In this document: one piece after another, positions 1 through 64,000 of the stretch
Layout: each line of letters opens with the position of its first letter
Numbering within the stretch: position 1 is the first letter of the stretch
From: Streptomyces sp. ICBB 8177
Lineage (GTDB): Bacteria > Actinomycetota > Actinomycetes > Streptomycetales > Streptomycetaceae
Direction of reading: 5' to 3'
Length of the DNA stretch: 64,000 nt
NCBI RefSeq assembly: GCF_003144095.1
Contig: NZ_NSKH01000003.1
Span: forward strand, 62,001 to 126,000
Translations under genes and position numbers: made by a program
Notes under the pieces: model-generated
The model's database searches: none
Seen by the model: the letters and a program-made list of their open reading frames with translations, nothing else
Told to the model about the DNA's origin: nothing

Positions 1-51
1 GAGACCGCGGAGGCGGCCGAGACCGCGGGGGCGGCGGCGGACGCGTCGTAG
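1..51 (+). CDS. C-terminal tail of a truncated rightward gene
   Basis: Frame 1 reads 16 Ala/Glu/Thr-rich residues and then a TAG stop. The window starts inside the gene, so nothing of its fold is visible. Low-complexity Ala/Glu tails are common at the ends of streptomycete proteins. In Streptomyces genomes the gene converging on lexA is, as I recall, a DinG-like ATP-dependent helicase; that identity is inferred from gene order only and not from these residues. Confidence 0.4.
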   Translation, partial: ETAEAAETAGAAADAS

Positions 52-114
52 AGCGCGCGGGAGGCCGCTGGGCACCGAGGGCGCGGGACGCCTCGTAGGG
101 CACCGAGGACCCGC

Positions 115-179
115 GCACACGACAGGCGCGCAGGACCTGCGCACACGACAGCCCCGCAGGGTCTGCGCGCACACGACAG
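115..179. repeat. Three direct copies of an 11-bp motif
   Basis: GCACACGACAG occurs at 115-125, 141-151 and 169-179. Just upstream, GGGCACCGAGG is also duplicated (about 70-80 and 98-108). The repeats fill the non-coding gap between the truncated gene and the terminator. No function is evident. Confidence 0.7.
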
Positions 180-211
180 GACCCCGGAACCGGCGCGAGG
201 TTCCGGGGTCC
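179..211. terminator. Bidirectional terminator between the truncated gene and lexA
   Basis: A perfect 13-bp inverted repeat (GGACCCCGGAACC and its complement) has a 7-nt loop and sits 14 nt beyond the lexA stop codon. It lacks a T-tract, as is usual for Streptomyces hairpin terminators, and is placed to serve both converging genes. Confidence 0.85.
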
Positions 212-224
212 CGTGCGAGGCCGG

Positions 225-1040
225 TCAGACCCGCCGCAGCACCGCCACGACCTTGCCCAGGATGGTGGCGTCGTCGCCGGGGATGGGCTGGTACGCGGAG
301 TTGTGCGGAAGCAGCCACACATGGCCGTTCTCCCGCTTGAAGCGCTTGACGGTGGCCTCGCCCTCGATCATCGCGGCCACGATGTCGCCGTTCTCCGCGA
401 CCGGCTGGCGGCGGACCGTCACCCAGTCGCCGTCGCAGATCGCGGCCTCGATCATCGAGTCGCCGACCACCTTGAGCACGAACAGCTCGCCGTCGCCCAC
501 CAGTTGACGCGGCAGCGGGAAGACGTCCTCCACGGACTCCTCGGCCAGGATCGGCCCGCCCGCCGCGATTCGCCCGACCAGCGGGACGTAGGACGCGGAC
601 GGCTTGCCCGTGGTGTCCGTGGGCTGGGTGTGCGTGGTGTCCGAGCCGCGGACCTCGTAGGCGCGCGGCCGGTGCGGGTCGCGCCGCAGGAAGCCCTTGC
701 GCTCCAGCGCCATCAGTTGGTGCGCCACCGACGAGGTGCTGGACAGGCCCACCGCCTGGCCGATCTCCCGCATGGAGGGGGGGTAGCCGCGGCGCTGGAC
801 GGAATCCCGGATGACCTCGATGACCCTGCGCTGGCGGTCGGTGAGCCCGGAACTGTCGGCACGGATCCCGGGTGGACGACCGGGCAACGCGCGTGCCGGC
901 TTGGAGGTTTCGTCATTCACCGGGCTCATCGGATTCACTGGGCTCACTGAGGTAACGGAAGTCATCTGTGTCATGGCGTCGAGCCGGTCCTGGGAGCGGT
1001 CCTGGGCGGTGATGGTGGCACTGTCTGCGGTGGTGGTCAC
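225..1040 (-). CDS. lexA: SOS repressor LexA (S24 autoprotease)
   Basis: Represses DNA-damage genes and self-cleaves when RecA filaments form on single-stranded DNA. The protein is 271 aa. A variable N-terminal extension of about 60 residues (Met/Thr/Ser/Val/Asn repeats) precedes the winged-helix domain, which contains the motif [13 protein letters not shown]. The Ala160-Gly161 cleavage site lies in RIAAGGP. The catalytic dyad is Ser195 (in VVGDSM) and Lys232 (in ATVKRFK). The ATG at 1040 matches the usual [17 protein letters not shown] start of Streptomyces LexA. A LexA box lies 62 nt upstream of the start, so autoregulation is expected. The extension is longer and more repetitive than I recall for other streptomycetes; the rest is ordinary. 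Family assignment is essentially certain. Confidence 0.97.
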
Positions 1041-1101
1041 GGCGGCCCCTCTCTGGTGTTCTCCCTAGTGAGACAACGGTAGTTGGTTTCGAAAGGTTGC
1101 G

Positions 1102-1117
1102 CCAAACACACGTTCGA
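1102..1117 (-). promoter_or_regulatory. LexA-binding (SOS) box of lexA
   Basis: Read toward lexA the site is TCGAACGTGTGTTTGG. The actinobacterial/Bacillus-type SOS consensus is TCGAAC-N4-GTTCGA, so the left half is perfect and the right half differs at two positions. Its place 62 nt before the lexA start fits an autoregulatory operator. Confidence 0.85.
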
Positions 1118-1603
1118 GTGAAAATTCACGAATCCGCTGACACGATCAAGCTACTGGGTGTAGCTCGCCGAATTGCCCTTTGGGGAATTCCGTGATTGCA
1201 CCGAGATTCGCCGTTGACGCTCCTGTTGTCGTCCCCGGCGCGTCTCCCGCGCCCGTACCGGGTCCATCATCCCCGCCCGCGCGGCGCACGAGTGCGGCAC
1301 CCCCACCGCCACCGCGCGTGGCGAACGCGCCGAGTGACGAAGTCCGGGATGCGCGAGGCCGCGTCGGGAGGGCCGGGGCCGCCGCCGCACTCGTCGTCCG
1401 CGCAGCCGCTTCGCGTCCGTCATACGGCCGAGTCGCCGTCGCGCCGGAGCGTGGACCGCCGGGCTTCCGGGCCCCGACGCGTTCCGCTCCCGCCGCCGCG
1501 GGCCCGTCGCCCCCTGCCCGCCCGCACACCGTACGCCCGCCTCGCGTAGGCTCGCAGGCGCCGCGCCGTGGCGACACGCGCAGGTGCTCCTCGCTCGCAC
1601 ATC

Positions 1604-1648
1604 CCACATCTAGTGGTTTGATGTCCGGCGTCGGCCTACAGGTTGTGG
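1604..1648 (+). promoter_or_regulatory. Tandem NrdR-box-like palindromes
   Basis: Two related imperfect palindromes, CCACATCTAGTGG at 1604-1616 and CTACAGGTTGTGG at 1636-1648, lie exactly 32 bp apart, about three helical turns. NrdR is known to bind pairs of such boxes with helical phasing ahead of ribonucleotide reductase genes. nrdR itself starts 134 nt downstream, so autoregulation of nrdR-nrdJ is the natural reading. The match to the AT-rich consensus is partial. Confidence 0.65.
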
Positions 1649-1782
1649 TCCCGGGGGCGTCATCGCCCAGCGGATCGCCTATGCTTGGGGCTGTGTTCGC
1701 AGGGGCCCCTGAGGTCTCTGTGACGCTTGGGTCATACCGTGCGGCGGTGACGCGTGCGGCCGGAGGGTGAGGAGGGAATCAG

Positions 1783-2517
1783 ATGCACTGCCCCTTCTGC
1801 AGGCACCCCGACAGCCGTGTGGTCGACAGCCGCACCACGGACGACGGCACGTCGATCCGGCGTCGTCGCCAGTGCCCCGACTGCGGCCGGCGCTTCACGA
1901 CCGTCGAGACGGCGTCACTCATGGTGATCAAGCGCAGCGGGGTCACCGAACCCTTCAGCCGCGACAAGGTCATCGCCGGTGTCCGCAAGGCCTGCCAGGG
2001 CCGCCCGGTCACCGAGGACGCGCTCGCCCAGCTCGGCCAGCGCGTCGAGGAGGCCGTACGGGCGACCGGCAGCGCGGAGCTGTCCACGCACGACGTCGGC
2101 CTCGCCATACTCGGCCCGCTCCAGGACCTCGATCTCGTCGCCTACCTGCGGTTCGCGTCCGTCTACCGGGCCTTCGACACCCTCGACGACTTCGAGGCGG
2201 CCATCGGCGAGCTGCGCGCGCGGAACGCGGTGGACGCCGGACCCGCCGGTGACGCGGGCACCCCGGAAGCGGCGGGCGGCGAGGATCCGGCGGGCGCCGG
2301 GGAGCAGCCGAACGGCGCGGGCGCCCGGTGCGACGCGAGCCGCGGCGGGATCGCCGTGAAGGACACGGGCGCGGCCGATCCGGCCCGCACCCCCATGGGC
2401 ACCCGCGTCGAGGACGGCCGGTGTCCGGAGCAGGCCCGGGAGCGGCCACCCACCGGCAGGCGCGGCGGCGACGGGGGTGCGGCGGTCCCCGCCCCCGGCG
2501 GCCCGGCCACCGGCTGA
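1783..2517 (+). CDS. nrdR: Transcriptional repressor NrdR with extended C-terminal tail
   Basis: Zinc-ribbon/ATP-cone repressor of ribonucleotide reductase genes; it senses ATP/dATP through the cone. Residues 1-37 hold the zinc ribbon (CPFC at 3-6, CPDC at 31-34). The ATP-cone follows from about residue 46 ([17 protein letters not shown]). The conserved core ends near residue 148 (FETLDD-like FDTLDD, then ARNAV). NrdR proteins are usually 150-180 aa; this one has 244, with about 95 extra Gly/Ala/Pro-rich residues, probably disordered. GAGGAGG sits before the ATG. nrdJ follows 164 nt later and is probably co-transcribed. Confidence 0.95.
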
Positions 2518-2681
2518 CGACCACGCGGCCCGGAGCGCCCCCGCGGCGCCCGCCCCGCGTCAGACAGCAGGACACCGACACAGACGTGCCGAGGCGCCGG
2601 GCGTGCCGAGGCTGCAGACAACATCGTGACGCGGGAAGAACCGCGGCACTTCTGGGCGTTTTGCCCGTATAGGGAGGCGGC

Positions 2682-5576
2682 ATGACAGAGACGGCGAGCG
2701 GTTCGGCACGCTCTCGCGCCAAGGGCGGCAAGGCGGCGGCCGACAAGGCGGCGAAGGGACTGCGTGTCGAACGCATCCACACCACGCCCGGCACCCACCC
2801 GTACGACGAGGTGGTCTGGGAGCGGCGCGACGTCGTCATGACGAACTGGCGCGACGGCTCGGTGAACTTCGAGCAGCGTGGCGTGGAGTTCCCCGACTTC
2901 TGGTCGGTGAACGCGGTCAACATCGTCACCAGCAAGTACTTCCGCGGCGCGGTCGGCACCCCGCAGCGCGAGAGCAGCCTGCGGCAGCTGATCGACCGCG
3001 TGGTGAAGACCTACCGCGAGGCGGGCGAGAAGTACGGCTACTTCGCCTCCCCGGCCGACGCCGAGATCTTCGAGCACGAGCTGGCGTACGCCCTGCTGCA
3101 CCAGGTCTTCAGCTTCAACTCGCCGGTCTGGTTCAACGTCGGCACCAAGCAGCCGCAGCAGGTCAGCGCCTGCTTCATCCTGTCCGTCGAGGACTCCATG
3201 GAGTCGATCCTCGACTGGTACAAGGAAGAGGGCATGATCTTCAAGGGCGGCTCCGGCGCCGGCCTGAACCTCTCGCGCATCCGTTCCTCCAAGGAACTGC
3301 TCTCCTCCGGCGGCAACGCCTCGGGCCCGGTGTCCTTCATGCGCGGCGCGGACGCGTCCGCGGGAACGATCAAGTCGGGCGGCGCCACCCGCCGCGCGGC
3401 CAAGATGGTCGTGCTCGACGTGGACCACCCGGACGTCGAGGCGTTCATCGAGACCAAGGTGAAGGAGGAGGAGAAGATCCGCGCGCTGCGTGACGCGGGC
3501 TTCGACATGGACCTGGGCGGCGACGACATCACGTCCGTCCAGTACCAGAACGCCAACAACTCCGTGCGCGTCAACGACGCGTTCATGAAGGCGTACGAGA
3601 ACGGCGAGAAGTTCGGCCTGCGCGGCCGTCTGACCAACGAGGTCATCGAGGAGGTGGACGCCCGCGCGCTGTTCCGCAAGCTGGCCGAGGCCGCCTGGGC
3701 GTGCGCCGACCCGGGCATCCAGTACGACGACACGATCAACCACTGGCACACCTCGCCGGAGTCGGGCCGCATCACCGCCTCCAACCCGTGCAGCGAGTAC
3801 ATGCACCTGGACAACTCCTCGTGCAACCTCGCCTCGCTCAACCTGATGAAGTTCCTGCGCGACGACGACCAGGGCAACCAGACCTTCGAGGCCGAGCGCT
3901 TCGCCAAGGTCGTGGAGCTGGTCATCACCGCCATGGACATCTCCATCTGCTTCGCGGACTTCCCGACCCAGAAGATCGGCGAGACCACCCGCGCCTTCCG
4001 CCAGCTGGGCATCGGCTACGCCAACCTCGGCGCGCTGCTGATGGCCACCGGGCACGCCTACGACTCCGACGGCGGCCGCGCGCTCGCCGGTGCCATCACC
4101 TCCCTGATGACCGGTACGTCGTACAAGCGCTCCGCCGAACTGGCCGCCGTGGTCGGCGAGTACGACGGTTACGCCCGCAACGCGGACGCCCACCAGCGCG
4201 TCATGAAGCAGCACTCGGACGCCAACGCGGTCGCCCGCCGGATGGACGACCTGGACACCCCGGTCTGGGCGGCGGCCACCGAGGCGTGGCAGGACGTGCT
4301 GCGGCTCGGCGAGAAGAACGGTTTCCGCAACGCGCAGGCGAGCGTGCTGGCCCCGACCGGCACCATCGGCCTGATGATGGACTGCGACACCACCGGCGTC
4401 GAACCGGACCTGGCCCTGGTCAAGTTCAAGAAGCTGGTCGGCGGCGGCTCGATGCAGATCGTCAACAACACGGTGCCCAAGGCGCTCAAGCGGCTCGGCT
4501 ACCAGCCCGAGCAGGTCGAGGCGATCGTCGCCCACATCGCCGACCACGGCAACGTGGTGGACGCCCCCGGCCTCAAGCCCGAGCACTACGAGGTCTTCGA
4601 CTGCGCCATGGGCGACCGGGCGATCTCGCCGATGGGCCACGTGCGCATGATGGCGGCCGCCCAGCCGTTCCTGTCCGGCGCGATCAGCAAGACCGTCAAC
4701 ATGCCGGAGTCGGCCACCGTCGAGGAGATCGAGGAGATCTACTACGAGGGCTGGAAGCTCGGCCTGAAGGCGCTGGCCATCTACCGCGACAACTGCAAGG
4801 TCGGCCAGCCGCTGTCGGCGAAGAAGAAGGACGGCGCGGCGGCGACCGCGCCGGCCGCGACCGAGGCACCGGCCGCCGCGGTCGAGAAGGTCGTCGAGTA
4901 CCGCCCGGTCCGCAAGCGGCTGCCCAAGGGCCGCCCCGGCATCACCACGTCCTTCACGGTCGGCGGTGCCGAGGGCTACATGACCGCCAACTCCTACCCG
5001 GACGACGGCCTCGGCGAGGTCTTCCTGAAGATGTCCAAGCAGGGCTCGACCCTCGCGGGCATGATGGACGCCTTCTCCATCGCCGTCTCCGTGGGCCTGC
5101 AGTACGGCGTGCCGCTGGAGACCTACGTCTCGAAGTTCACCAACATGCGCTTCGAGCCGGCCGGTCTGACCGACGACCCGGACGTGCGGATGGCGCAGTC
5201 GATCGTCGACTACATCTTCCGCCGCCTGGCGCTGGACTTCCTGCCCTTCGAGACCCGCTCGGCGCTCGGCATCCACTCCGCCGAGGAGCGCCAGCGGCAC
5301 CTGGACACCGGGTCCTACGAGCCGGAGGGCGAGGACGTCGACGTGGAGGGCCTGGCCCAGTCGGCACCGCGGCAGACCAGCGCCCCGCAGGCCGCGACCA
5401 CCACGCCGGACCCCGCGCCCGCCCCCAAGCAGGCGCACAACTCCACGGAGCTGCTGGAGATCCAGCAGGGCCTGAACGCGGACGCCCCGCTGTGCTTCTC
5501 CTGCGGCACGAAGATGCGCCGCGCCGGCAGCTGCTACGTCTGCGAGGGCTGCGGCTCGACCAGCGGTTGCAGCTGA
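2682..5576 (+). CDS. nrdJ: Adenosylcobalamin-dependent (class II) ribonucleotide reductase
   Basis: Reduces ribonucleotides to deoxyribonucleotides using a B12-derived thiyl radical, in the cytoplasm and without needing oxygen. It has 964 residues, normal for the streptomycete enzyme. The N-terminal half-cystine of the redox pair is Cys164 (SACFIL). The finger-loop NPCSE motif at about 368-372 supplies the radical Cys370 and Glu372. The Pro/Ala-rich stretch near residues 900-935 is a linker to the C-terminal tail, where CFSCG, CYVCEGCG and a final SGCS provide the cysteines that re-reduce the active site. The start is ATG after GGGAGGCGGC. It forms the nrdRJ unit with the preceding repressor. 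Confidence 0.97.
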   Translation: MTETASGSARSRAKGGKAAADKAAKGLRVERIHTTPGTHPYDEVVWERRDVVMTNWRDGSVNFEQRGVEFPDFWSVNAVNIVTSKYFRGAVGTPQRESSLRQLIDRVVKTYREAGEKYGYFASPADAEIFEHELAYALLHQVFSFNSPVWFNVGTKQPQQVSACFILSVEDSMESILDWYKEEGMIFKGGSGAGLNLSRIRSSKELLSSGGNASGPVSFMRGADASAGTIKSGGATRRAAKMVVLDVDHPDVEAFIETKVKEEEKIRALRDAGFDMDLGGDDITSVQYQNANNSVRVNDAFMKAYENGEKFGLRGRLTNEVIEEVDARALFRKLAEAAWACADPGIQYDDTINHWHTSPESGRITASNPCSEYMHLDNSSCNLASLNLMKFLRDDDQGNQTFEAERFAKVVELVITAMDISICFADFPTQKIGETTRAFRQLGIGYANLGALLMATGHAYDSDGGRALAGAITSLMTGTSYKRSAELAAVVGEYDGYARNADAHQRVMKQHSDANAVARRMDDLDTPVWAAATEAWQDVLRLGEKNGFRNAQASVLAPTGTIGLMMDCDTTGVEPDLALVKFKKLVGGGSMQIVNNTVPKALKRLGYQPEQVEAIVAHIADHGNVVDAPGLKPEHYEVFDCAMGDRAISPMGHVRMMAAAQPFLSGAISKTVNMPESATVEEIEEIYYEGWKLGLKALAIYRDNCKVGQPLSAKKKDGAAATAPAATEAPAAAVEKVVEYRPVRKRLPKGRPGITTSFTVGGAEGYMTANSYPDDGLGEVFLKMSKQGSTLAGMMDAFSIAVSVGLQYGVPLETYVSKFTNMRFEPAGLTDDPDVRMAQSIVDYIFRRLALDFLPFETRSALGIHSAEERQRHLDTGSYEPEGEDVDVEGLAQSAPRQTSAPQAATTTPDPAPAPKQAHNSTELLEIQQGLNADAPLCFSCGTKMRRAGSCYVCEGCGSTSGCS

Positions 5577-6020
5577 CCGTGTGCCCCTCGCGGGGGTGAA
5601 CGCGGGGGTGAACCAGCTCTGACGGGGTGCCGGCGCTCGTGCGGGCACCCCGTAGGGCTTCCTGGGCGCGCTTTCCGGTGGCCGCCTCGGGCGTTTCGGC
5701 GGTGGGCCGTCGGGCGTTCGGGCAGTCCCCGTCGGGCATGCGGACAGCCCTTGCCGGGTTCGGCGACGGCTGCCGGGTGGTCGTCGGTTCGCGGCGCGCC
5801 GGCAGGGCCTCTGTCCGAAGGCAGGCCTTGCGCCTCGTGCGCCGGTGGTGCGCGACTCCCGAGCTTCCGGTTCCCCGGGGGCGAGGGTTTGCCGACGTCG
5901 CTTCGCTCGGCGGGGTGGTATGCCGCCGGTAGCTCTGGACGCATGGTGTGACCGCTCGATTACTCTCAGTCGCGTGGGGTGCGGTCGTGTGGTCGGCCGC
6001 CCAGGCACCGGAGGTGTTCC
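5577..6020. other. Intergenic region downstream of nrdJ
   Basis: 444 bp without a credible gene. It contains the nrdJ hairpin at 5624-5651. A possible promoter for the next gene lies near 5961-5966 (TACTCT as -10), but no good -35 is visible. Confidence 0.5.
5624..5651 (+). terminator. Hairpin terminator of nrdRJ
   Basis: GGGGTGCC at 5624-5631 pairs perfectly with GGCACCCC at 5644-5651 across a 12-nt loop, 48 nt after the nrdJ stop. There is no T-run. Confidence 0.75.
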
Positions 6021-6488
6021 ATGCGACGCTTCACCACCAGGATCGGCGTCCTCGCGGCGGCGGTCATGCTGGCCTGCACGGTCGGCGGCACCGCGCGGAG
6101 CAGTGCTGTCCCGAGCGCGGCCCCCCGAGCGGCGGCCGCCGAGGAACCCACGTACTTCGAGATGACGGACATCACCGGCCAGCCGTTCGTCATCAAGCTG
6201 ACCGACAGCGCGAGGATCGAGGAGGCCCGCAGGATCCTGCGGGGCGAGGAGCCGGACCGCCTTCACGTGCTCGGGCGCATCATCAAGAGGAGGGAGTCCT
6301 ACAACCGGCGCTGGAGCTTCGTCCTGGACCCGGACACCGTCTCGTTCTTCGAGGTGGCGATCGAAGTCTGCGACGCCACCACCCCGTACGTCGAGGATCA
6401 CCTGGACGAGGCGGGCGGGCCCTTCCTGCCCGGCCTGTACTGGTGCCCCTGGACGTCGCGCCTGGTGCGGGAACTGCCCTCGCCCTGA
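6021..6488 (+). CDS. Small secreted protein, BP74-domain-like
   Basis: 155 aa. The chosen ATG has GGAGG 6 nt upstream; starting there gives a classical Sec signal peptide (MRRFTTR, then a hydrophobic Ala/Val/Leu stretch to about residue 28, Ala-X-Ala cleavage near APRAAAA). The mature part of about 115 residues has two cysteines (VEVC-like IEVC and YWCPW) and the pattern of a Trp/Asp-Pro segment followed by IEVCD and a C-terminal WCPW. This resembles the domain annotated BP74 or calmodulin-binding-like in other actinobacterial secreted proteins; I recall the pattern but cannot verify it. Extracellular function is unknown. It is convergent with the MFS gene. Confidence 0.75.
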   Translation: MRRFTTRIGVLAAAVMLACTVGGTARSSAVPSAAPRAAAAEEPTYFEMTDITGQPFVIKLTDSARIEEARRILRGEEPDRLHVLGRIIKRRESYNRRWSFVLDPDTVSFFEVAIEVCDATTPYVEDHLDEAGGPFLPGLYWCPWTSRLVRELPSP

Positions 6489-6613
6489 GGCGCCCACCGA
6501 CCGCGGGTCGTGGATCGGAGCCGTACGACGTTCGTCGCGTCACGTGCTCCGGCCCCCGCCGAGCGGCCCGCGGCGCGTTCGGCACCGTGGGCGCCTTACA
6601 GGGTGTGGCAGCC

Positions 6614-8056
6614 TCACGGTGTCGCTCGCGTCTCCCGGATCACGGTCGCGGCTGCGGTCGCCGTCAGCACCAACAGGCAGGCGGCGGTGACCAGGAACCA
6701 TCGCATCCCCGGCACGAACCCTGGGCCCGCGCGCAGTGCGTGCGCTCCGGTGCACGCGCCGGACAGGGCGACGCCGACCGCTCCGCCCAACTGCCGCGCG
6801 GAGTTGACGATCCCGGAAGCCAGTCCGGCCCGGTCGGGCGCAATGGCCTCCAGGACCGCGCCGGTGAGCGCGGGCGCACAGAACGCGGCGCCCACGCCCA
6901 GCGGCAGGAGCGCGGCCAGGACCCAGGCCGTCGCGGTGCCCGGTCCGACTGCGGTCACCGCCAACAGCCCTGCCACCAGCAGCAGTTGGCCACCGACGAG
7001 CGGCCACCGCGGGCCGTGCCGGGCGGTCAGCCGTCCCGCCAGGAGGTTGACCAGGGCGATCAGACCGGTCATCGGCAGGAACATCAACCCGCTGACCATC
7101 GGCGAGTCGCCCCGCTGAGTCTGAAAGAACAGGCCCAGCACGAAGACCGAGCCGTAGAACGCCAGGTTGAGCGCGAAACCGGTCACCGTGCAGACCGCGA
7201 CCGCGGATGTCCGGAAGAGACCGAGCGGCACCACGGCATGCCGCCCCCGCGCCTCGACGGCCACGAACACCCCACCCGCCACGGCGAACACCCCGAGGCC
7301 CACGACGACCTCGGGAACGCCGAACCCGTGCGCCCCGCCCTCGATCATCGCGAAGACCAGCGCGGCCGAAGCCACCACGGCCGCGGCCTGCCCGGCGGGG
7401 TCCAGCGGGACGGCGCGTGGAGCCGACCGGGGCACGGCCCGCAGCCCGGCGAGCCCCGCCACCCCCAGGGGCACGTTGAGGAAGAAGACCCAGCGCCACC
7501 CCGGTCCCTGGGTCAGCAGTCCTCCGGCCACCGGACCCGCGGCGACTCCGACGCCGCTGGCCGCGACCCACCACGCCACACCCCGGGCCCGCGCGGCGGG
7601 GTCCGCGTACGTGCGGCGGATGAGGGCCAGCGACGCGGGCAGCATCAGCGCCGCCCCGCAGCCTTGCGCGGCACGTGCCGCGATCAGCGTCCCAGGCCCG
7701 GGCGCGCACCCGCAGACGGCTGACAGCACGGTGAACGCCGCGAGCCCGACGGCGAAGGCACGGCTCGCCCCGACACGGTCGGCGACGGCCCCTGCGGACA
7801 GCAGCAGCGCGGCGAACGGCAGCGTGTAACCGTCCACCACCCACTGCGCCCCGGCGACACCGCCGCCGAGATCGTGGGCGATGCGCGGCAGCGCGACGTT
7901 GACCACGTTGACGTCGAGCGTCGCCACGAAGAACCCGAGACAGGCGACGAGGAGCGGGACCGCGCCGGGCGGCGGCGTCCCTTCGGGAGGCTGCCCGGCA
8001 CGGGTCGGGCCGGGGCGGGACGGGCCGAGTCGCAGGAGGCGGCGGTCGGAGGACAT
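6614..8056 (-). CDS. MFS drug exporter, DHA2 (14-TM, EmrB/QacA-type)
   Basis: Proton-driven efflux permease of the cytoplasmic membrane; substrate unknown. 480 aa. About 14 hydrophobic segments follow a Pro/Arg-rich cytoplasmic start. Diagnostic features are the first-helix motif LDVNVVNVALP (family motif D1), a motif-A-like GAVADRVGASR in the loop 2-3, and the motif-C-like GVGVAAGPVAGGLL in helix 5. The ATG at 8056 has GGGAGA upstream. No TetR or MarR regulator is adjacent, although such exporters are usually next to one. The VOC gene upstream is on the same strand, 131 nt away. Confidence 0.9.
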   Translation of the reverse strand: MSSDRRLLRLGPSRPGPTRAGQPPEGTPPPGAVPLLVACLGFFVATLDVNVVNVALPRIAHDLGGGVAGAQWVVDGYTLPFAALLLSAGAVADRVGASRAFAVGLAAFTVLSAVCGCAPGPGTLIAARAAQGCGAALMLPASLALIRRTYADPAARARGVAWWVAASGVGVAAGPVAGGLLTQGPGWRWVFFLNVPLGVAGLAGLRAVPRSAPRAVPLDPAGQAAAVVASAALVFAMIEGGAHGFGVPEVVVGLGVFAVAGGVFVAVEARGRHAVVPLGLFRTSAVAVCTVTGFALNLAFYGSVFVLGLFFQTQRGDSPMVSGLMFLPMTGLIALVNLLAGRLTARHGPRWPLVGGQLLLVAGLLAVTAVGPGTATAWVLAALLPLGVGAAFCAPALTGAVLEAIAPDRAGLASGIVNSARQLGGAVGVALSGACTGAHALRAGPGFVPGMRWFLVTAACLLVLTATAAATVIRETRATP

Positions 8057-8187
8057 GGGTCTCCCGGGTCGAAGTCCGTGTCCTGCGCGCCGCCGTCAGC
8101 CTACGTGCCCCGCGTCGCACGACGGGCAGCCCGGACCACGCCACCGCGCCCGCCGGCCAGCCGCCCGCCGGCCGGCCCCTGCCGCGA

Positions 8188-8592
8188 TCAGTAGGACTGC
8201 AACTCGATCAGGTTGCCGTCCGGGTCGCGCAGGTGCGCCGTGCGCAGTCCGGGTCCCCAATCCGGGCGATCCTGCGGCTCGGCCACGACGGTCGCGCCAT
8301 GGGCGACGAGCGTGGCCGCCGCCTCGTCGGTGTCCGCGACGCGCATCACGAGCATCCCCCGGTCCTGCGACGCGGGCGCCTCGGGCAACGCGTCGGTCCC
8401 GACGGCCCTGGCGATCGCCGCACGCGAGTAGAGGACGAGGACCGCTTCGCCGCCGAGGTCCCAGTTGGCGTAACCCGCCTCGGGCAGGCACTTCACCGGT
8501 TCCACACCGAGCAGGTCCCGCAGCGCGCCGGTCCAGAAACGGGAAGCGGTCTCGAAGTCGCCTACCAGGAGGCGGGGGTAGAGGGCGTCCAT
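8188..8592 (-). CDS. VOC (glyoxalase/bleomycin-resistance fold) protein
   Basis: 134 aa, one vicinal-oxygen-chelate domain: an N-terminal YPRLLVGDFETASRFW strand-helix, a central variable part, and the C-terminal signature LRDPDGNLIELQSY that supplies the last metal-ligand Glu. Members are small metalloenzymes or metabolite-binding proteins, and the substrate cannot be told from sequence. The ATG at 8592 is followed by MDALYPRL, which is a usual start for this group. It is transcribed toward the MFS exporter gene and may share its mRNA. Confidence 0.88.
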   Translation of the reverse strand: MDALYPRLLVGDFETASRFWTGALRDLLGVEPVKCLPEAGYANWDLGGEAVLVLYSRAAIARAVGTDALPEAPASQDRGMLVMRVADTDEAAATLVAHGATVVAEPQDRPDWGPGLRTAHLRDPDGNLIELQSY

Positions 8593-8720
8593 GCGGTGAT
8601 CGTACGACCGTCCGTGAGGTGATCATTCGTACGGCGGCGCCGTCCGCACGGGGTGATCCGGCGTGCGCGCGGGCCAGTTGCGCGGCTTTCACGGCGGGGA
8701 TCGGGTCGTGCGGGCGGACT

Positions 8721-8735
8721 TAGGATGGCGCGGTG
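8721..8735 (+). promoter_or_regulatory. -10 hexamer and leaderless GTG start
   Basis: TAGGAT at 8721-8726 ends 6 nt before the GTG codon at 8733, and there is no Shine-Dalgarno sequence. This geometry puts the transcription start at or on the G of GTG. Confidence 0.6.
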
Positions 8736-9338
8736 CTGGTGAAGTGGATTCGCTGCCGTGTCGTGGACCGGGTGGGGTTCGACCGGGGGCAGCGTCAGTG
8801 GGCGGGGTTGCGCGGCGAACCGGGGTTCCGGGGCCAGGGCGGCGGATGGGCGCGCGGACAGCGTGAGGAGGCCCATGTCTTCTGCTTCTGGGAGAGCCGC
8901 GAGTACTACGACAGGTTCATGGCCGGTCCGCACGACGGGTTCGCACGCGAGCAGGCCGAGTCGTACGACCGCATCGACGTGCGGCTCTTCGAACAGCGGC
9001 AGGAGGTGAAGGTCGGCTTCCGCGCCGACTTCGCGGACGCCGACGTGCTGCGGGCCGCGCACTGCCGGGTGCGTCCATCACAGGTCGAGCACTTCATGCT
9101 CATGCAGGAGAAGGTGTGGAACCCGGCGATGGCCGGGTCGCCCGGCATGCTGCGGGGGATCTTCGCGGAGGGCGCGGGCAGCGAGTTCCTGGTGCTGTCG
9201 ATGTGGGACTCGGCGACCGAGCGCGGCAAGTACCGCGACGCGGCGGTCGGCCGTCTGGAGGAACGCGCCGGGCTGGACGAGGACGTGCTGTCGGTGGCGG
9301 GTGAGATCGTGGACGTGGTGCGGGACTGGACGGTCTGA
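8733..9338 (+). CDS. DUF4937 (YdbC-like) domain protein
   Basis: 201 aa. The first half (residues 1-90: LVKWIRCRV, GFRGQGGGW, AHVFCFWES, YDRFM) has the pattern of the DUF4937 / YdbC family, a dimeric alpha-beta-barrel-like fold. The second half repeats the design: an AHCRV strand, VWNPAM, LVLSMWDS and KYRDA, suggesting two ferredoxin-like barrel domains in tandem, as in heme-degrading monooxygenase-like proteins. No catalytic residue can be assigned. The GTG start is probably leaderless. The gene stands alone with about 140 and 279 nt on its flanks. Confidence 0.8.
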   Translation: MLVKWIRCRVVDRVGFDRGQRQWAGLRGEPGFRGQGGGWARGQREEAHVFCFWESREYYDRFMAGPHDGFAREQAESYDRIDVRLFEQRQEVKVGFRADFADADVLRAAHCRVRPSQVEHFMLMQEKVWNPAMAGSPGMLRGIFAEGAGSEFLVLSMWDSATERGKYRDAAVGRLEERAGLDEDVLSVAGEIVDVVRDWTV

Positions 9339-9562
9339 GTCCTCCTCAGCTCCCTGAGCCCCCGTCTCCCGGCGGATTCCAGGGGCCTGGGACTTTCCGG
9401 CCCGACCCTTCCTGTCGAGCGCACGCGCGGCGACCGCGACCGCTGTCACACTTCGCCGGGCTGTGCCGTCCTCCTTCCGTGCCCCGCGAGAGGCGGGGGC
9501 TTTCGGCGGGATTCCGCGGGGTTCGGCGGCCCGGGGTATCCGGGGTGATCCGGTCCGGCGGA

Positions 9563-9603
9563 TCCGGTGGCCGGCGGGTCCGGTAACCGGCGGGATCCGG
9601 TGA
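9563..9603. repeat. 16-bp tandem duplication before the oxidoreductase gene
   Basis: TCCGGTGGCCGGCGGG at 9563-9578 is followed directly by TCCGGTAACCGGCGGG at 9579-9594 and a partial third copy. It lies 15 nt or more ahead of the GTG at 9618, possibly within the 5' leader or promoter. Confidence 0.7.
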
Positions 9604-9617
9604 GAGGAGCGGAGACG

Positions 9618-10430
9618 GTGGCCGACACGATTCTGGTGACCGGCGGTACGGGTGTCCTGGGAGGGGCGGTGACCCGGCGGCTGCTCGACGACGGAGCACG
9701 GGTGCGGGTGCTGAGCCGCAGGACCCGGCGTCCCGAGACGGTGCCCGATCGGGTGGAGTGGGTGGTCGGCGACCTGGCTACGGGGGCGGGGCTTCCCGAG
9801 GCACTCGACGGCGTGACGGCGGTGGTGCACTGCGCGAGCGACTCGCGGCACTGGAAGTCCGACATCGCCGCCGCTCGCCGGCTGTTCGACGTGGCACGGA
9901 CAACCGGCTCGCCGCACCTGGTCTACGTGTCGATCGCGGGCGTCGACCGCGTCCCGTACGGCTACTACCGCGCCAAGCTGGAGGTCGAACGCCTGCTGGA
10001 GGCGTCGGGCCTGCCCTGGACCGTGCTGCGGGCGACGCAGTTCCACGACTTGGTGCTCACGGTCGCCCAGTGGCTGGCGCGACTGCCCGTCGTCCTGGTC
10101 CCGGCAGGCGTACGGACCCAGCCGGTGGACGTCGCCGAGGTCGCGAACCGCCTGGCCGACCTGGCGCGGAACGCGCCCGCCGGCCGCGTTCCCGACCTCG
10201 GCGGCCCCGAGGCGCTGACCGCGGCCGACGCGGTGCGAGCGCTGCTGCGGGCGACTGGCCGCCGCCGCACGGTCGTCTCCGTGCCCCTACCGGGCAAGAC
10301 GATGCGCGCGGTGCGGCGGGGCGGGCTGCTGGCCCCGGGGCAGCCGGTCGGCGGCAGCTTCGCGGACTTCCTGCGGCACGCTCCGCTGGGCGACCGACGG
10401 TACGGGGCGGCGCAGCGGTCAGTCAGGTGA
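9618..10430 (+). CDS. NAD(P)-binding oxidoreductase, atypical SDR (NmrA-like)
   Basis: 270 aa from the GTG at 9618, which has GAGGAGCGGAG just upstream; the reading frame is open further 5' but without a start this good. The Rossmann N-terminus shows the dinucleotide motif VTGGTGVLGGAV, then a basic RVLSRR that fits NADP preference, and GVTAVVHCAS. The atypical SDR features are YYRAKLEVERLLEASGLPWTVLRATQFHD; the classical YxxxK is represented by YYRAK. It is probably a quinone- or NADP-sensing reductase of the atypical SDR class; the substrate is unknown. It is likely monocistronic. Confidence 0.88.
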   Translation: MADTILVTGGTGVLGGAVTRRLLDDGARVRVLSRRTRRPETVPDRVEWVVGDLATGAGLPEALDGVTAVVHCASDSRHWKSDIAAARRLFDVARTTGSPHLVYVSIAGVDRVPYGYYRAKLEVERLLEASGLPWTVLRATQFHDLVLTVAQWLARLPVVLVPAGVRTQPVDVAEVANRLADLARNAPAGRVPDLGGPEALTAADAVRALLRATGRRRTVVSVPLPGKTMRAVRRGGLLAPGQPVGGSFADFLRHAPLGDRRYGAAQRSVR

Positions 10431-10762
10431 TTTCTGCGGCGGGCGGGGCGGGAGGGGCGGGAGGTGCGGCCTCGGCCGGAAGCCGGGTCCCGGGGTCGGG
10501 GGTCGGGGGTCGGAGGGCGTCGTCGGCGGCCTCGCCGGCGTACGTGGTCATGTCGGCACGTCGTTATGTCGTCACCGGGCGCGGGGCACGCTTAGGGGCC
10601 GGAGGGGGCGCGGGCTCGCGCGGGCGCTGGCTCCCGGGTGCTGGTGCGGGTGCGGGTGCGGGTGCGGGTGCGTCGCGCTCGTGCGTCTTCGCACGTCACA
10701 CGGTGAGTTTGCGCACAGAACGATTGACCAGGATGGGGCGTGATGTCAGAGTTTCCGTCGCC
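10431..10762. other. G-rich, repeat-rich intergenic region
   Basis: 332 bp between the oxidoreductase and ADP-ribosylglycohydrolase genes. It holds two dense G-tract clusters (10441-10461 and 10492-10517), a hexamer repeat (10644-10672) and the promoter area of the next gene. I see no gene. Confidence 0.6.
10644..10672. repeat. GTGCGG hexanucleotide tandem repeat
   Basis: Nearly five uninterrupted copies of GTGCGG, about 90 nt ahead of the next start codon. A candidate slippage site. Confidence 0.85.
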
Positions 10763-11680
10763 ATGACCGTTGACCCCCTTCTTTCTCTCCGTTTCGAGCG
10801 AGCCCTCGCCAGCCTGCGCAGCCTGTCCGTGGGCGACGCGTTGGGTTCGCAGTTCTTCGTGCCGTCCAACTACCGCAGGCTGCAGAAGGGCGAACTGCCG
10901 CCCGGCCCCTGGCAGTGGACCGACGACACGGAGATGACCTGCTCGGTCGTGGCGGTACTGGCGGAGCACGGCCGGATCGACCAGGACGCCCTGGCGCGTT
11001 CCTTCGCCGAGCACCACGACTTCGACCGCGGTTACGGCCCGGCCGTGAACCGCATGCTGCGCCAGATCCGCCAGGAAGGCGCCGACTGGCGCGAGCTGGC
11101 CGCCGCCCTCTTCAACGGTCAGGGCTCCTGGGGCAACGGCGCAGCCATGCGCATCGCCCCGGTCGGCGCCTGGTACGCGGACGACCCCGAGCAGGCCACC
11201 CATCAGGCCGAGATCTCCGCGTACACCACGCACCAGCACCGTGAGGCGGTCGTCGGCACGATGGCGGTCGCGGCCGCCGCCGCGCTGGTCGCCTCCCCGA
11301 ACGGTCCGGAGACCCCCGCCGACCTGCTCGGCGCCGTGCTCGACCTCGTGCCGCGCAGCGCCGTGCACGCGGGACTGCGGCGGGCCCGCGACATGCTCGA
11401 CTACGCGGACGTGGCCACCGTCGCGGCGGTGCTGGGCTGCGGCCGTCGCACCAGCGCCCACGACACCGTGCCGTTCGCTCTGTGGGCCGCCGCCCGCCAC
11501 CTCGACGACTTCGAGACCGCGCTGTGGACGACCGCGCGAGCCGGCGGCGACGTCGACACCACCTGCGCCATCGTCGGCGGCGTCCTGGGCTCCCGGCCGG
11601 GCGGCGCTGCCCCGGAGGCCTGGCAGCGCCTCACCGAGCCCCTTCCCGACTGGCTCCCCGCTTCCCCTCTCACCGACTGA
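10763..11680 (+). CDS. ADP-ribosylglycohydrolase family protein (DraG-like)
   Basis: Removes ADP-ribose from protein side chains or related N/O-glycosidic ADP-ribose adducts, in the cytoplasm. 305 aa from the ATG at 10763; an in-frame ATG at 10733 would add 10 residues, and neither has a clear ribosome site. Family features: [11 protein letters not shown] near residue 17, the metal-ligand WTDDTEMT (Thr-Asp-Asp), [15 protein letters not shown], and the second metal motif [16 protein letters not shown] near the C-terminus. All expected Asp/Thr ligands are present, so the enzyme should be active. No ADP-ribosyltransferase gene is adjacent; the next gene, rnhB, begins 83 nt later. Confidence 0.92.
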
Positions 11681-11763
11681 CGACCCGTCAACCACGTTCC
11701 GGACCGCCGGAGCGCCATCCCCCTGCCGCCGCCCCGACCGCCGGGCGTAGGCTGAGCACTGTC

Positions 11764-12465
11764 ATGGCCTACGAACCACCCACCCATACCGTCGAACGCT
11801 CGATGCGCGCCACCCTCGGCGTCAAGGTCGTCGCCGGCGTCGACGAGGTCGGCCGCGGCGCATGGGCGGGACCGGTCACCGTGTGCGCAGCCGTCACTGG
11901 ACTGCGCCGGGCGCCCGAGGGCCTCACCGACTCCAAGCTCCTCACGGTCAAGCGCCGCACCGCGCTCGCCCGCCTGCTGGCCGACTGGGTCACCGATCAC
12001 GCCCTCGGCCACGCCACCTCCGAGGAGATCGACGAACTCGGCATGACCGCGGCCCTGCGACTGGCCGCCACCCGCGCGCTGGACGGCTTGGCCGTCCGGC
12101 CCGACGCGGTCATCCTCGACGGCAAGCACAACTACCTGGGCGATGCCTGGCAGGTCCGCACCGTGATCAAGGGCGACCAGTCCTGCGTTCCGGTGGCCGC
12201 CGCGTCGGTCATCGCCAAGGTCTTCCGCGACGCGCGGATGGCCGAACTGGGCACGGACCATATTCCGTTCGGTTTCGCCGACAACGCGGGGTACCCTTCG
12301 CCGGTGCATCGCGCGGCCCTCGAGGAGTGGGGGCCCACCCGGCACCACCGCGTCTCCTGGGCCTTCATGGACGGGCTGCCCCGCTGGCGGCACCTGAAGA
12401 AGATCCGCGTCCTGGACGAACTGGACGAGGCGGACGGGGTCGAGCAGTTGGACCTCGGTTTCTGA
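11764..12465 (+). CDS. rnhB: Ribonuclease HII
   Basis: Cleaves RNA in RNA-DNA hybrids and starts removal of single misincorporated ribonucleotides. 233 aa. Active-site motif DEVGRG with Asp27 and Glu28; the third acidic residue lies in LDGKHN and the fourth in the conserved [11 protein letters not shown] segment. The family GYPSPVH motif (more often GYGT/S-x-x-H) is near residue 176. The ATG at 11764 has no ribosome-binding site, but TAGGCT at 11748-11753 is a good -10, so translation may be leaderless or nearly so. Its C-terminus has an extra acidic stretch ([11 protein letters not shown]). Confidence 0.95.
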
Positions 12466-12512
12466 CCCACCCGCCGCTGTGCGATCGCAGTGCGTTTGAT
12501 AAACAACTCACC

Positions 12513-13118
12513 ATGCCTCTCTTCCCTGAGGAGCCACAGATTCACGAGAGTGTTCCGGGCCCCCGCGCCGTAGCGGGAGGTACTCGTACTCCGCAGGCCT
12601 CCCGGCCCGTTCCGGTCCCCGGCCCCCGCCCCGCACCGCGTCCGGCACCTCCGCGCGCCGCCCGCACCCACCCCGCTCCCGGCCACCCGGGCATCGCCCG
12701 GCCCGCGTCGCCCGCCGCCGCCCCGGTCCGTCAGGGCTCCACCCCGGCGCAGGTCCAGCTGGTGCCGGCCACCGACGCCACCGCGGTGTCGGCCGCCGAC
12801 GACGCGGTCGACGTACTGCTGGACGCCGGACGTTCCCCGGCCGACATCCTCGTGCTGACCTCGGGCGATCCGCACCCCTGGGCGCAGCACGAGCTGTCCT
12901 TCGGCGAGGAGACCTACTGGCGTCAGCAGGACGAGGGCGACGACGTCTTCTACGCCCAGGCCACCGCCGAACGCGTCCGCAAGCGGCTCGCCGTGGTGCT
13001 CGCCGTCAACGGAGGCACCGACGAGCAGTCCGCCGCCGCGCTTCCGGCCGCCATGGCCCACGCCACCGAACTCCTGGTGGTCTGCGGCGACCCGGAGCGC
13101 CTTCGCACCCTGCTCTGA
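12513..13118 (+). CDS. Conserved hypothetical, resembles the C-terminal end of an SF1 helicase
   Basis: 201 aa. Residues 1-80 are Pro/Arg/Ala-rich and probably disordered. The conserved part from about residue 82 contains a short helix, DILVLTSGDPHPWAQHE, and then VLAVNGGTDEQ and LLVVCGDPERLRTLL. That order looks like the last motifs (V-VI region) of UvrD-type helicases, but no Walker A, no DExx and no other helicase motif exist in or near the gene, so it cannot be a helicase on its own. It could be a helicase-derived regulatory domain. Start ATG, no strong ribosome site; rnhB ends 47 nt upstream and may be in the same transcript. Confidence 0.75.
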   Translation: MPLFPEEPQIHESVPGPRAVAGGTRTPQASRPVPVPGPRPAPRPAPPRAARTHPAPGHPGIARPASPAAAPVRQGSTPAQVQLVPATDATAVSAADDAVDVLLDAGRSPADILVLTSGDPHPWAQHELSFGEETYWRQQDEGDDVFYAQATAERVRKRLAVVLAVNGGTDEQSAAALPAAMAHATELLVVCGDPERLRTLL

Positions 13119-13191
13119 CCGCGGATCCTCGCTGCCCGGCGGCCACCGCCGCGGCATGCGACCGGTCCGCGGCCGGGGCGGGCTTCCCGCG

Positions 13192-13785
13192 TCAGCGGGC
13201 CACCTGCCGTCGCACTCCCTCCGGCGCCCCCACCGGGGAGCGCAGCGTTCCGTTGCCCGAGGCCCGCTCGGCCCAGGACCCTGAGTGCGGGGTACGGCCA
13301 CCGCGGCCGTCGCCCAGCACCTGCCAACCGCTCCGGGTCAACGAGACGTAGGCGCCGCACCGCAGTCCGTGCAACGTGCACGCGTCACGCAGTCCCCACA
13401 TCCAGGCGCCGTCCGCCTCCGTCCAGCCCGGCGTGCCGTCCCGGCACACCAGCAGCACGGCGGTGCGCACCGGGGTTCGCAGCCGCAGGTCGTGCGGGAT
13501 GACCCGGCGCAGGTTCGCCAGGATCGCGTTGCGGTGCTCCCAGCCGTCCGTGCGAGTGGCGCGCTGGGTGAACGACGCGCTGGCGCACGCGCGGCCGTCC
13601 GGGTCGAAGACCGCCACGACGGCTGAACCCGGCGACGGGAGATGCCGGTTGCACAGCTCCTTGACGACTTCGCGGGGGTTGCCCAGCAGGGGGACCGCGG
13701 ACTCCTGCCACTCGTCGAGATCGAGCGTCCGGGTCAGGGAGGGAACGGTGTCGAGACGTGTCTTTGGAGCGAAACCGAAAGCCAC
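13192..13785 (-). CDS. Conserved hypothetical protein
   Basis: 197 aa from the GTG at 13785, which has GGGAGGA directly upstream; the frame is open for 43 more codons without a better start. The conserved core from residue 10 has LTRTLDLDEWQE, then PGSAVVAVFDPDGRA, NLRRVIPHDLRLRTPVRTAV, and a segment rich in Trp and Cys (GWTEADGAWMWGLRDAC, LRCGAYVSLT). I do not recognise an enzyme signature. The family appears to be conserved in streptomycetes near recQ. The C-terminal 40 residues are low-complexity. It converges with the preceding gene with 73 nt between stops. Confidence 0.78.
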   Translation of the reverse strand: MAFGFAPKTRLDTVPSLTRTLDLDEWQESAVPLLGNPREVVKELCNRHLPSPGSAVVAVFDPDGRACASASFTQRATRTDGWEHRNAILANLRRVIPHDLRLRTPVRTAVLLVCRDGTPGWTEADGAWMWGLRDACTLHGLRCGAYVSLTRSGWQVLGDGRGGRTPHSGSWAERASGNGTLRSPVGAPEGVRRQVAR

Positions 13786-14306
13786 GGTCCTCCCTTCGTC
13801 CGCGTACGCGCGCCCTGCGGCCGGGCCTGGGCGCACGCCGCTGCTGAGGCTCGGTGAGCCACCTGGGGGTCCCGTCCAATTCTTCCTTCCGTACGGACGT
13901 GCGGCAATGAGCAATTACCGCCTGACAACGCGCTCGTGGACTTCCGCCGGACGGCACACCGCTTCCGGCGGCCGGGCGCCGGGCCGCACCCCGCATCACT
14001 ACGGACAACCGGTGCGCCGCGTGAATGCCCTGGTAGCAGAGGTAGTTGAGAGCAGGCGCGCCTTGTGTGGCGCGGTTGTGCGATGCGATGCCGCGCGGGC
14101 GGCGCGGATCGGACCGGGCCCAAGCCTCGTTCCGCATGGCTCAATCACCTCCTGTTCGTAACACCGAGTTCACAGCGTTGTTCGCTGCGAACGGCGAGTG
14201 GTCGTACCTTTGGCAGCGGCACGGCCGGATGCCGGGGCCTCTTACGCCGACCGCGCGGCTCGGCCCAGCTCCTACGCGCCTGCGCTCCGCCCGCTGACTG
14301 CGTCTG
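13786..14306. other. Intergenic region with a strong Shine-Dalgarno
   Basis: 521 bp between two leftward genes. Reading leftward, the sequence AGGAGGTGATTGA (14141-14153) is followed 4 nt later by ATG at 14137, opening an ORF that runs to 13385 and overlaps the downstream gene in another frame. A 13-bp odd palindrome GTTCGCTGCGAAC lies at 14180-14192. Whether the ORF is translated is unclear. Confidence 0.45.
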
Positions 14307-16481
14307 TCAGCCCTGGCCGGCCAGGACCAGCGGCAGCACCGCGCTCGCACCGGACCGCAGCAACAGGCGGGCGGCGACGGCGAGGGTCCAGCCGGTTGCC
14401 GTCATGTCGTCGACCAGCAGGACAGGCCCGCCCAACTGGCGCAGGCAGTCGGCGAGTTCGGCCGAGACGGTGAAGGCGCCGTGCAGAGCCCGCAGCCGCT
14501 GAGCGCTGTTGCTGCGCGATATGCGTTCCGGAACGGCGCCGTCGGCGTACTCGACCCGGCCGAGCAGCGGCATCCGGCCCACCTCCGCGATTCTGCCGCC
14601 CAGTGACTCGATCAGCCGTGGCCGGGTGTGTGAATCCACGGTCACGACGCCGACCGGGCGCGGTACGGCGTCGGGCTCGCCACTCGCCCATCCGCCGGGC
14701 CCCTTGGCCCAGTCCGCCAGGACCCGCACCACCGCGTCCACCACGTCCTCCCGCACCGGCTCGTCGGCAGCGCCCTCAGCGAACAGCGGGCGCAGCCGGT
14801 TGCCCCACCCGATGTCCGACAGCCTGCCGAGCGCCCGGCCGCTCGACGCCTGCTCACCGGCCGGGATGCGGCCTTTCAACTCGACACCGACCGCGGGCAT
14901 GCCGGTCGGCCACATGCGCCGTGGCTCGATCTCCACTCCCGGTCGGCCGAGCGCCGCCCGGGCGGCGTCCAGGGAGTCCGCCGAGACCTCCGGGGAGAAG
15001 CGGGCTCCCGCGCAGTTGTCACAACGACCGCACGGCGCGGCCTCCTCGTCGTCCAACTGCCTTCTCAGGTACTCCATCCGGCACTCGGTCGTCGTGGTGT
15101 AGTCCCGCATCGCCTGCTGCTCGGCCGCTCGCTGCCGCGCCACCCAGGCGTACCGCTCGGCGTCGTACGTCCACTCCTGCCCGGTGGCCGTCCACCCACC
15201 GCGCACCCGGCGCACCGCGCCGTCGACGTCCAGCACCTTGAGCATGATCTCCAGACGGGAGCGGCGCAGGTCCACCCGCGCCTCGAGGGCCGGCAACGAC
15301 AGCGGCCGGTCGGCGGCGGCCAGCACCTCCAGCGTCCGGCGCACCTGTTCTTCCCCTGGGAAGGCAAGCGAGGCGAAGTACCGCCAGATCGCCTCGTCCT
15401 CAGGCCCCGGCAGCAGCAGCACGTCCGCGTGCTCCACGCCGCGGCCCGCGCGGCCCACCTGCTGGTAGTAGGCGATAGGGGACGAAGGAGAGCCGAGGTG
15501 CACGACGAACCCGAGGTCCGGTTTGTCGAACCCCATGCCCAGCGCCGACGTCGCGACCAGCGCCTTGACCCGGTTCGCCTGCAGATCGGCCTCGGCGGCC
15601 CGCCGCTCGGCGTCCTCCGTCCGTCCCGAATAGGAGGCGACGGAGTAGCCGCGCTGCCGCAGGAACGCGGTGACCTCCTCCGCCGCGGCCACCGTCAGGG
15701 TGTAGACGATGCCGGATCCCGGCAGCTCGTCGAGGTGGTCGGCGAGCCAGGCCAGCCGCCGCGCCGTGTCGGGGAGCCGCAGCACACCCAGTGCCAGGCT
15801 CTCGCGCTCCAGCGGCCCACGCAGCACCAACGCCTCTTCGTCCGAGCCGCCGGACGGCCCACCTGTGCCGAGTTGCTCGGCCACGTCGGCGGTGACCCGG
15901 GCGTTCGCAGTGGCGGTGGTCGCCAACACGGGTGTGCCGGGCGGAAGTTCTGCGAGCATCGTGCGCAACCGGCGGTAGTCGGGGCGGAAGTCGTGTCCCC
16001 AGTCCGAGATGCAGTGGGCTTCATCGACCACCAACAGACCTGTGGTCGCAGCGAGTTTAGGCAGGATCTCGTCGCGGAAGTCCGGGTTGTTCAGACGTTC
16101 CGGACTCACCAGCAGCACGTCCACATCACCGGCCGCGACCTGCGCCTGGACGTCGTCCCACTCCTCGACGTTGGCCGAGTTGATCGTGTGCGCGCGAATC
16201 CCGGCGCGGGTCGCCGCTTCGATCTGGTTGCGCATCAGGGCGAGCAGGGGAGAGACGATCACCGTGGGCCCGCTGCCGCGCTCACGGAGCAACGCGGTCG
16301 CGACGAAGTAGACCGCCGACTTGCCCCAGCCGGTCCGCTGGACGACCAGGGCTCTGCGGCGCTCGGCCACGAGTGCCTCGATAGCCCGCCACTGGTCTTC
16401 GCGCAGCCGCGCGGTGCCGGTCGAGTCGCCGACGAGACGGCGCAGGACGGCATCGGCGGCGGTCCGCAGTGATTCGCTCAT
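14307..16481 (-). CDS. recQ: RecQ-family helicase with C-terminal phosphoribosyltransferase-like domain
   Basis: 3'-5' DNA helicase in recombination and repair. 724 aa from the ATG at 16481; an alternative ATG four codons earlier exists. Helicase motifs: Q-motif-like RLREDQWRAIEAL, Walker A TGWGKS, SPLLALMRNQ, DEAH (VVDEAHCISDWGHDFRPDY), LATTATAN, and motif VI QQVGRAGRG. The zinc-binding RQC part has CRMEYLRRQ followed by CGRCDNC. The last 200 residues end in LVDDMTATGWTLAVAARLLL, a PRPP-binding loop as in type I phosphoribosyltransferases. The basic Gly-rich Walker A is atypical (TGWGKS). It diverges from the DUF4192 gene. Confidence 0.93.
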   Translation of the reverse strand: MSESLRTAADAVLRRLVGDSTGTARLREDQWRAIEALVAERRRALVVQRTGWGKSAVYFVATALLRERGSGPTVIVSPLLALMRNQIEAATRAGIRAHTINSANVEEWDDVQAQVAAGDVDVLLVSPERLNNPDFRDEILPKLAATTGLLVVDEAHCISDWGHDFRPDYRRLRTMLAELPPGTPVLATTATANARVTADVAEQLGTGGPSGGSDEEALVLRGPLERESLALGVLRLPDTARRLAWLADHLDELPGSGIVYTLTVAAAEEVTAFLRQRGYSVASYSGRTEDAERRAAEADLQANRVKALVATSALGMGFDKPDLGFVVHLGSPSSPIAYYQQVGRAGRGVEHADVLLLPGPEDEAIWRYFASLAFPGEEQVRRTLEVLAAADRPLSLPALEARVDLRRSRLEIMLKVLDVDGAVRRVRGGWTATGQEWTYDAERYAWVARQRAAEQQAMRDYTTTTECRMEYLRRQLDDEEAAPCGRCDNCAGARFSPEVSADSLDAARAALGRPGVEIEPRRMWPTGMPAVGVELKGRIPAGEQASSGRALGRLSDIGWGNRLRPLFAEGAADEPVREDVVDAVVRVLADWAKGPGGWASGEPDAVPRPVGVVTVDSHTRPRLIESLGGRIAEVGRMPLLGRVEYADGAVPERISRSNSAQRLRALHGAFTVSAELADCLRQLGGPVLLVDDMTATGWTLAVAARLLLRSGASAVLPLVLAGQG

Positions 16482-16532
16482 GGCTCCATGCAACCCGATG
16501 CCACTGACATCGGCGAGCCCCGGGTCCAGGCC

Positions 16533-16541
16533 TGTGGATAA
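16533..16541 (-). promoter_or_regulatory. Perfect DnaA box (inverted)
   Basis: TGTGGATAA, the complement of the consensus DnaA box TTATCCACA. It is paired with the copy at 16600-16608. Confidence 0.55.
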
Positions 16542-16599
16542 CCCGTCCCTCGAACCAGTGACAGGCTTTTGACCAGCTCATCCTATGAAAATGCCTGAG

Positions 16600-16608
16600 T
16601 TATCCACA
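16600..16608 (+). promoter_or_regulatory. Perfect DnaA box
   Basis: TTATCCACA on the plus strand, in inverted orientation to the box at 16533-16541, with 58 bp between them. Confidence 0.55.
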
Positions 16609-16647
16609 GGGCTGGCGCGGCGCTGCCGGACGCGAGATCTTCGCCCC

Positions 16648-18972
16648 ATGACACAGCACATCGAACCCTCGGTCCCCAGTCCCCTACACCGGTCCCGCCT
16701 CTCCGGAAGTCCGGTCGAGGCCGCGCACCCCGCCCAGGCAGTGCACCCTGCCGTGCACCTGCCCCAGGCCGCGCATCCCGCCCAGGATGTGCACCCCGCC
16801 GCGCACCCGGCCGAGGCCGCGCACCCGGCCGAGGCCGCGCACCCCGCCCAGGCCGGGCCTTGCGCAGGCGATAGCCCTGGAACCCGGTCCGGTCCTCCTG
16901 GGCGCGCGGCCACGCGGGCGGTCGACCGGAGGGTGGCGAAGCCCTTCCCCACCTCTGATTCCCCCAGGGCCGCCGATTCCCCCGGGCGCGCGACGGCGGA
17001 GGCTCCGCCCGGCACGGGTGCGCCCGCCTGCGCGACCCCGACCACCGAACGAGCCCAGGCGGCGGCATCCAGGCCAGGAGGGGCCGGGAGCGGACAGGGC
17101 CGAGCGGACGCACACGTGGTGGAACGGGGCGTGCTCGCGGCGGGAGAGGATGCGCGAGCGGAGAGGCCGGAAGGGCATGCGGTCGACGCGGGCCTGTCCA
17201 CGGACTCGGGCAGGCGCTACGCGGTTGACCCGGGTACGAATGCGGACCCGGTCAGGCGCCAACCGGTCAACTCGGGTACGCACGCGGACCCGGTCAGGCG
17301 CCAAGCGGTCAACTCGGGTACGCACGCGGACCCGGGCAGGCAGCATGCGGTCGACTCGGGCCTGTCCACGGACTCGGGCAGGCGCCACGCTGTCGACTCG
17401 GATGTGCCCGAGGGCTCGGGCAGGCATCACCCGGACGACTCGGGTGCGAACGTGGCGGCCTCGGGCGCGAACGCTGGAGAACCGGGCGAGCGCGCAGCGC
17501 AAGAGGTCGCGGACGAGTCCGCCGCCCGTGTCCATGCCGAATCCCACGACTCGCCGCCGTCCGTGTCCGACGCCTCGCCGTCATCCGTGCTTGCCAACTC
17601 ACCGCATTCCGCGGATTCACCACCCATCACCAGGTCCCAAGGCTCCGAGCATTCCCCGGACTCGGCCGGCTCTCCCGGCAAGGCTGCACAGCGCCTTCGG
17701 GAAGCGACCCACGTCCCTGGCGGGGAGCCACGCGTCACCCTCCGCGGCCCAGCGGATCTAGCAGAGGCGTTGCCCTTCCTGCTGGGATTCCACCCGGATG
17801 ACAGCATCGTGCTGGTCGCCCTGCACGGCGCACAGGGACGATTCGGAGATCGGCTCAGGGTGGGCATCCCGGCACGGGAGGGGGAGTGGCCGCATCTGGC
17901 GGCCCAACTCGCCGACAGCGCCGTTCACAGTGGTGCGCGGCGGGGCCGCCCCGAAGGCATGGCCGTCTTCCTCTGCCAGGACCCCAAGAACGGTGAGACC
18001 CCGAACGCCACCATGGAGCGGCTGCGCCCCCTGGCCCAGCACTTGCGGGTGGCGTGCGGCGCCCTCGACGTGCCGGTGCTCGAGGCATTGTGTGTCTCGG
18101 CGGGCCGCTGGTGGTCCTACTGCTGCCCGGACGAGACGTGCTGTCCGCCGGAGGGCACAGCGATCAGTCGTGGCGGCACCTCGGTCCTGGCCGCAGCCGC
18201 CGCGTACGCGGGCATCACGGTGCGTGGCTCGCTCCGGGAGATGACCGCCCGGTTCGCGCCGCTCGACGGCGCGAGGGCCGTCGCGCAGGTGCGCGCGTTC
18301 GACGACGCGTACTCCCATCTGGTGCCCAGGATGCTGCGGGACGGCGACTGCGAAACGGTGCGGGAGGAGACGCTCGCTCTGGCCGGCGCCGCGCTGGAGC
18401 GCTTCCGCGCGGCGCCGGCCCGGGGAGACGACGTGACCACTGACGCCGAGGACGACGCACTGCTCGGCGACGACGAGGCCGCGACGATCGTCGTCGGTTT
18501 GCAGGACCGCGACACGCGTGACCGGGCGGCGGAATGGATGGAGGGCACAGAAGCGGCTCCCGCGCTGCGACTCTGGCGGGCCCTCGCGCGCCGTTGCGTC
18601 GCTCCTTACGACGGGCACGCCGCCGCGCCGCTGACGCTGGCCGGTTGGGTCTCGTGGGCGACCGGAGACCAACCGTCCGCGCGCGTCGCGTTCGGGCGGG
18701 CGCTCGACGCCGATCCGGACTACACCTTCGCCCGGCTCCTCCACCAGGCATGCAATCGAGGCCTCGATCCTGAGCCGTTGCGCCGTTGCCTGCGTGAGGA
18801 ACGCGGCAAGCGTCTTGAACGCATCGTCGTTCAGCGTCGCGGCGGCGGTGCGGGGACAGCTCCGAAGGGCAGGCCGGACAGCGCGACGCGGCCTGCGACG
18901 ACGGCACGCTCGCGCAGCCGGATCCGCACCCGCCGTTCCCCGGTGCCGCCCGCAGGAGGCGATCCCGAATGA
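16648..18972 (+). CDS. DUF4192 protein with long repeat-rich N-terminal extension
   Basis: 774 aa from the ATG giving MTQHIEPS. The conserved DUF4192 domain starts near residue 362 (RVTLRGPADLAEALPFLLGFHP) and runs to about 735. It includes VFLCQDPKN, a WWSYCCPDETCCPPEGT cysteine patch, and a TPR-like end (WVSWATGDQPSARVAFGRALDADPDY). Most DUF4192 proteins start close to the domain. Here about 360 residues precede it: HPAEAA-type six-residue repeats, then six 14-residue repeats, both low-complexity and likely disordered. Function is unknown. An in-frame ATG at 16585 would add 21 residues. The gene converges on the hydrolase gene over a strong hairpin. Confidence 0.85.
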   Translation: MTQHIEPSVPSPLHRSRLSGSPVEAAHPAQAVHPAVHLPQAAHPAQDVHPAAHPAEAAHPAEAAHPAQAGPCAGDSPGTRSGPPGRAATRAVDRRVAKPFPTSDSPRAADSPGRATAEAPPGTGAPACATPTTERAQAAASRPGGAGSGQGRADAHVVERGVLAAGEDARAERPEGHAVDAGLSTDSGRRYAVDPGTNADPVRRQPVNSGTHADPVRRQAVNSGTHADPGRQHAVDSGLSTDSGRRHAVDSDVPEGSGRHHPDDSGANVAASGANAGEPGERAAQEVADESAARVHAESHDSPPSVSDASPSSVLANSPHSADSPPITRSQGSEHSPDSAGSPGKAAQRLREATHVPGGEPRVTLRGPADLAEALPFLLGFHPDDSIVLVALHGAQGRFGDRLRVGIPAREGEWPHLAAQLADSAVHSGARRGRPEGMAVFLCQDPKNGETPNATMERLRPLAQHLRVACGALDVPVLEALCVSAGRWWSYCCPDETCCPPEGTAISRGGTSVLAAAAAYAGITVRGSLREMTARFAPLDGARAVAQVRAFDDAYSHLVPRMLRDGDCETVREETLALAGAALERFRAAPARGDDVTTDAEDDALLGDDEAATIVVGLQDRDTRDRAAEWMEGTEAAPALRLWRALARRCVAPYDGHAAAPLTLAGWVSWATGDQPSARVAFGRALDADPDYTFARLLHQACNRGLDPEPLRRCLREERGKRLERIVVQRRGGGAGTAPKGRPDSATRPATTARSRSRIRTRRSPVPPAGGDPE
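16726..16859. repeat. 18-bp in-frame repeats encoding HPAEAA-type units
   Basis: Seven or eight degenerate units (HPAQAV, HPAV, HLPQAA, HPAQDV, HPAA, HPAEAA, HPAEAA, HPAQAG) in the DUF4192 gene. Confidence 0.85.
17182..17433. repeat. Six in-frame 42-bp repeats in the DUF4192 gene
   Basis: Each unit encodes 14 residues of the pattern V-D/N-S-G-x-x-x-D-x-x-R-x-x-A/P: for example VDAGLSTDSGRRYA, VNSGTHADPVRRQA, VDSGLSTDSGRRHA. Units 3 and 4 and units 1 and 5 are the closest pairs, suggesting recent recombination within the array. Confidence 0.92.
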
Positions 18973-18983
18973 CACCGAGTCGA

Positions 18984-19028
18984 CCCGTCCGTACGGCATC
19001 CGGAAGCCGTGGACGCCGTACGGACGGG
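18984..19028. terminator. Shared terminator of the DUF4192 and hydrolase genes
   Basis: CCCGTCCGTACGGC at 18984-18997 pairs perfectly over 14 bp with 19015-19028. The 17-nt loop can form a small inner stem. Both flanking genes point toward it. Confidence 0.85.
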
Positions 19029-19073
19029 GGACATCGACTGCGCCGGCTCCTCGGACGTCTGGGGCGATCGTTC

Positions 19074-20384
19074 CTACGCCTCCCCGTGCGCCAGAGCGAT
19101 CAGCCGGTCCAGGACGCGGCCGTCGCTGACGTGCAGCCCGTCGTGCTCGAACTCGTCGGTCACCCACGTTCGCAGGCCCCGCACCGAGGCCGCGGTCTCC
19201 AGCGAATGCGCGGTGTCGACGTACATGTCGTCGTGATAGACGGCGGCGGCCACCGGGATCTCGTTGCGCCCCAGCTGGCCGGCGTCGTACAGATCGGGCC
19301 ACCCCTCCCGCTCGGCAAGAGCGTGTGCCACCTCCCGCAGAGGCGCGAGCGCCGGATCGGCGGTGAACATCCAGGGGTAGATCATCTCCCCGGTGAAGAG
19401 CACCGGTTCGCCGCCGGACAACGCCTCGTCCACGTCGAAGCAAGGGAATTCGGAGCGAACGGCGTCGGCGGCCCACCCCGTGGCACCGGGGGAGACCGAG
19501 CGCTGCCCGTAGATCGACTCGTGCAGTACCGCGTAGAGGGGATTGCGGGCGAACGACAGATGGTTGTGGACGTCGGCCAGGAAGGTGTCGGAGAGCGCAG
19601 GGCCGGCCGGCCCACGGAGGAAGGCATCCTCCAGCAGGTAGTGCAAGGTGTGCGAACCGCTGCCGCGTCCCAGCATCATGCCCAGCGACTGGAAGGAGGC
19701 CGGGGTGAGCAAACCGCCGTCAGGCAGGCGCACTTCGCGTTCTCGCAGGTGCTCGGCGACCTCCCGCACTGCCGCGACGTCCTGGGGGTAGCGCTCGTAA
19801 TGGCGGCGGTTCTTGCGTTCCACACGCGGGTAGGCAGCCCGGTACACCTGCTCCGCGTCGCGGGCCAGTCCGGCGAGGCCGCCGGTGATGAACACCTCGC
19901 GCAGTCCCTGCGAGGCGAACGACAGATAGGTCAGGGAGCAGAAGCCGCCGAAGCTCTGGCCGAGCAGCGACCAGCGGCCTTCCTCACCGAGGAGTTGCCG
20001 CCTGATCAGTTCGCAGTCGGCGACGATGGAGTCGGCTCTGAAGTGTGCGAGGTACTCGGCCTGCTCCGCGGCGTCCCCTCGCCCTGGCAGCGTCTGCCGG
20101 TTCGCCGGTGTGGAGCGCCCGGTGCCGCGCTGGTCGAGGAGGAGCACGCGGTAGTCGTCCAACGCTCGGCGCAACCAGGACTCACGTGCGGCCGGCCGGG
20201 GAGAACGCCCGCCCGGGCCGCCTTGCAGGTACAAGAGCCAAGGCAGCTCCTCGCGTTCGCGTCCGGCGGCGACCACCTCGCGGGCGTAGACCTCGATGCG
20301 CTCACCGGCGGGATCGCGGTGATCGAGCGGGACCCGGAAGGTGTGGTCGGTCAGGACGGTTCCCGGCTGGCGGTGGACGGCCAT
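19074..20384 (-). CDS. Alpha/beta hydrolase, prolyl-iminopeptidase-like (S33)
   Basis: 436 aa from the ATG at 20384, which has AAGGAG upstream. Features: LLYLQGGPGG (oxyanion segment of the S33 family), LLLDQRGTGRS, nucleophile elbow GQSFGGF with catalytic Ser in WSLLGQSFGG, a helical cap, and a late DMYVDTAHSLE / DEFEHDGLHVSDGR region with the Asp/His of the triad. These are characteristic of proline iminopeptidase or related aminopeptidases, acting on peptides with N-terminal Pro or small residues. No signal peptide, so cytosolic. The upstream 496 bp are divergent with the Nudix regulator. Confidence 0.9.
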   Translation of the reverse strand: MAVHRQPGTVLTDHTFRVPLDHRDPAGERIEVYAREVVAAGREREELPWLLYLQGGPGGRSPRPAARESWLRRALDDYRVLLLDQRGTGRSTPANRQTLPGRGDAAEQAEYLAHFRADSIVADCELIRRQLLGEEGRWSLLGQSFGGFCSLTYLSFASQGLREVFITGGLAGLARDAEQVYRAAYPRVERKNRRHYERYPQDVAAVREVAEHLREREVRLPDGGLLTPASFQSLGMMLGRGSGSHTLHYLLEDAFLRGPAGPALSDTFLADVHNHLSFARNPLYAVLHESIYGQRSVSPGATGWAADAVRSEFPCFDVDEALSGGEPVLFTGEMIYPWMFTADPALAPLREVAHALAEREGWPDLYDAGQLGRNEIPVAAAVYHDDMYVDTAHSLETAASVRGLRTWVTDEFEHDGLHVSDGRVLDRLIALAHGEA

Positions 20385-20880
20385 CGATCTCCTTCTGGGA
20401 CTGGTGCCGAACGGTCGGGTCGGGCGTGGGTCGGCGGTGGCACGCGCTCTGGCACCGTAATCGCCCTTGCCGCGAGCGTACGACTCCGCCCGCCTCCGGA
20501 GGTCTGGCTCGCCTCCCCGCCTCCTGCGGGCCACTTGCCCCCCGCGGCCTCCGCCTTCTCGCCAGCAGCGGCCTTCCGCGCGACGGCCTCTCCACCGCGC
20601 GGGCCCCAGCCTCCCTCCCGCCCGTCCACGGCTCGCGCCGTTCCGCGGCCGATCGCCCTCAGCAGTCCTCAGTCGTCCTCGGTCTTCTCAGCCGCCGTCA
20701 GCCCTCGTCGCCCTCTCGCTCGCCCGCCCCGGCCCGTCGCGCCCCGTCCGTCCGGCGGCGCGGCCAGCTCCGCCGTCACCTCTGGTCCACCCCCGTCCGG
20801 ACCGGTGATGCGAGCATCGCCACGCGGCACGTGCTGGGGAACACGCTGTTTATCGTCAGGCAGACGACTATGATCACGCC
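20385..20880. other. Divergent intergenic region hydrolase / Nudix regulator
   Basis: 496 bp, no credible gene although several GC-driven ORFs cross it. The right end (20851-20880) carries the likely operator and leaderless promoter of the Nudix regulator. The middle is Ser/Pro/Arg-coding-like in several frames, with no conserved start. Confidence 0.5.
20851..20874 (+). promoter_or_regulatory. Leaderless promoter and possible autoregulatory palindrome
   Basis: TATGAT at 20869-20874 is a near-consensus -10, ending 6 nt before the ATG. Overlapping it, TATCGTC-AGGCA-GACGACTA is an imperfect palindrome whose inner arms (CGTC/GACG) match exactly. A repressor bound there would block the promoter. 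Confidence 0.55.
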
Positions 20881-21648
20881 ATGTCGCCCTACGACCCGTC
20901 GGCCCATCCCCCCTTCGCTGTCACCGTCGACCTGGTCGTGCTCACCGTGCGCAGGCACGCGCTGTGCGCGCTCGCCGTGCGCCGGGGGGAGCCGCCGTAC
21001 CAGGGGCAGTGGGCGCTGCCGGGCGGCTTCGTCAGGAGCGACGAGAACCTCGCGGAGGCGGCCGCACGGGAGTTGGCGGAGGAGACCGGGCTGCGCGCGC
21101 AGCAGTCCGCCGGCACGTCCCCCGCCGGGGCGCCGGGCCCGTACGGAGGCAGCAACGGCGCGCACCTGGAACAGCTCGCTACTTACGGCGACCCGGACCG
21201 CGATCCGCGGATGAGGGTGGTCAGCGTCGCACACCTGGTTCTGGCGCCCGATCTGCCCGCGCCGCGGGCCGGGGGAGACGCGAGCGGTGCGCGATGGGCG
21301 CCCATCGAGGACCTGTTGCAGCCCGAGCAGCCCGCGCCGCTCGCCTTCGACCACGCGCGCATCCTTGCCGACGGTGTGGAGCGCGCCCGGTCCAAGATCG
21401 AGTACTCGTCGTTGGCAACGGCTTTCTGCCCGGCGGAGTTCACCGTGGGGGAGCTGCGCAGGGTGTACGAGGCGGTGTGGGGGGTCGCCCTCGACCCGCG
21501 CAACTTCCACCGGAAGGTCACCGGGACCCCTGGTTTCCTGGTGCCGACAGGGGGCACGACGACCCGGCAGGGCGGCCGTCCCGCGCAGTTGTTCCGGGCG
21601 GGCGGGGCGACGTTGCTCAACCCGCCGATGCTGCGCCCCGAGGTGTGA
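20881..21648 (+). CDS. NrtR-like regulator: Nudix domain fused to winged-helix DNA-binding domain
   Basis: 255 aa. The Nudix domain has a perfect GX5EX7REUXEEXGU box from Gly49 (GFVRSDE, AARELAEETGL). The C-terminal 90 residues form the winged helix typical of the NrtR family (FTVGELRRVYEAVWGVALDPRNFHRKV; FLVPTGG; GRPAQLFR). NrtR proteins repress NAD-biosynthesis or sugar-utilisation operons and respond to ADP-ribose or similar ligands. Here the Nudix box is intact, so hydrolysis is possible, whereas many NrtRs have lost it. No NAD-salvage gene is adjacent, and the target is probably itself or elsewhere. The ATG is leaderless. Confidence 0.87.
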   Translation: MSPYDPSAHPPFAVTVDLVVLTVRRHALCALAVRRGEPPYQGQWALPGGFVRSDENLAEAAARELAEETGLRAQQSAGTSPAGAPGPYGGSNGAHLEQLATYGDPDRDPRMRVVSVAHLVLAPDLPAPRAGGDASGARWAPIEDLLQPEQPAPLAFDHARILADGVERARSKIEYSSLATAFCPAEFTVGELRRVYEAVWGVALDPRNFHRKVTGTPGFLVPTGGTTTRQGGRPAQLFRAGGATLLNPPMLRPEV

Positions 21649-21865
21649 GCGATGGGCCTCTTCGTCAACAGCGGTCGTATTCAAGGGCGTTGGGGCGTCG
21701 AGCCGCCGGTTCGGCCTTGAGCTGCGCGGACGTTGAGTACCGCATGGGCGTGAAGTCGCGCTGCGGATGTCCGTAACTCCCCGTAGTTCGCACGATTCCT
21801 TACGATAAAGCGTCAATTGTGCAGGAAGGGGCGATCACCCTTTCGTGTGCTTTTCAGCAAAGCCC

Positions 21866-21893
21866 TCAAGGCTGCCGGACGGATCGCCGACAA
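21866..21893 (+). promoter_or_regulatory. Sigma-WhiG-type promoter of whiH
   Basis: TCAA at 21866-21869 and GCCGACAA at 21886-21893, separated by 16 nt. The flagellar/WhiG consensus is TAAA-N15/16-GCCGATAA, so 3/4 and 7/8 positions match. whiH is a known sigma-WhiG target in Streptomyces. The predicted start site falls on or next to the GTG at 21901, so the transcript may be leaderless. Confidence 0.8.
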
Positions 21894-21900
21894 ATGATGC

Positions 21901-22788
21901 GTGAGTACCCTTGCGCACACCATGATGACCGCGGCCCGCTCCGCCGACACCGGCGTCGCCGGGCCCGGCGACCTCGACCGCTACCCGTACGCGGACGCGC
22001 CTGGCAGCGAACGCGTCGGAACCCCCAACTGGGACGGAGTGGACACGGAGATGGGCCGGGTCGGCCGCCGCGCGAGCGGCAGCCGGGGCCGAGGCCTGCA
22101 CGGTCAACTCGTCCAGCAGCTCGGCCAGATGATCGTCTCCGGTGACCTCGGGGCCGACCGCCCGCTCGTTCCCGAGGAGATCGGCCAGCGCTTCGAGGTC
22201 TCCCGTACCGTCGTGCGGGAGTCGCTGCGGGTGCTGGAGGCCAAAGGCCTGGTCAGTGCCCGGCCCAACGTCGGCACCAGGGTCCGGCCGGTGAGCGACT
22301 GGAACCTGCTCGACCCCGACATCATCGAGTGGCGGGCGTTCGGGCCGCAGCGCGACGACCAGCGCCGCGAACTGTGCGAACTGCGCTGGACGATCGAACC
22401 GCTGGCCGCCCGGCTCGCGGCCGGACACGGGCGCGAGGACGTGCAGCAGCGTCTCGCCGACATGGCAGAGATCATGGCGCACGCCGTCGCTCAGGGGGAC
22501 TCCCTGACGTTCTCGCGGGCGGACGCCGAGTTCCACGCGCTCGTCCTCCAGGTCACGGGCAACCGCATGCTGGAGCACCTGTCGGGCATCGTCTCCTCCG
22601 CCCTCCAGGTCTCCGGCGGGCCGGTCACCGGCTGCGACCGGCCGACCGAGGCGGCGGTCGGCCTGCACGCGTCCATCGTCGAGGCGCTCGCCACGGGGGA
22701 CGCGGCGGCGGCGGAGGCCGCGATGCGGCAGCTGCTCACGGTGCACCCCGAGGTGGACCACGTGGTCCCCGCTCCCCGCGAGCACTGA
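21901..22788 (+). CDS. whiH: Sporulation regulator WhiH (GntR family, FadR/FCD type)
   Basis: 295 aa. An N-terminal extension of about 65 residues (MSTLAHTMMTAARSADTG...) precedes the GntR winged helix (QLVQQLGQMIVSGDLG, EEIGQRFEVSRTVVRESLRVLEAKGLV, ARPNVGTRVRP) and an FCD ligand domain (ELCELRWTIEPLAARLAA; DAEFHALVLQVTGNRML). WhiH acts in aerial hyphae to permit sporulation septation. I recognise it from the sequence and from its place directly upstream of hrdB, an arrangement known in S. coelicolor. It starts at GTG; an ATG-ATG pair lies 21 nt downstream. Upstream is a sigma-WhiG promoter. Confidence 0.93.
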   Translation: MSTLAHTMMTAARSADTGVAGPGDLDRYPYADAPGSERVGTPNWDGVDTEMGRVGRRASGSRGRGLHGQLVQQLGQMIVSGDLGADRPLVPEEIGQRFEVSRTVVRESLRVLEAKGLVSARPNVGTRVRPVSDWNLLDPDIIEWRAFGPQRDDQRRELCELRWTIEPLAARLAAGHGREDVQQRLADMAEIMAHAVAQGDSLTFSRADAEFHALVLQVTGNRMLEHLSGIVSSALQVSGGPVTGCDRPTEAAVGLHASIVEALATGDAAAAEAAMRQLLTVHPEVDHVVPAPREH

Positions 22789-23393
22789 CTGCCGACTCGG
22801 CGCGCCCCCGTTCGTTCCCTGGCCGGCCGTTCGCCGACCGACCTCGCTCGAAGTACGGGACGCGTTCGGTCCGCCCGACCGTCCCTGGCTGTCGTGCCGG
22901 TCCCGTTCGATCCGTTCAACCTGTTCCGTCTGTTCGACCCGCTCGACTCCGTTCGGATCGGTTCGGCGTCGTCTCCCCCTCCTCCTTCTGGTCGGAGCCC
23001 TCGTGGATCCGGCCCCGACGTACCGCGCCGCCGCCGGGCCCATGTCGCAGGGGCCCGGCGGCGCTCGCGTTCGGGGGTCGGCCCGGGCCGGCGGTGGTGG
23101 GAAAGGCGTCGCCGCTCGGCGCCGGTTGGGGGCTTGCGACCCGGCGCGGCCAGGGGCCTGGTTTACGCTGGACTGCGGTGTGACGCGGGCCACGTAAGAC
23201 CCGCGTAACGCCGACAGGGGGAGCGCGATGACCTAAGCGGTGGTACCGCCGAAGGAATACGGACGACATCCCCGTCGCTGTGTTGCCAGGCGGTTCCGCT
23301 CCTTACCGCCGGTCCATCCCCGCCGGCGGCCGGCGGCCCTTGCCGAGTGCAGGCGCGGTCGGAAGTCGTTCCCATCGTTCCGAGAGGTTGTTC
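22789..23393. other. hrdB promoter and leader region
   Basis: 605 bp with no gene. TTTACGCT at about 23162-23169 is a candidate -10 region for the main hrdB promoter. A short palindrome GCGGTGGTACCGC lies at 23237-23249 and GCGGG/CCCGC arms at 23187-23207. The long leader before a housekeeping sigma gene fits multi-promoter control, known for hrdB in Streptomyces. Confidence 0.5.
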
Positions 23394-24959
<1,566 letters not shown>

Positions 24960-25018
24960 CCGGCGCCTTTCCCGGTCCGGCGTGAGCCGGCCGGGCGCCG
25001 GACGGCACGGTGTCCTTC

Positions 25019-25052
25019 GGGCCCGGAACCTCCTTCGCGGGGTTCCGGGCCC
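25019..25052 (+). terminator. hrdB terminator hairpin
   Basis: A perfect 12-bp stem GGGCCCGGAACC with its complement and a 10-nt loop, 60 nt after the hrdB stop. Confidence 0.88.
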
Positions 25053-25154
25053 GTCGTGCGTGCTGCTGCCGTACGGAACGGACTTCCGGATGCGCGTACG
25101 CCCGGGGTGGACCACGCTGAGTGTTCCAGCCGCTCCGGAAGGTCAGGAGACCGT

Positions 25155-26015
25155 ATGCGCATCAGGCCCCGACTTCGGGCGACCGCCGTACTGCTGGGCG
25201 GGCTGGCACTGCTGACGGCGACCGCGCCGCTCACCCTGCCCGCAGCTCCCGCCGTCGCCAAGCAGTCCGGCGGCGCACACGCAGGCATCATCGGCGGCGG
25301 TCCCACCGGTACCGCGGAACACCCCTACGTGGTGGCCCTGGCCAGTCAGGAACGCTTCGGTTCGGACCGCTCGGGCCAGTTCTGCGGCGGCGCCGTGGTC
25401 GCCCCGGACGTCGTGCTCACCGCGGCGCACTGCTTCGGCCGTGACGTGCTGGGCACGGACTGGCGGGACGTGAAGGACCTGCGTGTGCTGTTCGGGCGGA
25501 CCGATCTGAGCACCCGCGAAGGCCGCGAGGTCTCGATCAAGGATGTGTGGATCAACCCGTCGTACGACCCGGAGACCAACGCCGGGGACATCGCCGTGAT
25601 TCAGCTGGCCCGGCCCCTGCCCGGCCACCCCGTGATCCCGCTCGCGACCGCCGACGACACGGCCGACTACCGCGAGGGGCAGGCCGCACGGGTCTACGGC
25701 TGGGGCGACACGACCGGCAACGGCGCGTACGCGAACACGCTGCGGGAGGCCGACGTCACGCTGCTGCCCGACAGCCGTTGTCGTCAGGCGTACCCGGGCA
25801 GCGCGGCGGGCACCTACGTTCCCGCCTCCATGGTGTGCGCGGGCGCCGACCAGGGCGGACGGGACGCCTGCCAGGGGGACAGCGGCGGGCCGCTCGTGGC
25901 CGACGGCCGGCTCATCGGCCTGGTGTCCTGGGGTACCGGATGCGGGGAGGCCCGGCATCCGGGCGTCTACACCAGGGTCTCGGCGATGGCACGCGCGGTT
26001 GCGCGGTTCCTGTAG
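25155..26015 (+). CDS. Secreted trypsin-like serine protease (S1A)
   Basis: 286 aa. The chosen ATG (TCAGGAG 8 nt upstream) yields a signal peptide (RIRPRLRATAVLLGGLALLTATAPLTLPAAPAVA in shortened form: basic start, hydrophobic core, AVA cleavage). A short propeptide ends before IIGG, the activation cleavage N-terminus. The triad is His92 (LTAAHCF), Asp145 (GDIAVIQL) and Ser243 (GDSGGPL). Asp237, six residues before the serine, gives trypsin-like Arg/Lys specificity. Four cysteines sit at trypsin-like spacings (FCGGAVV...AAHCF; CQGD...GTGCGEA). It is located next to hrdB and is probably an independent unit. Confidence 0.93.
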   Translation: MRIRPRLRATAVLLGGLALLTATAPLTLPAAPAVAKQSGGAHAGIIGGGPTGTAEHPYVVALASQERFGSDRSGQFCGGAVVAPDVVLTAAHCFGRDVLGTDWRDVKDLRVLFGRTDLSTREGREVSIKDVWINPSYDPETNAGDIAVIQLARPLPGHPVIPLATADDTADYREGQAARVYGWGDTTGNGAYANTLREADVTLLPDSRCRQAYPGSAAGTYVPASMVCAGADQGGRDACQGDSGGPLVADGRLIGLVSWGTGCGEARHPGVYTRVSAMARAVARFL

Positions 26016-26425
26016 ACGAGACGCGCGTGACGAGCCGGCGGGATGCGTCGCGGGTCGCGGGAATGGCCCCGTGGGCGGAGTGGTCGTCCGCCGGGATCGG
26101 CAGGCGCGGCCCGGTGGGGCGCGCCGCGGATGCGCCCCGGGCGGTCGCCGGCCGGAAGCCGCGGGCGGGTCGGACGGTCGCGGGTCAGTGGGCACGGCGA
26201 GGTCGGGGAACCGCGGGTCGGTGGGCGTGGGGCAACCGAATGCCCGATGGCCCCAGCCGTCACCTCGCTCCCGTTCGCCCCACGCGTCTCACGAACCCTG
26301 TGTGCTCGGAGCCGCACTCCGGGTGATTGCGGCGAACGCGAAACGGCCACCCCTCGGCGGGGTGGCCGCTCCGTTTCCGGCCTGGTGCCGGTCCGAGCTC
26401 GTCGTCGTTCGCGATGTGTCGGGGA
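26016..26425. other. Intergenic region between trypsin and DUF7455 genes
   Basis: 410 bp, no gene supported. The hairpin at 26344-26368 lies in its right part and can terminate both converging genes. ORFs in this stretch are Gly/Arg-rich products of high GC. Confidence 0.55.
26344..26368. terminator. Shared terminator hairpin
   Basis: CGGCCACCCC and GGGGTGGCCG form a perfect 10-bp stem with a 5-nt loop, flanked by AAA on one side and a CCGTTT stretch on the other, so it could act in both directions. Confidence 0.82.
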
Positions 26426-26650
26426 TCAGTCCTCGACCACTGCCGCAGGGGCGGCGGTGAGTCGTCCGGTCTCGTCCTGTATTTCCGCGGCGATCTTCTT
26501 CAGTTCAGGCTCGAACTTGCGCCCGTGGTGGGCACAGAAGAGAAGCTCGCCACCGCTGATGAGAACGACGCGCAGGTAGGCCTGGGCGCCGCAGCGGTCG
26601 CAGCGGTCTGCCGCGGTCAGCGGGCTTGCGGGGGTCAGAACAGTAGTCAC
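26426..26650 (-). CDS. DUF7455 small zinc-ribbon-like protein
   Basis: 74 aa. The core DRCDRCGAQAYLRVVLISGGELLFCAHHGRK (shown here only as a pattern: CxxCG, then a hydrophobic beta hairpin, then CAHH) has two Cys pairs or Cys/His suited to bind one zinc. The N-terminus and the acidic C-terminal tail are variable. This small family is conserved in actinobacteria beside hrdB/parE; its function is unknown. The ATG at 26650 lacks a strong ribosome site in the visible leader. Confidence 0.85.
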   Translation of the reverse strand: MTTVLTPASPLTAADRCDRCGAQAYLRVVLISGGELLFCAHHGRKFEPELKKIAAEIQDETGRLTAAPAAVVED

Positions 26651-26932
26651 GTCGCCTCTTCTCTAGCTCGACGAGCTGTCGTACCAGGGTCAACATCCAA
26701 CCAGGCCGAAAACGTTCCCGCTCGTGGCTTTTCCTCGAAGAATCTGCCCGAGGAGGCCGGATGCTACCGGTTGGCGGCGAATAGGTCTCGATGTGGCTTT
26801 CAGGGGTCTATGTGGGACTTCGTCCGGTTTTCGCCTCCCGGCTGGCTGCCGGTTGTTGGTGAGGACGTGCCCGGAGCCTAAATGGTTCATGCCTCTTTGG
26901 GAACGTGATGTGGCTATCACTCGGACGAGGGA

Positions 26933-26948
26933 TCGAACACCTGTCCGA
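26933..26948 (+). promoter_or_regulatory. SOS-box-like site upstream of parE
   Basis: TCGAACACCTGTCCGA differs from the palindromic LexA consensus TCGAAC-N4-GTTCGA at one position. It lies 7 nt upstream of the -10 hexamer TAGCAT (26956-26961), over the spacer and -35 area, where a bound repressor would block RNA polymerase. Confidence 0.6.
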
Positions 26949-26955
26949 CCGGGGC

Positions 26956-26961
26956 TAGCAT
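26956..26961 (+). promoter_or_regulatory. -10 hexamer of the parE promoter
   Basis: TAGCAT follows the SOS-like box. The predicted start is about 180 nt before the parE GTG. Confidence 0.5.
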
Positions 26962-27147
26962 GAGAGATGGAAACCGGGTCGTGGCGAAGCCGCCACCGCA
27001 CGCATCGGTACCCTCTCCTCGGCGAACTTCGGCACGCACGACCCGGACCCGCCAGCCGCCGACCCCCGGCCGACCCAGGCCGGACCCAGGACTGCCGCGA
27101 TGCACGAGACGCACCGCGCCGCACGAGATGTACGAGGAGCCGCCCGC

Positions 27148-29271
27148 GTGACCGCCGACACTTCAGCGCCGTCCACCGCCCTGCTGAGTGGCGCGGACCG
27201 CGACGGCTCCAACTACACCGCGCGGCACCTGCTCGTCCTGGAAGGCCTGGAGGCGGTCCGCAAGCGCCCCGGCATGTACATCGGCTCGACCGACAGTCGC
27301 GGCCTGATGCACTGCGTGTGGGAGATCATCGACAACGCGGTCGACGAGGCCCTCGGCGGCTACTGCGACCGCATCGAGGTGCTGCTGCACGACGACGGCT
27401 CGGTCGAGGTCCGCGACAACGGCCGCGGCATCCCGGTCGACGTGGAGCCCAAGACCGGGCTGTCCGGCGTCGAGGTCGTGATGACCAAGCTGCACGCGGG
27501 CGGGAAGTTCGGCGGCGGCTCCTACGCGGCCTCCGGCGGTCTGCACGGTGTGGGCGCCTCCGTGGTCAACGCGCTCTCCGCCCGCCTGGACGTCGAGGTC
27601 GACCGCGGCGGCCACACCCACGCGATCAGCTTCCGGCGAGGAGTGCCCGGGATCTTCACCGAGCAGGGGCCGGACGCGCCGTTCGATCCGGCGAGCGGGC
27701 TGCGCAAGGCCAAGAAGGTACCGAAGACGCGCAGCGGCACCCGGGTGCGTTTCTGGGCCGACCGGCAGATCTTCCTCAAGGACGCCAGGCTCTCCCTGGA
27801 GAACCTCCACCAGCGAGCCCGCCAGACCGCCTTCCTGGTGCCGGGGCTGACCATCCTCGTACGCGACGAGCGGGCGGCAGCGGGCGAGGAGGGCCCCGTC
27901 GAGGAGGTCTTCCACTACGACGGCGGCATCGGCGAGTTCTGCGAGTACCTCGCGCCGGACAAGCCGCTGAGCGACGTGGTGCGACTGCAGGGCGAGGGGA
28001 CGTTCAAGGAGACCGTGCCAGTACTGGACGAGCGCGGGCACATGACGCCGACCGAGGTCACCCGTGACCTCGGTGTCGACATCGCGCTGCGCTGGGGCGC
28101 GGGCTACGACACCACCCTGCGCTCCTTCGTGAACATCATCGCCACGCCCAAGGGCGGCACCCACGTGGCCGGGTTCGAGCGCTCTCTCACCCGCACCCTC
28201 AACGAGGTGCTGCGCTCCACCAAGCTGCTGCGCGTCGCCGAGGACGACATCGCCAAGGACGACGCGACCGAGGGACTGACGGCGGTCGTCACCGTACGGC
28301 TGGCGGAGCCGCAGTTCGAGGGCCAGACCAAGGAGGTCCTCGGGACCTCGGCCGCCTCCCGGATCGTGGCGAACGTGGTGGCCAAGGAACTGAAGGCGTT
28401 CCTGACCTCGTCCAAGCGCGACCAGAAGCAGCAGGCCCGCGCGGTCCTGGAGAAGGTGGTCGCCGCCGCGCGCACCCGCATCGCCGCCCGACAGCACAAG
28501 GAGGCTCAGCGCCGCAAGACGGCCCTGGAGTCGTCGTCGCTGCCGGCGAAGCTCGCCGACTGCCGCAGCGACGACGTGGACCGCACGGAGTTGTTCATCG
28601 TGGAGGGCGACTCGGCGCTGGGCACCGCGAAGGTGGCCCGCAACTCCGAGTTCCAGGCGCTGCTGCCGATCCGCGGCAAGATCCTCAACGTGCAGAAGTC
28701 GTCCATCTCGGACATGCTCAAGAACGCCGAGTGCGGCGCGATCATCCAGGTCATAGGAGCCGGGTCCGGCCGGACCTTCGACATCGACGCGGCGCGCTAC
28801 GGCAAGGTCATCTTCCTCGCCGACGCGGATGTGGACGGCGCCCACATCCGCACCCTGCTGCTCACGCTCTTCCAGCGATACATGCGGCCGATGGTCGAGG
28901 AGGGGCGGGTCTTCTCCGCGGTGCCGCCGCTGCACCGCATCGAGCTGACCAACCCCAAGAAGGGGCAGGACAAGTACATCTACACGTATTCCGACAACGA
29001 GCTGCGCCAGACGCTCCTGGACCTCCAGCGTCGCAACGTCCGCTACAAGGACAGCATCCAGCGCTACAAGGGTCTCGGCGAGATGGACGCCGACCAGCTC
29101 GCGGAGACCACGATGGACCCCAGGCACCGCACCCTGCGCCGGATCAACATCAGCGACCTGGAGGCGGCGGAGCGCGTCTTCGACCTGCTGATGGGCAACG
29201 AGGTCGCCCCACGCAAGGAGTTCATCACCAACGCGGCGGCCACGCTGGACAGGTCCCGCATCGACGCGTGA
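27148..29271 (+). CDS. parE: DNA topoisomerase IV subunit B (ParE)
   Basis: ATPase subunit of type IIA topoisomerase that decatenates daughter chromosomes. 707 aa from the GTG at 27148 (GAGGAG upstream). The GHKL ATPase has IIDNAVDEALGG near residue 65, RDNGRGIPVD and GLHGVGASVVNALS. The TOPRIM domain has EGDSALGTAK at about residue 486 and DADVDGAH at about 560, with the Asp pair and Glu for magnesium. C-terminal RYKGLGEMD follows. It is assigned as ParE rather than GyrB because parC lies 12 kb away and gyrB sits near oriC in Streptomyces. The hairpin at 29274-29303 ends the gene. Confidence 0.95.
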   Translation: MTADTSAPSTALLSGADRDGSNYTARHLLVLEGLEAVRKRPGMYIGSTDSRGLMHCVWEIIDNAVDEALGGYCDRIEVLLHDDGSVEVRDNGRGIPVDVEPKTGLSGVEVVMTKLHAGGKFGGGSYAASGGLHGVGASVVNALSARLDVEVDRGGHTHAISFRRGVPGIFTEQGPDAPFDPASGLRKAKKVPKTRSGTRVRFWADRQIFLKDARLSLENLHQRARQTAFLVPGLTILVRDERAAAGEEGPVEEVFHYDGGIGEFCEYLAPDKPLSDVVRLQGEGTFKETVPVLDERGHMTPTEVTRDLGVDIALRWGAGYDTTLRSFVNIIATPKGGTHVAGFERSLTRTLNEVLRSTKLLRVAEDDIAKDDATEGLTAVVTVRLAEPQFEGQTKEVLGTSAASRIVANVVAKELKAFLTSSKRDQKQQARAVLEKVVAAARTRIAARQHKEAQRRKTALESSSLPAKLADCRSDDVDRTELFIVEGDSALGTAKVARNSEFQALLPIRGKILNVQKSSISDMLKNAECGAIIQVIGAGSGRTFDIDAARYGKVIFLADADVDGAHIRTLLLTLFQRYMRPMVEEGRVFSAVPPLHRIELTNPKKGQDKYIYTYSDNELRQTLLDLQRRNVRYKDSIQRYKGLGEMDADQLAETTMDPRHRTLRRINISDLEAAERVFDLLMGNEVAPRKEFITNAAATLDRSRIDA

Positions 29272-29273
29272 GA

Positions 29274-29303
29274 TCCGGGGGCCGGCGGAAGCCGGACCCC
29301 GGA
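29274..29303 (+). terminator. parE terminator hairpin
   Basis: TCCGGGGGCCGG pairs with CCGGACCCCGGA at 11 of 12 positions across a 6-nt loop, immediately after the stop. Confidence 0.75.
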
Positions 29304-29663
29304 GCGGGTGGCCGGGGGTGGGGCGCCGGCTGCGCGGTGAGGCGCTGCGAGGCAAGGGGGCGCACGGGCCTGCCTGTGGACGTGGGCGTGGGCATGCCCG
29401 TGGACGTGTTCAGGGACGTAGGCGGCGCGAGCCGGTGCACGCTGAAGATCTCGCGCCTGCTCTGGCCTGGGCTGTTGCCGTCGGCGGAGTGAGCGGGTTC
29501 CGGCCCGCCCTCGCACCCCTACAGCCACAGTGACCGCCGCCCGCGCCGGCCCTCCCGCCCGGCGCTGAACGACCACGCGACGGGAACGCCCCCGCGATCC
29601 GACGGCCGCCGCCCCTCCGCCATCGACCACCCGCGCCTCCGGCCGTCGATGAGCCGCACCGCC

Positions 29664-29728
29664 CGTCGCCGAACACCGCCCCGTTGCCCGTCGCCGAACA
29701 CCGCCCCGTCGCCGGTCGCCGAACACCG
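29664..29728. repeat. 25-bp tandem repeat, three copies
   Basis: CGTCGCCGAACACCG (second and third copies with one or two changes) starts at 29664, 29689 and 29714, exactly 25 bp apart, with related CCCCGT spacers. Confidence 0.8.
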
Positions 29729-29780
29729 ACCACCGGCCGCCCCCGCGCCTAACCGCGCCACCTCGCGCCTTACTCAGGAG

Positions 29781-29828
29781 GCTTCTCCACCCCAGGGTGG
29801 AGAAGCATCTCCACCCGAAGCTCCACCC
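29781..29828. promoter_or_regulatory. Cluster of four CTCCACCC half-sites
   Basis: A 26-bp near-perfect palindrome (12-bp arms beginning GCTTCTCCACCC, 2-nt centre) at 29781-29806 is followed by direct copies of CTCCACCC at 29809-29816 and 29821-29828, 12 bp apart. It lies 146 nt ahead of the membrane-protein gene, and the palindrome could be an operator for the NarL-type regulator encoded in this operon. A terminator role is possible but does not explain the extra half-sites. Confidence 0.6.
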
Positions 29829-29974
29829 TGGCGCCGATCCGGACGGGGGCTGGCCCTCGTAGCTTCGATTTCAGCAGCACGGCACGGCCCCTGTTCCAAG
29901 CGCCCCCGATTCAGCGGGCCTTGATCAGCGGGCCGTGATCCAGCGGTCTTCTTCGCAGCTCGGAGGCACTCCTC

Positions 29975-30463
29975 ATGTCCGGTCTGGCCAACATCGTCGT
30001 GATCGTGGCGGTCGTCGCCCTGGTGATCGTGCGCCAGAGCCGGCCCCGCCGCGTCAAGGACGGCCGAAGCTGGTGGATCCTCCCGGCCGTGCTGCTCTAT
30101 CTGGCACTGCGGGAGCACGGGATCGTCGACGCCCACCACCAGGCGGTCTCGGTGGGGCTGCTCGCCGGAGAGCTGCTGATAGGCGCGGGCATGGGTGTCG
30201 TCTGGGCGTTCACCAGCCGCATATGGCGTGACCAGGACGGCGTGGTGTGGACGAAGGGCACCAAGGCCACGGCCGCCGCCTGGGTCGGGGGCATCGCGTT
30301 GCGCATCGGTCTCGCGGCCGTCGGCGCGATGATGGGGGTGCACCAGGGCGAGGGAGCGACCATGCTCGCTCTGGCGGGGACGTTGCTGATACGCACCGGG
30401 CTGGTCGTCTGGCGGGCGCGTGAGCTGGAGCCGGTCGGGTTCGGTGCGACGGCCGCACCGTGA
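29975..30463 (+). CDS. CcdC/DUF1453-like membrane protein
   Basis: 162 aa with about four or five transmembrane helices (ANIVVIVAVVALVIV; WWILPAVLLYLAL; SVGLLAGELLIGAGMGVVW; AWVGGIALRIGLAAVG; LALAGTLLIRTGLVVW). The RxVKDGRSWW and RxWRDQDGVVWTKGT loops are typical of the small integral-membrane family annotated CcdC-like/DUF1453. GGAG precedes the ATG. Its stop overlaps the kinase start by 4 nt, so it is translated with the kinase and may be an accessory sensor component. Function unknown. Confidence 0.83.
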   Translation: MSGLANIVVIVAVVALVIVRQSRPRRVKDGRSWWILPAVLLYLALREHGIVDAHHQAVSVGLLAGELLIGAGMGVVWAFTSRIWRDQDGVVWTKGTKATAAAWVGGIALRIGLAAVGAMMGVHQGEGATMLALAGTLLIRTGLVVWRARELEPVGFGATAAP

Positions 30464-31650
30464 CGATGGTCGGAGCGAAGGGTGCCTACGTGGGGCTGAC
30501 CTTCTGGACGCAGTGGCCTTCGCGAGAGGCGCTGGCGAAGCAGGGCCGCACCGCGACGCAGCGCGGCCTGGCCTGGCTGATGCGGCTGGCGGTGCTGGCG
30601 GCGCTCGTGTGGGACGCCGTCGCCAACCGTCAGACGGCGGGTACGCGGTCGATGCTGACGCTGGTCGTCGCCGTGCTCCTCACCGGAGTCATCGTCTACG
30701 GGTTGATCCACTACACGCTGGGCCATCGACTCTGGCAGTCGGTCGCCATGATGGCGCTGCTCATCGGCGCCGCCTATATGGCGTGGTCGGCCCAGGCGGA
30801 GGTCGTGGCGACGGTGCTGTGGTGCGGTTGCGCGGTGATGGCGATCGAGCGGTTGCCCCTGGCCGCGGCCGCGCTGGTCGCGACGGGCGCCCTCGGCTCC
30901 TACGTGACCGTCGGCAGCACGGACAGCGGGCTCAACAAGGCGCTGTCCGTCGTGGGGATCTGCCTGGTCGGATACGTGATGAGGCTGGACGCGGAGGCGC
31001 GGGGCAACACCCAGCGGATGCTGGCGCAGGAGCGGGCGGCGCGGGCCGCTGAGGCGGAATCGGCGGCGCTGCGCGAACGTGGACGGATCGCGCGGGAGAT
31101 CCACGACGTGCTGGCGCACAGCCTGTCCGCGCAGATGGTGCACCTGGAGGCCGCCCGGCTGCTGATCGAGCGGGGCGGGGAGCGTGAGGAGGTACTCGAC
31201 CGGGTGGTCGCGGCCCGCCGGATGGCACGGCAGGGGCTGGCCGAGACGCGGCAGGCGCTGTCCGCCCTGCGAGGGGAGATGACGCCGGCGGAGGAGTTCC
31301 TGCGCGAGTTGGTGGAGTCCGAGGGGGCGCGGCTGCGTATCGACGGAGAGCGCAGGGAGCTGCCCGCCGAGGCCGGGCTCGCGGTGCGGCGGGTGGCGCA
31401 GGAGGCGATGACCAACGCGCGCAAGCACGCCCCGGGGGCGATGGTGGCGGTGCGTCTCGACTATCAGCCGGGGGAGGTGGAACTGGAGGTGAGGGACTTC
31501 GGCGGTCAGCCTGTGGATAACGGACTGAGTGCCTCTGGAGCGGGTTACGGTCTGCTCGGGATGCGTGAACGCGCCGAGTTGCTCGGCGGGACGCTGGAGG
31601 CGGGACCGGCCGAGGAGGGGTTCGTGGTGCGTCTGCGGGTGCCGGCGTAA
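30460..31650 (+). CDS. Sensor histidine kinase, NarL/DesK type (HisKA_3)
   Basis: 396 aa, starting at the GTG that overlaps the previous stop (GTGA). About six membrane helices occupy residues 35-175 and no large extracytoplasmic domain is present, so sensing is probably in the membrane. The dimerisation helix has the phosphorylated His in RGRIAREIHDVLAHSLSAQ (about residue 218). The ATPase domain has RRVAQEAMTNARKHA, VRDFGG (where D is followed by FGG) and GYGLLGMRERAELLGG. It pairs with the next gene; the stop TAA overlaps its ATG. Confidence 0.93.
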   Translation: MTMVGAKGAYVGLTFWTQWPSREALAKQGRTATQRGLAWLMRLAVLAALVWDAVANRQTAGTRSMLTLVVAVLLTGVIVYGLIHYTLGHRLWQSVAMMALLIGAAYMAWSAQAEVVATVLWCGCAVMAIERLPLAAAALVATGALGSYVTVGSTDSGLNKALSVVGICLVGYVMRLDAEARGNTQRMLAQERAARAAEAESAALRERGRIAREIHDVLAHSLSAQMVHLEAARLLIERGGEREEVLDRVVAARRMARQGLAETRQALSALRGEMTPAEEFLRELVESEGARLRIDGERRELPAEAGLAVRRVAQEAMTNARKHAPGAMVAVRLDYQPGEVELEVRDFGGQPVDNGLSASGAGYGLLGMRERAELLGGTLEAGPAEEGFVVRLRVPA

Positions 31651-32531
31651 TGACCGGACGTGTCGTACGGGTGGTGGTGGCGGACGACCAGACGGTGGTC
31701 CGCGAGGGGATCGTGACGCTGCTGGGGCTGCTGCCCGGGCTGGACGTGGTCGGCGCGGCGGGTGACGGGGAGGAGGCGGTGCGGCTGGTGGCGGAGACGT
31801 CGCCGGACGTGGTGTTGATGGACCTGCGGATGCCCAGGTGCGACGGGGCGGAGGCGACCCGGCGGATTCGCAGGGACCACCCAGGGACGCAGGTGGTGGT
31901 GCTGACGACGTTCGGCGACGACGACTCGCTCTTCCCGGCGTTGCAGGCGGGGGCGCGCGGCTATCTGACGAAGGACGCAGGCAGCGAGGAGATCCTGCGG
32001 GCGATCGAAGACGTGGTGGCCGGGCAGGCGGGGTTGTCGCCGCAGGTGCAGCGGCGGTTGCTGGAGCGGTTGTCGCAGCAGGGGGCGTCTTTCGGCACCG
32101 CGGCGTCCGTTGACCCGGGAGGTGGCGGCCGGGCCGGGGCCTCGATCCGTTCCGGGGATGAGGGCGAGCCCGCGGCGCTTCGGCGCGATGGCCTCGGCGC
32201 CGCGAGTGAAGCCGACCGCGCCGAGAGCGCTGATCGCGTCGGTGTGGATCGCCACGGCGCCGATGCCGAGCCAGGGGCCGAGCAGCAGCCGCAGGCCGGT
32301 ACAACGGACTTGCCGGACGGGCTGACCGCGCGGGAGGCCGAGGTGCTGGGACTGGTGGCGGACGGGCTGTCCAACGCGGAGATCGCGACGCGGCTCTTCG
32401 TCAGCCACGCCACGGTCAAGACGCACATCAACAACCTGTTCGCGAAGACCGGGGTGCGGGACCGGGCACAGGCCGTGCGGTACGCGTACCTGCACGGGAT
32501 CAACCCGGCGCGCGGCAGGGGCGGGGAGTGA
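31650..32531 (+). CDS. LuxR/NarL-family response regulator with a long interdomain linker
   Basis: 293 aa. The receiver spans residues 1-125 with VVVADDQTVVREG, phosphoacceptor Asp in VVLMDLRMP (about residue 56), VVVLTTFGD and GYLTKDAG. The LuxR helix-turn-helix is from about residue 223 (LTAREAEVLGLVADGLSNAEIA, FVSHATVKTHINNLFAKTGV). Such proteins normally have about 15-25 residues between the domains; here about 85 acidic, low-complexity residues (137-222) are inserted. It should bind operators such as the half-site cluster before the operon. Translationally coupled to the kinase. Confidence 0.92.
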   Translation: MTGRVVRVVVADDQTVVREGIVTLLGLLPGLDVVGAAGDGEEAVRLVAETSPDVVLMDLRMPRCDGAEATRRIRRDHPGTQVVVLTTFGDDDSLFPALQAGARGYLTKDAGSEEILRAIEDVVAGQAGLSPQVQRRLLERLSQQGASFGTAASVDPGGGGRAGASIRSGDEGEPAALRRDGLGAASEADRAESADRVGVDRHGADAEPGAEQQPQAGTTDLPDGLTAREAEVLGLVADGLSNAEIATRLFVSHATVKTHINNLFAKTGVRDRAQAVRYAYLHGINPARGRGGE

Positions 32532-32694
32532 CCCTGGGGAGGCGGCGGCCGGTTTCGGGGGGGTGTCACCTGATGGAGTGAACGTTTCGGCAACCGCGTG
32601 AGACGTCAGTTCCGTTCTGTCCATTCTTGGGCCCACATGGCCTGGCCGGCCCAAGGCCACCGGCCGATCGGCGTGCGGCTCAAGGAGATTCACC

Positions 32695-33117
32695 GTGGAC
32701 GTTCACGACGGCGCGCAGGGGACCCGGCTCGGGGTGGAGGACCCCTGGGCGGCGGCTCTCGACGCCGGTCCGTGGCAGGAGCCGCCACGTCCGGAGCCGC
32801 CGGAGCGTACCGGGGTCTACCAGGAGGTGCAGGCGGGGGAGGAGTTCCGGGAGGTGCGCAGGCGGTACCGGCGGTTCGCGTTCCCGGCGTCGGCGGCGTT
32901 CTTCGTCTGGTACCTGGCGTACCTGCTGACGGCCACCATGGCGCCGGGGCTGATGGCCCGGCGGGTGGACGGCGCGGTCAACGTGGCGATGGTGGCGGGG
33001 CTGGCGCAGTTCGGCACGACGTTCCTGCTGACGTGGGCGTACGCGCGGCACGCCCGGTTGCGGCGGGACCGGGCGGCGTTGGAGCTGCGGTGGGACACCC
33101 AGGAGCGGGTCCGGTGA
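32695..33117 (+). CDS. DUF485 membrane protein (acetate-symporter partner, YjcH-like)
   Basis: 140 aa from a GTG with AAGGAG 6 nt upstream. Residues 1-55 are a Pro/Glu-rich cytoplasmic start. Two transmembrane helices (FAFPASAAFFVWYLAYLLTA and ALAQFGTTFLLTWAYARH-like VAGLAQFGTTFLLTWAYA) define DUF485. In E. coli yjcH precedes actP, and the same order holds here. The stop overlaps the symporter GTG by 4 nt, giving tight coupling. Confidence 0.88.
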   Translation: MDVHDGAQGTRLGVEDPWAAALDAGPWQEPPRPEPPERTGVYQEVQAGEEFREVRRRYRRFAFPASAAFFVWYLAYLLTATMAPGLMARRVDGAVNVAMVAGLAQFGTTFLLTWAYARHARLRRDRAALELRWDTQERVR

Positions 33118-34766
33118 GCGGGGTGCCGATGAGGGTGCGAGAGGCGGTCCCGGCACACCCGTTGGCCGCGTCGGCGACGGAGCATCAGGGGCTGGCGATG
33201 ACGCTGTTCACGGTGTTCGTCGCCGTGACGCTGGCGATCACCGTGTGGGTGGGGCGGCGCCGGAGCGACTCGGAGGAGTTCTTCTCGGGGGGCCGGATGT
33301 TCTCGCCCATGGAGAACGGTTTCGCCATCTCCGGGGACTACCTCTCCGCAGGATCGTTCCTGGGCGTCTCCGGGCTCATCGCGCTCTACGGGTACGACGG
33401 CATCCTCTACCTCATCGGCTTCCTGGTCGCCTGGCTCGGAGTGCTGATGCTGGTGGCCGAACTCGTGCGCAACTGCGGGCGGTTCACGCTGGCCGACGTG
33501 CTGTCGGCGCGGATGCGCGAGCGGCCGGTGCGGGTCGCGGCGGGGACCTCGTCGATCACGGTGTCGGTGCTCTACCTGGTGGCGCAGATGGTCGGCGCGG
33601 GCAGTCTGGTCTCGTTGCTCCTCGGCGACCAGGGCGGTTACGCGCGGGCGTGGAGCGTCGTCGGTGTCGGCACGCTGATGGTGGTGTACGTGGCGTTCGG
33701 CGGCATGCGGGCCACGACCTGGATCCAGATCGTGAAGGCGGTGCTGCTGCTCGGCGGGACGGTGGCGCTGACCGTGCTGGTGCTGCTCCGTTTCCACGGC
33801 GACGTCAACGGCCTGCTGCGCGCGGCTGCCGACGGCAGCGGCCACGGATCGGCTTATCTGCGGCCGGGGTTGAAGTACGGCGGGTCGTGGACCAACCGGC
33901 TGGACTTCTTCAGCCTCGGCCTCGCGCTGGTGCTCGGCACCGCGGGGCTGCCGCACATCCTCGCGCGGTTCTACACGGTGCCGACCGCGCGGGCGGCACG
34001 CCGGTCGGCGGTGTGGGCGGTCGGGCTGATCGGGGTGTTCTACCTGATGACGATGGTGCTGGGGCTGGGCGCTTCGGCCGTCGTGGGCTCGGACGCGGTG
34101 CGCGAGTCGGACCCGGCGGGCAACACCGCGGTCCCGCTGCTCGCCCTCGACCTGGGCGGCGGTTCCGGATCGACCGGTGGCACCGTGCTGTTCGCCGTGG
34201 TCGGGGCGATCGCCTTCGCCACGATCCTCGCCGTCGTCGCCGGGCTGACGCTGACCTCCTCCGCCTCCGTGGCGCACGACCTGTACGCGGGGCTGCGGCG
34301 CCGCGCGGCGGAGCCCGGCGGGCGCGAGGAGGTCAGGGTGGCGCGGTTCGCGGCCGTGGGAATCGGGGCGGTCGCGATCGTGCTGACGCTGTTCGCCCGA
34401 GGGCTGAACACCGCGGTCGTGGTCGGCGTGGCCTTCGCGGTGGCCGCCTCGGCGAACGTGCCCGCCCTGCTGTTCACGCTGTTCTGGCGCAGGTTCACCA
34501 CCCGGGGAACGGTCTGGGCGATCTACGGGGGACTGGTGCCCGCGGTCGTGCTGGTGCTCTTCTCACCGGTCGTGTCGGGTGCGCCGGGAGCGATCTTCCC
34601 GGGCGCGGACTTCCACTGGTTCCCGTTGCAGAACCCGGGCATCGTCTCCATCCCGCTGGGCTTCCTCGCGGGCTGGCTGGGCACCGTGCTGCCCGGCGAG
34701 CGGGCGGACGCCGGGCGGCACGCGGAGTTGGAGGTGCGGTCGCTGACCGGCGCGGGCGCGGTGTGA
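33114..34766 (+). CDS. Solute:sodium symporter, acetate-permease (ActP) type
   Basis: 550 aa from the GTG overlapping the DUF485 stop. The frame is open for 172 more codons upstream but the overlapping GTG is chosen by coupling. Thirteen or fourteen membrane helices. SSS markers: DYLSAGSFLGVSGLIALYGYDG, GCGDxxLADVLSARM-like GRFTLADVLSARM, GGMRATTWIQIVKAVLL and GTAGLPHILARFYTVP. Family members import acetate and other short monocarboxylates with sodium or protons. It is convergent with the CitB-like regulator gene, 26 nt between stops. Confidence 0.92.
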   Translation: MSGVPMRVREAVPAHPLAASATEHQGLAMTLFTVFVAVTLAITVWVGRRRSDSEEFFSGGRMFSPMENGFAISGDYLSAGSFLGVSGLIALYGYDGILYLIGFLVAWLGVLMLVAELVRNCGRFTLADVLSARMRERPVRVAAGTSSITVSVLYLVAQMVGAGSLVSLLLGDQGGYARAWSVVGVGTLMVVYVAFGGMRATTWIQIVKAVLLLGGTVALTVLVLLRFHGDVNGLLRAAADGSGHGSAYLRPGLKYGGSWTNRLDFFSLGLALVLGTAGLPHILARFYTVPTARAARRSAVWAVGLIGVFYLMTMVLGLGASAVVGSDAVRESDPAGNTAVPLLALDLGGGSGSTGGTVLFAVVGAIAFATILAVVAGLTLTSSASVAHDLYAGLRRRAAEPGGREEVRVARFAAVGIGAVAIVLTLFARGLNTAVVVGVAFAVAASANVPALLFTLFWRRFTTRGTVWAIYGGLVPAVVLVLFSPVVSGAPGAIFPGADFHWFPLQNPGIVSIPLGFLAGWLGTVLPGERADAGRHAELEVRSLTGAGAV

Positions 34767-34791
34767 ACGCGCCACCGCGCGCCGACGAGGG

Positions 34792-35502
34792 TCACGCCCT
34801 CGCGCGGTACCGGTGTTCGGGGCGGCCGGTCGTGCCGTAGCGCAGTTCCAGGCGGGCCAGGCCCTCGCGCACCAGGTACGACAGATAGCGCTGCGCGGTC
34901 GCACGGGAGACGCCGGTCGCCTCGGCCACCTCCGCCGCCGACAGGTCGCGTCGCGCCGCCCGCACCGCGTCCCGCACCAGCGCCAGGGTCGGCGCGGAAT
35001 GCCCCTTGGCCGGGACCGGGGGCAGCGCGGCCGGTCGCGCCGCGCTGAACAGCGCGTCCACGTCCGCCTGGTCGGCCTGCGCCCCCGGTTCCAACGCGTC
35101 CATCCGGTGGCGCAGATCACGGTAGGCGCCCAGCCGTTCGGCGAGCGCGGCCGCGCCGAACGGCTTGACCAGGTAGCCGACCGCGCCCAGCCGCATCGCC
35201 GAGCGGACCGAGGCCACGTCCCGGGCGGCCGTGGTCACGACGGCGTCCGGACGCGCCCCGCCGGCCTCGTCGGTCAGCCGGCGCAGTACGTCGAGGCCGG
35301 AGCCGTCCGGCAGGTAGACATCGAGCAGCAGCAGGTCCGGGCTCAGTTCGCGGACCGCGGCGAGCGCGGCGGCCACCGACGCGGCCTGCCCGGCGACCTC
35401 GAAACCGGCGACCCGGGTGACGTACGCGGCGTGGATGCCGCTGACCCGGAAGTCGTCCTCGACGACCAGCGTCCTGATCGGCGTCGCGTCGACGATCGTC
35501 AT
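34792..35502 (-). CDS. Response regulator, CitB/DcuR type
   Basis: 236 aa. Receiver (residues 9-125): VVEDDFRVSGIHAAY, phosphoacceptor Asp in LLLLDVYLPDGSG (about residue 59), TTAARD and GAVGYLVKPFG. The C-terminal DNA-binding part (from about residue 165) has the HTH of the CitB family (LSAAEVAEATGVSRATAQRYLSYLVREG), rather than LuxR or OmpR helices. The ATG overlaps the kinase stop by 4 nt (ATGA). It is expected to regulate transport genes, possibly the symporter or the ABC importer nearby. Confidence 0.92.
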   Translation of the reverse strand: MTIVDATPIRTLVVEDDFRVSGIHAAYVTRVAGFEVAGQAASVAAALAAVRELSPDLLLLDVYLPDGSGLDVLRRLTDEAGGARPDAVVTTAARDVASVRSAMRLGAVGYLVKPFGAAALAERLGAYRDLRHRMDALEPGAQADQADVDALFSAARPAALPPVPAKGHSAPTLALVRDAVRAARRDLSAAEVAEATGVSRATAQRYLSYLVREGLARLELRYGTTGRPEHRYRARA

Positions 35503-37259
35503 CCGTCTGCTCCTCTCTCCGCCGCGCCCCAGACCGCGCGTGCGGGCACTCCTGCCGGCCTCGGCCCCGCCCCGGCCACCGGCAACCTCACCGTGAACAC
35601 CGCTCCCGCTCCCTCGCTCACCGTGATCGTGCCGCCGTGCCGCCGGACCAGCCGGTGCACCAAAGCCAGCCCGAGGCCGCGCCGGACGGTCCCGCGATCC
35701 GGGCTCGTCGACCAGCCGTCCTCGAAGATCCGTTCCCGTGCCCCTTCGGGGACGCCGGGGCCGCTGTCGGCGACCGTCAGCGTCACGTCCGCGTCCGACT
35801 CCACCAGCGACAGCCGCACCTCGCCCGTACCGCAAAGGCCCGCCGAGGCACCCGCGCCGCCGCCCCCCGATACGCCCAAAGAACCGGCTGCCGGGCCGGA
35901 TCCCGCCGACGCGACCGCCTCCACCGCGTTGTCCAGCAGGTTGCCGACGATGGTCAACAGCCGGTTCAGGTGCGGGGGTTCCTCGCTCAGGCGGGAGTCC
36001 TCGGTCAGCTCCAGGCGCACGCCGCGTTCCGCGGCCACCGTGGTCTTGGCCATCACCAGGCCGACCATGAGCGGGTTGCCGATGCGTTCGCGCACCGACT
36101 CCGCCAGTGAGGGTTCGGCGCCCGCCGACTCCACCGCGAACTCCAGGGCCGACGCGTACTCGCCCAGTTCCAGCAGTCCGGCCAGGGTGTGCATGCGGTT
36201 GGAGAACTCGTGCTGCTGCGAGCGCAGCGCGTCGGTCAGGCCGCGCACCGAGTCCAGTTCCCGCAGCAGGCCGACGAGTTCGGTGCGGTCGCGTACGGTG
36301 ACCACCGCGCCCAGCTCCTGGCCGCCCAGGGTCACCGGGCGGCGGTTGACGGCCAGGCAGTGGCGGTCGGTCAGCACGGTCAGGTCGGCACCGGTCAGGC
36401 CGCCGTCGGCCAGCTCGCCGCTCAGCGCCCTCCGCAACCGCCCGTCCGGCAGCGCCTCCTCCAGCCGGGTGCCCAGCGCGGTGCCCAGGCCCAGCAGCCG
36501 CCGCGCCTCGTCGTTGACGACGGTGATCCGCTCCTGCCGGTCGAAGCCGATCACGCCTTCCCGGATGCCGTGCAGCATGGCCTCGCGGTCCTGGAGCAGC
36601 CCGGTGATCTCCTCCAGTTCCAGGCCGAACGTCGAGCGCTTCAGCCGGCGCGCCAGCAGGGAGGAGGCGGCCACGCCGACCGCCAGGGAAATGCCGACGT
36701 ACAGCGCGAAGACCGGGAGTTCGCCGCGCAGTCGACCGAAGACCCGGCTCTCCTCGATGCCCACGGACACCTCGCCGACCAGGGTGTTCGTCGGGCCGTA
36801 CAGCGGGACCTTGCCGTTGGCGGCATGCCCCAGGGTGCCGTGGTCGATGCCGACGTGCGGCCTGCCGTCCAGGATGGCCAGCGGCGTTCCGACCGATTTG
36901 CCCAGCAGCTGGGGATTGGGGTGCGAGTAGCGGATGCCGTCGAGGTCGGTGACCACCACGTAGGACGCGCCGGAGGTCCTGCGGATGCGCTCCGCCACGC
37001 TCTGCACCACGTCGCCCCCGCCGCCGTACTCCATCGCGTCGCGGATCTGCGGCTCGGCGGCCGTGGTCCACGCGATGGCCAGCGCCTCGTTCTCGTACTG
37101 ACGGTCGAGCTGGGCGCGTTGGGCGAGCGCGAGCAGGACGAAGCCGACCGCGCCCGTCAGACCGAGGATGGCCAGTTGGGCCGCGAGGATGCGGGCGGAC
37201 AGCTTGCGGTTGCGGCCGCGTGACCAGGGCATCGCACGGCCCGGGGTGCGCAGGGGCAT
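35499..37259 (-). CDS. Sensor histidine kinase, CitA/DcuS type
   Basis: 586 aa from the ATG at 37259 (another ATG at 37232). TM1 (residues 27-48) and TM2 (about 180-200) flank an extracytoplasmic PAS-like (PDC/CACHE) sensor with TDLDGIRYSHPNPQLLGKSVG and TLGHAANGKVPLYGP, as in citrate/C4-dicarboxylate sensors. A cytoplasmic PAS (GVIGFDRQERITVVNDEA) follows. The His box is QQHEFSNRMHTLAGLLELG, as in the SpoOB-like HPK family, and the ATPase has LLDNAVEAV and DSGPGV...RGLGLALV. A Gly/Ser insert interrupts the ATPase. CACAAT 7 nt before the ATG may be a leaderless -10. Confidence 0.93.
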   Translation of the reverse strand: MPLRTPGRAMPWSRGRNRKLSARILAAQLAILGLTGAVGFVLLALAQRAQLDRQYENEALAIAWTTAAEPQIRDAMEYGGGGDVVQSVAERIRRTSGASYVVVTDLDGIRYSHPNPQLLGKSVGTPLAILDGRPHVGIDHGTLGHAANGKVPLYGPTNTLVGEVSVGIEESRVFGRLRGELPVFALYVGISLAVGVAASSLLARRLKRSTFGLELEEITGLLQDREAMLHGIREGVIGFDRQERITVVNDEARRLLGLGTALGTRLEEALPDGRLRRALSGELADGGLTGADLTVLTDRHCLAVNRRPVTLGGQELGAVVTVRDRTELVGLLRELDSVRGLTDALRSQQHEFSNRMHTLAGLLELGEYASALEFAVESAGAEPSLAESVRERIGNPLMVGLVMAKTTVAAERGVRLELTEDSRLSEEPPHLNRLLTIVGNLLDNAVEAVASAGSGPAAGSLGVSGGGGAGASAGLCGTGEVRLSLVESDADVTLTVADSGPGVPEGARERIFEDGWSTSPDRGTVRRGLGLALVHRLVRRHGGTITVSEGAGAVFTVRLPVAGAGPRPAGVPARAVWGAAERGADG

Positions 37260-37529
37260 TGGCAGATTGTGCACGGCCGCGCCCGCCGTGCCCACCCCCG
37301 CGACCGCGAGCAGAACGAGCAGAACCCGCGAGAACGCGGTGAACCCGCGCAACGCGCGCAAGCCTCGTCGGCCCCCGTCCGCGCCGCCTACGGTCGCTCG
37401 CCACGACCACCGGACACCCGGCGACGCCGGACACGCCGGACCACCACGACCACCCGGACACCACACCACCGGGACGCCACGACCACCGGGGCGTCGGCGG
37501 CACAGGAGCGACGTGAGGCGGCTACTCAA

Positions 37530-38477
37530 GTGAACGCGACAACGACCGACGCGGTTCCCGCGATCGAACTGCGAGGGGTGACCCAGAGGTTCCGCACGCC
37601 GTCCGGCGGCGTCTACACCGCCCTGCGCGACCTGGACATGACGGTCGCCCCGGGGGAGTTCTGCGCGGTCGTCGGGCCGACCGGCTGCGGCAAGTCCACC
37701 ACCCTCTCGCTCATCTCCGGCCTCAAGGCGGCCTCCGCGGGACGGACGCTGCTGCACGGCGAGCCGGTGACGTCGCTGGACCGGCGGGTCGGCTTCATGT
37801 TCCAGACCGACGCGGCCTTCCCGTGGCGGACGGTGCTCGACAACGTCGCCGCCGGACCGCGCTTCCGGGGCGTGCCCCGGCGCGACGCGGTGGCGGCGGC
37901 CCGCGACTGGCTGCGGCGCGTCGGGCTGTCCGGCTTCGAGGACCGGCTGCCGCACCAGCTCTCCGGCGGCATGCGCAAACGCGTCGCGCTCGCCCAGACG
38001 CTGATCAACGAGCCGGAGATCCTGCTCATGGACGAGCCGTTCTCCGCGCTGGACGTGCAGACCCGGCAGATCGTCCAGGACGAACTGCTCGGCCTGTGGG
38101 AACTCACCCGCCCCGCGGTCGTCTTCGTCACCCACGACCTGGAGGAGGCGATCGCGCTCGCCGACAAGGTCGTCGTGCTCACGGTCGGTCCCGGCACCGT
38201 CAAGGACACCTTCGCCATCGACCTGCCCCGGCCGCGCCGGGTCCAGGAGATCCGCTTCGACGCGCGCTTCGTCGCGTTGTACGAGCGGATCTGGACGAGC
38301 CTGCGCGACGAGGTGCGGCTCGCCTACGCGCGGACCGCGGGCGTGGACAAGGGGGCGGGTGCGATGGACGCGGCTGCCACCCCCGCCGACGCGGCTGCCA
38401 CCCCCGCCGACGCGCCCGCCCCTGCCACTTCCCTTCCCCAGGCCCCCACCCCTTCCGACGACGCCGAGGTGCACTGA
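37530..38477 (+). CDS. ABC transporter ATPase, NitT/TauT (SsuB) type
   Basis: 315 aa from a GTG with TGAGGCGG upstream. Nucleotide-binding features: Walker A GPTGCGKST, Q-loop FMFQTDAAFPWRT, signature LSGGMRKRVALAQ, Walker B ILLMDEPFSALD, and the switch His in FVTHD. The closest families take up nitrate, taurine, alkanesulfonates or thiamine precursors; substrate undetermined. The C-terminus carries AATPADA repeated twice (21-bp duplication at about 38373-38412), outside the ABC domain. First gene of a three-gene operon divergent from the CitA-type kinase. Confidence 0.92.
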   Translation: MNATTTDAVPAIELRGVTQRFRTPSGGVYTALRDLDMTVAPGEFCAVVGPTGCGKSTTLSLISGLKAASAGRTLLHGEPVTSLDRRVGFMFQTDAAFPWRTVLDNVAAGPRFRGVPRRDAVAAARDWLRRVGLSGFEDRLPHQLSGGMRKRVALAQTLINEPEILLMDEPFSALDVQTRQIVQDELLGLWELTRPAVVFVTHDLEEAIALADKVVVLTVGPGTVKDTFAIDLPRPRRVQEIRFDARFVALYERIWTSLRDEVRLAYARTAGVDKGAGAMDAAATPADAAATPADAPAPATSLPQAPTPSDDAEVH

Positions 38478-39358
38478 TGCCCGAACTCGCCACCGCGCCC
38501 GCCGAACTCCCCGCCGACGAGCCCTCCGAGGCGGAACTGCTGCGGGCCGCCAGGACCCGGCGCCGCCTGCGCGGGCTGCTCGTGCTGTGCGCCCAGCTCG
38601 CCCTGGTCGCCCTCGTCCTAGGTGGCTGGCAACTGGGCGCCTCACACGGGGCGTTGGACAGCTTCACCTACGGATCGCCGTCCGGGGTCGTCGCCCAGCT
38701 GAGGACCTGGTTCGAGCACGGCACGGCATCCGGTTCCATCTGGCACAACATCGCCGTGACCATGCAGGAGACGGTGCTCGGCTTCGTGATCGGCGTGGTC
38801 GCGGGAGTCGTGCTCGGCGTGGCGCTCGGGCGGGTGCGGGTGCTGGCCGAGGTGATGGCTCCGTTCATCAAGGCGGGCAACGCCGTACCGAGGGTCGTGC
38901 TCGGCTCGATGTTCATCATCTGGTTCGGCCTCGGACCCTCCGGCAAGGTCGCGCTCGCCGTCGTCCTGGTCTTTTTCTCGGTCTTCTTCAACGCCTTCCA
39001 GGGCACCCGCGAGGTCGACGGCAACCTCATCGACAACGCCCGCGTGCTGGGCGCCTCCGAGTGGCAGGTGACCTGCCGGGTCGTGCTGCCGTCCGCGATG
39101 ACCTGGATCGTCGCCTCGCTCCACGCGGCGTTCGGGTTCGCCCTGATCGGCGCGATCGTCGGCGAGGTGCTGGGCGCGCAGGCCGGACTCGGACAGCTCA
39201 TCCAGCAGGCGCAGGGCCAGTTCAACGCCGACGGGGTCTACGCGGGCATCCTCGTCATCGCCGTCCTCGCGCTGGTCGCCGAGTTCCTCATCACCCGCTT
39301 CGAACGGCGCGTCCTGCGCTGGCGCCCCACCGCGCTGTCCGGCTCGGCCGGGCTGTGA
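38477..39358 (+). CDS. ABC transporter permease, NitT/TauT type
   Basis: 293 aa; its ATG overlaps the ATPase stop by one base (TGATG). Six membrane helices. The family permease (EAA) loop reads NLIDNARVLGASEWQVTCRVVLPSA, where G followed by hydrophobics contacts the ATPase. The N-terminal 30 residues are acidic and cytoplasmic. Couples to the ATPase before it and the lipoprotein after it. Confidence 0.93.
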   Translation: MPELATAPAELPADEPSEAELLRAARTRRRLRGLLVLCAQLALVALVLGGWQLGASHGALDSFTYGSPSGVVAQLRTWFEHGTASGSIWHNIAVTMQETVLGFVIGVVAGVVLGVALGRVRVLAEVMAPFIKAGNAVPRVVLGSMFIIWFGLGPSGKVALAVVLVFFSVFFNAFQGTREVDGNLIDNARVLGASEWQVTCRVVLPSAMTWIVASLHAAFGFALIGAIVGEVLGAQAGLGQLIQQAQGQFNADGVYAGILVIAVLALVAEFLITRFERRVLRWRPTALSGSAGL

Positions 39359-39444
39359 CGGCCCGCCGCGCGCCCAAGCGTGTACGGCGCACGCGCCCCC
39401 ATCGCACCCCCCTTGTCCCCGCGCACCCTCCGAGGAGGCCCACC

Positions 39445-40608
39445 ATGGCCCGTACGTCCCGTCTCGCCGCCGCCTGTTGTACGGCTCTCGCGCTCTGCCT
39501 GTCCGGCTGTGCCGGGGGCGGCGCGCGCACCGCGCCCAAGAACGCCTCGGGCGAGTCGACCGTGCGCATCATGGTCGGCGGCATCGACAAGCAGATCTAC
39601 CTGCCGCTGATGCTGGCCCAGAAGCTGGGCTACTTCAAGGCGCAGGGCATCGACGCGGTGCTGTCCGACGAGCCGGCCGGCGTGGACGCCGAGACCGACA
39701 TGCTCGCCGGGCAGCAGGACGCGGTGGTCGGCTTCTACGACCACACCATCGACCTGCTGTCCAAGGGCAAGTCCATCGAGTCCGTGGTGCAACTGCTCCA
39801 GGCGCCCGGCGAGGTGGAGATGGTGCGCTCCGACGAGGCGTCCACCGTCAGGTCGCCCGCGGACTTCAAGGGCAGGAAGCTCGGGGTCACCGGGCTGGGC
39901 TCGTCCACCAACTTCCTCACCGAGTACCTGGCCGCCAAGGACGGGGTGAAGCCGTCCGACACCACCTCGGTCGCCGTCGGCGCGGGCTCCACCTTCGTCG
40001 CCGCCATGCGCAACAAGCAGATCGACGCGGGCATGACGACGGAGCCGACCATCTCGGTGCTGGAGAGCAAGGGCCTGGCGAAGCCGCTGGTGGACCTGCG
40101 CACCGCACAGGGCACCAGGGCCGCGCTCGGCGGCACCTATCCGGCCTCCTGCCTGTACCTGACGACGGCGTACGTGGAAAGGAACCCGCAGGTCGTCCAG
40201 AAGCTCGTCAACGCCCTGGTGGAGACGTTGCACTGGATCCAGTCGCACAGCGCGGCGCAGATCACCGACAAGATGCCCGCCGCCTACTACGCGGGCGTCG
40301 GCAAGGCCGTCTACACCGCCGCGCTCGCCAAGGAGAAGGGCATGTACTCGCCGACCGGCCTGATGCCCGCCGACGGGCCGAGGACCGTGCTGGGCGTGCT
40401 GTCCGCCTGGGACCCCACGGTCAAGGGGCACAGCGTCGACCTGTCGAAGACCTACACCGACGCGTTCGTGAGGAAGGCCGCGACGACGGCGAAGGCCGCG
40501 ACGACGGCGAAGGCCGCGACGACGGCGAAGGCCGCGACAACGGCGAAGGCCGCGAGCCCCGCGCAGGCCGGCACGCGCACGACGGCCGCCGCGACGCCGA
40601 CGCGTTAA
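39445..40608 (+). CDS. ABC substrate-binding lipoprotein (NMT1/TauA-like) with C-terminal repeats
   Basis: 387 aa. GAGGAGG precedes the ATG. The signal peptide ends in a lipobox LSGC (Cys near residue 21), so the protein is anchored to the membrane exterior. The two-lobed binding domain has RIMVGGIDKQIYLPLMLAQKLGYFKAQGI, DVLAGQQDAVVGFYDHTIDLLSKGK-like and TGLGSSTNFLTEYLAAKDGV. These fit the NMT1/THI5/TauA group. The last 45 residues hold four KAATTA repeats and a Thr-rich tail, probably a flexible stalk or tail. The stop overlaps the next, convergent gene by 4 nt. Confidence 0.92.
   Translation: MARTSRLAAACCTALALCLSGCAGGGARTAPKNASGESTVRIMVGGIDKQIYLPLMLAQKLGYFKAQGIDAVLSDEPAGVDAETDMLAGQQDAVVGFYDHTIDLLSKGKSIESVVQLLQAPGEVEMVRSDEASTVRSPADFKGRKLGVTGLGSSTNFLTEYLAAKDGVKPSDTTSVAVGAGSTFVAAMRNKQIDAGMTTEPTISVLESKGLAKPLVDLRTAQGTRAALGGTYPASCLYLTTAYVERNPQVVQKLVNALVETLHWIQSHSAAQITDKMPAAYYAGVGKAVYTAALAKEKGMYSPTGLMPADGPRTVLGVLSAWDPTVKGHSVDLSKTYTDAFVRKAATTAKAATTAKAATTAKAATTAKAASPAQAGTRTTAAATPTR
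40474..40557. repeat. 18-bp tandem repeats in the substrate-binding gene
   Basis: Four copies of AAGGCCGCGACGACGGCG (the fourth with one change) plus a partial fifth, encoding KAATTA units. Confidence 0.92.
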
Positions 40609-41525
40609 CGCGGGGGAACCGGCGTGCCGCAGGCCCGCAGCGAACGCACCGCCATCAGCGCCGGGTTGCCGGGCGCCGCGCCGCAGCTCTCCGGCCGCGC
40701 GGGCCCGGCGGCCCGGCGCTCCACCTCCGCTGTCCACGTCCGCCCGTCGACGTGGGCCACCGACGCGCTCCACCCGTACGCCGTCTCCTCGCACCGCCGC
40801 ACGTCCAGCGCCTCGGCGCGGTCCTCGCCGGTCAGTTCGCGCACCGCCAACTCGGCGGCCTGGCCGGGCCGTTCCCACGTGGAGCGGCCCCGGCAGCGGT
40901 CGATCACCATCCGGCCGTCGCGGACCGTCTCCAGCACGCTCTTCGCGGACGCCGCGTCCTGCCGCGCCCAGGCGTACCCGTACGGCAGCACCAGCATCGT
41001 CGGCGAGAAGCGGTGGCCGCCGAGGTGGGTGACCTCCCAGATCTCGCCGAGCCCGGCGGCGGCCAGTTCGGCGGCGAGCGGGCGGCCGAGCAGCGCACAG
41101 CAGCGGTCGCGCTTGCCGTTGGTGCAGACCGCGGCCAGCGGCTCCCCGTCGTACGGCGCCCCGAAGCCGTCGTGCGCCCCGGCGCCGAACCGTGCCAGGT
41201 CCAGGTCCAGGAGCTCACCGGGGTCGGCCAGGTCCGCGGTACGCAGCCAGCCCGCGCCGGGCGCGGTGTGGCAGGCGTAGACCCGGCGGCGCGGGCGGTG
41301 GCGGTCGGCGTGCGGGCCGGGGCGCCGGATCAGCGCGACGCGCACCCCGGTGCCGGACGCGGCGTCCTCCAGGGTGTGGCCGAGCCGTCGGCCCAGGTGG
41401 CCGGCGGTGAGCGCCTTGGCGCCCCACGGCCCCGGCTGCTCGACCAGCAGCCAGGTGCGGGCCGGGGACGCGGTCGCGGCAGGCGGCTCCGCCAGTTCGC
41501 GGGAGAATGCTGCGCACGTGCTCAC
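40605..41525 (-). CDS. Sucrase/ferredoxin-like family protein (thioredoxin-like 2Fe-2S)
   Basis: 306 aa. The C-terminal part has the ferredoxin-like cluster signature: TNGKRDRCCALLGRPLA, with an upstream LVYACHT-like YACHTAPGAGW and a downstream Cys/His set, as in Suc_Fer proteins, which are thioredoxin-like [2Fe-2S] proteins of unknown role. The GTG at 41525 is at the predicted transcription start of an iron-box promoter, so expression should rise on iron starvation. The gene converges with the substrate-binding gene; the stop codons overlap by 4 nt. Confidence 0.85.
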   Translation of the reverse strand: MSTCAAFSRELAEPPAATASPARTWLLVEQPGPWGAKALTAGHLGRRLGHTLEDAASGTGVRVALIRRPGPHADRHRPRRRVYACHTAPGAGWLRTADLADPGELLDLDLARFGAGAHDGFGAPYDGEPLAAVCTNGKRDRCCALLGRPLAAELAAAGLGEIWEVTHLGGHRFSPTMLVLPYGYAWARQDAASAKSVLETVRDGRMVIDRCRGRSTWERPGQAAELAVRELTGEDRAEALDVRRCEETAYGWSASVAHVDGRTWTAEVERRAAGPARPESCGAAPGNPALMAVRSLRACGTPVPPR

Positions 41526-41544
41526 GCAGGTGAGCCTAATCTCA
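41526..41544 (-). promoter_or_regulatory. DmdR/IdeR-type iron box and leaderless promoter
   Basis: Read leftward the site is TGAGATTAGGCTCACCTGC, matching 15 of 19 positions of the consensus TTAGGTTAGGCTCACCTAA. TAGGCT (41533-41538) inside the box is also a -10 hexamer, ending 7 nt before the GTG at 41525. An iron-loaded repressor on the box would directly block a leaderless promoter. Confidence 0.82.
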
Positions 41545-41688
41545 CCTGCGTCGCACCCGCCGCTCGCGTCACCCGTCCGGCGGTCGCGACCGCCTCACGC
41601 CCCGCCCGGCCACACGCCCCGGCGCCCCGTCCGTCCAGACGCCCCCGCGCCCCGGCCACCCTCCGTTCCCCACCGCCGACTCGCCGCC

Positions 41689-44142
<2,454 letters not shown>

Positions 44143-44162
44143 CGCGCGGCTGCTCCTTGGAC

Positions 44163-44243
44163 GAACGGTACGGACAGTGTGAACGGTGCGGTCTGTGTGA
44201 ACGGTACGAACGGTATGAACGGTGCGGGCGGTGCGGGCGGTCC
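44163..44243. repeat. 9-bp tandem repeat, nine copies
   Basis: Degenerate GAACGGTRY units tile 44163-44243 in register: GAACGGTAC, GGACAGTGT, GAACGGTGC, GGTCTGTGT, then GAACGGTAC, GAACGGTAT, GAACGGTGC and two GGGCGGT units. It lies just upstream of the parC start in the divergent parC/M16 intergenic region. Confidence 0.85.
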
Positions 44244-44375
44244 CGGGCGGGACGCGGATCGGGCGTCGGGATCCGACCGGCTCCATTGTGGACCGCCGCA
44301 CCGACAGTGCCGACCTCGACCCGTCGTACCCGTTCGCCGGGGGAGGAACTTCGCAAGGTGCCCCTCCGCTTGCCT

Positions 44376-44381
44376 AGAGTG
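44376..44381 (+). promoter_or_regulatory. Candidate -10 for the M16 operon
   Basis: TAGAGT lies about 41 nt before the first M16 ATG; the upstream -35 is not clear. Confidence 0.4.
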
Positions 44382-44421
44382 GGCCTTCTACCGACTTCGC
44401 GACCGGAAGGACAGCTTGCCC

Positions 44422-45789
44422 ATGGGTCACACGGCCACGCCGGAGGCACGATCCGGCGGCCTGACAGCGACAGAGCACCGTCTCGCCAACGGGCTGCGGG
44501 TGGTGCTCTCCGAGGATCACCTGACCCCGGTCGCCGCGGTATGCCTCTGGTACGACGTCGGCTCGCGCCACGAGGTGGCGGGCCGCACCGGACTCGCCCA
44601 CCTCTTCGAGCACTTGATGTTCCAGGGTTCCGCCCAGGTGTCCGGCAACGGCCACTTCGAGCTGGTGCAGGGCGCGGGCGGCTCGCTCAACGGCACCACG
44701 AGCTTCGAGCGCACCAACTACTTCGAGACCATGCCCGCCCACCAGCTGGAGCTGGCGCTGTGGCTGGAGGCCGACCGGATGGGCAGCCTGCTCACCGCGC
44801 TCGACCTGGAGAGCCTGGACAACCAGCGCGACGTGGTCAAGAACGAGCGCCGCCAGCGCTACGACAACGTTCCCTACGGCACCGCGTTCGAGCGGCTGAC
44901 CGCCATGGCCTACCCCGAGGGCCACCCGTACCACCACACCCCGATCGGCTCGATGGCCGACCTGGACGCGGCCTCCCTGGAGGACGCGCGGGCGTTCTTC
45001 CGCACCTACTACGCGCCCAACAACGCGGTGCTGTCGGTCGTCGGCGACATCGACCCGCAGCGGACGCTGGAGTGGGTGGAGAAGTACTTCGGCTCGATTC
45101 CCGCGCACGACGGCAAGCCCGCGCCGCGCGACGGCTCGCTGCCCGAGGTGATCGGCGGCGAGGTGCGCCAGGTGGTCGAGGAGGACGTGCCCTCGCGCGC
45201 GCTGATGGCCGCCTACCGGCTGCCGCAGGACGGCACCCGTGAGGCCGACGCCGCCGACCTGGCGCTGACCGTGCTGGGCGGCGGTGAGTCGTCCCGGCTG
45301 CACAACCGCCTGGTCCGGCGCGACCGCTCGGCCGTCGGCGCGGGCTTCGGGATGCTGCGGCTGGCGGGGGCGCCGTCGATGGGCTGGCTGGACGTCAAGG
45401 CGTCCTCCGGCGCCGAGGTGACGGCCATCGAGGCCGCGGTCGACGAGGAGCTCGCCCGGTTCGCCGAACAGGGGCCGACCCCCGCCGAAATGGAGCGCGC
45501 GCAGGCGCAGTTGGAACGCGAGTGGCTCGACCGGCTGGCCACCGTCGGCGGCCGGGCCGACGAACTGTGCCGGTTCGCCGTGCTGTTCGGCGACCCGCAG
45601 CTGGCGCTCACCGCCGTCCAGCGGGTCCTTCAGGTCACGCCCGAGGAGGTCAGGCAGGTGGCCGCCGCGCGGCTGCGCCCGGACAACCGCGCCGTTCTGG
45701 TCTACGAGCCGACCGGCGGCGAGGCCGCGGGCGAGGAGCCGGACGCGCCGGTCGTGGACCCCATCGAGGAAGAGGGCGAGGACGCCTGA
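44422..45789 (+). CDS. M16 zinc metallopeptidase, active subunit
   Basis: Processing peptidase of the pitrilysin/MPP class. 455 aa, the M16B size. Zinc motif HLFEH at residues 60-64 (inverted HxxEH), with the third ligand Glu in NERRQRY (about residue 140). The second-half features SRLHNRLV and ERxxAQL-like AEMERAQAQLERE are preserved. An acidic tail (EEEGEDA) ends it. The ATG has GGAAGG 10 nt upstream. Its stop overlaps the next start (TGATG), which gives 1:1 expression with the following homologue. Confidence 0.93.
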   Translation: MGHTATPEARSGGLTATEHRLANGLRVVLSEDHLTPVAAVCLWYDVGSRHEVAGRTGLAHLFEHLMFQGSAQVSGNGHFELVQGAGGSLNGTTSFERTNYFETMPAHQLELALWLEADRMGSLLTALDLESLDNQRDVVKNERRQRYDNVPYGTAFERLTAMAYPEGHPYHHTPIGSMADLDAASLEDARAFFRTYYAPNNAVLSVVGDIDPQRTLEWVEKYFGSIPAHDGKPAPRDGSLPEVIGGEVRQVVEEDVPSRALMAAYRLPQDGTREADAADLALTVLGGGESSRLHNRLVRRDRSAVGAGFGMLRLAGAPSMGWLDVKASSGAEVTAIEAAVDEELARFAEQGPTPAEMERAQAQLEREWLDRLATVGGRADELCRFAVLFGDPQLALTAVQRVLQVTPEEVRQVAAARLRPDNRAVLVYEPTGGEAAGEEPDAPVVDPIEEEGEDA

Positions 45790-47177
45790 TGACCGACACC
45801 GCCACCGAGATGACGCTGCACCCGCGTCCGCAGGCCGGGCAGCCCAAGCCCTGGGCCTTCCCCGCCCCCGAGCGCACCACCCTGGCCAACGGCCTGACCG
45901 TGCTGCACTGCCACCGGCCCGGCCAGCAGGTCGTCGCCGTCGAGGTGCTGCTGGACGCGCCGCTGGACGCCGAACCCGAGGGACTGGACGGCGTCGCCAC
46001 CATCATGGCCCGGGCGTTCTCCGAGGGCACCGACACGCTGACCGCGGAGGAGTTCGCCGCCGAGCTGGAGCGCTGCGGCGCCACGCTGGACGCGCACGCC
46101 GACCACCCGGGCGTCGAGGTGTCGCTGGAGGTGCCCGCCTCGCGGCTGGCCAAGGCGCTCGGGCTGCTTGCCGACGCGCTGCGCGCCCCCGCGTTCCCCG
46201 CCGGCGAGGTCGAGCGGCTGGTCAACAACCGGCTGGACGAGATCCCGCACGAGATGGCCAATCCCGCCCGCCGGGCCGCCGTCACGCTGTCGAAGGAACT
46301 GTTCCCCGCCACCTCGCGCATGTCGCGTCCCCGGCAGGGCACCGAGGAGACCGTCGCCCGCATCGACGCCGCCGCCGTCCGCGCCTTCTACGACGCCCAC
46401 GTGCGGCCCTCCACCGGCACCGTCGTCGTGGTCGGCGACCTGACCGGGCTCGACCTGGAGGAGGTGCTGGGCGACACGCTCGGCGCCTGGACCGCCGAGG
46501 CGGGCGCGGCCCGCCCGGTGCCGCCGATCGTGGCCGACGACACCGCGCGCGTGGTGATCGTGGACCGCCCGGGCGCGGTGCAGACCCAGCTGCTGATCGG
46601 CCGCACCGGGCCCGACCGGCACGACGCGGCCTGGCCCGCGCAGGTGCTCGGCACGTACTGCCTGGGCGGCACGCTCACCTCGCGGCTCGACCGGGTGCTG
46701 CGGGAGGAGAAGGGCTACACCTACGGCGTGCGGGCCTTCGCCCAGGTGCTGCGGTCGGCGCCGGACGGGACCGGGGCGTCGCTGCTGGCGATCAGCGGGT
46801 CCGTGGCCACCGAGGTCACCGGCCCCGCGCTTCAGGACGCCTGGAAGGTGCTGCGCACCCTGGCCGAGGGCGGGCTCACCGACGAGGAGCGCGACGTCGC
46901 GGTGCAGAACCTCGTCGGCGTCGCGCCGCTGAAGTACGAGACGGCCGCCGCGGTCGCGGCGACCTTCGCCGAGCAGGTCGAGCAGCACCTGCCGGACGAC
47001 TTCCAGGCCCGGCTGTACGAGCGGCTGGCGGCGACCGGGACCGTCGAGGCGACGGCCGCGGTGGTCAACGCCTTCGCGCCGGAGCGGCTGGTGGTCGTGC
47101 TGGTCGGCGACGCGTCGGCGATCCGTGAGCCGGTCGAGGCGCTGGGCATCGGCCCGGTGAGCGTCGTCAAGGGCTGA
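45789..47177 (+). CDS. M16 peptidase-like, inactive partner
   Basis: 462 aa, same fold as the previous gene. At the position of HxxEH the sequence is LDGVATIMARAFSEGT, with no His pair, so this copy cannot bind zinc. The other hallmarks remain: DEIPHEMANPARR, the R/Y motif region EKGYTYGVRAFAQ, and the LGGTLTSRLDRVLR. Such pairs, one active and one R/Y-bearing inactive subunit, form heterodimeric M16B peptidases. Hence this is likely the substrate-binding subunit. It ends at a strong hairpin. Confidence 0.92.
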   Translation: MTDTATEMTLHPRPQAGQPKPWAFPAPERTTLANGLTVLHCHRPGQQVVAVEVLLDAPLDAEPEGLDGVATIMARAFSEGTDTLTAEEFAAELERCGATLDAHADHPGVEVSLEVPASRLAKALGLLADALRAPAFPAGEVERLVNNRLDEIPHEMANPARRAAVTLSKELFPATSRMSRPRQGTEETVARIDAAAVRAFYDAHVRPSTGTVVVVGDLTGLDLEEVLGDTLGAWTAEAGAARPVPPIVADDTARVVIVDRPGAVQTQLLIGRTGPDRHDAAWPAQVLGTYCLGGTLTSRLDRVLREEKGYTYGVRAFAQVLRSAPDGTGASLLAISGSVATEVTGPALQDAWKVLRTLAEGGLTDEERDVAVQNLVGVAPLKYETAAAVAATFAEQVEQHLPDDFQARLYERLAATGTVEATAAVVNAFAPERLVVVLVGDASAIREPVEALGIGPVSVVKG

Positions 47178-47197
47178 CGCCCGGCGGGAGACGGACG

Positions 47198-47232
47198 AAG
47201 GCGGCGCCCCCACGTCCAGGGGGCGCCGCCTT
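47198..47232 (+). terminator. Terminator of the M16 operon
   Basis: A perfect 14-bp stem (AAGGCGGCGCCCCC and complement) with a 7-nt loop, 21 nt after the stop. Confidence 0.9.
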
Positions 47233-47315
47233 CGCGTTCCTCGGGGGCCAACGGCCACGCGGCCGGTCACCAGGCCCGGGCCGGACGGCCGCCGGGTAGG
47301 TCCGCGATCGGCCGG

Positions 47316-47603
47316 TCAGACCGTCTCGGGCAGCTCTTCCAGGCCCTCGGCCACCAGCTTCGCCAGCCGGTCCAGCGCCACCTCGGCCTCGGGGGCGCCG
47401 CTGTCCGTGGCGAGCACGATCTCCTCACCGCCGGTCGCGCCCAGGCTGAGCACGGCCAGCATCGAGGCCGCGTTGACCGGACTGCCGTCGGCCTTCGCGA
47501 TCGTCACCGGCACACCGGCGGCGGTCGCGGCGCGGACGAAGATCGACGCGGGGCGGGCGTGCAGGCCCTCGGCCCAGCCGACGTTGACGCGGCGCTCAGC
47601 CAT
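47316..47603 (-). CDS. ptsH: HPr phosphocarrier protein of the PTS
   Basis: 95 aa. Carries phosphate from EI to EIIA in sugar uptake (GlcNAc, fructose and others in Streptomyces). The phospho-His is in GLHARPAS (about His15). The Ser46 equivalent in NAASMLAVLSLGA has a Gram-positive-like sequence, but no HPr kinase is visible here. A DasR operator is upstream. The start is the ATG at 47603. Confidence 0.95.
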   Translation of the reverse strand: MAERRVNVGWAEGLHARPASIFVRAATAAGVPVTIAKADGSPVNAASMLAVLSLGATGGEEIVLATDSGAPEAEVALDRLAKLVAEGLEELPETV

Positions 47604-47636
47604 GGTGGTGACCCTTCTGGAAGTTCTGCTGCCTTA

Positions 47637-47652
47637 CGTTGTCTAGACCAGT
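47637..47652 (-). promoter_or_regulatory. DasR operator (dre) ahead of ptsH
   Basis: CGTTGTCTAGACCAGT (plus strand) matches 13 of 16 positions of the dre consensus ACTGGTCTAGACCAGT, and the TCTAGACCA core is exact. DasR is known to repress ptsH in S. coelicolor. Confidence 0.8.
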
Positions 47653-47758
47653 CATATCACGGGTGCGGAAGCGGCCCGTCCACCCAGCGTAGGCCGGGCC
47701 GCGCGGCACGGGCCGCGCCCCGCGCGGCCGGTGGGCGCGAGCGCCCAGAGCGCGGCCT

Positions 47759-47773
47759 ACCCTTGCGCTCATG
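47759..47773 (+). promoter_or_regulatory. -10 hexamer and leaderless start of the acetyltransferase gene
   Basis: TACCCT at 47759-47764 precedes the ATG at 47771 by 6 nt, with no ribosome-binding site. Confidence 0.6.
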
Positions 47774-50539
47774 GAGACTGCCGCGAGCTACCCGGTCCAC
47801 TGGGAAGCCGACGTGGTGCTGCGCGACGGCGGGATCGCGCACATCCGTCCCATCACCCCCGACGACGCCGGGCGCCTGGTCAGCTTCTACGAACAGGTCT
47901 CCGACGAGTCGAAGTACTACCGCTTCTTCGCGCCCTACCCGCGGCTGTCCGACCGCGACGTGCGCCGCTTCACGCACCACGACTACGTCGACCGGGTCGG
48001 GCTCGCGGCCACCGTGGGCGGGGAGTTCATCGCCACCGTCCGCTACGACCGCGTCGACGAGCGCGGTGCGCCGGCCACCGAGGAGGGCGGCCGGGCCGAG
48101 GTCGCGTTCCTGGTCCAGGACGCCCACCAGGGCCGGGGGGTCGCCTCCACCCTGCTGGAGCACATCGCGGCCGTCGCCCGCGAGCGCGGCATCCGGCACT
48201 TCGACGCCGAGGTGCTGCCCGCCAACCGCAAGATGATCAAGGTCTTCACCGACGCCGGGTACACCGCGCACCGCAGTTTCACCGACGGCGTCGTGCGGCT
48301 CGAACTCGACCTGGAGCCCACCGAGGCGTCCGTCGCCGTGATGCGCGCCCGCGAACAGCGCGCCGAGGCCCGGTCCGTGCAGCGGCTGCTCGCCCCGCGC
48401 TCGGTCGCCGTCATCGGCACCGGCCGCGCCGAGGGCGGCGTCGGCCGGATCGTGCTGCGCAACCTGCTGGGCGCCGGCTTCACCGGCACCGTGCACGCCG
48501 TCAACCCGCACTTCGGCCCGCCGCCCGCCCGCCTGGAGCCCGAAGGGGTGCCCGCCTGCCGCTCGGTCGGCGAGATCGGCGAACCGGTCGACCTCGCCGT
48601 GCTGTGCGTCCCCGCCGACCGGGTGCCGGACGCGGTCGCGGACTGCGGCGCGCACGGCGTCCAGGGCCTGCTGGTGATCGCCAGCGGCTACGCGGAGTCG
48701 GGGCCCGAGGGCCGCGACCGGCAGCGTGCCCTGGTCCGCCAGGCCAGGTCGTACGGGATGCGGGTCTTCGGCCCGAACGCGTTCGGCGTCCTCAACACCG
48801 CCGCCGACGTGCGGCTGAACGCCACGCTGTCACCGGAGACACCGGCGCCGGGACGGCTCGGGCTGTTCACCCAGTCCGGCGCGATCGGCATCGCCCTGCT
48901 GTCCGGCCTGCACCGCAGGGGCGCGGGCATGGCCGGGGTCTCCACCTTCGTCTCCGCGGGCAACCGCGCCGACGTCTCCGGCAACGACCTCCTGCAGTAC
49001 TGGCACGACGACCCGCACACCGACGTCGTGCTGATGTACCTCGAATCGATCGGCAACCCACGCAAGTTCACCCGGCTCGCCCGCCGTACCGCCGCGGCCA
49101 AGCCGGTCGTCGTGGTCAAGGGCGCCCGCCACTCCGGCAGCCTGCCGCCCGGCCACACCGTCCCGATCAGCCGCATCCCGGACGCCACCGTCTCCGCGCT
49201 GTTCCGGCAGGCGGGCGTCATCCGGGTCGCCGCGGTGACCGAACTGCTGGACGTCGGGCTGCTGCTGGCCCACCAGCCGCTGCCCGCGGGCGGGCGCCTC
49301 GCCATCCTCGGCAACTCCGAGTCGCTCGGCCTGATCGCCTACGACATCGCCCTGACCGCGGGCCTGCGCCCCGTGCCGCCGCGCGACCTGACCACCGCCG
49401 CGTCCCCGGCCGACTTCCACGCCGCCCTCACCGAGGCGCTGGCCGACGACGCGGTCGACGCCGTCCTGGTCACCGCCATCCCCCGGGTCGGCACGCAGGT
49501 CACCCGCGACGCGGCCGCCGACCCGGACGCCGCCGACGACCCGCAGCTCGCGCGGGCGCTGCTGACCGCCGCCGAGGGCGCCGCCAAACCGGTCGTCGTC
49601 GTCCACCTCACCCTCGACGGCCTCGCCCACCGGCTGGCGGGCGACGCGGACGCCGACGCCTCCGTGCGGCTGCCCGCCTACCCGGCCGCCGAGCGCGCGG
49701 TGCAGGCGCTGGCGGAGGCGGTCCGGTACGCGGCCTGGCGCGAGGCGGCACGGGAGCCGGGGCTGCTGCCGGAGTTCGAGGGCATCGACGAGGAAGGGGC
49801 CCGCCAGGACGTGGAACGGCTGCTGGACGCCGGCCACGACGGGGTCGGGCAGGGCGTCACCCTCGACGACGAGGCGGCCCGCGCGCTGCTCGGGCGGTAC
49901 GGCGTCGAGGTGCTGACCGCGCTGCCCGCCTCCGACGCCGACGCCGCGGTCGACGCCGCCGGACGGCTGGGCTACCCGGTCGCGCTCAAGGCGACCGCCC
50001 CGCACCTGCGGCACCGCGCCGACCTCGGCGGCGTCCGCCTCGACCTGGCCTCCGAGGGCGAACTGCGGCGCGCGTACGAGGAGTTGACCTCGCGGCTGGG
50101 GCCGGCGCGGGAGGTGCTGCCGGTGGTGCAGGCGATGGCACCGCGCGGGGTGGACACCGTGGTGCGCGCCGCGGTCGACCCGGGCGCGGGCGCCGTGCTC
50201 TCCTTCGGCCTGGCCGGCGCCGCCTCCGAACTGCTGGGCGACGTGGCGCACCGGCTGGTGCCCGCGACCGACAAGGACGCCGCCGAGCTGATCCGTTCGA
50301 TCAAGGCGGCGCCGCTGCTGTTCGGCTGGCGCGGTTCGGAGCCCACCGACACCGAGGCCCTGGCGGACCTGCTGCTGCGGGTCTCCCGGCTGGTGGACGA
50401 CCTGCCCGAGGTCGTCTCGCTCTCCCTGGAGCCGGTGGTGGTGGCCCGCGAGGGGGTCACCGTGCTCGGCGCCACGGTCCGGCTGGCGCACCCTCCGGCC
50501 CGCAGCGACCTCGGCCCCCGCGCGCTGTCGTCGCTGTGA
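47771..50539 (+). CDS. PatA-like protein lysine acetyltransferase: GNAT fused to NDP-forming acyl-CoA synthetase
   Basis: 922 aa. The GNAT domain comes first (residues 1-180: PITPDDAGRLVSFYEQVS; acetyl-CoA loop VQDAHQGRGVASTLLEHI; LPANRKMIKVFTDAGY). The CoA-binding Rossmann part follows (SVAVIGTGRAEGGVGRIVLRNL), then a ligase-CoA domain (TQSGAIGIALLS) and a C-terminal ATP-grasp (RYGVEVLTALPASDADAAVDAAGRLGYPVALKA). The order, with the acetyltransferase at the N-terminus, is that of Streptomyces PatA rather than Salmonella Pat. It probably acetylates acyl-CoA synthetases and other enzymes. Confidence 0.9.
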   Translation: METAASYPVHWEADVVLRDGGIAHIRPITPDDAGRLVSFYEQVSDESKYYRFFAPYPRLSDRDVRRFTHHDYVDRVGLAATVGGEFIATVRYDRVDERGAPATEEGGRAEVAFLVQDAHQGRGVASTLLEHIAAVARERGIRHFDAEVLPANRKMIKVFTDAGYTAHRSFTDGVVRLELDLEPTEASVAVMRAREQRAEARSVQRLLAPRSVAVIGTGRAEGGVGRIVLRNLLGAGFTGTVHAVNPHFGPPPARLEPEGVPACRSVGEIGEPVDLAVLCVPADRVPDAVADCGAHGVQGLLVIASGYAESGPEGRDRQRALVRQARSYGMRVFGPNAFGVLNTAADVRLNATLSPETPAPGRLGLFTQSGAIGIALLSGLHRRGAGMAGVSTFVSAGNRADVSGNDLLQYWHDDPHTDVVLMYLESIGNPRKFTRLARRTAAAKPVVVVKGARHSGSLPPGHTVPISRIPDATVSALFRQAGVIRVAAVTELLDVGLLLAHQPLPAGGRLAILGNSESLGLIAYDIALTAGLRPVPPRDLTTAASPADFHAALTEALADDAVDAVLVTAIPRVGTQVTRDAAADPDAADDPQLARALLTAAEGAAKPVVVVHLTLDGLAHRLAGDADADASVRLPAYPAAERAVQALAEAVRYAAWREAAREPGLLPEFEGIDEEGARQDVERLLDAGHDGVGQGVTLDDEAARALLGRYGVEVLTALPASDADAAVDAAGRLGYPVALKATAPHLRHRADLGGVRLDLASEGELRRAYEELTSRLGPAREVLPVVQAMAPRGVDTVVRAAVDPGAGAVLSFGLAGAASELLGDVAHRLVPATDKDAAELIRSIKAAPLLFGWRGSEPTDTEALADLLLRVSRLVDDLPEVVSLSLEPVVVAREGVTVLGATVRLAHPPARSDLGPRALSSL

Positions 50540-50570
50540 CGCGCCGGACCGGTACCGGGCGGTCCGACAC

Positions 50571-50586
50571 TAAGATGGTGCGTATG
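50571..50586 (+). promoter_or_regulatory. -10 hexamer and leaderless start of DUF5998
   Basis: TAAGAT at 50571-50576 ends 7 nt before the ATG at 50584, and in-frame ATG/GTG codons upstream would lie in or at the hexamer, so 50584 is the likely start. Confidence 0.6.
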
Positions 50587-51177
50587 GCGAAGACCGGTAC
50601 GACGACCCAGGGGCTGCGCGCGGCCATCGAGCGCAGCGGCTACTACCCGGCCCTCGTGGCGGAGGCCGTGGAGGCCTCGGTCGGCGGGGAAGCGGTGGTG
50701 GCGTACCTGGTCAACCAGGAGACCACCTTCGACGCCAACGAGGTCCGGCGGCACGTGACCGTGCTGGTCCTCACCCCGACCCGCTTCCTCGTCAGCCACA
50801 CCGACGAGCAGGGCGCCGACGACACCTCGCCCACCCCGTACGCCACCACCTCGACCGAGTCGGTGAAGATCGGCCGGATCTCGTCGGTCGTCGTCAGCCG
50901 GGTGGTCGCCAACCCCGAGGCGTACACCCCCGGCACGCTGCCCCGCGAGGTCGTGCTGACCATCGGCTGGGGCGCCGTCAGCCGCCTGGACCTGGAGCCC
51001 GCCGCCTGCGGCGACCCCAACTGCGAGGCGGACCACGGCTACACCGGCTCCTCCACCGCCGACGACCTGTCGCTGCGGGTCAGCGAGGCGGGCGACGGCC
51101 AGGAGGCGGTCCGCCAGACGCTCGCGTTCGCCCAGGCGCTCTCCGAGGCGACCACCAGCGCCCCGGCGCAGCGCTGA
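50584..51177 (+). CDS. DUF5998 conserved protein
   Basis: 197 aa. Conserved points are GLRAAIERSGYYPALVAEAV, VAYLVNQETTFDANEVRRHVTVLVLTP, TRFLVSHTDEQ, and a late motif CGDPNCEADHGYTGS, which has Cys/His that might bind metal. An actinobacterial family without an assigned function. The next gene starts inside the stop (TGATG). It is probably a three-gene unit with the phosphatase-like protein and tdk. Confidence 0.85.
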   Translation: MAKTGTTTQGLRAAIERSGYYPALVAEAVEASVGGEAVVAYLVNQETTFDANEVRRHVTVLVLTPTRFLVSHTDEQGADDTSPTPYATTSTESVKIGRISSVVVSRVVANPEAYTPGTLPREVVLTIGWGAVSRLDLEPAACGDPNCEADHGYTGSSTADDLSLRVSEAGDGQEAVRQTLAFAQALSEATTSAPAQR

Positions 51178-52379
51178 TGACCCGTCCGTCCGCCCCGGCC
51201 GGGCACGGGTACGGCCAGGACCCCGAACCGCTGGAGATCCGCACCGCGCCCGCCCCGCGCTACGGCGCCGCCGCCCTCGCCGACCTGCTGCCCTCGGTGG
51301 CCGCCGGTCTCGGCGTGCCGGGGGTCCCGGACACCGGGCTCGTCCTGGAACCGGCCGACCGGGTCTGCGTCTTCCTGGTGGACGGCATGGGCTGGGAGCT
51401 GCTGCGCGCCCACCCCGACGAGGCGCCGTTCCTCACCTCGCTGCTGGCCGGATCGCTCGGCGGCACCGGACAACCGCTCACCGCGGGCTTCCCGTCCACC
51501 ACCGCCACCTCGCTGGCCTCGGTCGGCACCGGCCTGCCGCCCGGTGCGCACGGGCTCGCCGGGTACACGGTCGCGGTGCCGGGGGAGGGGCGGCTGATGA
51601 ACCAGCTGCGCTGGCAGCCGTACACCGACCCCTACGCCTGGCAGCCGTACCCCACCGTCTTCCAGCTCGCCGACGCGGCGGGCGTGGCCACCTGCCAGGT
51701 CTCCGCCCCCGCCTTCGAGCACACCCCGCTCACCAAGATCGCACTGTCCGGCGGCACGTTCTTCGGCAGGCTCTCGGGCGAGGAGCGGATGGACCTGGCC
51801 GCCGAGCGCCTCGGCGCGGGCGACCGCGCGCTGGTCTACACGTACTACAGCGAACTCGACGGCATGGGACACCGCTACGGCGTGGACTCCGACGCCTGGC
51901 GCGGGCAGCTCATGCGGGTGGACCGGTTCGCCGAACGGCTGGCCGAGCAACTGCCGCCGCGCTCCGCCCTGTACGTCACCGCCGACCACGGCATGATCGA
52001 CGTCGCGCCCGAGGACCGGATCGACTTCGACGACGACTGGGAGCTGGGCGCGGGCGTCGCGCTGCTCGGTGGCGAGGCGCGAGCCCGGCACGTCTACGCG
52101 GTGCCCGGCGCGGCGGCGGACGTGCACGCGGTGTGGAGCGAGGTGCTGGGCGACCGGATGTGGGTCGCCACCCGTCAACAGGCCGTGGACGCGGGCTGGT
52201 TCGGGCCGCGGGTGGACGAGCGCGTGCTCGGCCGGATCGGCGACGTGGTCGCGGTCGCCCACGACGACGTCGCGGTGATCGCCTCCCGTAGCGAGCCGGG
52301 GGAGTCCGCGATGGTCGGCCTGCACGGCTCGCTCGCCCCGGTCGAGCAACTGGTCCCGCTGCTGGAAGTCCGCACCTGA
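51177..52379 (+). CDS. Alkaline-phosphatase-superfamily phosphodiesterase (nucleotide pyrophosphatase-like)
   Basis: 400 aa. Metal and nucleophile motifs: FLVDGMGW with the first metal Asp, GFPSTTATSLASVGTG with the catalytic Thr/Ser, YSELDGMGHRYG (Asp and His), and VTADHGMIDV (Asp-His). These follow the NPP/type I phosphodiesterase pattern. There is no signal peptide, so cytosolic. The N-terminal 35 residues are low-complexity. Translation is coupled to DUF5998. Confidence 0.9.
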   Translation: MTRPSAPAGHGYGQDPEPLEIRTAPAPRYGAAALADLLPSVAAGLGVPGVPDTGLVLEPADRVCVFLVDGMGWELLRAHPDEAPFLTSLLAGSLGGTGQPLTAGFPSTTATSLASVGTGLPPGAHGLAGYTVAVPGEGRLMNQLRWQPYTDPYAWQPYPTVFQLADAAGVATCQVSAPAFEHTPLTKIALSGGTFFGRLSGEERMDLAAERLGAGDRALVYTYYSELDGMGHRYGVDSDAWRGQLMRVDRFAERLAEQLPPRSALYVTADHGMIDVAPEDRIDFDDDWELGAGVALLGGEARARHVYAVPGAAADVHAVWSEVLGDRMWVATRQQAVDAGWFGPRVDERVLGRIGDVVAVAHDDVAVIASRSEPGESAMVGLHGSLAPVEQLVPLLEVRT

Positions 52380-52447
52380 CCCGACGGCGCCGCCCGGTCC
52401 GGCACCCGAGTTCGACCCCCCTGTCCAGAAAGGCCCGTGGCTGCCCC

Positions 52448-53092
52448 GTGTCCGAGTTGGTGTACTTCTGCGGAACCATGGACTGCGGCAAGAGCACTCT
52501 CGCGCTCCAGATCGAGCACAACCGCTCGGCGCGCGACCTGCGCGGGATGATCTACACCCGTGACGACCGGGCGGGCGCGGGCGTGCTGTCCTCCCGCCTC
52601 GGCCTGTTCACCAAGGCCGTCGAGGCGGCCGACGGCTTCGACTTCTACGCCCACCTGGTGGGCCACCTGTCCGGCGGCGGCCGGGCCGACTACGTCATCG
52701 CCGACGAGGCGCAGTTCTTCACCCCCGAGCAGGTCGACCAACTGGCCCGGGTGGTGGACGACCTGGAGATCGACGTCTTCGCGTTCGGCATCACCACCGA
52801 CTTCCGCACCCGGCTCTTCCCCGGCTCGCAGCGCCTGGTCGAACTCGCCGACCGCATCGAGGTGCTCCAGGTCGAGGCGTTGTGCTGGTGCGGCGCCCGC
52901 GCCACGCACAACGCCCGCACGGTCGGCGGACGCATGGTCGTCGAGGGCGCCCAGGTGGTCGTCGGAGACGTCAACCAGGCCGAGCACGAGGTGGGTTACG
53001 AGGTGCTGTGCCGACGTCACCACATCCGCCGGATGACCGCCGCCGCGGCGCGCGCCGCCGCGCTCTCCCCGGACGTCCTGCCGGTGGAGTGA
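52448..53092 (+). CDS. tdk: Thymidine kinase (type II)
   Basis: 214 aa from a GTG, with GAAAGG about 15 nt upstream. ATP site: P-loop FCGTMDCGKST, Mg/ATP region YVIADEAQFF with catalytic Glu, FGITTDFRTRLFPGS, and a zinc/lasso portion (CWCGARATHNARTVGGR; CRRHH) with Cys and His ligands. It salvages thymidine. The C-terminus is Ala-rich. It ends the small operon from 50584. Confidence 0.95.
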   Translation: MSELVYFCGTMDCGKSTLALQIEHNRSARDLRGMIYTRDDRAGAGVLSSRLGLFTKAVEAADGFDFYAHLVGHLSGGGRADYVIADEAQFFTPEQVDQLARVVDDLEIDVFAFGITTDFRTRLFPGSQRLVELADRIEVLQVEALCWCGARATHNARTVGGRMVVEGAQVVVGDVNQAEHEVGYEVLCRRHHIRRMTAAAARAAALSPDVLPVE

Positions 53093-53129
53093 GCCCGACG
53101 GCGGATCGCCCGCCCGAGGGCCGCGCGGG

Positions 53130-53906
53130 TCAGCGCCTCGTTCTCAGCAGCGCGAAGACCGCGCCCTCCGGGTCGCGCACGACGGCCGTGCGGCCGCGCA
53201 CCGACTCCTCGGGCCCGCTCAGCACCCGCCCGCCCAGCCGGGCCGCCCGGCGCGCCGCCGCGTCGGTGTCGTCCACCTCGAAGTAGGTCATCCAGTGCGC
53301 CCCCAGATCGCGCGGCAGCGCCCGCCCGAGTCCCCGCATCCCGGCCACCGGGACGCCCTGGAGCCGCAGGGTGAGGTGGTCGGCGTCCACGCCGTCCGCC
53401 CGCTGCGGCTCGAAGCCGAAGACCGCCGCGTAGAACTTGCCCAGGCCTGTGGTCTGCCTGGTCACCAGTTCGTTCCAGCCCAGGGTGCCAGGCCGTCCGC
53501 ACACCCCCACGCCGAGGTGGGTCAACGGCTGCCAGACGCCGAACACCGCGCCCTCGGGGTCCATGGCGATCGCCATCCGGCCCGCCTCGTCGTCCGCGTC
53601 CAGCGGGCCCACGGCCACCGTGCCGCCGCAGTCGCGGACCAGCTCGGCGGTGTGGTCGGCGTCCAGGGTGGACAGATAGGTCGTCCAGGAGACCGGCAGC
53701 GCGCGGCCCCTGGGGTTCTCGCCGATCCCGGCGACCAACTCGCCGTCCAGCACGGCACGTACGTACGGCCCGAAGTGCATGGGGCCGCGCTGGAACTCCC
53801 AGCCGAACAGGCCGCTGTAGAACTCCTGCGCCACCGGCAGGCTGCGCGTCAGCAGGCTGACCCAGCAGGGTGCTCCCGGGGAACGCCGGGCCGGAACCTC
53901 GGTCAT
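53130..53906 (-). CDS. Two-domain VOC-family protein
   Basis: 258 aa. Two glyoxalase-fold repeats in tandem: residues 14-123 (APCWVSLLTRSLPVAQEFYSGLFGWE; MDPEGAVFGVWQP) and 130-258 (GTLGWNELVTRQTTGLGKFYAAVFGFE; RDPEGAVFALL). The repeats are clearly related to each other. The family includes hydroxylases and ligand-binding proteins; function unassigned. The ATG at 53906 has GAGGAGA upstream. It converges with tdk. Confidence 0.88.
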   Translation of the reverse strand: MTEVPARRSPGAPCWVSLLTRSLPVAQEFYSGLFGWEFQRGPMHFGPYVRAVLDGELVAGIGENPRGRALPVSWTTYLSTLDADHTAELVRDCGGTVAVGPLDADDEAGRMAIAMDPEGAVFGVWQPLTHLGVGVCGRPGTLGWNELVTRQTTGLGKFYAAVFGFEPQRADGVDADHLTLRLQGVPVAGMRGLGRALPRDLGAHWMTYFEVDDTDAAARRAARLGGRVLSGPEESVRGRTAVVRDPEGAVFALLRTRR

Positions 53907-54154
53907 GTCGGTTGTCTCTCCTCGCACGACGGATGGGGCACGACGGTTGGGCGGCGGACGGGCCGAGACGATGGTGGCACCGCCGCGAGCGGGACGGGCA
54001 CCGGCCGCGCCGGATTCGCCTCAGCACGGCAGGAGAATGCCCGATTGGGTATGTCCTGTCCGCATCACGGCCGTTGACGTGGGGTGACGATCAGCCGGAC
54101 AGCCGGTTCTCCCGCGCCGCTTCGTACGACGTGATCCGTAGAACGCGCTGGGGA

Positions 54155-54170
54155 CACAATGAGTGCCATG
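54155..54170 (+). promoter_or_regulatory. Candidate -10 before the rhodanese gene
   Basis: CACAAT at 54155-54160 ends 7 nt before the ATG at 54168, the leaderless geometry seen at other genes here. The in-frame ATG at 54159 overlaps the hexamer. Confidence 0.5.
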
Positions 54171-54995
54171 GATCCCATCATCTCCGTAACGGAGTTCAGC
54201 GGCGACGCTTTCCGGACGCTGCGGCCCGCCGTCCTCGACGTGCGCTACCAGCTCGGCGGACCTGCGGGACGGCCGCAGTACGAGGCCGGGCACATCCCCG
54301 GCGCGGCCTACGTGGACCTGGACACCGAACTCGCGGGCGAGCCGGGTGCCTCGGGGCGCCACCCGCTGCCCGAACCGGCGGTGTTCGGCGAGGCGATGCG
54401 CCGCGCCGGGGTGAGCGCCGGCCGCCCGGTCGTGGTCTACGACGGCGACAAGGGCTGGGCGGCGGCCCGCGCCTGGTGGCTGCTGCGCTGGGCCGGGCAC
54501 GAGGACGTGCGGGTGCTGGACGGCGGGCTCGCCGCCTGGGACGGCCCGTTGGAGACCGGTGAACGGACCGTCGAGCCCGGCGACTTCACCCCGCGCCCGG
54601 GCGCCCTGCCGCTGCTCGACGCCGACCAGGCCGCCGCGCTCGCCCGTCGCGGGGTCCTGCTGGACGCGCGCGCGGGGGAGCGCTACCGGGGCGAGGTGGA
54701 GCCCATCGACCCGGTCGCCGGCCACATCCCCGGCGCGGTCAGCGCGCCCACCACGGAGAACCTGGAGGCCGACGGCCGCTTCCGGCCCGCCGGTGAACTC
54801 GCCGAGCGTTTCGCGGCGTTGGGCGCCACCGCTGACGCGGAGGTCGGCGTCTACTGCGGCTCGGGCGTCTCGGCGGCGCAGGAGGTCCTCGCACTGGCCG
54901 TCGCGGGCGTCCCGGCGGCGCTGTACGCGGGCTCGTGGAGCGAGTGGACCCACGACGGCTCCCGCCCGGTCGCCACCGGCGCGCAGCGGGGCTGA
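54168..54995 (+). CDS. Thiosulfate/3-mercaptopyruvate sulfurtransferase (rhodanese)
   Basis: 275 aa from the ATG giving MDPII; a start three codons earlier is possible. Two rhodanese domains: the inactive first (residues 10-125, no Cys in its loop, VVVYDGDKGWAAARAWW) and the active second, with the catalytic Cys in VYCGSGVSA (CxxGxSA loop), and the C-terminal WSEWTHDGSRPV. This is the classic SseA-type architecture for transferring sulfane sulfur. Expressed alone; a perfect hairpin follows. Confidence 0.93.
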   Translation: MDPIISVTEFSGDAFRTLRPAVLDVRYQLGGPAGRPQYEAGHIPGAAYVDLDTELAGEPGASGRHPLPEPAVFGEAMRRAGVSAGRPVVVYDGDKGWAAARAWWLLRWAGHEDVRVLDGGLAAWDGPLETGERTVEPGDFTPRPGALPLLDADQAAALARRGVLLDARAGERYRGEVEPIDPVAGHIPGAVSAPTTENLEADGRFRPAGELAERFAALGATADAEVGVYCGSGVSAAQEVLALAVAGVPAALYAGSWSEWTHDGSRPVATGAQRG

Positions 54996-54999
54996 CGCA

Positions 55000-55037
55000 C
55001 CTGAGGCGGGCCCGCGCGTACGCGGGCCCGCCTCAGG
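55000..55037. terminator. Shared terminator of rhodanese and sepH
   Basis: A perfect 17-bp stem (CCTGAGGCGGGCCCGCG and complement) with loop CGTA, between convergent genes. Confidence 0.9.
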
Positions 55038-55062
55038 GAACGCCGTCCGGAGCGCCGGAGCG

Positions 55063-56130
55063 CTACTCCTTCTTGCGCCTGCTGCCGAAGACGATCTCGT
55101 CCCAACTCGGCACCGTGGCGCGGCGGCCCGGCCGGACGCCGTCCGCCTCGGCCTGCCGGTCCGTGGTGCCGACGAGGCGGTCGCGGTGGCCCGCCACCGA
55201 GCGCGGCATCAGCACGTCCGCGTACGCGGAACCGGCGCCCGCGCTGGCCGCCGGGGCGGGCGGCGCCGCCTCCTGGGCCTCGGTCTCCTCGTCGTCCTCG
55301 GCCACCGCCGGGGTCTCCCGCTCGGCGGCGGGCGCCGACGGCACCACCATGTCGCCACGGAAGCTCGGCACCGCCTCCAGCAGGCTGGTCAGCGAGTCGC
55401 GGTCCTCCTCGGCACGCTCCGCGCGGTCGTCGGACCGCTCGCTCCGGTCGGTCCGCTCCGCGCGGTCCAGCTGGCGGTCCATCGCGCGGTCCAGCGGCCG
55501 GTCCCTGGGCAGCCGGGCGATCCTCGGCACGAACGGGAAGCTGGGCTCCGGCTGTTCCGGCGCGGTCTCGCCGATCAGCGCGCGCGCCTCGTCGTCCACC
55601 GCCTGCACCAGTCGCCGCGGCGGGTCGTAGGTCCAGCTGGCCGAGTGCGGCTCGCCCGCGACCCGGTAGGCCAGCAGCACTTCCCAGGTGCCGTCGTCAC
55701 GCCGCCAGGAGTCCCACTGCGCGCTGTCCTTCTCCGCGCCGCGCAGCAGCAGCCGTTCGGCCACCGCCTCACCCAGCTGCGGCCCGGTGCTCTCGCCCTG
55801 CCGCCGTACCGGGGTCTTGCGGGCCCGCTCGGCCATGAACGCCCGCTCGGCCAGCACCGGTCCCTCGAACCGGCGCACCCGCTCGACCGGGATTCCGGCG
55901 AGCTGGGCCACCTCTTCCGCGGAGGCGCCCGCCCGTATCCGGGCCTGGATGTCCCTGGGGCGGAGGTGGCTCTCCACCTCGATCTCGATCTGCCCGAGAC
56001 GCGCCCTGTCGTTGCGCACGGCGGCACGCAGGCGTTCGTCGATCGGAAGCGTGTACTCCGTGCTGTCCGCAGCCTTGAGCACCAGTCGTGTGCCGTCGTT
56101 GCTGACGGCCACGACACGCAGATCGGGCAT
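55063..56130 (-). CDS. sepH: Septation protein SepH (FtsZ regulator)
   Basis: 355 aa from the ATG with GGGAGG upstream. The N-terminal DUF3071 domain (MPDLRVVAVSNDGTRLVLK...; helix-turn-helix-like VAQLAGIPVERVRRFEGPVLAERAFMAERAR) is the conserved core. The middle is a charged, DR/ER-rich linker (about residues 220-260). The C-terminal motif ATVPSWDEIVFGSRRKK is the conserved SepH end. Known to bind FtsZ, stimulate its assembly and support sporulation septa. No other cell-division gene is adjacent. Confidence 0.94.
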   Translation of the reverse strand: MPDLRVVAVSNDGTRLVLKAADSTEYTLPIDERLRAAVRNDRARLGQIEIEVESHLRPRDIQARIRAGASAEEVAQLAGIPVERVRRFEGPVLAERAFMAERARKTPVRRQGESTGPQLGEAVAERLLLRGAEKDSAQWDSWRRDDGTWEVLLAYRVAGEPHSASWTYDPPRRLVQAVDDEARALIGETAPEQPEPSFPFVPRIARLPRDRPLDRAMDRQLDRAERTDRSERSDDRAERAEEDRDSLTSLLEAVPSFRGDMVVPSAPAAERETPAVAEDDEETEAQEAAPPAPAASAGAGSAYADVLMPRSVAGHRDRLVGTTDRQAEADGVRPGRRATVPSWDEIVFGSRRKKE

Positions 56131-56635
56131 GGGGACCTCCCGGGTGGTGCCTGCCGACGTCACGTGCGTCGCTGCTCCCGAAGAACGAGTGTGGCCTGCC
56201 CGACTGCTGCCTGCCACAACCTTGCCGACTTCCCCGGCGTGTCGGGGACCTTCTCCGACCCGCCGTTATGGCACGGTTACCTGTTTCGCGACTCAAAGTG
56301 ACGAAAATCATCACTCCCTGTCACGCGTGTTGCCAATTCCGGTCCTGCTGGGCGGCGTTGGGTCGCATGGCACCGTCTCGTCCCTCCGGCAGGTTCCGGG
56401 CAGCCGGACGGGAAACCGATGCCCGGGCTGGCCACAGTACTCCATTCGGACCACTCGGGTGGAGCACCGCGCCGCCCAAGTCGCGGGAGGTCAGCGGAGT
56501 TCCGTGGCCGAACACGGCCCGTGACCGCCGCGTGGGTGGTGATGTTCACAGAACGTCCAGAACCGGAACTGACGCGTTCGGCCATCTGTCCCTTCTCTGT
56601 GCAAGATGGAGAAGTGCGCCTACCGAGGGACGGAG
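56131..56635. other. Divergent region sepH / hypothetical membrane protein
   Basis: 505 bp without a supported gene. It contains the palindrome at 56298-56314 and CAAGAT at about 56602-56607, a candidate -10 for the rightward gene. The stretch 56280-56320 is unusually AT-rich. Confidence 0.5.
56298..56314. promoter_or_regulatory. Short palindrome in the sepH upstream region
   Basis: GTGACGA-AAA-TCATCAC, with arms matching at 6 of 7 positions, 168 nt upstream of sepH. It resembles sites of some developmental regulators such as BldD, but the match is incomplete. Confidence 0.4.
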
Positions 56636-57508
56636 ATGGATGACAAGCCCGAAATAGGTACTCAGTCAAGTAAACGGAGCAGTAAAGGCATATCAGACAA
56701 GAAGCGTATCGACCTGAGCCTGCCGCAGGTCGCGGGCAGCGGCGCCGCCGCCCTGGTGGCCGCCTACCTCGCCTCCTTCCTGGGGGTTTACGGCACCATC
56801 GTGGGCGCCGCCGTGGTCAGCGTGCTGGCCACCACGGGCGGCGCGATCTTCCAGCACTTCTTCCACCGCACCGGCGAGCAGCTGCGCGAGTCCACTCTCG
56901 CCCGGCCGTCCGACCGCGCCCCGCACCGCGGCGCCCGTCCCGCCCCCGGACCCCGGGCCTCCACCGCGCCGCCGGCCATCGGCGAGTACGGCGAGGCGAC
57001 CACGCACGGCACCCGGGTGCGCGGCTGGCGGCGCTCCCTGCTGGCGGCGGGTGCGCTCTTCGCGGCCGTCATGGTGGTCGTCACCGGGATCGAGCTGGCC
57101 GCGGGCAGCTCGATGGCCAGCTGGTGGGGGAACGGCGGCAAGGGCGGCACCACCTTCAGCCGCGCGGTCGACGGCGGAGGCACCTCACACGACACGCCGC
57201 GCCACCAGCCGTCCCAGGACTCCACCGGCGGCACGGACGACGGCGGCAACGGCGGTACGGGCGGCGGCGCGTCGCACGGGCCGGACGGCTCCGGCGACGG
57301 CCGCGGCGGCGGGTCCCCCACCGGTCCCGGCCCGGACCCGAGTTCGTCCACCGGCGGCGCCACCGGCCCGAGCCCGTCGCCCGACCCTTCGGACAGCCAG
57401 GGCTCGGGACAGGACCAGGGCCAGGGGCAGTCGCAGGGACAGAGCCAGGGCCAGGGCGCGGCCGGTGGCGAGGCCGCGGGCGGCCCGTCCGCGTCCGCCC
57501 AGGACTGA
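56636..57508 (+). CDS. Hypothetical two-helix membrane protein with low-complexity tail
   Basis: 290 aa. The ATG is chosen for the GAGGGACGG just upstream. Residues 1-25 are Lys/Ser-rich; the first hydrophobic segment is SGAAALVAAYLASFLGVYGTIVGAAVVSVLATTGGAIF (about residues 35-75, one or two helices). A second is at about residues 140-165 (SLLAAGALFAAVMVVVTGIELAAG). The remaining 120 residues are Gly/Ser/Asp/Gln repeats, probably extracellular. The first 70 nt are much more AT-rich than the rest. No homologue recognised. Upstream of a convergent oxidase gene. Confidence 0.8.
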   Translation: MDDKPEIGTQSSKRSSKGISDKKRIDLSLPQVAGSGAAALVAAYLASFLGVYGTIVGAAVVSVLATTGGAIFQHFFHRTGEQLRESTLARPSDRAPHRGARPAPGPRASTAPPAIGEYGEATTHGTRVRGWRRSLLAAGALFAAVMVVVTGIELAAGSSMASWWGNGGKGGTTFSRAVDGGGTSHDTPRHQPSQDSTGGTDDGGNGGTGGGASHGPDGSGDGRGGGSPTGPGPDPSSSTGGATGPSPSPDPSDSQGSGQDQGQGQSQGQSQGQGAAGGEAAGGPSASAQD

Positions 57509-57525
57509 CGCCCCGCCCCGGGGCG
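57509..57525. terminator. Short terminator hairpin
   Basis: CGCCCCG and CGGGGCG form a 7-bp stem with a 3-nt loop at the stop of the membrane protein, near the convergent oxidase stop. Confidence 0.55.
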
Positions 57526-57529
57526 CGGC

Positions 57530-58852
57530 TCAGTCGCCCAGGATCCGGCGCAGGTAGTCGTTGCCGAACACCCGCGCCGGGTCCAGCCGGTCGCGCAGCG
57601 CGGTGAACTCGCCGAAGCGGGGGTAGACCCCGGCCAGGTAGGCCGCGTCGCGGGTGTGCAGCTTGCCCCAGTGCGGCCGCCCCTCGTGGGCGGTCATGAT
57701 CCGCTCGACCGCGGTGAAGTACTCCTGGTAGCGCGAGCCGCGGTACATGTGCACGGCGATGTACGCCGAGTCGCGGCCGGAGGCGGTGGACAGCGTGATG
57801 TCGTCGGCGGGCGCCACGCGTACCTCGACGGGGAAGCTGATGCGCAGGTCGGACCGCTCGACCATCGCTTTCAGCTCGCGCAGCGCGGGCACCGCCGCCT
57901 CGCGCGGCACCGCGTACTCCATCTCCACGAAGCGCACCCGGCGCGGGCTGGTGAAGACCTTGTAGGCGGTGTCGGTGTAGGTGCGGGCGGACAGCGCGCG
58001 GCTGGAGAGCCGGGCGATGCCGGGGATGGCCGCGGGGACCGCCTTGCCGAGCGCGCAGGCCGCCTGGAAGACCCCGTTGGACAGCAGCTCGTCGTCGAGC
58101 CAGCCGCGCAGCGCGGGCAGCGGGGCGGCCGGTCCGGCGCTGCGGTTGTTGCGCTTGGTGTTGCAGTTGCCGGTGTGCGGGAACCAGTAGAACTCGAAGT
58201 GCTCGTTGTCCGCGACGAGTTGGCCGAACTCCTCGGTGACGCGCGCGAACGGCATCGGCTCCTCCCGCGCGGTCAGCAGGAACGCGGGCTCGACGGCGAA
58301 GGTGAGCGAGGCGACCACGCCGAGCGCCCCGAGGCCGAGCCGGGCGGCGGCGAAGACGTCCGCGTTCCGGCTTGCGGAGCAGGTGAGCACCGAGCCGTCG
58401 GCGGTGACGAGTTCGAGCGCGGTGACCTGGGCACTGAGAGAACCGGAGGCGCGGCCGGTGCCGTGGGTGCCGGTGCTGGTCGCCCCCGCCACCGTCTGCT
58501 CCATGATGTCGCCCATGTTGGTGAGCGACAGGCCCGCCGCGTGCAGCGCCCGGTTCAGCCGGTGCAGGGGCAGGCCCGCCTCGACGGTGACGGTGCCCGC
58601 GTCCGCGTCGATCCGGCGTATCGCGGTCAGCCGTTCGGGACGTATCAGCACCCCCTCGGTCGCGGCGGCGGCCGTGAAGGAGTGACCGGTGCCCACCGCC
58701 TTGGCGGTCAGCCCGTCCTCGGCGGCCCGGCGCACCGCGTCGGCCAGTTCGTCCACCGACGCGGGCGTGACCACCCGCCGGGGCGTGGCGGTCACGTTGC
58801 CCGCCCAGTTACGCCACGTAGTCGTCCCGCCGGTCGTGCTCGTCGCGCTCAT
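57530..58852 (-). CDS. FAD-linked sugar-1,4-lactone oxidase (ALO family)
   Basis: 440 aa. The FAD-binding PCMH domain has RRVVTPASVDELADAVRRA and GTGHSFTAAA, where the His may be the covalent flavin link; then GATSTGTHGTG. The C-terminal ALO domain ends in HWGKLH and FGNDYLRRILG, typical of D-arabinono-/L-gulonolactone oxidases and of streptomycete sugar-alcohol oxidases. Oxidises a sugar lactone or alditol with oxygen, giving hydrogen peroxide. Its start lies inside the end of the MFS gene (44-nt overlap), with GGGAGG upstream. Confidence 0.92.
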   Translation of the reverse strand: MSATSTTGGTTTWRNWAGNVTATPRRVVTPASVDELADAVRRAAEDGLTAKAVGTGHSFTAAAATEGVLIRPERLTAIRRIDADAGTVTVEAGLPLHRLNRALHAAGLSLTNMGDIMEQTVAGATSTGTHGTGRASGSLSAQVTALELVTADGSVLTCSASRNADVFAAARLGLGALGVVASLTFAVEPAFLLTAREEPMPFARVTEEFGQLVADNEHFEFYWFPHTGNCNTKRNNRSAGPAAPLPALRGWLDDELLSNGVFQAACALGKAVPAAIPGIARLSSRALSARTYTDTAYKVFTSPRRVRFVEMEYAVPREAAVPALRELKAMVERSDLRISFPVEVRVAPADDITLSTASGRDSAYIAVHMYRGSRYQEYFTAVERIMTAHEGRPHWGKLHTRDAAYLAGVYPRFGEFTALRDRLDPARVFGNDYLRRILGD

Positions 58853-60053
58853 CTGCCTGCGGTTCCTCCCGCTCAGGCGCCGGACGCAGCCGGCGGTACC
58901 CGAGGAACGCCACCACCGCGGCCGCAGCCCCGGCGGCGCCCGGCACCGCGTACCCCGCGGCCGCCCCGGCCGCGTCCACGACCGACCCGGCGGCGGAGGA
59001 CCCGAGGGCGACGCCGACCGCGAGCCCGGTGCTCGTCCAGGTCATGCCCTCGGTCAGCTTCGCGCGCGGCACCAACTGCTCGACCAGCGCCATGGTGGTG
59101 ACCATCGTGGGAGCCACGGACAGCCCCGCGACGAACAGCGCCACGGCCAGGACGGGCAGGTTCCCGACCAGTTGGAGGGGGATCATACTCACGGCCATCG
59201 CGCACACCCCCAGCACGAAGCGCCGCGGTGCCCGGCCCCGCGGCCGGACCAGCCCGAAGACCATCCCGGCGGCGCACGAGCCCAGCGCGTAGACCGCCAA
59301 CACCATGCTGGCCGCCGCCTTGTGGCCGTGTTCCTGGGCGAACGCCACCGTCACCACGTCGACCCCGCCGAAGATGGCGCCGGTGCAGGTGAACGTGGTG
59401 ACCAGCACCCGCAGGCCGGCCGAGCGCAGCACGGAGCCGCCGGTGTGGTGCTCGGGCGGGTGCGGCACCGGCTCGGTGGCCCGCTGGGCGGTGAGCCAGA
59501 AGACGCCCACGGCCAGGCACACGGCCGCGAGCAGGGGGCCGGCCTCCGGGAACCACGCGGTGCTCAGACCGATGGACACGATCGGGCCGACGATGAAGCA
59601 GACCTCGTCCATCACCGACTCGTAGGAGTACGCGGCGTGCAGCGCCGGGGAGCCCTGGTAGATCACCGCCCAGCGGGCCCGCACCATCGAGCCCATGCTC
59701 GGCGTCGCCCCGGCCAGCACCGCGCAGCAGAACAGCGTCCAGTCCGGGGCCCCGAGCCGCACGCACACCAGCAGCGCGGCCACCGCGGACACGGTGAGCA
59801 CGGCGGCCGGGCGCAGCACCCGGCGCTGCCCGTGCCGGTCGACCAGCCGGGAGACCTGCGGCCCGATCGCCGCCGCCGCGAGCGCCAGGGTCGCGGTCAG
59901 GCCGCCGGCCAGCTCGTAGCGGCCGGTGACCTGGGAGATCATCGTGACGATCCCGATCCCCAGCATCGACAGCGGCATCCGCCCGATCAGCCCGGCCGTC
60001 GAGAACCCCCGGGTGCCGGGGACGGCGAAGATCGCGCGGTACGGGGCGAGCAC
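58809..60053 (-). CDS. MFS transporter, 12-TM
   Basis: 414 aa from a GTG with GGAG upstream. Twelve predicted helices; motif A region RLVDRHGQRRVLRP, and loops RARWAVIYQGSP and LVRPRGRAPRRFV. The acidic cytoplasmic tail (EREEPQADERDEHDRR) is unusual. Related to the CynX/sugar-efflux type; no substrate is assignable. The last 44 nt overlap the oxidase start, so the two are coupled and may form an export/oxidation pair. A long palindrome lies 69 nt or more upstream. Confidence 0.87.
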   Translation of the reverse strand: MLAPYRAIFAVPGTRGFSTAGLIGRMPLSMLGIGIVTMISQVTGRYELAGGLTATLALAAAAIGPQVSRLVDRHGQRRVLRPAAVLTVSAVAALLVCVRLGAPDWTLFCCAVLAGATPSMGSMVRARWAVIYQGSPALHAAYSYESVMDEVCFIVGPIVSIGLSTAWFPEAGPLLAAVCLAVGVFWLTAQRATEPVPHPPEHHTGGSVLRSAGLRVLVTTFTCTGAIFGGVDVVTVAFAQEHGHKAAASMVLAVYALGSCAAGMVFGLVRPRGRAPRRFVLGVCAMAVSMIPLQLVGNLPVLAVALFVAGLSVAPTMVTTMALVEQLVPRAKLTEGMTWTSTGLAVGVALGSSAAGSVVDAAGAAAGYAVPGAAGAAAAVVAFLGYRRLRPAPEREEPQADERDEHDRRDDYVA

Positions 60054-60121
60054 GGGGCGCTCCAGGAATCAGGGCAGGGGTGAGCCGCCCGGGCGGGTGG
60101 GGTGGTGGCGACGGACCGGCG

Positions 60122-60156
60122 CCGTAAGGCGTGTACGTGCTGAATACACCTTACGG
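60122..60156. promoter_or_regulatory. 35-bp palindrome between the MFS gene and hemH
   Basis: Arms CCGTAAGG at 60122-60129 and CCTTACGG at 60149-60156 are perfect, and GTGTA/TACAC inner arms (60131-60135, 60145-60149) also pair. It could be a TetR- or MarR-like operator. No regulator gene is adjacent. Confidence 0.55.
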
Positions 60157-60304
60157 TCGCCGGGCGGCAAGCGATTTGCGCGCGGGCGGCGACCGTTCAC
60201 GCCACGGCCTCGCGCGGCTCCCCCGGCGCACGTGCGCGGACACGCCGGAGGCGGGCGGTGCGGCGCGCGGCGGAGGGCGGCGCGAGCGGCCGGGCGCCGG
60301 GTGG

Positions 60305-60320
60305 CAGGATCGGTGGCATG
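60305..60320 (+). promoter_or_regulatory. -10 hexamer and leaderless ATG of hemH
   Basis: CAGGAT at 60305-60310, then 7 nt, then ATG at 60318, with no Shine-Dalgarno. Confidence 0.5.
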
Positions 60321-61445
60321 CCCGATGCGCTCGATGCCCCCGTGGACGCCACCCCGTACGACGCCCTGCTGCTGCTCTCCTTCGGCGGCCCCGAGGGCCC
60401 TGACGACGTCGTCCCCTTCCTGGAGAACGTCACCGCCGGACGCGGCATCCCGCGCGAGCGGCTCAAAGAGGTCGGCCGGCACTACTTCCTGTTCGGCGGC
60501 GTCAGCCCGATCAACGCACAGAACCGCGAACTGCTGGACGCGCTGCGCGAGGACTTCGCCGCGCACGGGCTCGACCTGCCGGTGTACTGGGGCAACCGCA
60601 ACTGGACGCCGTACCTGACCGACGCCCTGCGCGCCATCGCGCGTGACGGCCACCGCCGGGTGCTCACCCTTGCCACCAGCGCCTACGCCTCCTACTCCGG
60701 CTGCCGCCAGTACCGCGAGAACCTCGCCGACGCGCTCGCCACGCTGGCCGAGGAGGGGCTGCCGGTGCCCCAGGTCGACAAGCTGCGGCACTACTTCAAC
60801 CACCCCGGCTTCGTGCTGCCGATGGCCGACGCGGTGCTGGCCGCGCTCGCCGAGCTGCCCGCGGACGCGCGCGACGGCGCCCACATCGCGTTCACCACGC
60901 ACTCCATCCCGACCTCCGCCGCCGACACCTCCGGGCCGGTCGAGGCGCACGGCGACGGCGGCGCCTACGTCGCGGAGCACCTGGACGTGGCCGCCGTGAT
61001 CGCGGAGGCGGTGCGCGAGGCGACCGGCGTGGACCACCCCTGGAAGCTCGTCTACCAGTCGCGCAGCGGCGCCCCGCACATCCCGTGGCTGGAGCCCGAC
61101 ATCTGCGACCACCTGGAGGCCGAGCACGCCGCCGGGACGCCCGCGGTCGTGATGGCACCCATCGGCTTCGTCTCCGACCACATGGAGGTCAGGTACGACC
61201 TCGACACCGAGGCCGCCGCCAAGGCCGCGGAGCTGGCACTGCCGGTCGCCCGCGCGGGCACGGTGGGCGCCGACCCGAGGTTCGCCGCCGCCGTGCGCGA
61301 GCTGGTCGCCGAGCGTGCCGCCGCCGAACGCGGGGAGCCGGTCACCCGGTGCGCGCTCGGCGCGCTGGGCCCGAGCCACGACGTGTGCCCGGCCGACTGC
61401 TGCCCGGCCCGCACGCCCCGCCCGGCCGCCGCGGGCCGGGACTGA
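60318..61445 (+). CDS. hemH: Ferrochelatase (coproporphyrin ferrochelatase type)
   Basis: 375 aa. Inserts Fe into coproporphyrin III in actinobacteria. Features: [53 protein letters not shown], the metal-site THSIP, and [16 protein letters not shown] with the family-conserved Glu, then [17 protein letters not shown]. The C-terminal [19 protein letters not shown] (shortened: C...C...CC) is the set that binds a [2Fe-2S] cluster in actinobacterial ferrochelatases. The Ala/Arg-rich end is variable. Confidence 0.95.
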
Positions 61446-61492
61446 CCGCGGTCCGCCCGACGCCGTACGACACCGACCCTGGAAAGGACGCC

Positions 61493-62314
61493 GTGACCGA
61501 CGACTCCGGCACCCCCGAAGACCTGGACCGGCACCTGCTCGACGTCGCGCTGGAGGCCGCCCGTCGCGCCGGCGCTCTGCTGCGCGACGGCCGCCCCGAG
61601 GACCTCGCGGTGGCCGCCACCAAGACCAGCCCGATCGACGTGGTGACCGAGATGGACCTCGCCGCCGAGAAGCTGATCACCGGCTACCTGGCCGAGGCGC
61701 GCCCCGACGACGGCCTGCTCGGCGAGGAGGGCGCGAGCCGGGAGGGCACCTCGGGGGTGCGCTGGGTCATCGACCCGCTGGACGGCACGGTCAACTACCT
61801 CTACGGCCTGCCGTCCTGGTCGGTGAGCATCGCCGCGGAGCGCGACGGCGTGGCGCTGGCCGGGGTCGTCGAGGCGCCGATGCGCCGCGAGACGTACCAC
61901 GCGGTGCGCGGCGGGGGAGCGTTCGTCAACGGGCGCGCCGTGCGGTGCCGTCCCGCGCCCCAGGACTTCTCGCAGGCCCTGATCGGCACCGGCTTCGGCT
62001 ACCTCACCGAGCGCCGGGTGGCGCAGGCCGAAGTGGCCCGGCAGCTGCTGCCGAAGGTGCGCGACATCCGGCGGGCGGGCTCCGCCGCGATCGACCTGTG
62101 CGACGTGGGCTGCGGACGGCTGGACGGCTACTACGAGCGCGGGCTCAACCCCTGGGACCGGGCGGCCGGCGTGCTCTTCGCCCGGGAGGCGGGCGCGCTG
62201 ACCGGTGGACGGCCCGGGAGCCCTGCCGGGGACGACCTGACCGTCGCCGGCTCCCCGGGCCTGTTCGAGCCCCTCCAGGCCTTCCTGGAGGACCTCGGCG
62301 CCTGGCACGACTGA
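61493..62314 (+). CDS. Inositol monophosphatase family phosphatase
   Basis: 273 aa from a GTG with GGAAAGGA upstream. Metal ligands and motifs: GEEG (Glu ligand), WVIDPLDGTVNYLYGLP (DPxDGT), and the C-terminal NPWDRAAGVLFAREAGA (WDxAAG). The N-terminal helix and KTSPIDVVTEMDLAAE are regular. Members hydrolyse myo-inositol phosphates or other sugar phosphates; which is uncertain. It follows hemH by 47 nt, probably the same transcript. Confidence 0.92.
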   Translation: MTDDSGTPEDLDRHLLDVALEAARRAGALLRDGRPEDLAVAATKTSPIDVVTEMDLAAEKLITGYLAEARPDDGLLGEEGASREGTSGVRWVIDPLDGTVNYLYGLPSWSVSIAAERDGVALAGVVEAPMRRETYHAVRGGGAFVNGRAVRCRPAPQDFSQALIGTGFGYLTERRVAQAEVARQLLPKVRDIRRAGSAAIDLCDVGCGRLDGYYERGLNPWDRAAGVLFAREAGALTGGRPGSPAGDDLTVAGSPGLFEPLQAFLEDLGAWHD

Positions 62315-62350
62315 CCGTCGGTCCCCGCGCACGACGTTTCCCGCGCACGC

Positions 62351-62394
62351 GGGACGGCGCCCCGGCCACCGTGAGGTGGCCGGGGCGCCGTCCC
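62351..62394 (+). terminator. Long terminator hairpin after the phosphatase gene
   Basis: A perfect 20-bp stem (GGGACGGCGCCCCGGCCACC and complement) with loop GTGA, 36 nt after the stop. Confidence 0.9.
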
Positions 62395-62456
62395 GTCCCA
62401 TCGTGCGCTGCCGCGTGCGTGAACCCCGCGAGGAGCCGTAGGCCGCCCGGAAACGC

Positions 62457-62476
62457 AAAAGGGCGCGTGCGCGCCC
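62457..62476 (-). terminator. Terminator of the 57-aa gene
   Basis: Read leftward: GGGCGCG-CA-CGCGCCC hairpin followed by TTTT, an intrinsic-type signal just past the stop of the leftward gene. Confidence 0.6.
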
Positions 62477-62490
62477 CTTCGGCCACCGCG

Positions 62491-62664
62491 TCAGGCGACG
62501 CGGGGAGCGACCTCGACTCCGTGCTCCGCGGCGAGGCGGCGCAGGTCGTCCAGCTCGGACTGCTCGACCTCGGCGAGGAAGTCGTCGCCCGTCTCCCGGG
62601 CACGGCTGAGGTCCGACTCAGCGTTCCGTATGCGCTGCATGATTCCGGTCGTGAACGCGTCCAT
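62491..62664 (-). CDS. Small conserved protein, 57 aa
   Basis: Starts at the ATG with GAGGGG upstream (the longer frame is unsupported). Two amphipathic helices (MDAFTTGIMQRIRNAESDLSRARE, then DDFLAEVEQSELDDLRRLAAEHG) suggest a helical hairpin or coiled-coil, with no transmembrane segment. Not recognised as a named protein; the length, codon use and position beside cutR are consistent with a conserved streptomycete small protein. Confidence 0.75.
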   Translation of the reverse strand: MDAFTTGIMQRIRNAESDLSRARETGDDFLAEVEQSELDDLRRLAAEHGVEVAPRVA

Positions 62665-62973
62665 GAGGCGCCCCCTCGTCGTCGTCGGGTGCACAAGGTG
62701 GTGTCGATGATCTGCGGGTCCTGGGCGATCACGGCGAACGCGTGTGGAGCACGCGGCAGATGAGGCGCGATCGCGGGGTTGCAGTCGTCTTCCCCCACCC
62801 CGGAGGGGCGGAAACCTCGGGACGCCGGAAAATCTCACGGGACGGTTTCCCCCAGCCACCGGTCCTCGCGCGCACGGGACCGCGTACGGGACAGGGGCTT
62901 ACCGGTGTTTTATGGGCATCCGAGGCAGGATGGAGACCTACCCGCCTGCTTTTTTCGTGGAAGGACCACCTAC
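62665..62973. other. Divergent region before cutR
   Basis: 309 bp with no gene. CAGGAT near 62922 may be a -10 for cutR, and a T6 stretch lies near 62949. Nothing more certain is visible. Confidence 0.4.
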
Positions 62974-63627
62974 GTGCGCGTACTCGTCGTCGAGGACGAG
63001 CAGCTGCTCGCCGATGCCGTGGCCACCGGCCTGCGCCGGGAGGCCATGGCCGTCGATGTCGTCTACGACGGCGGCGCCGCCCTGGAGCGCATCGGGGTCA
63101 ACGACTACGACGTCGTCGTCCTCGACCGCGACCTGCCCGTGGTGCACGGCGACGAGGTCTGCCGCAAGCTCGTCGGCCTCGGGCTGCCCACCCGGGTGCT
63201 GATGCTGACCGCCGCGGGCGACGTCAGCGACCGTGTCGAGGGCCTGGAGCTGGGCGCGGACGACTACCTGCCCAAGCCCTTCGCCTTCAGCGAGCTGACC
63301 GCCCGGGTGCGCGCCCTGGGTCGCCGCACCAGCACGCCGCTGCCCCCGGTGCTGGAGCGGGCCGGCATCCGGCTCGACCCGAACCGCCGCGAGGTCTTCC
63401 GCGACGGCCGGGAGATCCACCTCGCGCCCAAGGAGTTCGCGGTGCTGGAGGTCCTGCTGCGCAGCGAGGGGTCGGTGGTCTCCGCCGAGCAACTGCTGGA
63501 GAAGGCCTGGGACGAGAACACCGACCCGTTCACCAACGTCGTGCGGGTCACCGTCATGACGCTGCGGCGCAAGCTCGGCGAGCCCGCGGTCATCGTGACC
63601 GTGCCCGGCTCGGGTTACCGGATCTGA
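62974..63627 (+). CDS. cutR: Response regulator CutR (OmpR family)
   Basis: 217 aa from a GTG with GGAAGGACC upstream. Receiver: VLVVEDEQLLADAVATGLRRE, phosphoacceptor Asp in VVVLDRDLPVVHGDEV (about residue 51), LMLTA and GADDYLPKPFAFSEL. OmpR winged helix: LAPKEFAVLEVLLRSEGSVVSAEQLLEKAW, VTVMTLRRKLG, VPGSGYRI. The sequence agrees with the CutR I know from Streptomyces, part of a CutRS system linked to secreted-protein disulfide stress. Confidence 0.95.
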   Translation: MRVLVVEDEQLLADAVATGLRREAMAVDVVYDGGAALERIGVNDYDVVVLDRDLPVVHGDEVCRKLVGLGLPTRVLMLTAAGDVSDRVEGLELGADDYLPKPFAFSELTARVRALGRRTSTPLPPVLERAGIRLDPNRREVFRDGREIHLAPKEFAVLEVLLRSEGSVVSAEQLLEKAWDENTDPFTNVVRVTVMTLRRKLGEPAVIVTVPGSGYRI

Positions 63628-63633
63628 TAGCGG

Positions 63634-64000
63634 ATGACCGTCTCCCACTCCTCCGGCCACGCGCCGGCCGCCCCGCCCAAGCCGACCTGGGACCCGCGCG
63701 CCCCCGAGCCGACCGTGCCCTGGCTGCGCCCGACGATCCGCATCCGGCTGACGGTGCTGTACGGCGGCATGTTCCTGATCGCGGGCGTCGTGCTGCTGCT
63801 GATCATCTACCTGCTGGCCGCCGAGGCCATGCACCAGGGTACCCAGCTGCCGTTCCGGCTGGAGGCCGGACAGGTCACCGCGACCAGCGACGCCTGCCCC
63901 AACCTGCCGGTCCAGGGCAGCGCCGACGCGTTCACCAACGCGCTGAACTCCTGCATGCAGCAGGAGCGCGAGCTGGCCCTCAACGGGCTGCTGCGCCGCT
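63634..64000 (+). CDS. cutS: Sensor histidine kinase CutS, N-terminal part
   Basis: The window ends after 122 codons. The ATG follows cutR by 6 nt. A Pro-rich cytoplasmic start (1-38) leads into TM1 (about 39-61), then an extracytoplasmic domain with Cys88 (DACPN) and Cys107 (NSCMQQ). This Cys pair matches the proposed redox sensing in CutS. The kinase core lies beyond the window. Confidence 0.93.
   Translation, partial: MTVSHSSGHAPAAPPKPTWDPRAPEPTVPWLRPTIRIRLTVLYGGMFLIAGVVLLLIIYLLAAEAMHQGTQLPFRLEAGQVTATSDACPNLPVQGSADAFTNALNSCMQQERELALNGLLRR

Follow-up and report, generated by a model that had tools for sequence, protein, structure and literature searches.

A cluster of four heptamers in Streptomyces sp. 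ICBB 8177 lies ahead of an operon that encodes a CcdC-like membrane protein, a sensor kinase, and a NarL-type response regulator. We think that this site is very probably the autoregulatory operator of that operon. An earlier note on this sequence had proposed an operator as well, and that reading is strongly supported by conservation, by the geometry of the promoter, by helical phasing, and by recurrence at paralogous operons. Comparing sequences shows that the site exists, that it is coupled to the operon and keeps a constant register to the -10 box, and that it recurs at paralogous operons. (By the window, we mean the whole stretch of 64,000 nucleotides that was analysed.)

The site and the operon behind it

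The earlier note had described a near-perfect palindrome of 26 bp, which was an understatement: both of the 12-bp arms are perfect (Table 1). Viewed as heptamers, the site is a 7-2-7 inverted repeat (TCCACCC-CA-GGGTGGA, at 29786-29801) plus two direct copies of TCCACCC. The inverted heptamers are separated by 2 bp, as in NarL-type sites. The third half-site is everted relative to the right arm of the palindrome, with N8 between the heptamers. The two direct half-sites are 12 bp apart, and the distance from the start of the first half-site to the start of the third is 24 bp. These four heptamers (29786-29828) are the sole run of TCCACCC or TCAACCC, on either strand and with a spacing of under 45 nt, in the entire window. 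Across the 6.33-Mb genome (27 contigs), the core TCTCCACCCNNGGGTGGAGA has a single match with no mismatches. If up to three mismatches are allowed, it is found at 9 places, versus 2 for a reversed-pattern control.

Table 1. Features of the site and of the genes around it (positions are those of the window).
Feature	Position	Strand	Remarks
Type II topoisomerase B subunit (parE position)	27100-29271		Upstream of the site; NCBIfam gyrase B/ParE-type matches
Perfect palindrome	29781..29806	.	GCTTCTCCACCC-CA-GGGTGGAGAAGC; arms of 12 bp, 2-bp centre CA
Third half-site CTCCACCC, direct	29809..29816	+	Heptamer starts 50 nt before the -10 box
Fourth half-site CTCCACCC, direct	29821..29828	+	Heptamer starts exactly 38 nt before the -10 box
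Conserved box GCCGATC	29833..29839	+	11 nt after the last heptamer, at the upstream edge of the -35 region
Predicted -10 box TAGCTT (TANNNT)	29860..29865	+	Found by an unbiased scan
CcdC-like (DUF1453-like) membrane protein	29975..30463	+	First gene of the operon; Pfam DUF1453, 19.1 bits; five predicted helices
Sensor histidine kinase (HisKA_3, HATPase_c)	30460..31650	+	Pfam
NarL/LuxR-type response regulator (Response_reg, GerE)	31650..32531	+	Pfam; proposed binder

The site is located in the promoter of the operon that contains the regulator gene, with 146 nt between the fourth half-site and the first gene, and the 70 orthologous upstream regions described below are alike in this location. 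The regulator gene is indeed downstream in the same operon, as the earlier note had said; it starts 1.8 kb from the site. It has receiver and GerE domains and adjoins a HisKA_3 kinase, all above the Pfam cut-offs, which makes the pair a two-component system of the NarL/LuxR type. Like CcdC/DUF1453 proteins (PF07301), the product of the first gene is a small membrane protein, but it falls below the gathering cut-off for PF07301 (19.1 versus 24.6 bits), and searches of NCBIfam and Pfam gave it no confident name. Its predicted structure has five helices (mean pLDDT of 86.4) and no significant match in PDB (the best E value was 0.48). PF07301 matches 17 of 70 members of this family at E ≤ 0.01.

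Another gene upstream of the site (23280-24959) is presumably hrdB, judging from its sequence. After the regulator come a DUF485 gene (32695-33117) and then a permease-like frame; the search of the window found no heptamer cluster ahead of the DUF485 gene. In Streptomyces coelicolor, SCO5822 is given as parE (PMC3905888), and two loci after parE, a kinase is again followed by a NarL-type regulator. The table of a 2022 review lists this pair, SCO5824/SCO5825, as a classic kinase and NarL regulator that has no name (PMC9739842). We take this pair to be the probable counterpart of our system, from the synteny of the locus numbers.

A simple promoter scan at the site in the window did not find a consensus promoter of the sigma-70 type. 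The promoter has a good -10 box and a poor -35. Between them and the last heptamer is the conserved box, which in the information profile of the relatives reads TCCGATC or TTGATCC and which is retained in seven rows from Streptosporangiales. This box is possibly a degenerate half-site.

Conservation and spacing among relatives

The core pattern is present in 69 of 297 genomes from the family, and the reversed-pattern control is present in 0 of the 297. For a set of upstream regions, we took 80 of the 88 CcdC matches, plus the window's own. (The matches left out were G015, G044, G048, G056, G083, G107, and G113:C22, and three of the rows that were taken, L140-L142, are without a CcdC match.) Seventy orthologous rows, which span 12 genera, were analysed, and every one of them has the palindrome core, with 15-18 of 18 core bases. 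The best matches in 20 shuffles of each 500-nt upstream region had just 11-15. The palindrome is absent from six other rows (11-12 of 18 core bases), namely five distant paralogues of CcdC (L133-L137) and L143. Two more rows with paralogues, L138 and L139, have 17 of 18 bases and were excluded from the statistics for the 70 rows. Also, G048 has a CcdC-like orthologue, yet nothing in it matches the palindrome, even in a relaxed form.

The palindrome is also tied to the presence of the operon's first gene. The exact palindrome is found in 28 of 78 ccdC-positive genomes but in just 1 of 43 ccdC-negative genomes (Fisher p = 1e-5). A CcdC-like match adjoins the site at 32 of the first 34 loci (L001-L034, including the window as L002 and L004). 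The others are L006 and L034, and a longer stretch at L034 (L191) reveals a CcdC-like paralogue directly behind the site. In the ccdC-negative exception, G062, the palindrome (L193, 3606-3621) is near or inside a regulator-like stretch upstream of DUF485. G046 has a palindrome in the same kind of place (L192, 3704-3719), and a CcdC-like gene was not detected there. In both of these genomes, the operon seems to have been eroded or rearranged.

With one genome scanned per species, at least 118 exact stretches were found. Among the matches listed, 85 of 118 have a tandem CcdC-like gene that starts 56-304 nt downstream. Of the 33 listed matches that do not, some come from the ends of contigs or from unrelated phyla, and several have kinase or regulator matches close by. 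The hosts among the matches listed include Streptosporangium, Microtetraspora, Nonomuraea, Sphaerisporangium, Actinoplanes, Amycolatopsis, Phycicoccus, and Arthrobacter, and the listed site from Streptantibioticus parmotrematis Ptm05 is identical to ours.

The elements have the same order in the 70 orthologous rows: the palindrome, one or two TCCACCC or TCAACCC heptamers, a TCCGATC or TTGATCC box, and then TCCGTAGCKTCG. (The T, A, and T of the -10 box are invariant in these rows by construction of the anchor; the flanking TCCG..CG is conserved independently.) A scan that chose the -10 box without considering the half-sites gave a distance for 61 of the 70 rows. From the start of a half-site to the TANNNT, this distance is 38 nt in 52 rows, 50 nt in 8 rows, and 39 nt in 1 row. 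The centre of the palindrome is 55 nt (10 rows), 65-67 nt (24 rows), or 75-78 nt (35 rows) from the -10 box, with one outlier at 63 nt (n = 70); for these classes, a heptamer at -38 was one criterion in choosing the -10 box. Distances of 55, 65-67, and 75-78 nt imply that the spacing changes in whole helical turns. At a period of 10.5 bp, the phase concentration across all rows is 0.91. It is 0.85 over 25 unique pairs of genus and distance, which was matched by 0 of 10,000 random draws in a comparison that ignores phylogeny. The spacing of 12 bp between half-sites that the earlier note had reported is right for the window, but it does not carry over to the relatives, whose arrays step in helical turns (10-12 bp).

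The seven rows from Streptosporangiales retain this arrangement: the -10 box is 56-57 nt from the centre of the palindrome, and after the half-site comes a CCGATCC box. The heptamer that lies 38-39 nt ahead of the -10 box is intact in 5 of these rows and degenerate in 2. In L265, L296, L309, L317, and L321, the start codon is about 10-20 nt after the -10 box, so these five Streptosporangiales transcripts would have no leader, or almost none, in contrast to those of Streptomycetaceae. The row from Arthrobacter has a TANNNT at 63 nt, and the rows from Amycolatopsis, Actinoplanes, and Phycicoccus have none at the corresponding position.

Other clusters and their regulators in the same genome

The earlier note had suggested a genome-wide search for pairs of half-sites. 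Searching for exact heptamers only, we found 23 direct pairs (versus 5 for the reversed control), 9 everted pairs (versus 1), and 9 convergent pairs (versus 1). Six of the 9 everted pairs in the genome have exactly N8 between the heptamers. Clusters lie ahead of five operons that encode a membrane protein, a kinase, and a NarL-type regulator: the operon in the window (on C22), C18:18.8k, C24:231.8k, C11:237.8k, and C11:240.8k. BLAST links the five paralogous membrane proteins (43% over 157 amino acids for C18 versus C11:240.8k; the other links are weak). A CcdC-like profile from 70 proteins has three matches in the genome, and the site is present at all three of them; the two C11 proteins are beyond the reach of this profile. 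For the operon on C24, the heptamer is 49 nt from a TANNNT. The operons at C18, C11:237.8k, and C11:240.8k have no TANNNT at 38 nt. The two operons on C11 are in tandem (C11:237.8-243.8k, L225), and each has its own cluster of heptamers.

Two other clusters are ahead of different kinds of genes. (The names that follow are our reading of the sequences and not profile results.) At C11:455.05-455.13k (L185/L146), four heptamers lie about 85-100 nt upstream of the frame for an ICMT-like (isoprenylcysteine-carboxyl-methyltransferase-type) membrane protein, which is a candidate member of the regulon. At C11:328.6k (L226/L201), an array of heptamers is followed by a GNAT-like frame and then by an ABC-transporter frame. 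Here the last heptamer is followed at 39 nt by a TANNNT, and an ATG is almost at the expected start, so the transcript looks leaderless.

We dropped two places from the regulon. The everted site at C22:596.9k is in a long inverted repeat between converging frames (argS-like and TetR-like, again from our reading of the sequences). This repeat (L227, about 2418-2462) has GGGTGGA and TCCACCC in its arms and looks like a terminator, which illustrates that the heptamer by itself does not make an operator. The heptamer pairs at C11:138.7k are within a reading frame that encodes a repetitive protein sequence.

The recognition helix of the regulator in the window is SHATVKTHINNLF, and INN are the three residues after the recognition-helix histidine in 65 of 66 orthologous rows. 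The recognition helices of the five paralogous regulators are slightly different. We take one residue to be the equivalent of K192 in NarL. It is asparagine in 4 of the 5 paralogues versus 2 of 25 other regulators in the genome (Fisher p = 0.0026). L143, the paralogue that lacks the palindrome, has INR in a related helix, and its two TCAACCC heptamers are 11 bp apart. We also built a tree of NarL-type regulators. (Of 45 GerE matches in the genome, 30 loci were read, 27 had a frame, and the 20 with a receiver domain were used.) The regulators from four of the five site-bearing operons group together (support 87/87). The fifth is nearby, and all five form a single group in 6% of bootstrap trees; they may nevertheless have a single origin.

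What the site may do

We propose that a dimer of the (phosphorylated) regulator would bind the 7-2-7 palindrome. More protomers of the same regulator would then occupy the direct heptamers downstream, lined up along one face of the helix as far as the -35 region. The bound protomers would recruit RNA polymerase to a promoter whose -10 box is good but whose -35 is not, which would give positive autoregulation. We infer the identity of the binder, cooperative and phosphorylation-dependent binding, and activation from the sequences. The cognate regulator is the candidate binder, with indirect support, because NarL favours 7-2-7 inverted heptamers (PMC4549865), because the exact palindrome tends to occur together with the operon (28/78 versus 1/43), and because four of the five site-associated regulators group together (87/87).

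Could another protein bind the operator? The five operons have a heptamer in common, so one regulator could serve them all, and their recognition helices do differ slightly. But the site and the operon travel together across families and autoregulation is the simplest account of this, so we consider binding by a paralogous regulator or by an unrelated factor, instead of the cognate regulator, to be quite improbable. Another question is the sign of the regulation. NarL itself is described as repressing some promoters, such as frdA (PMC4549865), and the regulator might likewise repress its own operon. Every site is upstream of the -10 box, however, and ends beside the -35 region, and a poor -35 with a strict register is what we would expect of an activator-dependent promoter. 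Negative autoregulation is unlikely here.

The earlier note had also allowed that the site might be only a terminator. If so, it would be merely the hairpin of a parE terminator, and the direct repeats would be accidental. The RNA hairpin is certainly strong: its energy is -37.9 kcal/mol in the window (z = -2.8, with 2 of 200 shuffles as good) and -54.2 kcal/mol in L117 (z = -6.5). In many relatives, complementary bases that are specific to the lineage lengthen the arms, with 4.91 of 8 outer pairs (n = 70), as compared to 3.80 after swapping arms within a genus and 2.98 after swapping between genera. There are 7-8 outer pairs in 26 of the 70 rows. The parE stop was located in 55 rows, and in 44 of these it is less than 80 nt from the palindrome. 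On the other hand, arm extension is not significantly correlated with the distance from parE (Spearman -0.22, p = 0.11), with means of 5.98 outer pairs in the near-parE rows and 4.18 in the far rows. The window has no T-run or terminator-like site in 29250-30000, and 512 nt separate its palindrome from the parE stop, so we rejected the terminator-only reading there. Furthermore, no stem accounts for the direct heptamers, yet they are conserved in strict register to the -10 box, and identical heptamers occur at paralogous operons away from parE. Overall, it is highly improbable that the site is just a terminator, although for the relatives the idea may be partly true. Part of the conservation of the palindrome could reflect RNA structure, as many relatives have a longer hairpin behind parE. 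An element that serves both as the operator of the operon and as the terminator of parE, in lineages with extended arms near the parE stop, is a real possibility, if short of an even one: the extended complementary arms are 16-80 nt behind parE in many rows, but no T-tract was seen among the rows listed, the relationship of arm length to parE distance is not significant, and the window does not fit this description.

We return to the reading as an autoregulatory operator. The observations that count against it are that G048 lacks the palindrome, that three of the genome's own operons lack a TANNNT at 38 nt, that the five regulators are not one clade in the tree, that L133-L137 lack the site, and that RNA structure could account for part of the palindrome's conservation.

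As described in PMC4549865, the NarL operators of E. coli are similar to this site in having inverted heptamers 2 bp apart, single heptamers nearby, and a regulator with a NarL-type output domain. They differ in that here the heptamer is TCCACCC, the direct heptamers are in whole-turn register to the -10 box, and the site is ahead of the regulator's own operon. CepRS is also a two-component regulator of transcription, but the repeat proposed for CepR is of the GGCGGT type (PMC6661058). SatKR is another such regulator, and no comparable site is described in the parts of PMC8594442 that we consulted. In the open-licence literature, CTCCACCC was not found described as the binding site of a CcdC-like/kinase/NarL system; a match to it in a table of sigma-E promoters (PMC6767563) is a chance string. 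The element is very probably of an ordinary kind, an autoregulatory NarL-type operator, whose code we did not find described. The comparative evidence for it is unusually clean, and its recurrence at paralogous systems of the same cell was unexpected. More speculatively, the five operons and the ICMT-like and GNAT-like genes might cross-regulate each other through a common heptamer code, with a register that evolves by whole turns and with some hairpins that terminate parE; we consider this combination rather unlikely.

A signalling system that adjoins parE, and that is widely conserved in filamentous actinobacteria but unstudied, thus gains a predicted binding code, a predicted promoter, and a candidate regulon. 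The discrete spacing classes, in steps of helical turns across the operons of 70 genomes, are a natural experiment on how NarL-type regulators assemble cooperatively. And the fact that five paralogous operons share one code makes cross-talk among signalling systems a concrete question.
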